Source: a virus
Virus record (IMG/VR): IMGVR_UViG_3300029258_004609
Span: 1 to 20,833 of that record
Length of the DNA: 20,833 nucleotides
Strand: one strand, 5' to 3'
Below the pieces are notes generated by a model. It made no database searches. It saw nothing but the letters and a program-made list of their open reading frames with translations, and was not told where the DNA came from. Shown piece after piece: positions 1-20,833 of the stretch; the first letter of the stretch is position 1, and every line of letters begins with the position of its first letter. A program made the translations under genes and the position numbers.

Positions 1-81
1 CAGGTCGAGACGATGCGGGAAGTCGTGGCCAAACACAAACAAGCCAAGGCCTGGCAGGAGTACGCTCATGGCCGCTCGTAA
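1..81 (+). CDS. C-terminal end of an unidentified protein (truncated at left edge)
   Basis: Reading frame 1 is open from the first base and ends with TAA at 79-81, giving 26 residues rich in Lys, Ala and Gln (ending in EYAHGRS). It overlaps the next rightward gene by 14 nt, and that gene's ribosome site (AGGAG at 56-60) lies inside it. Such overlaps are typical throughout this window, which supports it being the tail of a real gene. Too little is present to assign a function. Confidence 0.55.
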   Translation, partial: QVETMREVVAKHKQAKAWQEYAHGRS

Positions 82-319
82 GCGTAAGAAGCGGCCCACA
101 GGCAACAAGGCCCGCCCCCGGCCGCCGTACACGCTCAGTGTTGCGGGGACCCGCTGCTACCACTACTGCAGCGTAGAGCAAAACAGGATCGCACTGGCCG
201 TGTGCGCGTCGAGGGCAAGGCGCGCACGGCCGGGCGAGACCTGTTACGGGTGCGAGGCCTGGATCTATCACATAATGAGCCTGGATCCGGATAAGGCAGG
301 CGATGGAGGTGGAGTATGA
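68..319 (+). CDS. Small basic Cys-rich protein, putative zinc finger
   Basis: This 83-aa protein starts at ATG 68, with AGGAG seven bases upstream inside the preceding gene. The N-terminal 20 residues are very basic (RKRKKR). The middle holds a CYHYC pair (CxxxC), a further single Cys, and a CYGC pair (CxxC) near residue 60, a spacing that could bind one zinc ion. The C-terminus is acidic and Gly-rich. The stop TGA overlaps the next start as ATGA at 316-319, indicating translational coupling. I do not recognise the family. A small DNA- or RNA-binding phage protein is a reasonable guess but unproven. Confidence 0.7.
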   Translation: MAARKRKKRPTGNKARPRPPYTLSVAGTRCYHYCSVEQNRIALAVCASRARRARPGETCYGCEAWIYHIMSLDPDKAGDGGGV

Positions 320-732
320 CCTTGGTACATGTCCGACACTTGCTGGGGCACGAGCTCATATGGTGCGCGCCGCACAGGTGCTGGTTGCGACGGCGTTGTT
401 GCGTTACAAGAGCGCTGAGCATGGAGCAGCTCATTCAGCGGATCATTGCGCGGGAATGGCTCGGGGAGGCCCTCACACTCCGGAAGCTGCGAGAAATCAC
501 CAAGTGCGCCAGGTGCTCGATACGGCCCTTCCCGCTACACATTAACGAACTCAACGCGTTCATGGCCGAGGATCTCGTGCGTCTACGGGAACGCGCGCGG
601 TCCTTTGAGCTCACAACCGACGAGGCCAGGAAGCAGCATTACGATGACTACCAGGCGCAATACAGGGAGGCCAATCGCGAGAAGCGTATACAGTACAATC
701 GTGTCTGGCGTAGAAGAAAAAAGGCAGGTTAG
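316..732 (+). CDS. Basic hypothetical protein with Arg/Lys-rich C-terminus
   Basis: A 138-aa protein. The start at 316 is favoured by a strong GGAGGTGG site at 304-311 and ATGA coupling to the previous stop. An internal ATG at 421 is possible but has a poorer ribosome site. The first 35 residues are rich in Cys, His and Arg, the middle has a CARC pair, and the C-terminal third is helical and basic, with repeated Tyr/Arg/Glu/Asn blocks (YREANREKRIQYNRVWRRR). Such a basic helical segment occurs ahead of zinc fingers in some phage HNH endonucleases, but no HNH core is present here, so I do not assign nuclease function. The gene ends two bases before the terminator stem. Confidence 0.65.
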   Translation: MTLVHVRHLLGHELIWCAPHRCWLRRRCCVTRALSMEQLIQRIIAREWLGEALTLRKLREITKCARCSIRPFPLHINELNAFMAEDLVRLRERARSFELTTDEARKQHYDDYQAQYREANREKRIQYNRVWRRRKKAG

Positions 733-733
733 G

Positions 734-789
734 AAAGCGCCCACGGGCAGGAGCTTGAGTGCTCTTGTCCGTGGGCGCTTTTTTTTTTT
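734..789. terminator. Bidirectional intrinsic terminator between convergent operons
   Basis: Positions 734-754 and 761-781 form a 21-bp stem (two G-U pairs as + strand RNA) closed by a 6-base loop (TTGAGT). The + strand continues into an unbroken T run at 779-789, ideal for ending the rightward block. Read leftward, the same stem is followed by fewer U residues, so it may also stop the leftward block. It fills nearly all of the 55 bases between the stop at 732 and the opposing stop at 788. Confidence 0.93.
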
Positions 790-1039
790 AGTCGAGCGCC
801 CCGGACTTTTCCAGGCGGGCCTTATAGGCCTCAACACTCTCGCGAACCTTGGCGAGGTCCAGGCTGTTCTGGTCCTCGCTCTCGCTGAAGGTCTCGATAT
901 ACTCGACCTTGTCACGATTAATGTGGACCTGGCCGCCAGAGGCCTTGTTGAAGTGCCCCCAGACCGAATCTCCTTTCCAGGTTCCATGGATTTTTTTGTA
1001 GTGGCCGGACTCAAAGCTGACCAGTATTTCATTTGGCAT
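788..1039 (-). CDS. Small hypothetical protein
   Basis: An 83-aa protein, the last gene of the leftward block. ATG at 1039 is chosen because AAAGGAG sits seven bases upstream. A TTG six bases earlier is less likely. The first half is predicted beta-rich (short alternating segments around HYKKIHGTW and QVHINRDKVEYI), and the last 30 residues look helical and charged. The stop TAA lies inside the T run of the terminator. It overlaps the upstream gene by 11 nt. The family is not recognised. Confidence 0.75.
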   Translation of the reverse strand: MPNEILVSFESGHYKKIHGTWKGDSVWGHFNKASGGQVHINRDKVEYIETFSESEDQNSLDLAKVRESVEAYKARLEKSGALD

Positions 1040-1412
1040 CTGCAATCTCCTTTACATTGTAGTGGATCGGCCCGGGCTCCGCATCCAGTTGCCGCTTGGG
1101 CAGGAGCTTGTGGACCGTGAACTCATAGGTTACGGCATGCGTCGTCACACGAGGTGTAATGAGTATGTCCAGCCACGGCCAGCGCGCCGCCAGCTCCAGC
1201 TTGAAGTGTTCCCACCAGGTATCGGGCACGGTGTATCTCAATGTGGCTGTTTGCGAGTCGAGCTTGTCGGCCCAGACGTACGTGGCTACTCGCAGGAGCA
1301 GCTCACGCGCGTCCTTGTAGGCGACCGCTTCCAGACGCGCATTGGGTATGTGGTCCAGATAGTGATCGCTGATGTACCGGGCCGCGTGTGCGACGTATTG
1401 CTCGCGTTTCAT
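1029..1412 (-). CDS. Hypothetical protein
   Basis: A 127-aa protein starting MKREQYVAHAARYISDHYL. ATG at 1412 is preferred because it overlaps the stop of the upstream gene as ATGA (1409-1412). A GTG 18 bases further upstream is the alternative. An N-terminal helical region is followed by a Trp-rich centre (TWWEHF, RWPWLDI) and a beta-rich C-terminal half (TTHAVTYEFTVHKLL). No catalytic motif, membrane segment or metal-binding cluster is visible. Its place among small genes next to an Acb2-like gene suggests an accessory early function, which is inference only. Confidence 0.75.
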   Translation of the reverse strand: MKREQYVAHAARYISDHYLDHIPNARLEAVAYKDARELLLRVATYVWADKLDSQTATLRYTVPDTWWEHFKLELAARWPWLDILITPRVTTHAVTYEFTVHKLLPKRQLDAEPGPIHYNVKEIADAK

Positions 1413-1681
1413 AGGTCCAGAGACCTGCACAACGACCGGAGGCTCTCGTTGTGTTTATGGAGTTCCGCGACGTGCAGCATGATTGCCATTGCCATAGGAG
1501 ACACTCCGGAGAAGCGAGCATCCTGCGGCTGCGGCTGGTTGGCGTCGCTCTCCTGCTTTGCCGTGACCGGCGTGAGTGTGCTTCTCAGGGAATCTGTCAG
1601 GGCCTCTAAGTCTCGCAACTCGGTCTCCAGATACCCCAGGGCCGTTTGAATAGACGACTCTCGCTCTACAAACTCGCTCAT
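1409..1681 (-). CDS. Small coiled-coil hypothetical protein
   Basis: A 90-aa protein starting MSEFVERESSIQ. The frame is open upstream to 1753, but ATG 1681 overlaps the preceding stop as ATGA (1678-1681) and has AAGGGAGGG just upstream, so it is the likely start. Residues about 8-38 form an amphipathic, Leu/Glu-rich helix, probably a coiled coil. A Gln/Pro-rich hinge (QPQPQ) follows, then a second helix with Met and His. No family is recognised. Confidence 0.72.
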   Translation of the reverse strand: MSEFVERESSIQTALGYLETELRDLEALTDSLRSTLTPVTAKQESDANQPQPQDARFSGVSPMAMAIMLHVAELHKHNESLRSLCRSLDL

Positions 1682-2100
1682 TTTTTCCCTCCCTTGGCTC
1701 GGCGCGGGTTCCACTTCACAAAGGGTGCTCCCGGCTTGCCCGTTTTTGTACACGCCGCCACACCCTCGGCCACGAGCTCAGGGCTCACACCTCGCTCGAC
1801 CAGCCATATTTTGAGGGCCTCTCCATCGAGGGTTTTACGCGGCGGCGGGTAGCCCAAGGTAAAGCTGCCTTCATCGGCCTGGGCCTTGCCATCCAGGAAG
1901 GGCAGCACCTGGAAGAACGCCTCCTGAGCACGCTTTTTACTATCCAGAGAGCGCGCCTCCAGGTACTTGAACTCGCGGTAGTGCTCCTTGCCATGATCCA
2001 GGAGCTTTGTGAGGGCGACGGCCTCCTCCTCGCCGACGGCCTCGATGAGCGCCACCCGGGTCTCGGGCGTCCAGTGTATTTCAAGGAGCTCATTTTCCAT
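1678..2100 (-). CDS. Hypothetical protein
   Basis: A 140-aa protein with a textbook ribosome site (GGAGGTGG) a few bases ahead of ATG 2100. The N-terminal two thirds is helical and acidic. The C-terminal third contains a Gly/Pro turn (LGYPPPRKTLDGEALKIW), a helix and a basic tail (NPRRAKGGKK) that could contact nucleic acid. The stop codon is coupled by ATGA to the next gene. Its start lies 25 nt from the stop of the Acb2-like gene, so the two probably share a transcript. Function unknown. Confidence 0.77.
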   Translation of the reverse strand: MENELLEIHWTPETRVALIEAVGEEEAVALTKLLDHGKEHYREFKYLEARSLDSKKRAQEAFFQVLPFLDGKAQADEGSFTLGYPPPRKTLDGEALKIWLVERGVSPELVAEGVAACTKTGKPGAPFVKWNPRRAKGGKK

Positions 2101-2125
2101 TTTCCACCTCCAAAAAAGTTAAGGG

Positions 2126-2419
2126 TTAATCTTGCTGGGGCACGCCAGCGGGGTAGCCTGACTTGTACTGGTCCTCAAGTTTCATGTGGTCCAGTTTTTT
2201 GGCCGCCTGGTCCTTGTCATGGCGTGCAATGGCCGCGTTTGCCCACATCACGGCCTCCTCGAGCTTTGTGAATGCCAGCGACTTCTCGCGGCACTCCGGA
2301 CAAAGCATCTCCAGCACCTCCGCCGTCCAGCGGGCGTGCGCCCGGATGTACTCGTACACCTCGGGCTGACCCTGGCGCGGCGGGTGGTACATAAACCTGG
2401 TATCTAGATCCTGTTTCAT
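2126..2419 (-). CDS. Acb2/Tad1 hairpin-domain protein, putative cyclic-nucleotide sponge (anti-CBASS/anti-Thoeris)
   Basis: A 97-aa protein. ATG 2419 is chosen because AGGGAG sits about six bases upstream and the family's typical N-terminus begins here; the open frame continues upstream to 2566 through a hairpin. Residues 44-66 carry the hallmark helix of the Acb2/Tad1 hairpin family: REKSLAFTKLEE followed by AVMWANAAIAR. The upstream part (RFMYHPP at 8-14 and a YxYIR helix) also matches my memory of these proteins. Known members, Acb2 of Pseudomonas phages and T4 Vs.4, assemble into hexamers that trap cyclic di- and trinucleotides and so silence CBASS; the related Tad1 traps Thoeris signals. 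Unusual here is a CPEC pair (40-43) just before the motif, where I recall Pro/Ser-type residues. The small-gene neighbourhood fits an early anti-defence role. Family membership is well supported by motif; the ligand is unknown. Confidence 0.83.
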   Translation of the reverse strand: MKQDLDTRFMYHPPRQGQPEVYEYIRAHARWTAEVLEMLCPECREKSLAFTKLEEAVMWANAAIARHDKDQAAKKLDHMKLEDQYKSGYPAGVPQQD

Positions 2420-2447
2420 AAAGGCTCCCTCTATAAAGTGTGTGTGT

Positions 2448-2510
2448 AAAGAGCGCCCGGACTCGTGCAGGCCGGGATCGGAAAACCTGTGTCGGGCCTG
2501 GGCGCTCTTT
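2448..2510 (-). terminator. Large branched hairpin upstream of the Acb2-like gene (terminator, attenuator or structured leader)
   Basis: An outer perfect 11-bp stem pairs 2448-2458 (AAAGAGCGCCC) with 2500-2510. Inside it AGGCC (2469-2473) pairs with GGCCT (2495-2499) around a loop containing GGAAAACC. On the leftward RNA the stem is followed by only three U and then ACACACAC, so it is not a classic terminator. It lies 28 bases before the Acb2-like start. It may partly end transcription from the polymerase side, protect or process the mRNA, or regulate expression of the anti-defence gene. Confidence 0.5.
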
Positions 2511-2595
2511 GAATGGGAGGCTCCCCAACCTCCCCCAACGCAGAGTGACGCATTGACTTGAAACACCTCGCCCCCGTTGTCTCTGACAGGGGATT

Positions 2596-2913
2596 TTACT
2601 CCCCAGGAGATCCCTGATTATCAGTACTATACACATCCTCAGCGCCCAGCTCAACCCGCAGCTTGTCGTACGCAAACTGAGCATAGTGGGCGATCTTCAG
2701 CATGTCCCGGAGCGCCTCAACCGCGCCGCGCCGCATGGAACCGTAGCGGTTGATGTAGCGCTTTATCGCGGTAACGCACTCCTGGCTGTTCCAGGCATTG
2801 ACCTGGTCGGACGCATCGTCGTCGTCCTGGTATTGTGGGATCGTGTACTCCTCAATGTGTACACGCACCTTGGCGGCGAACTTTTCCCAGTCTCCTACTC
2901 TATCAAGCGCCAT
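2596..2913 (-). CDS. Hypothetical protein, phage-type
   Basis: A 105-aa protein starting MALDRVGDWEKFAAKVRVHI. The frame is open to 3057, but ATG 2913 has AAGGAG eight bases upstream and overlaps the preceding gene by only 11 nt, so it is chosen. An acidic loop (YQDDDDASDQ, about 31-40) separates an N-terminal helix from a run of helices (QECVTAIKRYINRYG, EALRDMLKIAHYAQFAYDKL). The pattern resembles small conserved phage proteins of unknown role that I have seen beside replication genes, but I cannot name a family. After its stop lies a 176-base gap with the hairpin described above. Confidence 0.77.
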   Translation of the reverse strand: MALDRVGDWEKFAAKVRVHIEEYTIPQYQDDDDASDQVNAWNSQECVTAIKRYINRYGSMRRGAVEALRDMLKIAHYAQFAYDKLRVELGAEDVYSTDNQGSPGE

Positions 2914-3232
2914 AACGCGTCTCCTTGTATAGTTTGTGGTCCAGGTTGCGCCGTTGGGCCTCCCGGGCAAGCTCCTTGTACGGCTCGAACACCTCGGCAG
3001 GATCAAGCCCGTGCTCCTCGATTTCCATGATCCGATTCTCAATGTCCATCGTGGCAATCTCCCCTGTCACCCACGTGGAGAGTGTGTAGAGCTCCCGGAG
3101 AGTCTGTTCCTCATATACCCGTACCCGTCTATCCAGGAGTGCCAGCGTATTGAGCAGGTGCGTATCGGACATGTCCCGTATTGGGATCCGCCTGCCGTCG
3201 CGAGTTATCCATTCCGGTTTAGTGGTTGCCAT
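2903..3232 (-). CDS. Conserved phage hypothetical protein
   Basis: A 109-aa protein. ATG 3232 has GGGAGG about six bases upstream and overlaps the polymerase stop by 14 nt. The N-terminus (PEWITRDGRRIPIRDMSDTH) resembles a short block found in many uncharacterised phage proteins, a beta hairpin followed by MSDxHL and a helix. The rest is helical and charged, with a possible coiled coil around residues 25-95. The tight overlap with the polymerase gene suggests co-expression with replication. No function can be given. Confidence 0.78.
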   Translation of the reverse strand: MATTKPEWITRDGRRIPIRDMSDTHLLNTLALLDRRVRVYEEQTLRELYTLSTWVTGEIATMDIENRIMEIEEHGLDPAEVFEPYKELAREAQRRNLDHKLYKETRYGA

Positions 3233-5897
3233 AGCGCTCCTCCCATTTTGAAATACTCATTTTATCGCCCCAGGTATACCCGATCTCCGGGTCCACGGGT
3301 GTTGGAACCTCAAGCTGAACCGCGCTCTCCATGGTGAGAACGATCTCGGGCAGGATCTCCAGCACGCGCCGTTCATCAATTTCAAATATCAAATCGTCAT
3401 GGATTTGGAGTATCGGATTACAGGTCCAGCCCCAGTTGCGCCAGCGTTTATAAACGGGTACGAGATTCCCCATAGCGCGCTTCATCACACCGGCCGCGCC
3501 CATCTGAACGGGTGCATTGCAGGCCTCGCGCTCCGCCTCAAGCCGCGTCCACTTGTCGGAGCTGTTCACCCCTGGCGTTTGGCGTATGCGCCCCCACATG
3601 TCGCGGACATACCCGTACCGCCTGGCAAATTGGAGCGTCTCGTGCATCTTGTCCCGTATACCATGATAGACATTGAACCACTCCTTGATGAGATTGTCGC
3701 AGTCCTCCACCGACCAGTCCAGGCCTGCTACCACCAACTGATCCCAGAGACCCTTGCCCGTTATCCCATACAACACACCGAACCCTATCCGCTTGCACGG
3801 GTATCGGTGCTTCATCTTGTCAACCTCGTGCTCCTTCACACCAAATACGCGCATTGCTGTTTGTGTGTGTATGTCGAGGTCGTCCTTGAAGCAGCGCAGC
3901 ATCTCCTCGTCCTTGGCCCAGCACGCAGCTATTCTCATCTCGATCTGTGAGTAATCGCTCGCCGTAAAAACACATCCGGGTGCCGGTATGAATGCGGTCC
4001 GGATCATCTTGCCCTCAAGTGTGCGCGTGGGTATGGCCATTAAATTAGGCGCTGACGTCGCGAGTCTGCCAGTACTTGTTCGGGTCATAGTAATCTTGGC
4101 GTGGACCCGCTGCTCCTTGTCCATCAGAGCAGGTATTTTATTGGCGTACGTGCCATAGAGCTTGTCGTACTGGCGGTATTCCTTTATCAGCTCTATAACA
4201 GGATGCGCCCCCTCAAGCTTTGAGAGCACCTTGTCACCCGTTGCCCATCCTATTTTTGTGGGTTTTGTCGCGCTCCTGTCGAGCTCCAGATCCTCGAACA
4301 GAAACTTGCCCAACTGCATGGGGCTGCCCACGTTCAATCTCTGCGGTCCCGATACGTACTCCTGGACGGCATCATCGGCAGCATCGCGTCTCCAGGCAAA
4401 ATAGGTGGCAAGCTCCGCCATTTTGCCCGGGTCAACGCGGATCCCGGATTCCATCATGTCCACGACCATGGGCAGCGCCGCCATGTCCCAGGCCAGAGGG
4501 TGCTCGAGATCCAGCTCGCGAACCATCCGACGCAGCGGGAAAAATATCCGGCGCGTGGCATCGGCATCCCGGCACGCGTAGAACAGGGCGACCTCCCTGT
4601 CCACCTCGCTCAGGTAACCGGGCTCCATCTCGCCCAGCTCCTGCGCGACCATGGCCTTGCCCGCGTCATCGTCCATTTTCTGCCAGGCATCGTACGGGTC
4701 CTTGCCGTCCGTGAATTCCTTCCACAGGTAGTTGGCGGCCTTCTTGCCGATATTCCTGGGCTGTTTTATACGGGGCTCTCCCTTTTCCCACACGAGCTGG
4801 GGTTCCGGGTCCGGCCATTCCCTGGAGACGACCTTGGCGAGGTACGCCATCGCCTTCCTGTGCGTTGCCGGTGCCACCACACGCAGGTACGACTGCATTC
4901 TCATACCGGCATGTCGCGGCGCGAGATCTTTCAACCCCAGCGGTTCAGTCTGCAGAAGGTAGGCCATGAACATCGTGTCGGTCACATTCCCAGGCACAAT
5001 ACCCATTTTTTCCATCACAGGAAGATCGTGGAGCGCGTTCTGGAGCACGGTCAATACCTCAGGGTGCTTTAGCCTCCGCGCGATCGTCCTGAGGGCTTTG
5101 TGGGCCGTAGCGGGCACACATATGGCATGGCCGGGACCCGTCGAGAGCTGTATCGACCAGGGCTCACCCCCTCGAGCACTCTCTGTATCGACGCCGACGA
5201 TCTTGGCGTCCTTGAGGTACTCAAAAACATGCTCCCAATCCTCTCGCCACATGTAGACCTCGCGGCCGTCGTGCTCATCGACGAGCTCGTGCACGTGCTG
5301 GAACAGCTCTTTGGGGGCAGCCCGGTTGCGCAAATAGGTCCCTAAGGCCTGGAAGTCCTGCTGGATGCGCGCCAGGTTTTGTTGGTTGTGGAAACCTGCA
5401 GCGGGGTGGAGAACAGGGAAAATCGTGCAGCCCCATGCTTGGGAATCGTGAGCCCGGCCGCGAACAGTGTCCATCGACACATTGCCCAGGAAAAACCGTG
5501 TTGCGAACCGGCCGACGGTTACAATGACCTCCGGGTTGATCTCCGCGATCTCCATGACCAGGTGAGGCGTGCACGCCTGGATCTCACCCGGTAGCGGGTC
5601 CCTGTTTTCCGGCGGCCGACACTTTACGATGTTGGTAATGAACCAGTTGTCGCGAGGCTTACCGGCCAGGTACTTCAGGAGACGATCCAGCTCCTGGCCC
5701 GCCTTGCCTATAAAGGGAGCCCCATGCATGTCCTCCTGTTTGCCAGGGGCCTCGCCGACGATCATGCCCATGGGCGTGTAGGTGTAGAGAGCCCCCGATA
5801 AAGGTCGCTTACAGGTAGCGTGGAGCTCGCACTCTTTGCACCGTGTGATGTGGCCTGCGAGGGTTCGCAGATCGTCCAGATCAACTCTCGTCGTCAT
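3219..5897 (-). CDS. Family-4 uracil-DNA glycosylase fused to proofreading family A DNA polymerase
   Basis: 892 aa, starting at ATG 5897 (GGGGAG seven bases upstream). Residues 1-190 form a family-4 [4Fe-4S] uracil-DNA glycosylase: Cys20, Cys23, Cys93 and Cys109 as cluster ligands, GEAPG at 48-52, KCRPPENR from 92, and LHPAAG with His164. Residues 230-460 form a 3'-5' exonuclease with Asp237/Glu239, Asn287/Asp291 and Tyr440/Asp444, so proofreading looks intact. Residues 460-892 are the polymerase: motif A DYSQIE (Asp648), O-helix Arg698-Lys702-Phe706-Tyr710, and motif C IHDD (His833-Asp834-Asp835), where most family members have HDE. There is no 5'-3' exonuclease domain. The enzyme should replicate phage DNA; the glycosylase may remove or sense uracil ahead of synthesis. 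SPO1-type phage polymerases also have an N-terminal glycosylase-like domain (from memory), so the fusion is rare rather than unprecedented. Confidence 0.96.
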   Translation of the reverse strand: MTTRVDLDDLRTLAGHITRCKECELHATCKRPLSGALYTYTPMGMIVGEAPGKQEDMHGAPFIGKAGQELDRLLKYLAGKPRDNWFITNIVKCRPPENRDPLPGEIQACTPHLVMEIAEINPEVIVTVGRFATRFFLGNVSMDTVRGRAHDSQAWGCTIFPVLHPAAGFHNQQNLARIQQDFQALGTYLRNRAAPKELFQHVHELVDEHDGREVYMWREDWEHVFEYLKDAKIVGVDTESARGGEPWSIQLSTGPGHAICVPATAHKALRTIARRLKHPEVLTVLQNALHDLPVMEKMGIVPGNVTDTMFMAYLLQTEPLGLKDLAPRHAGMRMQSYLRVVAPATHRKAMAYLAKVVSREWPDPEPQLVWEKGEPRIKQPRNIGKKAANYLWKEFTDGKDPYDAWQKMDDDAGKAMVAQELGEMEPGYLSEVDREVALFYACRDADATRRIFFPLRRMVRELDLEHPLAWDMAALPMVVDMMESGIRVDPGKMAELATYFAWRRDAADDAVQEYVSGPQRLNVGSPMQLGKFLFEDLELDRSATKPTKIGWATGDKVLSKLEGAHPVIELIKEYRQYDKLYGTYANKIPALMDKEQRVHAKITMTRTSTGRLATSAPNLMAIPTRTLEGKMIRTAFIPAPGCVFTASDYSQIEMRIAACWAKDEEMLRCFKDDLDIHTQTAMRVFGVKEHEVDKMKHRYPCKRIGFGVLYGITGKGLWDQLVVAGLDWSVEDCDNLIKEWFNVYHGIRDKMHETLQFARRYGYVRDMWGRIRQTPGVNSSDKWTRLEAEREACNAPVQMGAAGVMKRAMGNLVPVYKRWRNWGWTCNPILQIHDDLIFEIDERRVLEILPEIVLTMESAVQLEVPTPVDPEIGYTWGDKMSISKWEERYGNH

Positions 5898-6072
5898 TGC
5901 GCTCTCCCCTGTTGCGCTCGCGATCGAGCTGTTTCATGCGGCGATAGATGCCCTTTTGGCCGGAGAGCCGGGCCTGGCCGTTTGCCATTTTCTGCATCAC
6001 TACCTCGTGGTGGTATGGCCAGGCCTCCCGGATTTTCTTACGCATTGCTTTGAGGCGCTTTGCTCTGCCCAT
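5881..6072 (-). CDS. Small basic hypothetical protein
   Basis: A 63-aa, strongly basic protein (MGRAKRLKAMRKKIREAWP at the start; YRRMKQLDRERNRG near the end). ATG 6072 is chosen over upstream starts because of a GGAGG eight bases ahead and because the family-like Met-Gly-Arg N-terminus begins there. It overlaps the upstream gene by 35 nt and the polymerase by 17 nt. It is probably helical and could bind nucleic acid or act as a polymerase accessory factor. Both are guesses from charge and position. Confidence 0.7.
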   Translation of the reverse strand: MGRAKRLKAMRKKIREAWPYHHEVVMQKMANGQARLSGQKGIYRRMKQLDRERNRGERNDDES

Positions 6073-6832
6073 CGATAACCTCCAGGTATTTTGACTTGAT
6101 ACGCTCAAACGCCTCCCACTCGTATTTCTGCCGCAGGAGATGCGCGCGCAGCTTGAGAGACTCAGCGATGACCTCCGGCTCTTTTTCAGCCCGTACAAAC
6201 CGCTCTGCGCCCCCGAACACGGCCTTGTGCAGATCGCAGGCCGGGTTGGGTATTACGAACCGGTCCTCCAGCTCAGGCTCCGCGTCCTCCAGCTCAGGCT
6301 CCGCGTCCTCCGCGTCCTCCGCGTCCTCCGCGCTCTCCCTCTTTTTGGGTTTGGAGATAATGACGATATTGACGATACCGCGCCTTTCCAGAGAGTGCAG
6401 GGCCTGTTGAAAGCTGTTGAACAGCAGGCTTGGAGAGATCTGGTGTATATACCGGTAAATCGCTAACTCGCTCCACTTGAAATCGTGGTTTTGTGTGTAG
6501 ACCAGGTTGGCTATTTCCCAGGCGCAGCCGAACCTGCCCAGACTCTGCGCCAGCACCTCCCGGGCGTGGAAGTTCCTGCCCAGGATATGGCTGTACCTGG
6601 CCATAACTAGGGAGTCCTGAATGATCTGGTCATCGTCGGGCCAGCCCAGCTCGAATATAGATATGAACCGGTAGCGCTTTTGGAGCTTCTCAAGCGCGCC
6701 CTGGATGCACGACTGGTCCCAGGGGTCTAGCCACACACTTCCAAATGACCGCGTTTTCTCGCGGACCCGGTCATAGTCTATCTCCTGGCCAAATCCGTCA
6801 GGGTCACGGATTAGGTAGGGTATTCTCGCCAT
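6038..6832 (-). CDS. Hypothetical protein with possible winged-helix segment and acidic repeats
   Basis: A 264-aa protein. ATG 6832 is preferred over a GTG nine bases earlier because that GTG directly abuts the GGGAGG ribosome site. Residues about 75-160 are helical and end in a segment (ELAIYRYIHQISPSLLFNSF, then a helix and RRGIVNIVIIS) that looks like a winged helix with a beta wing, suggesting DNA binding. Residues about 165-190 are acidic repeats of EDA and EDAEPEL, encoded by tandem DNA repeats. The C-terminal 70 residues are helical and charged. It sits just upstream of the polymerase, so a replication-initiation or loader role is possible. No Walker or other catalytic motif is visible. 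Confidence 0.8.
   Translation of the reverse strand: MARIPYLIRDPDGFGQEIDYDRVREKTRSFGSVWLDPWDQSCIQGALEKLQKRYRFISIFELGWPDDDQIIQDSLVMARYSHILGRNFHAREVLAQSLGRFGCAWEIANLVYTQNHDFKWSELAIYRYIHQISPSLLFNSFQQALHSLERRGIVNIVIISKPKKRESAEDAEDAEDAEPELEDAEPELEDRFVIPNPACDLHKAVFGGAERFVRAEKEPEVIAESLKLRAHLLRQKYEWEAFERIKSKYLEVIDGQSKAPQSNA
6264..6332 (-). repeat. In-frame tandem repeats: two 21-mers and three 9-mers
   Basis: Two perfect 21-base copies (6264-6284 and 6285-6305) are followed by three perfect copies of TCCTCCGCG (6306-6332). Read leftward they encode (EDA)x3 followed by the seven-residue unit EDAEPEL twice, inside the gene at 6038-6832. All unit lengths are multiples of three, so copy-number change would lengthen or shorten an acidic linker without breaking the frame. 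Confidence 0.9.
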
Positions 6833-7145
6833 CTTGCTCACCTCCCTTATAGTTTTTGTTGCCTATTACCTTGTAGGTGTAGCCCTCTTCTAACAGACCC
6901 TGGTAGCTCACGAGGACCGATTCAACAACGTGGGTCTTGTGCGACTTGGGTGATTTGGTTGATTTCTCCAGCACCAGGAGATCGTACCCCTGTTGGAGGG
7001 CCCGCCGACGGAGCTCCTCGGCCACGTAATCGACGCGCTGGCGCAGGTTCAGCCCCACGATGTTGGGCCGGGGCACGACGATTGTCGTGTGCGCAAAATC
7101 CTCAATAGTGTGAACACCCATTACTATGCCCTTCTTGCCGCCCAT
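6804..7145 (-). CDS. Hypothetical protein
   Basis: A 113-aa protein. ATG 7145 has GGAGGGG about five bases upstream. The N-terminus is mixed beta (KKGIVMGVHTIEDF, TTIVVPRPNIVGL), followed by a helix (QRVDYVAEELRRRALQQG), a beta segment (YDLLVLEKS) and a Lys/Ser-rich loop (TKSPKSHKT). The alternation suggests a small alpha/beta domain, but no nucleotide-binding or metal motif is seen. It overlaps the next gene by 29 nt. Family not recognised. Confidence 0.75.
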   Translation of the reverse strand: MGGKKGIVMGVHTIEDFAHTTIVVPRPNIVGLNLRQRVDYVAEELRRRALQQGYDLLVLEKSTKSPKSHKTHVVESVLVSYQGLLEEGYTYKVIGNKNYKGGEQDGENTLPNP

Positions 7146-7154
7146 GTTCCCCTC

Positions 7155-7592
7155 CTATTGTTTAGGTTGCCTACCGGTTAATGCCCCGGCAAGTGAATTG
7201 TATTGCCGCATGTATTCAGATAATTTTTCCATGACGCGGATCTGGCCAAGGTCCTGGCCGTCCGGGTCCACAAGATAGGTCCGGTAATCGCCCGCCTGCG
7301 CCAGCTCGATGACCTTTTGACACAGAAGGAGCGCGTCCAGGGCGATGCCGATCTGTTGAGGATCGCCCAGCTTGGCCTTGGCCTCCTCGGACGCGTGGCG
7401 CTGCTGCAGCTTGAGCCGGACCTCCTTGTGGTTGAAACTCTTGATTTTGAACAGTGCCCCCTTGACGATGACGTGCTCGCCCTTTTGGAAGAGAGAGCCC
7501 TGGGCCTCCTGAGCTTCCTGGGCCTCCTCCTGGGGTTCCCGTTGAAAGGGTCCCCCCTCGGGCGTGAGTATAATGGGATCTTGCTCGTGCAT
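7155..7592 (-). CDS. Hypothetical protein with small beta-barrel-like segment
   Basis: A 145-aa protein. ATG 7592 has AAGGAG seven bases upstream, and the gene lies one base from the upstream stop. Residues about 18-32 are a Gln/Glu/Ala repeat tract (EEAQEAQEAQG). Residues 35-60 (KGEHVIVKGALFKIKSFNH, then EVRLKL) look like a small SH3/KOW-type beta unit, a pattern common in short phage proteins of unknown function. The rest is helical (IALDALLLCQKVIELAQAG). It is nine bases from the next gene and clearly part of the same operon. Confidence 0.77.
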   Translation of the reverse strand: MHEQDPIILTPEGGPFQREPQEEAQEAQEAQGSLFQKGEHVIVKGALFKIKSFNHKEVRLKLQQRHASEEAKAKLGDPQQIGIALDALLLCQKVIELAQAGDYRTYLVDPDGQDLGQIRVMEKLSEYMRQYNSLAGALTGRQPKQ

Positions 7593-7593
7593 T

Positions 7594-8058
7594 TTAGTCT
7601 CCTTTTGCTGCGCGGATTAGGTTGTCGAGTCGGGACACATACTCATGTCTGGTTATACTGAAATCCTCTTCTATGTCATACCGTATGTTCTCAACCCCCT
7701 CTATCAGCCGGTCGAGGCGGGATTGCACTTCAGCTATCCTAAGACCGTTTGCCGCTACGTTGTCCCGCCACATGTCCCTCTCCCGCTCGCACTCTGCAAG
7801 TCGCTCGCTCATAGTAAGCATCGTGCTCTCGATGGTGCTCTTTTCCTGCTCACACTCCGCAAGCCGGGCGCGGAGGTCGTTTACTGCTAGCTCCATCCTG
7901 TGTACCGCGCTAGGCTTTGGAGCTGGAATCTCCAGATGGTTTTCAAACGGTATGTTTCCGCTACCACCGCAGCGGAGGCATGTTTGGTTTTCAATTCCGC
8001 AAACGGTCCAATTTGGTAGATTGATGAAACCTCTGCCATCACAATATGGGCATTTCAT
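7594..8058 (-). CDS. DnaJ-type zinc-finger (CxxCxGxG) coiled-coil protein
   Basis: A 154-aa protein starting at ATG 8058 with GGGGAGGA upstream. It begins with two CxxCxGxG motifs, CPYCDGRG (3-10) and CLRCGGSG (27-34), the unit that makes a zinc site in DnaJ; full DnaJ has four such motifs and two sites. An extra Cys20 lies between them. Residues about 50-105 are a heptad-rich coiled coil, with a second helical segment to the end. The next gene upstream encodes a J domain that lacks any zinc finger, so the two products may act together as a divided Hsp40-like co-chaperone. Single CxxCxGxG pairs also occur in unrelated phage proteins, so the partnership is inferred from adjacency. Confidence 0.82.
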   Translation of the reverse strand: MKCPYCDGRGFINLPNWTVCGIENQTCLRCGGSGNIPFENHLEIPAPKPSAVHRMELAVNDLRARLAECEQEKSTIESTMLTMSERLAECERERDMWRDNVAANGLRIAEVQSRLDRLIEGVENIRYDIEEDFSITRHEYVSRLDNLIRAAKGD

Positions 8059-8072
8059 CTCTCGTCCTCCCC

Positions 8073-8744
8073 TCAGGTTGAGGTTGACGTGTAGGTGAAT
8101 GTGGAGCTCGTGCCCAGGTCCAGCTTGTGGAACATGGCATCTCGGCCCTCCTTGTCAGTCCGATATGTGTAGAGCTCCAATAGTGCCATGGCCATTTCAA
8201 GAACCTCGACCTGTTCTGTAAGGTTGAACTTGCGCGTGTGCAGGGCCTTCCGGTCGTTCTCTATCAGGCTCTGGAGAAGATCCACATCCCCTGGAGCGCC
8301 CTCCCACTCGAGACGCTCGCTGACCTCCTCAAGCGCCTCCAGGAGATTGTCCACGTTGTCGAGCTGCTTTTCATTGTCTCTCGCCTGTTTGTCGAGCGCC
8401 TTGATAGAGGCATCAACCAGATCCCGGAACTTGAGAGAGTCAAACGGCGTGTTGCGAACGGTGCTCTGGAAGGCGGTCAACATGGCATCCCGGGCGCGCG
8501 CCTTGATACGGTCCTCCCGCGTCTCTGTGGCCGAGCCCACATTGCCGGTCGTGTCGTACTCGTGCTTGAGCTCCGGGTCGGACAGCGTGGCATAGGCGAC
8601 GCGAACCGTGTTGAATGCGTCCGCGCTCCCGCCCAGATCAGGGTGAGACCGTTTGGCCTGGGCTCTAAAGGCGGCCCGCAACTCCTCGCGCGAGTAAGTC
8701 TGGCCCCGCTTGAGACCCAGGGCCGCGTACAGGTCTGTGTTCAT
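8073..8744 (-). CDS. J-domain (DnaJ-like) co-chaperone protein
   Basis: A 223-aa protein. Residues 1-65 are a J domain: DLYAALGL at the start, helix II ending AKRSHPDLGG with the essential HPD at 34-36, helix III AFNTVRVAYATLSDP, and a final EYDTTG. J domains stimulate the ATPase of Hsp70 (DnaK). There is no Gly/Phe-rich region, zinc finger or DnaJ C-terminal domain. Residues 80-205 are helical, with coiled-coil character (KQLDNVDNLLEALEEVSERL). ATG 8744 overlaps the upstream stop as ATGA (8741-8744), and AAGGA is upstream. It probably recruits host DnaK to a phage process such as replication or assembly. The target is unknown. Confidence 0.9.
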   Translation of the reverse strand: MNTDLYAALGLKRGQTYSREELRAAFRAQAKRSHPDLGGSADAFNTVRVAYATLSDPELKHEYDTTGNVGSATETREDRIKARARDAMLTAFQSTVRNTPFDSLKFRDLVDASIKALDKQARDNEKQLDNVDNLLEALEEVSERLEWEGAPGDVDLLQSLIENDRKALHTRKFNLTEQVEVLEMAMALLELYTYRTDKEGRDAMFHKLDLGTSSTFTYTSTST

Positions 8745-8980
8745 GCGAGATCCTTTTTGCGGGCGAGCCAGTCCGGGATGTGAACCTCAATCTTGGGCGT
8801 GCCCATGTAGTGCTCGGCTGGTGATATGTAATCGATCTCGATCTGGCTCCGGGGTAGCCAGACCTCATCCCCGGGCTCCCAGCTCTCCTCCCGGAACAGG
8901 ATAGCGCCCGAGGAGTCATCCGCACCTGTGATAGCAACCTGGTAGCCTATAAAACTGAGCATGGTTAGACTGCTGTACAT
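8741..8980 (-). CDS. Conserved small phage protein of unknown function
   Basis: A 79-aa protein. ATG 8980 is chosen because AAGGAGG lies eight to nine bases upstream; a GTG at 8989 falls within the ribosome site. The body (AILFREESWEPGDEVWLPRS) and the end (VHIPDWLARKKDLA) match a common small phage protein pattern, a beta hairpin with a Trp-Leu/Ile-Pro turn and a C-terminal xxPxWLAxKKxL helix. Its function is not known to me. It is coupled by ATGA to the J-domain gene and starts one base after the nuclease stop. Confidence 0.8.
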   Translation of the reverse strand: MYSSLTMLSFIGYQVAITGADDSSGAILFREESWEPGDEVWLPRSQIEIDYISPAEHYMGTPKIEVHIPDWLARKKDLA

Positions 8981-8981
8981 A

Positions 8982-9713
8982 TTATCCACCTCCTTGTAAA
9001 GCGTTGCGTATGTTTTTTGCCATCTTCTTGCCGATGCCTGGTATGGCCTGTAGCTCCTTCTCGTCCGCTAGTACGAGGTCCAGGATGCTCGTGAAGTGGC
9101 TCTCCATTGTCTTTGCGCGCTCCCAGCCCACGCCGGGCAACTGCTGGAGGATGCGCCTCAAAAGCGTCGGCTTCTTGAGCCCGATGCTCTGACCCATGGG
9201 CACGTTGGTCTGGAATCGCAGGTGGCTCTTGTGCTCTGACCAGTCCTTTTGCCACCACCTATACAACCCCAGCAACCAGTGGCAGGATGCCTGGATAGTA
9301 TCGGAGCGCCAGACATGCACCCCACACAACACCTCAAGCGTGTTCAGATAGTTTATAATATCCCTGGTCATGTAAGCGCGCTTCCCATGGCACAGCGGCC
9401 TCCAGGACCCCTTACGGTATGTCTGGAGGACGCCCTCCACGGGATCGGTGCGCCAAATGCCCTCAACAAGGATGTAGACCACCTGGTAACGGCTCACGAG
9501 ACCGACAAGCTGGTGACCTGACAGCCTGCCATCCTCCATGGATTGTATAAGGTCATGGATGCGTTTGCGCTCGACGCCCACTGGAACGGGTCCATCCGGG
9601 CCGTTGCCAAAGAACCGGGCATCGCCGTATTTCAAACGCTCGACGTTGACCAGGTCCTTGGGCAGGTGTTTGGACAGCTCGACAGCCCCTATCCGATCAT
9701 CGATGTCGATCAT
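8982..9713 (-). CDS. ERCC4/XPF-family structure-specific nuclease with C-terminal HhH
   Basis: A 243-aa protein starting at ATG 9713 with GGAGAG upstream. The N-terminal half has the XPF/Mus81 nuclease core: GD at 30-31, the signature ERK at 48-50 in VGVERKRIHDL, Asp54, and a SMEDGRLSGHQ segment followed by a hydrophobic strand (YQVVYILVEG). The C-terminal 60 residues form a double helix-hairpin-helix domain with LPGVGWERA and IPGIGKKMAKNI. Family members cut flaps, forks and recombination branches and usually act as dimers. There is no helicase domain, so it resembles the short archaeal XPF form and stand-alone phage versions. It sits beside the recombination genes, which suggests branch resolution during phage replication. 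Confidence 0.93.
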   Translation of the reverse strand: MIDIDDRIGAVELSKHLPKDLVNVERLKYGDARFFGNGPDGPVPVGVERKRIHDLIQSMEDGRLSGHQLVGLVSRYQVVYILVEGIWRTDPVEGVLQTYRKGSWRPLCHGKRAYMTRDIINYLNTLEVLCGVHVWRSDTIQASCHWLLGLYRWWQKDWSEHKSHLRFQTNVPMGQSIGLKKPTLLRRILQQLPGVGWERAKTMESHFTSILDLVLADEKELQAIPGIGKKMAKNIRNALQGGG

Positions 9714-9716
9714 GGG

Positions 9717-10085
9717 CTACTCTCCACTATAGCCGAGAAGCCGGGACTCGGCCTGTTGGCAGTGAGTCCAGTATAGCCCACAGACCCAGGGCGACAGGGT
9801 GAACTTGTACCTCGCAGCCTCAGCGTGAACGACATAAGCCGGGCGGAACACCATACAAGTCGTCCTGCACCACTGGCTCACGTTTGCATGGCACCGTTTG
9901 GGGTACACAAGGTCCTCCTGGTTGAACCAGCTAAGAAGCGCTGTAGCCTCAGCCTCAGTCCAGCGTGTGCCAAGGATGCTCTCCAGGATGTGGTTGAGAT
10001 AGGCCACGCTGACCTGGCAGCTGAGAACCCGAGATCCCATCATCTCGTACCGGTCCATCAATTCGGTCACTGTTTTCTTATCCAC
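9717..10085 (-). CDS. Cys-containing hypothetical protein
   Basis: A 122-aa protein. The frame is open to 10313 but the upstream part overlaps the ATPase gene. The strong AGGAGG at 10094-10099 places the start at GTG 10085 (spacing 9) or TTG 10088 (spacing 6); GTG is chosen. Residues 25-55 resemble a helical segment (AYLNHILESILGTRWTEAEA). The C-terminal half contains several Cys and Trp residues (CHANVSQWCRTTC, SPWVCGLYWTHC). A metal site is possible but its spacing matches no family I know. It is three bases upstream of the XPF-type nuclease and likely co-translated with it. Confidence 0.72.
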   Translation of the reverse strand: MDKKTVTELMDRYEMMGSRVLSCQVSVAYLNHILESILGTRWTEAEATALLSWFNQEDLVYPKRCHANVSQWCRTTCMVFRPAYVVHAEAARYKFTLSPWVCGLYWTHCQQAESRLLGYSGE

Positions 10086-10098
10086 CAATTTCCACCTC

Positions 10099-10911
10099 CT
10101 AGAACATGTAGGCCTCACAGTCCTCGGGGTCCATCTTGGCGAGAACTGACATTTGCACATGTTCAAAGTTGCACGTGTTGCGGTTGTTGAACTCGCACCC
10201 CTCAAGGGCAGGATTGTGTCGGCAGCTAATAATCCTGCACGCGTAGGAATCGAGTACGGGATCGTCGTCCTCGGACAACTCTGCGCGCCCGTAACGGTGC
10301 ATCTCGGCGACAACCTGAACTATAAAGCCCAGATTGGAGAAGCCAGCCCGCTCGTACCCGCCATTCCATTTGTCGTTCGTGTATTCCTTCTTGCTCTTGC
10401 CTATGAGGATGATGTTCTTATCACTCTCGTACGCGGCCTTGAGGAATGCGTCGTATTCGGCGTTGACCGGGCCGTAATGGAACGGTTTGACCTGGGTCAA
10501 TTTCCCCAGCCGGGCGAGCCGTATCAGTTCCCAGATCTCGGTCTCAGTGTCCGCGACAATAGTTTTGAGATCAGGTATGGCCAGAAGCTTGTACCAGGAC
10601 TGCGTGAGCCTGAGCCACTCCGCGAGCGCGCCATCCGCCACAGGAGCGCCGTCCTTGAACGTCATGGGCTTGGAGAAGCGCCTGTGAAAGATAGTCTTGC
10701 CCGAGCCCCGGAATTTGTCGATCACGCCCTCGTCGCCCACGTCAAAATTTATGTAGGCGAGCGGGTCTGGCGCTGACAGTGCAAAGTGAGTTTTGCCCTG
10801 TTTTTCCCTCCCAGACAGACTCATTATCAGGCGGTTCTTCAGTCCAGGATCCTCATCTGTGAACCCGGCCGCCTTCATTTGTTGTTCAAAGGACTGCATC
10901 GACATTGCCAT
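10099..10911 (-). CDS. Sak4-like RecA-fold ATPase (putative recombinase)
   Basis: A 270-aa protein. ATG 10911 is chosen from GGAGAAAGG a few bases upstream; the open frame extends further. GREKQGKT at 34-41 is the Walker A loop, followed by a strand ending NFDVGDEG. The Walker B strand is LKTIVADTETE, with Asp121. Further on come KNIILIGKSKKEY and GFIVQVVAEM strands. This is the pattern of phage AAA_24/Sak4 proteins, short RecA-like ATPases that promote single-strand annealing with an SSB partner. Unlike typical members, the C-terminus holds four Cys (CRIISC then CEF and NTC, C-x4-C-x8-C-x7-C), possibly binding zinc. Neighbours are a Cas4-like nuclease and an SSB-like candidate, supporting a recombination role. 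Confidence 0.87.
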   Translation of the reverse strand: MAMSMQSFEQQMKAAGFTDEDPGLKNRLIMSLSGREKQGKTHFALSAPDPLAYINFDVGDEGVIDKFRGSGKTIFHRRFSKPMTFKDGAPVADGALAEWLRLTQSWYKLLAIPDLKTIVADTETEIWELIRLARLGKLTQVKPFHYGPVNAEYDAFLKAAYESDKNIILIGKSKKEYTNDKWNGGYERAGFSNLGFIVQVVAEMHRYGRAELSEDDDPVLDSYACRIISCRHNPALEGCEFNNRNTCNFEHVQMSVLAKMDPEDCEAYMF

Positions 10912-11539
10912 TGTAGCCTTTCTCCAGCATTGCGCGTGCATTGAGCTCCAACATGGCCCAGTTGTTTTCAAGCTCTAGCTGGTCTATGTCCTCATTGTAG
11001 GAAATGCGGACCTGTTTATAAAGCGGACCTGATCCGGCGTAGTCCCCGTTTAAGTGCAAAATACGGTAGATGACTGTCCGTAAACCCATACCGTACAGGT
11101 ATCCCTGGGCTTGTACTTTGTACCGCCACACATCCAAGGGAGATTTTTTGACACTCTGCCAGGTGCACTTGTACTCCTCCAGGACGGGCTCATTGCTGGG
11201 CTCGATCAACCAACAATCATTGCCGTAATCCCACACGCCAGGGTCGAACCCGAACCCGTCAGGGCTGAATACTATAACGCCCTTTTGCTGCTCGGGCGGC
11301 CTGGGCACACACCGCTCGGCGTATGCGCGGCTCAGAACATCCTCCCAGATGAAACCGGCCTCGGCCGCGACGTCCAGCTCCCAGTGTGATGTGGAGTCGC
11401 TACCGTACACCCCCTTGAGCTTCAACGTCTGGGCGATGTACCGCATCACGTCTGTGAGGTGGACAGTGCCGGGCTCTGCTGACCGGTCAACTCCGGACCC
11501 GTTCGGTGTGAACCTTGTTAGGGTTTTGTGGATTTGCAT
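10886..11539 (-). CDS. PD-(D/E)XK nuclease, Cas4/RecB-like exonuclease
   Basis: A 217-aa protein with GGGAGGA just before ATG 11539. An N-terminal helical segment (ELDVAAEAGFIWEDVL) supplies the usual early Glu. The core has FSPDGFGFDPGVWD with Asp99, then LEEYKCTW with Glu122 and Lys124 (the ExK of PD-(D/E)XK), and QAQGYLYGMG with Gln143/Tyr147, matching the QxxxY motif of the Cas4/RecB group. The three- or four-Cys iron-sulphur cluster of Cas4/AddB is not evident. It overlaps the Sak4-like gene by 26 nt. Phage exonucleases next to annealing proteins process ends for recombination, so the pair probably works together. Confidence 0.86.
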   Translation of the reverse strand: MQIHKTLTRFTPNGSGVDRSAEPGTVHLTDVMRYIAQTLKLKGVYGSDSTSHWELDVAAEAGFIWEDVLSRAYAERCVPRPPEQQKGVIVFSPDGFGFDPGVWDYGNDCWLIEPSNEPVLEEYKCTWQSVKKSPLDVWRYKVQAQGYLYGMGLRTVIYRILHLNGDYAGSGPLYKQVRISYNEDIDQLELENNWAMLELNARAMLEKGYNGNVDAVL

Positions 11540-12015
11540 TGTCTCCTCCCCAGGAACCCCTGTTCCACCCTGCGTAGCTCGGCCTCGGTCTCATGAAGCC
11601 TGTATTTTGTGTGGTCGAGGTCTTGTTCGAGCTTGCGGATCGTTTCCCGCAGCGCGGCATTGTCGTGCAGCACGTGCGACATGTGATCGCGCTCGGCATC
11701 CAGAATACGCTCCAGATCGGCGAACGACTCCTGGAATTTGTCCCGGTCGTGCTGGGCCTGTTTTAGTTGCGCCTCCAAACGGCGCTGCTCCACGCGCATC
11801 CGGCCGTACTTTTTGGGGGGCGGGTCCTCGTCGAATGTAAGCGTGCCCTGGATGTACTGGTCAAGGGTCATGTCATTCTCGCGCTCCGGGGCCACAAGGT
11901 CGTTGAAGCGCTCCGCCACAACATCCTCATCCTCCGAGGACTTTGAACCCACAACGGTGAAAATCAGCCGCTCCCCGGGCTGAACTCCAAACACGTATTC
12001 AGAGTCGTTTCCCAT
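11518..12015 (-). CDS. Coiled-coil hypothetical protein
   Basis: A 165-aa protein starting at ATG 12015 with AAGGA upstream. The first 65 residues look like a small mixed domain (EYVFGVQPGERLIFTVVG), followed by an acidic loop and a PPPKK turn. Residues about 72-155 are one long heptad-rich coiled coil full of Arg, Glu, Leu and Gln. It overlaps the nuclease gene by 22 nt. A scaffolding or oligomerisation role in the recombination module is conceivable, but there is no direct evidence. Confidence 0.78.
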   Translation of the reverse strand: MGNDSEYVFGVQPGERLIFTVVGSKSSEDEDVVAERFNDLVAPERENDMTLDQYIQGTLTFDEDPPPKKYGRMRVEQRRLEAQLKQAQHDRDKFQESFADLERILDAERDHMSHVLHDNAALRETIRKLEQDLDHTKYRLHETEAELRRVEQGFLGRRQCKSTKP

Positions 12016-12036
12016 TTTAGTTCCTTTCCAGGAGAT

Positions 12037-12061
12037 GGGCGGAGCGCGGATGCGCTCGCCC
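12037..12061 (-). terminator. Small GC-rich hairpin between two leftward genes (weak terminator or mRNA element)
   Basis: GGGCGGAGCGC (12037-12047) pairs with GCGCTCGCCC (12052-12061) around a four-base loop, with one bulged base. It lies in the 64-base gap after the stop of the gene at 12080-12949. No U run follows, so it is at best a pause or attenuation site; it could also shield a processed mRNA end. Confidence 0.4.
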
Positions 12062-12079
12062 TCCCCGGCCGGTTATAGG

Positions 12080-12949
12080 TTATCCCAGACTTACAACGCC
12101 GCCCTCAAAGGACCAGGGCCGCGCATCATCAGACAGGAAGCCCTCATCATAGCAGCGCTTGAGGACCTTGTTACGGTTGGGTGTGTTAGCCCCGAGGTGA
12201 CGGAACACCTGCGTGGGGATCTGCTTGGCCTCGACCTGGCCGTCGTTGTCAGCCAGAACAGCCATCATGGCCTCCTCGGCGATAGAGTCGATGTCGTCAG
12301 AGGCCGGAGCCTCAGCAGCCTCGGGTTCCTCCTCCTTGGCAGGTTTGGCAGCGGGCTTGGCGGCAGGCTTACTCCCCGGCTTACCACCCGGTTTACCAGC
12401 AGCCTTAGGTGCGGCCTTGCCCTTGGCCTTGCTCTTGCCCTCGCCGGGCAGATAGTTGATCTTTGTGGCCTCCAGAGCGGTGACCTTCTTCTCGCTCCCA
12501 TCCTCCTGGATAGTGGCCAGGTCCTGGTAGTGGTTGGCGTTGCGCATCACGTGGATGCCGAGCCCGTCCAGGACCTGGATCTCACCCGCGTCGAGCTTGT
12601 CCAGCAGCTCCTGGGGAAGGCCCGCGTCCTTGAGGCTCTTGAGGAAGATCATCATTTTGCACTTGGCATTGATGGTCTGATTCTCGGGGTCGCTAAGCCC
12701 GATGAGTTCGAGACCGTCCTCGCTCGCACCAAAGAGCTCGGTGCTGCCCACGCGCATGTACTCCTTGCCGTTGCTGCCCGTGGCATCCATCGTGTACTCC
12801 AGACACAAGCCCACGAACGGATCGCCAGCGATGTTGCCATTCTTGTCGGTGAACTGGTGCTCGACAAACCTGGCAGTGTTGATGCAAATGTCGGTGTCGT
12901 CCAGAAACTCGATGACGACTGCCTTGTCCGGATTAAGACTTAATCCCAT
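12080..12949 (-). CDS. Two-domain protein with Lys/Pro/Ala linker, candidate ssDNA-binding partner
   Basis: A 289-aa protein. ATG 12949 has GAGGAG eight bases upstream and lies four bases from the helicase stop. Residues 1-140 are beta-rich (FVGLCLEYTMDA, KEYMRVGSTELFG), with conserved-looking GASEDGLELIGL and LDGLGIHV blocks. Residues about 170-217 are a disordered linker of KPGGKPGSKPAAK-type repeats turning acidic. Residues 220-289 look like a winged helix (AEEAMMAVLADN, then QVFRHLG, KVLKRCYDEGFL, and a final beta wing). Similar two-part proteins sit beside Sak4-type ATPases in other phages, in my recollection, and an SSB-like role would suit the context. No OB-fold signature is clear enough to assert this. 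Confidence 0.8.
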   Translation of the reverse strand: MGLSLNPDKAVVIEFLDDTDICINTARFVEHQFTDKNGNIAGDPFVGLCLEYTMDATGSNGKEYMRVGSTELFGASEDGLELIGLSDPENQTINAKCKMMIFLKSLKDAGLPQELLDKLDAGEIQVLDGLGIHVMRNANHYQDLATIQEDGSEKKVTALEATKINYLPGEGKSKAKGKAAPKAAGKPGGKPGSKPAAKPAAKPAKEEEPEAAEAPASDDIDSIAEEAMMAVLADNDGQVEAKQIPTQVFRHLGANTPNRNKVLKRCYDEGFLSDDARPWSFEGGVVSLG

Positions 12950-12953
12950 GGTG

Positions 12954-14564
12954 CTACTCCTCTCTGTTTAAGGTTAATGGTGGTGGTGGAATAGGTATAG
13001 TATTCCGCCTGTCAAATGCCTCGGCAAACCATTTTGGAGCAAAGTCTCTGTTCCTCGGGATGAACCACTTGACGTTGTCATCGATAATGAACGTCTCACA
13101 GCGGTCATCCGGCGCTCTCACCCCCCTTCCGCACGCCTGGACCAGCTCCTGCATGGCAATGTATGCCGCGTAGGTCTTGTCGGCCCGACAGCGTGCCTTT
13201 GTTAGTTTATCTGTTGTGTCCGGGTACGGTATTTTCCCTATGATTTGGTACTCGCACTCGCTATAGGGAAAGTCCCAGCCTGTGGACATGGACGGCGACA
13301 CAAGAATAGCCGGTGCTGGCATCTCCTTGAAGCGCCGAACGGTCTCCTCAGCGTCTTTTGTGTTGTGCGTGATCATATAGCGAGAGTACTCGCTATTTTG
13401 AACCACAAAGTCGCGGCGCTTATACGAGATGGTGTGGATAATACCCTTACGGTCCAGCCTACGCCGTATGATCTGGTCGATGCGGCTCACCCAGTACTTG
13501 AGCTCGCGTGCACTTGTTTGATAGTTGAGCCGGATCGTGGGTATGTGTAGCAGGAGCCGGTTCTCTTTTGGGAAGGTGTGCGGGTATTCCAGGATGCCGT
13601 ACTCCTCTTTGGGGATCCCCAGGAGCTGGAGTGTTTTTGCGCACACTGTGGCCGATGTGGTCAGAACGCGCGGCCGCCCCAGGAACAGCACATTCTCGGC
13701 CTCCTTCCCCGGCCAAATGGGAGCCAGTTGTACCTGGCGGCGGATTTTAGTATCGACGGTACAGACCCAGGTATTGGCATCCTTGACCCGGGCCACGCGC
13801 AGGATCCCGCGATAGAGTTTGCTGAGCGCTGTGAATTCCTTGCGGTCCGAGCGCCTGCCTCCACCCTCTTCCTTGAGGCGTTTTTGCAGGTCCTCAAGGC
13901 GCTTGCCCATGGGCTCCAGGGTCTCGCGCGCCCACGTGATCCAGTCGGTCATCGTCATGTCCAGCAAGGTGCGCTCGGCCTTGTCCAGATAGGGTAGAAT
14001 AACCGGGCTCCGGTAAGAGAACTGCACTGTCAGAAAAGCCGCGACAGCCTCGGGCGCGTTGTGTGCCTCATCGCACACAATAAGGTCGCGCGCACCCAGA
14101 CCCTCCTCCATGTAGGCCTCGGCCGCCATCCAGAATGCGTAGTTGGTTACAACCAGAGGTGCCTCTTGAGCGGCTCGGAGGGCGTCGTAGTAGTCGCACC
14201 CGTCGCGCCTCAGGCCACAAAAGCACCCTACCGTGCAGGGCGCGTCCTCGCAGTTAGACCCGTCATCACGCGCACGGCAGAGATAGTTGTTGCGACCGCG
14301 CATGTCCACGAGGCCCACACTGGCATAGTCTCGGGCGAGCTGTGTCTGGAGCCCTTTTGTGGATGTGAGGATGACTGCCCGCAGGCCCTGGAGGTGCGCC
14401 GATACCAAATAGGTAAGGGATTTACCGCTGCCGGTGGGGGCTACAAGTGCCGTGAACCTATGTGGGCTCCCCGTGCAAGCCTCGACAGCGTCTGATTGAT
14501 GGGGTCTCCAGTCTGTGTAGTTCTCAAAGCCGAACGCGTCCGGCGGGGGTAAAAGATCTCCCAT
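12954..14564 (-). CDS. DinG/XPD-type superfamily 2 DNA helicase with Fe-S cysteines
   Basis: A 536-aa protein starting at ATG 14564 with AAGGAG upstream. The order is: a Q-like WRPHQSDAV (19-27), Walker A APTGSGKS (42-49), motif Ia TSTKGLQTQL, a Cys-rich insert with Cys96, 105, 110, 114, 116 and 123 typical of the XPD/DinG iron-sulphur region, and motif II DEAH at 165-168 followed by NAPEAV. The C-terminal RecA-like half has VSPSMSTGWDFPY (motif V region) and QACGRGVR (476-483, motif VI). Relatives are 5'-3' helicases that unwind D-loops, R-loops and forks. It is shorter than E. coli DinG (about 700 aa), near the compact archaeal XPD size. It should supply unwinding in the adjacent recombination module. 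Confidence 0.95.
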   Translation of the reverse strand: MGDLLPPPDAFGFENYTDWRPHQSDAVEACTGSPHRFTALVAPTGSGKSLTYLVSAHLQGLRAVILTSTKGLQTQLARDYASVGLVDMRGRNNYLCRARDDGSNCEDAPCTVGCFCGLRRDGCDYYDALRAAQEAPLVVTNYAFWMAAEAYMEEGLGARDLIVCDEAHNAPEAVAAFLTVQFSYRSPVILPYLDKAERTLLDMTMTDWITWARETLEPMGKRLEDLQKRLKEEGGGRRSDRKEFTALSKLYRGILRVARVKDANTWVCTVDTKIRRQVQLAPIWPGKEAENVLFLGRPRVLTTSATVCAKTLQLLGIPKEEYGILEYPHTFPKENRLLLHIPTIRLNYQTSARELKYWVSRIDQIIRRRLDRKGIIHTISYKRRDFVVQNSEYSRYMITHNTKDAEETVRRFKEMPAPAILVSPSMSTGWDFPYSECEYQIIGKIPYPDTTDKLTKARCRADKTYAAYIAMQELVQACGRGVRAPDDRCETFIIDDNVKWFIPRNRDFAPKWFAEAFDRRNTIPIPPPPLTLNREE

Positions 14565-14630
14565 GAAAACGCTCCTTTTTCAGTGGGGGCGGGAGGCTAT
14601 GCCGTCACGCACACACTGACGCGTACATGT
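14565..14630. other. 66-base gap with weak inverted repeat
   Basis: Between the membrane-protein stop and the helicase start lies a short gap with the helicase ribosome site (AAGGAG) and a weak CGTCA/TGACG inverted repeat around a nine-base loop. I see no convincing promoter or terminator. Confidence 0.35.
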
Positions 14631-14924
14631 TTACTTCAGCGCTATGATAGCGCCAGTTTTCTCACCTTCAAACCAGAGAGGGTCCGCGACAAAGGTCATG
14701 CCGGGTGCCGCTTTACTCCGCAGAGCCTCGATGTTGCGCGCGTTAATTTCAATGTAGGTAGCTGCCATCTTTTGCATCTTGAGTACGCGCACCATAGCAG
14801 TCTCCACTTCCCGCACGCGTACATTCAACATGTAACACTCGATGCTCAGCAAGATAACTGCAATGAGCAGAAGCAGTGTGTAGGGCACTCTTGTTGGTGT
14901 TCGTTCTCCCAGCAAATTAGGCAT
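14631..14924 (-). CDS. Small single-pass membrane protein
   Basis: A 97-aa protein. Two ATGs occur in tandem. The second (14924) is chosen because GAGGAG is five bases upstream, against two for the first (14927). Residues about 14-33 (PYTLLLLIAVILLSIECYML) form one transmembrane helix after a short Arg-containing N-terminus, so the tail is probably outside the cytoplasm. A coiled-coil-like helix and a small hydrophobic C-terminus follow. The topology fits an inner-membrane spanin or an anchored accessory protein, but it stands apart from the lysozyme. Function unknown. Confidence 0.75.
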   Translation of the reverse strand: MPNLLGERTPTRVPYTLLLLIAVILLSIECYMLNVRVREVETAMVRVLKMQKMAATYIEINARNIEALRSKAAPGMTFVADPLWFEGEKTGAIIALK

Positions 14925-15475
14925 CATAGCTCCTCACTATCATCATCAACGGCTTTATTGGGGTTGAGGCTCAGCTTGCTATTGATCAGATAGCCAAAAT
15001 TAGTTTGCATGACCTTCTCGAATTTGTTTCTCCAATACGGGCTGGACATCTTTTTAACGTGCTCATTGACCTTTAATACCAGCCGTCTTGCAGCAGGGGC
15101 ATCTCCCTGTGACACAAGCCTGTTGACTGTCTCAACCAGCTTGCTCACAGTCTCGTGGAAGTTCGCATGGAAATCCTCGAACCGACACATCTCCATGATC
15201 GCCTCCGTCTCCGCCATCACTGATGTAATGGGCGTGGGTGAGATGGCGGCGAGCCACTTCAAGTGGCGGAATATCGCGTGCCGCATGAGCTCGCCTCTGT
15301 TGCGGTATGGAAACGCCTTTGAGCTGATCACGTTTTCCATCTCCTGGTGTAGACTTGGCGGGACCCGGACCCAGTCCCGTACTCCATGGCCCTTGTCATC
15401 TGTGGCTGGCACTGTGAACTGCTCAGAATTCAGACCCGATGCAAGACCAACAACCCGACCACCTCGTTCAGCCAT
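14924..15475 (-). CDS. Putative ribbon-helix-helix DNA-binding protein
   Basis: A 183-aa protein. ATG 15475 has AGGGGAG six bases upstream; a TTG just before it is less likely. Residues about 30-75 read as a strand (DWVRVPPSLHQEM) followed by a helix, a turn with FPYRNRGELMRHAI and a second helix, a pattern like ribbon-helix-helix regulators. The C-terminal 100 residues are helical and end in an acidic tail. Its place at the head of the replication module, next to the AT-rich repeat gap, would suit a regulator or origin-binding protein. That is inference. Confidence 0.72.
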   Translation of the reverse strand: MAERGGRVVGLASGLNSEQFTVPATDDKGHGVRDWVRVPPSLHQEMENVISSKAFPYRNRGELMRHAIFRHLKWLAAISPTPITSVMAETEAIMEMCRFEDFHANFHETVSKLVETVNRLVSQGDAPAARRLVLKVNEHVKKMSSPYWRNKFEKVMQTNFGYLINSKLSLNPNKAVDDDSEEL

Positions 15476-15499
15476 TTTCAACTCCCCTAAGTATAAGAT

Positions 15500-15817
15500 C
15501 TACTGGTTGGGGTCTGCCTCGTCAACAAGCTCGCGTATTTTTTCCAGACAGAGCACATTCTGCATCCGGGCACTCTCCTCCTTTGTGGGTCGCCCCGGGC
15601 GAGAGTATCGTCGCCCACCCGCAAGGAGGACACGCCTGTGACCGTCGAGGTAACGCCTGTCAGAGAGTGTGCCCTCTGTATAGGCGAGATCCTCTATCAG
15701 GTGCTCGACGTATTTGAGATGCCCTTTGGGGTCAGCATCAAAGTGGCCCTTGTTTAGAAGCTGGATGTACTCACGGACTCGTGGAGTGTCCGCCCGTTTT
15801 CTAGGAGCTCGTAACAC
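15500..15817 (-). CDS. Hypothetical basic protein
   Basis: A 105-aa protein starting at GTG 15817, with GGAGG only about four bases upstream; no in-frame ATG gives a better choice. The N-terminus is basic (LRAPRKRADTPRV). The centre contains HLKYVEHLIEDLAYTEG and a basic Gly/Arg segment (GHRRVLLAGGRRYSRPGRP), which could contact nucleic acid. A helix with one Cys ends the protein. It is the first gene after the AT-rich, repeat-bearing gap. Family not recognised. Confidence 0.68.
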   Translation of the reverse strand: MLRAPRKRADTPRVREYIQLLNKGHFDADPKGHLKYVEHLIEDLAYTEGTLSDRRYLDGHRRVLLAGGRRYSRPGRPTKEESARMQNVLCLEKIRELVDEADPNQ

Positions 15818-15954
15818 ACACCCTCCAGTACGTTGACAAGATTTTCATCCCCTATATATATATACATACTGGCACTCTGCTTTTATTTATTGCTGGGTGA
15901 CAGGGTGACAGGGTGACAGGTATATAGGGTGCTATAGTACATAAAAAAAGTGTG
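15818..15954. promoter_or_regulatory. AT-rich intergenic region with direct repeats, candidate regulatory or origin region
   Basis: This 137-base gap, the largest after that at 2420-2595, is much more AT-rich than its surroundings. It holds (TA)6 at 15853-15864, three tandem GGGTGACA copies at 15895-15918, further TATATAG and CTATAG stretches, and an A7 run at 15943-15949, read as U7 by leftward transcription from the gene ending at 15955. The U7 has no strong stem before it, so termination is doubtful. No clear -35/-10 pair was found. Repeats beside an easily melted tract resemble an origin or a repressor-binding region. Confidence 0.5.
15895..15918. repeat. Three tandem 8-bp direct repeats (GGGTGACA)
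   Basis: Perfect copies occupy 15895-15902, 15903-15910 and 15911-15918, and the next two bases (GG) start a fourth partial copy. They lie in an intergenic gap, not in a gene. An 8-bp unit shifts the face of the helix between copies, so they could be iteron-like or simple repeat slippage products. Confidence 0.92.
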
Positions 15955-16221
15955 CTACGCGCTCTTTGACCGCACTGGCTTGAGCGGTGTGCCATCCTGG
16001 AGCCTGTACCCCAATACATCACCAGCATCGTTCCGCACGATGTTGACGATGGCAATGTCGCGGTTTACTTTGCTGGCGTCCACAAGGCGCTCAATTTCCT
16101 CAGCGGTGGGCCTGCCCTGTGTGGGCTGGGACACGATGGTCTCCAGCATGCGGTGCGCGTAGTCCAGGCCCTTGGCCAGCGCCAGCGCGGCGATAGCAAC
16201 AGCACTTCTTTCCGTGTTCAT
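15955..16221 (-). CDS. Small hypothetical protein
   Basis: An 88-aa protein coupled to the lysozyme gene by ATGA at 16218-16221, with GGAGGGG upstream of ATG 16221. The N-terminus is Ala-rich and helical (SAVAIAALALAKGLDYAHRM); it is too polar overall to be a sure membrane helix, though a weak one is possible. Then comes a helix (TAEEIERLVDASKV), a strand and a basic end (GTPLKPVRSK). It could belong to the lysis cassette by position only. Family not recognised. Confidence 0.73.
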   Translation of the reverse strand: MNTERSAVAIAALALAKGLDYAHRMLETIVSQPTQGRPTAEEIERLVDASKVNRDIAIVNIVRNDAGDVLGYRLQDGTPLKPVRSKSA

Positions 16222-16733
16222 TCTTCCCCTCCAAAAAGGTCCGGCCTTGTGTAGAGATCGGCATACTCTCGGGCTCGAACGGTAAAGTTCCGCGCCCAGG
16301 TGCTGTCGAGCATCTCGCGAACGGTGGCTTCCACATCCCCAGCTTTGACGGCCGCTATCATGCGCTTAAAGGATGTGAACCCGTTATACCCCATTTGAAA
16401 GGCCATGCAGCCCAGAACCGCCACCTGCACGATATCCAGTGTTTGAAGCGGGTTCTCAGGCTCACTGCCAAAGACTTTGTAGAGATCCAGCAGCGCAATC
16501 CCAATGTCAGTGTCCAAGAGGTGCTCTGCCACGTCAAGAGTGATGTTGTCATTGGTTTGCTGCTTGACCTTGCGCCAGGTCGAGGGTGCCGCGTAGACGC
16601 CCAGGTTGTGGCCGTAGCCGATTGTGAGCCAGCCCCGGCTGTCAACGTAGGGCTTGAGCGAGAGACCCTCGTCCTCCTTGAGGAGATGTTGCATGGCAGC
16701 TCGTATGTCTGCACCTCTAATATAATCAGGCAT
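16218..16733 (-). CDS. Endolysin, T4-type lysozyme (GH24 muramidase)
   Basis: A 171-aa protein. The catalytic triad of T4 lysozyme is in place with exact spacing: Glu22 in EDEGLSLKPY, Asp31 in YVDSRGWLTIGYGHN, and Thr37. The rest (AEHLLDTDIGIALLDL, QVAVLGCMAFQMGYNG, and an N-terminal helix from RGADIRAAM) follows the GH24 pattern, and the length is near T4 lysozyme's 164. It cuts the glycan strand of peptidoglycan at host lysis. No signal peptide is present, so it should need a holin, and two small membrane proteins lie upstream. ATG 16733 sits after GGGGGAGG, four bases from the hydrolase stop. Confidence 0.95.
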   Translation of the reverse strand: MPDYIRGADIRAAMQHLLKEDEGLSLKPYVDSRGWLTIGYGHNLGVYAAPSTWRKVKQQTNDNITLDVAEHLLDTDIGIALLDLYKVFGSEPENPLQTLDIVQVAVLGCMAFQMGYNGFTSFKRMIAAVKAGDVEATVREMLDSTWARNFTVRAREYADLYTRPDLFGGEE

Positions 16734-16737
16734 CCTC

Positions 16738-17379
16738 CTAGCCCTCCCCCAGCGTATAGATGGCTATGTCACCGTTGGCGTACTTTGCCGCGACCTTGAC
16801 CCATTCAGGACTGGCACTCACATAGTCGTGCTGGTCGTCCGGACAGGCATACCGGGGCCCGATTTCACTCAGGCGCTCCCCATGGGCAGAATAGGCCCAC
16901 CCCCACAACCATGAACATATGGGGTAGTCCCGCATCAGACACAGACGCCGGAAGAAGCGGACGCTCTTACCGCTGCCCTTGACCCACGTGAGGAAAGCGT
17001 CGCCCAGATGGGCCACGATTTTGAGGCTGCCGTAGACCTGGCCTATGTGGGCCTCGGCCGTGTCGGCGATGTGGAAGCGCTGGAGCTGCTCCATGTTGGG
17101 CTTTCTCCAGATCTCGAACTCGGGCACCTTGGCAGCCCATTTTTCAATGGGCATCTCAGAGACCTTTGCGAGGGCCTGGACGACGTTGTGACCATTGCCG
17201 ATACCCAGTGTGTGGTTCGTGTAGGTGGGAGGCTCACCCTTTGCGCGCGTGAAAAAGCGTATGAGCTTGGACACGGTGGATGTGCCGCGAGTAAAGCCTA
17301 CATCAGCAGGTAAGAGGTAGGTCTCGAGCTTACTCGGACTCGTGAATGTCCTCGGCAGTGGTGGTTTGGTCGTCATCAT
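16738..17379 (-). CDS. Permuted papain-like (YiiX/NlpC-type) hydrolase
   Basis: A 213-aa protein. ATG 17379 is chosen for AAGGAGG six bases upstream. The motif order fits circularly permuted NlpC/P60-like cysteine hydrolases: ADVGFTRG then TVSKLIRFFTRA, a His strand (YTNHTLGIGNG, His56), VVQALAKV, a middle AHIGQVYGSLKIVAHLGDAFL, then the nucleophile Cys155 in YPICSWLWGWAYS, and a final CPDDQHDYVSASPEW. Known relatives hydrolyse amide or ester bonds, often in peptidoglycan or lipids. Lying directly before the lysozyme, it could be a second wall-degrading enzyme. It lacks an export signal. Active-site identity rests on pattern, and the third catalytic residue is not assigned. Confidence 0.78.
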   Translation of the reverse strand: MMTTKPPLPRTFTSPSKLETYLLPADVGFTRGTSTVSKLIRFFTRAKGEPPTYTNHTLGIGNGHNVVQALAKVSEMPIEKWAAKVPEFEIWRKPNMEQLQRFHIADTAEAHIGQVYGSLKIVAHLGDAFLTWVKGSGKSVRFFRRLCLMRDYPICSWLWGWAYSAHGERLSEIGPRYACPDDQHDYVSASPEWVKVAAKYANGDIAIYTLGEG

Positions 17380-17581
17380 CAAAAGCCTCCTTCCATACTT
17401 TTCTGAGATCGGTTGTATAGCCCCGGATACCGCCCACGGCGGTTGGGGATTCCTGGAGCGCGTAGCGACTGATACTGATCAGGTACTCTTGCACACAGGG
17501 CTTTCTCAATACCATGAACAACATGAGCCCTATCGCAAGCGACAACAAAAAAAGAGACAGCTTGCGGTCATCCAGCCGCAT
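17330..17581 (-). CDS. Small single-pass membrane protein, holin or spanin candidate
   Basis: An 83-aa protein starting MRLDDRK at ATG 17581 (weak GGGA site upstream; the longer open frame is an overlap artefact). Residues about 9-27 (SLFLLSLAIGLMLFMVLR) form one transmembrane helix after a charged N-terminus. The remaining 55 residues are polar with an acidic end (DDDDQTTTAEDIHESE). The gene overlaps the hydrolase by 50 nt, the largest overlap in the window. Position before the hydrolase and lysozyme suggests a lysis role such as a holin or an inner-membrane spanin component. Confidence 0.72.
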   Translation of the reverse strand: MRLDDRKLSLFLLSLAIGLMLFMVLRKPCVQEYLISISRYALQESPTAVGGIRGYTTDLRKVWKEAFDDDDQTTTAEDIHESE

Positions 17582-17894
17582 GATTGTTCCCGTTGGACTT
17601 GATAGCGCGAGTGAGCTCCTGGATCTGTGTGGAGAGGGCATCCACCTTCCCCTCCAGGTTCGAGATGCGATCCGTACGTTCACGGATATCGCGCATCTCC
17701 CGACGCACGGACTCCAGATCCCCCTGGCCATGCCGCAAATCGGCGTCCATGCGTATGACTTTGTCGCGCCAGTCCTCTAATGCTTCAGCCACGAGGAGTT
17801 TCAAATCGTTGCGGAGTTGCTTTTTGAAATGCTCCTGTTCCACCTGGCAGTATCTCCTGATGTCATCCATGTTAAGCATATTTTCAAAATCCAT
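17568..17894 (-). CDS. Coiled-coil protein of the lysis cassette
   Basis: A 108-aa protein if started at ATG 17894. The ribosome site there is poor, and the frame remains open to a TTG at 17987, adding an N-terminal segment with a CRVC pair, so the true start is uncertain. Almost the whole length is helical: DDIRRYCQVEQEHFKKQL, then a heptad-rich stretch (RMDADLRHGQG onward, with SNLEGKVDALSTQIQELTRA) that reads as a coiled coil. It lies between the two small membrane proteins. A spanin-like or scaffold function is possible, not shown. Confidence 0.7.
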   Translation of the reverse strand: MDFENMLNMDDIRRYCQVEQEHFKKQLRNDLKLLVAEALEDWRDKVIRMDADLRHGQGDLESVRREMRDIRERTDRISNLEGKVDALSTQIQELTRAIKSNGNNHAAG

Positions 17895-17967
17895 TTCCAC
17901 GGGGTTGGGCTGTCCCCGTTTAAGGATGCGGCACACTCTACAATGTTGCTTTCCGGGGCGGGCGAGC

Positions 17968-18114
17968 TCATCCCGACCAGGCCTCAAGCTGGCTCAGTGC
18001 CTCGCGTACAAAGGACCTAACATCCTCGTAGGTCCAGAGACCTAGAGCTATACCAATGAGAATCACCACAACACTCATGACGACCCAAGCTTTGTTCTCG
18101 CGCAAAAACTGCAT
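17968..18114 (-). CDS. 48-aa single-pass membrane protein, holin candidate
   Basis: A short gene found by reading the leftward strand between the Ig-like gene and the coiled-coil gene. ATG 18114 has AAGGAG six bases upstream; an ATG two codons earlier abuts that site and is less likely. The product starts MQFLRENKAW, then has a transmembrane helix (VVMSVVVILIGIALGLW, about 11-27) and a short polar C-terminus (VRSFVREALSQLEAWSG) that may form an amphipathic helix. The stop is TGA at 17968-17970. Size, single helix and place ahead of the lysozyme suggest a small holin or pinholin-like protein. It lacks the second helix of most holins. Confidence 0.72.
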   Translation of the reverse strand: MQFLRENKAWVVMSVVVILIGIALGLWTYEDVRSFVREALSQLEAWSG

Positions 18115-18124
18115 GTTCATCTCC

Positions 18125-18448
18125 TTAAAAACCTTGTACGACAAAGGATATGATGGATTTTAAAGGCAGGTCGGACCCGTTGGCGGATGTGTAGGTGGCC
18201 GACAGGTACAACTTGAGACGGCCTCGAACCAGATCGTCTCCTGTAAGAACCAGTGTGTTTGTCGTGTCCAGAGAGGATATTTCAACATCCTTTCTCGAGT
18301 TGACAACCTGCCCAGACTTGTCCTCCCGGAGGGTCCACGTGGCGGTATCCGGAGTTACAGACGCTCCTGCATCATCATACCAGGAGATGTCCAACACGAG
18401 CGTACCACCCTCTACTATATCCTCACCCAAATAATGATAAAGAGCCAT
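18125..18448 (-). CDS. Ig-like beta-sandwich structural protein
   Basis: A 107-aa beta-rich protein starting MALYHYLGED with a GAGGTAG site upstream. The start ATG overlaps the adhesin stop as TAATG. The sequence (TLVLDISWYDDAGASVTPDT, then ATWTL, GQVVNS, NTLVLTGDDL, LYLSATYTS) reads as seven or so strands of an Ig-like fold, a common small phage tail or virion component. Direct coupling to the adhesin gene suggests that it is a tail accessory or fibre-base protein. Confidence 0.8.
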   Translation of the reverse strand: MALYHYLGEDIVEGGTLVLDISWYDDAGASVTPDTATWTLREDKSGQVVNSRKDVEISSLDTTNTLVLTGDDLVRGRLKLYLSATYTSANGSDLPLKSIISFVVQGF

Positions 18449-20833
18449 TACTCTACCTCAACTGTTATAGAGGGAACGGAGTTTGCGACAACAGCGTGCG
18501 GCTGGGACGCAGACACTGTTATACTCGGAACTGTAGGTACAGCTGCTATGCGCAGACGTCCTGTGATTTCAAAAATGGTCAGACCTATCTCACGGCAGAA
18601 CGTCTCCAGGCTTACATTTGCCGGATTAACGCCGCGTATTATAAGGAAACTTGAGGCACTGATACTGCCTTCAACCGAGATGCTGCCAAAGGACAAGGTG
18701 TGCGCTACGCCTAGGATCAGGCTGCCGACTTCTGTGGAAAGTTCGACATTGTCCAGAGAGTCAAGGCCTGTAGCACTCTCCGCCAGCTCCTCTAAGCTTC
18801 CAAAGGTCAGGAAGCTATCAAATATGGTGTAGTAGGTGGCCTTGTTCCACTCCGCAGCACGTGCCATGTCGGATATGCGGACTTCATCGATGACGCCATC
18901 CCAGCGGTAGTCATATGAGCTCCAGGACTGCGAGCCAATGTATATGGGACCGTCGGTTGTGTTGATGGCGCTCCCCGATGTGGAATCAACCCCCTGTGAG
19001 GTGCCATCCTGGTAGAGAGCGAGATCGGATTGTGTTGTGCCGCTGAGGATGGCGGCGTAATGATGGAAGTTTGAGTCGGCCTCCATATCGCAGGTGAAAA
19101 CACGCTGATTGCCCACAGTGGAAATGCGGGCCTTCCCACTGGTGCCGTTATCAAGGCTGAATGCGGCATCTGTGGAGTTAGTCCCCGAACAAAGGACAAT
19201 GGCGTAATCCACTGGGCTGTCCGCTGCTGCCACGGCCTCGTAAGTGCGGTTGTCAGATCCTGATATGCCGAGGTTGGCTTTGGATTGCGCGCGCCGGGCA
19301 CCATCGGCCGTGTCCAGACCTATGGCTTTGTCGAGCTGGCCAGTTTCCTGCGTGATAGTGCCGCCGGGTATAGCGTTGTTCTTATTGCTTGTTGAATCAA
19401 AAAAGAGCGTGTCCCCTGAGGAGGTATCCTCGTTCAGATGGTAGACGACGACAAAGTTACTATCCCAGACAGCCTCAACGGGGGCGCGGTTGAACGCCTT
19501 CATCTCGGTGACGCGGAAAGTGGACCCGGCACCGTCGGCAATGTTCGCGTCCAGCGCCACCACTTTTACATACCGGGCCGAGAAGGACGAGGCCAGGGAC
19601 AGCGTCATGTAACCCCCGTAGGACATGCTCGTTAAGGGAGGCGCGTTGAAGGTCTCCTCGTCTGTCCAGGTAGTGTTGTCATCCGATGAGAGAACCTGAA
19701 CGGAGTCGTACCCGGAACCGTAATAGGACGTCCCGCAGGCCGTTCCGGCGGCGTTCCGGACATAGACTATAACAGTATCTACGGTTTTGGCCGACCCAAA
19801 ATCGAGCCCGTAGGAGTAGTGCTGCATCCAAGCCCCACTCACGTTGGCATTGTAAACATCATTGTAAAGGGCGGTTATACCAGTTGTGAGCGTTGTGCCA
19901 GTGTAATCGGATGTGTCTGGTTCTAGCTTCAAACCGTCCGAGGGTGTGTGCTGCGCGGTCTCGCTGACGTAGGAGACATTGTCGTCGGCGTCGGCATCAT
20001 AGTACAAGTAAAGGCGTGTGTCCGCGCTGTCAGAGACGCTGGGAACCTTGACCCACAGGAGAGCTTCCTCGTTTGCGTCATCCCATTTTTCTATTTCAAC
20101 ATAGCATTGTGTGGAGCCGTCCGAGGTTGTGACGGCTATTTTAAACCGGTTGGCGTCGGAGGTGAGCTCATCGAATACGGCGCTGACATCATCAGAGTCT
20201 ATCCCGGAAGAGGTCGAGAGTTTGATCAGGACCGGAAAATTGGACAGGGAACTGTCTACCTTGTCGGAATCGATGTCAATGGGAAAGCGACTATCGTAAT
20301 CGGTCGAGAGCCAGTTACTGGCCGCAAAGGTTATAAGGGAGTCAAAGCACGAGTTATAATCGGCCTTGACCCAAGCATCCGAACGCGCGGAATCTGAGAC
20401 GCGAACCTCGTCTACCTTTCCAGCGAGAAGTGCTCCACCATGGCCTTCACCAATGGCGTTATAGGTTCCGCAGTTGGCACCTCCTGTGCTGAAAGACTCC
20501 GAGGAAGCGCTTGCACGTCTCCCTACAAAATGCCGGAAGACGCCGTCGTTGAGGCCTGAGCCTGCGTCAAAGCACCAGTTATTGCCACCATAGATGAACC
20601 CCATTTTAGTCGCGGCAGAACCTGAGTACCCGGTGGTGAGACCATAGTCGTTCCCATCCGAGCACGCCCCCATACAGACTATACCATCCCCTGTGTTTGC
20701 CCCCGTCCACGCAGCTATGGCCTGAACAGTGAGGTTAGTGGCACCGACTTCAAGGGAGGAATCTGTACCGACATTGATATAGTCATCCGACCCGTCCAGA
20801 TCCACACAGTCGCCGCATTGGCCCGCCACGAGA
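18448..20833 (-). CDS. Tail adhesin with LamG-like, DUF2341-like and discoidin-like domains (N-terminus outside window)
   Basis: The frame runs open to the right edge; the first in-frame start-like codon (GTG 20829) lies inside a domain, so the true N-terminus is beyond the window. Visible domains over about 794 residues: a LamG/concanavalin-like jelly roll (VDLDGSDDYINVG to GKVDEVRVSDSARS, about 1-165); a DUF2341-like unit (RFPIDIDSDKVDSSLSNFP, then LLWVKVPSVSDSADTRLYLY, about 172-290); a discoidin-like beta domain (VQVLSSDDNTTWT, then ARYVKVVALD, about 310-440); and a second LamG (about 455-680, ending VIDEVRISDMARA). A C-terminal beta region with EGSISAS and VEVE ends the protein. These domains bind glycans or cell-surface polymers, so it is likely the receptor-binding tail fibre. 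Overlaps the Ig-like gene by 1 nt. Confidence 0.9.
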   Translation of the reverse strand, partial: LVAGQCGDCVDLDGSDDYINVGTDSSLEVGATNLTVQAIAAWTGANTGDGIVCMGACSDGNDYGLTTGYSGSAATKMGFIYGGNNWCFDAGSGLNDGVFRHFVGRRASASSESFSTGGANCGTYNAIGEGHGGALLAGKVDEVRVSDSARSDAWVKADYNSCFDSLITFAASNWLSTDYDSRFPIDIDSDKVDSSLSNFPVLIKLSTSSGIDSDDVSAVFDELTSDANRFKIAVTTSDGSTQCYVEIEKWDDANEEALLWVKVPSVSDSADTRLYLYYDADADDNVSYVSETAQHTPSDGLKLEPDTSDYTGTTLTTGITALYNDVYNANVSGAWMQHYSYGLDFGSAKTVDTVIVYVRNAAGTACGTSYYGSGYDSVQVLSSDDNTTWTDEETFNAPPLTSMSYGGYMTLSLASSFSARYVKVVALDANIADGAGSTFRVTEMKAFNRAPVEAVWDSNFVVVYHLNEDTSSGDTLFFDSTSNKNNAIPGGTITQETGQLDKAIGLDTADGARRAQSKANLGISGSDNRTYEAVAAADSPVDYAIVLCSGTNSTDAAFSLDNGTSGKARISTVGNQRVFTCDMEADSNFHHYAAILSGTTQSDLALYQDGTSQGVDSTSGSAINTTDGPIYIGSQSWSSYDYRWDGVIDEVRISDMARAAEWNKATYYTIFDSFLTFGSLEELAESATGLDSLDNVELSTEVGSLILGVAHTLSFGSISVEGSISASSFLIIRGVNPANVSLETFCREIGLTIFEITGRLRIAAVPTVPSITVSASQPHAVVANSVPSITVEVE

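Follow-up and report, generated by a model that had tools for sequence, protein, structure and literature searches.

Several small phage proteins built around a helical hairpin are known to bear on anti-phage immunity. T4 Vs.4 (also called Acb2) is a proven cGAMP sponge: its ligand site comprises Y8, H11, K23, R79 and F82, with Y8A and F82A cutting binding, and its hexamer is held through contacts at L29, A66, A73 and A77 (PMC10097602). Mutation of Y8, A66, A73 or A77 harms either binding or hexamer formation (PMC10097602), and in a second study T68M lowered affinity while Y8A was binding-deficient (PMC12657230). One published account describes Acb2 as rare and confined to specific phage groups (PMC11722364).

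Here we describe a 97-residue protein encoded in a 20,833-nt stretch of viral DNA (IMG/VR record IMGVR_UViG_3300029258_004609), referred to below as the window. The protein is an ordinary addition to a catalogued family, of a kind already known and annotated, as is apparent from its PF24729, PHROG_1454 and PDB matches, from the UniProt names of its relatives and from the report of a putative Acb2 in the Microbacterium phage Statler isolate paper (PMC13348362).

A hairpin-family gene

Read from the minus strand, the gene occupies complement(2126..2419) and encodes 97 residues plus a stop codon in an intact frame running from ATG to TAA. A Shine-Dalgarno sequence, AGGGAG, stands 5 nt upstream of the ATG (2425..2430, minus strand); with this good ribosome-binding site, the open reading frame picked out by the sequence-only reading is real. 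A longer in-frame start exists, GTG at 2566, but we favour the ATG at 2419 because it yields the N terminus typical of the family, about 10 residues ahead of Tyr-His-Pro. The motif REKSLAFTKLEE-AVMWANAAIAR at residues 44-66 and the CPEC string at 40-43 are exactly where they had first been placed.

The product is almost certainly a member of the Acb2/Tad1 hairpin family, as had been proposed. Searching the Pfam profile of that family (PF24729) gave a strong match, with 77 bits against a curated cut-off of 27 (E 1.3e-21, profile positions 2-58 of 58), and the best PHROG was PHROG_1454 (E 1.9e-25); both values are far beyond chance. T4 Vs.4 scores 71 bits over the whole of PF24729 in matching register, so that its Y8 aligns with Y11 of the 97-aa protein. 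PHROG_717, the group of Vs.4 and Pseudomonas Acb2, matched at E 0.02 only; the best PHROG is thus not that of Acb2 in the narrow sense. When the PDB was searched with a 50-sequence profile, Acb2 homolog 43 (9ptq) came out at E 1.9e-6, Tad1 at 4e-4 and Vs.4 at 0.1. NCBIfam and PADLOC gave no match for the gene.

The hairpin domain spans residues 11-66 (2222..2389, minus strand), as delimited by the profile range, and consists of antiparallel helices at about 18-39 and 44-66 in the model. An AlphaFold2 monomer, predicted from the 50-sequence alignment, has a mean pLDDT of 81, rising to about 91-98 across residues 21-60, with helices at 3-9, 18-39, 44-66 and 69-86. The two-helix hairpin expected of the family is thus predicted, and in a Foldseek comparison with the PDB Vs.4 came first (probability 0.93-0.95), Tad1 third and Acb2 twelfth, all with weak E-values, as expected for a short hairpin. 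VIA-align superposed the model on Vs.4 with Z 7.0 (63 residues, 3.1 A) and on Acb2 with Z 6.4 (60 residues, 2.4 A). The two-helix hairpin is, however, a common shape, and unrelated helical hairpins reach similar VIA-align scores; the predicted fold therefore agrees with the sequence evidence and adds no proof to it. Modelling a short relative (L002), to learn whether the structural match improves once the tail is gone, was uninformative either way: Tad1 moved to the top Foldseek row with poor scores and Vs.4 was unlisted.

The predicted ligand site

Residue counterparts were anchored on the Pfam register, and columns were counted over 50 sequences, namely the 97-aa protein and 49 relatives. 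Much of what matters in Vs.4 is present: Y8 corresponds to Y11 (Tyr in 50/50), K23 to R26 (Arg in 50/50) and T68 to a conserved T51, while A66, A73 and A77 correspond to A49, A56 and A60, likewise conserved, which form a small-residue helix face. Elsewhere the residue has changed. H11 is replaced by P14, R79 by A62 (Ala in 48/50) and F82 by A65 (Ala in 50/50), from which it follows that the dinucleotide pocket differs from that of Vs.4; the hexamer contact L29 falls on T32, where relatives mostly have Leu or Phe. Pseudomonas Acb2, by alignment, also carries Ala at the F82 place and keeps Arg at the R79 place, which leaves R79 as the one clear loss relative to both proven proteins. Put otherwise, the Y8, K23, T68 and R79 of Vs.4 are matched by the same residues in Pseudomonas Acb2; the subfamily has Y, Arg for K, and T, without the last Arg. 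One helical turn beyond the R79-equivalent, the whole subfamily has a near-invariant Arg66, which may stand in for R79.

On this evidence we consider the 97-aa protein a predicted sponge for an immune cyclic nucleotide, likely hexameric, with a probability of about 0.8; its family further suggests an anti-CBASS or anti-Thoeris activity. Such a small helical-hairpin protein would most likely assemble as a hexamer, like T4 Vs.4, Pseudomonas Acb2 and Tad1, and the hexamer would bind an alarm signal between protomers, either a CBASS di- or trinucleotide or the gcADPR of Thoeris. With the signal soaked up, the effector would stay off, and the infected cell could survive long enough for phage production.

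A sub-case of this explanation, which we rate at somewhat under even odds, is that the sponge has a pocket remodelled for a signal other than cGAMP: a cyclic trinucleotide, gcADPR or an undescribed nucleotide. The prevalent alanine at the pocket-Arg position of Vs.4 and Pseudomonas Acb2, together with Arg66 one turn later, argues for it, as does a subfamily motif nearer to that of Tad1 (SRENACALTHVEEALMWMN) than to that of Vs.4. The classical pocket nevertheless keeps its Y11, R26 and T51, and the weight of the pocket swaps is to be judged on a hexamer model.

Genomic setting and relatives

The hairpin gene is one of a long run of minus-strand genes, among them a helicase, recombination genes and a uracil-DNA-glycosylase (UDG)-exonuclease-polymerase fusion; small genes lacking family matches follow. 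The fusion (3219-5897, minus strand) is an 892-aa protein joining an N-terminal uracil-DNA-glycosylase-like domain to a 3'-5' exonuclease and a family A DNA polymerase, and at 8073-8744 (minus strand) a phage protein has a J-domain (DnaJ) at its N terminus and, C-terminally, a part without any match. Neither the downstream neighbour at 1678-2100 nor the other small neighbours had a convincing match in Pfam, PHROG, NCBIfam or PADLOC, and a viral scan for relatives of the former found none. A further gene, at 788-1045 (minus strand), encodes an 85-aa protein from a family without a name, whose core reads FESGHYK..G.WKGDSVW.H..K..GG..H.NKDKVEYIETF; the family counts 38 loci in IMG/VR and has no match in Pfam, PHROG or INPHARED. 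That this small gene and the hairpin gene travel together is a tentative idea: 5/38 contigs with the 85-aa protein carry a hairpin gene within 8 kb, but only 1/80 hairpin loci has the protein, and the counts are not set against a proper background rate.

The 176 bases upstream of the hairpin gene (2420..2595, minus strand) form a predicted structured intergenic leader: the fold of 2415-2600, computed from this single sequence, has a z of -3.6 against shuffles, and contains a terminator-like hairpin with an 11-bp stem at 2448-2510 and another hairpin covering the ribosome-binding site. Scanning the window for Rfam families and tRNAs gave no match.

In a related contig (L086 in G001), the genes for the helicase, AAA_24 (Sak4-like), ERCC4 nuclease and polymerase have counterparts that are 32-41% identical. 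No PF24729 gene was seen in it, an absence that is not firm, as the contig may be incomplete. Because this contig shows no counterpart despite sharing the polymerase, helicase and recombination genes, the phage-borne hairpin gene looks accessory.

Environmental viruses commonly carry relatives, as do phages of Paenibacillus, Mycobacterium, Gordonia and Streptomyces. IMG/VR holds at least 80 hairpin loci, and INPHARED 179 records at E 1e-5 and 316 at 1e-2; the Vs.4 type, by way of comparison, occurs in 1195 phage records, mainly enterobacterial ones. Bacterial genomes yielded 24 hairpin loci, the stronger ones mostly from Paenibacillus and other Bacilli. Many relatives, structural matches included, are named Acb2/Tad1 hairpin domain-containing protein in UniProt. 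In several Paenibacillus phages, hairpin genes (e.g. KT361655.1, MG727702.1) are labelled phosphomannomutase, an apparent misannotation of a 67-residue protein. Cyanophage S-2L (L084, MW334946.1) has an unannotated member at 3001-3198, which is flanked by two tail genes and scores 69 bits on PF24729. In contig L098 a FESGHYK-type gene sits directly beside the hairpin gene, between terminase and portal, and the relative in L142 (872-1288) carries, N-terminal to its hairpin, a fused domain of about 75 residues without clear family; this fusion gene is next to a FESGHYK-type gene and upstream of the terminase.

Such placements could also be read as signs that the hairpin, as an oligomerisation module, does something other than immunity for the phage, for instance as a regulator or structural accessory, which we hold to be quite unlikely. 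The S-2L and L098 sites and the L142 fusion are in its favour, and our literature search found neither a measured ligand for any PHROG_1454 member nor binding data for the subfamily; sites between structural genes are, however, also usual for accessory genes, and what has been retained includes ligand-site residues, beyond interface residues alone.

The inter-helix turn and the C-terminal tail

The sequence-only reading had singled out the CPEC turn between the helices (C40-P-E-C43; 2291..2302, minus strand) as unusual. Column counts over the 50 sequences uphold this for Cys43 alone: position 43 is Ser in 44/50 and Cys in 2/50, the other instance being a relative with CEDC (L060). Cys40 (43/50) and Pro41 (48/50) are family consensus, although the full CPEC string is unique among the relatives compared. 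Nor are 97 residues the usual size in this subfamily, although the expected size had been supposed. Its members mostly stop within 1-4 residues of the last conserved Arg, whereas here a tail of 31 residues follows Arg66 (residues 67-97; 2129..2221, minus strand). Among 69 tails measured, those of 68 distinct relatives included, it is the longest: most IMG/VR relatives have 1-4 residues and the longest relative 17. AlphaFold2 places the helix at 69-86 within this tail, and the relatives retrieved from viral contigs have no counterpart to the tail. As differences, the loss of the R79-equivalent and the tail tell more than CPEC.

A more speculative extension of the sponge reading, doubtful though not far-fetched, would have the large PHROG_1454 branch use Arg66 instead of the R79 position for an immune nucleotide that the classical Acb2 proteins do not sequester, with the extra C-terminal helix capping or tuning the pocket in this phage. 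A correctly annotated but altered and inactive copy is very improbable: Thr32 in place of Leu or Phe at the L29 contact, the long tail and Cys43 might suggest it, but the frame is intact with a good start, the residues invariant in the 49 aligned relatives are present and the profile score exceeds that of Vs.4.

Comparison with known systems

Taken alone, the protein extends a known anti-defence family in a routine way; what is of use concerns the subfamily as a whole. The same hairpin occurs in Paenibacillus, mycobacterial, Gordonia and Streptomyces phages, in cyanophage S-2L and in numerous viruses from the environment. Should the subfamily indeed bind immune signals, hairpin sponges would be far more widespread than the published account of Acb2 allows (PMC11722364), and the Arg-to-Ala change would make the subfamily's ligand an easily testable question.

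With T4 Vs.4 (7uq2), the top Foldseek match, the 97-aa protein has in common the Pfam profile and register, the Y8, T68, A66, A73 and A77 positions and, conservatively as Arg, K23; Vs.4 differs by about 20 extra residues between the two anchor motifs, by its assignment to PHROG 717 and by R79, F82 and H11, which are not conserved here. Pseudomonas phage Acb2 (8h2j, 8h2x) is a helical hairpin too and, aligned through Vs.4, shares the Y and T ligand-site positions, but its R79-equivalent Arg is absent from the 97-aa protein and it gave no direct match in the PDB profile search. The C-terminal hairpin motif of Tad1 (7uav, 8kbf) aligns with residues 42-62; the N-terminal beta-sheet domain of Tad1 has no counterpart, as the hairpin domain, beginning at residue 11, has no more than about 10 residues ahead of it, and the model is without strands. 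Acb2 homolog 43, of 76 aa, is the best solved relative by profile, shares the PEGREKS..TKLEEA motif and carries Lys at the R79 position. The PHROG_1454/PF24729 proteins of Paenibacillus, Mycobacterium, Gordonia and Streptomyces phages have the same core length and share the motif YHPP...IR...CP.SREKSLA.TKLEEAVMWANAxIAR, and IMG/VR relatives are 41-63% identical to the 97-aa protein. Against these relatives Cys43 and the 31-residue tail are its own peculiarities; the tail is also long in some mycobacteriophage relatives, but with a dissimilar sequence.
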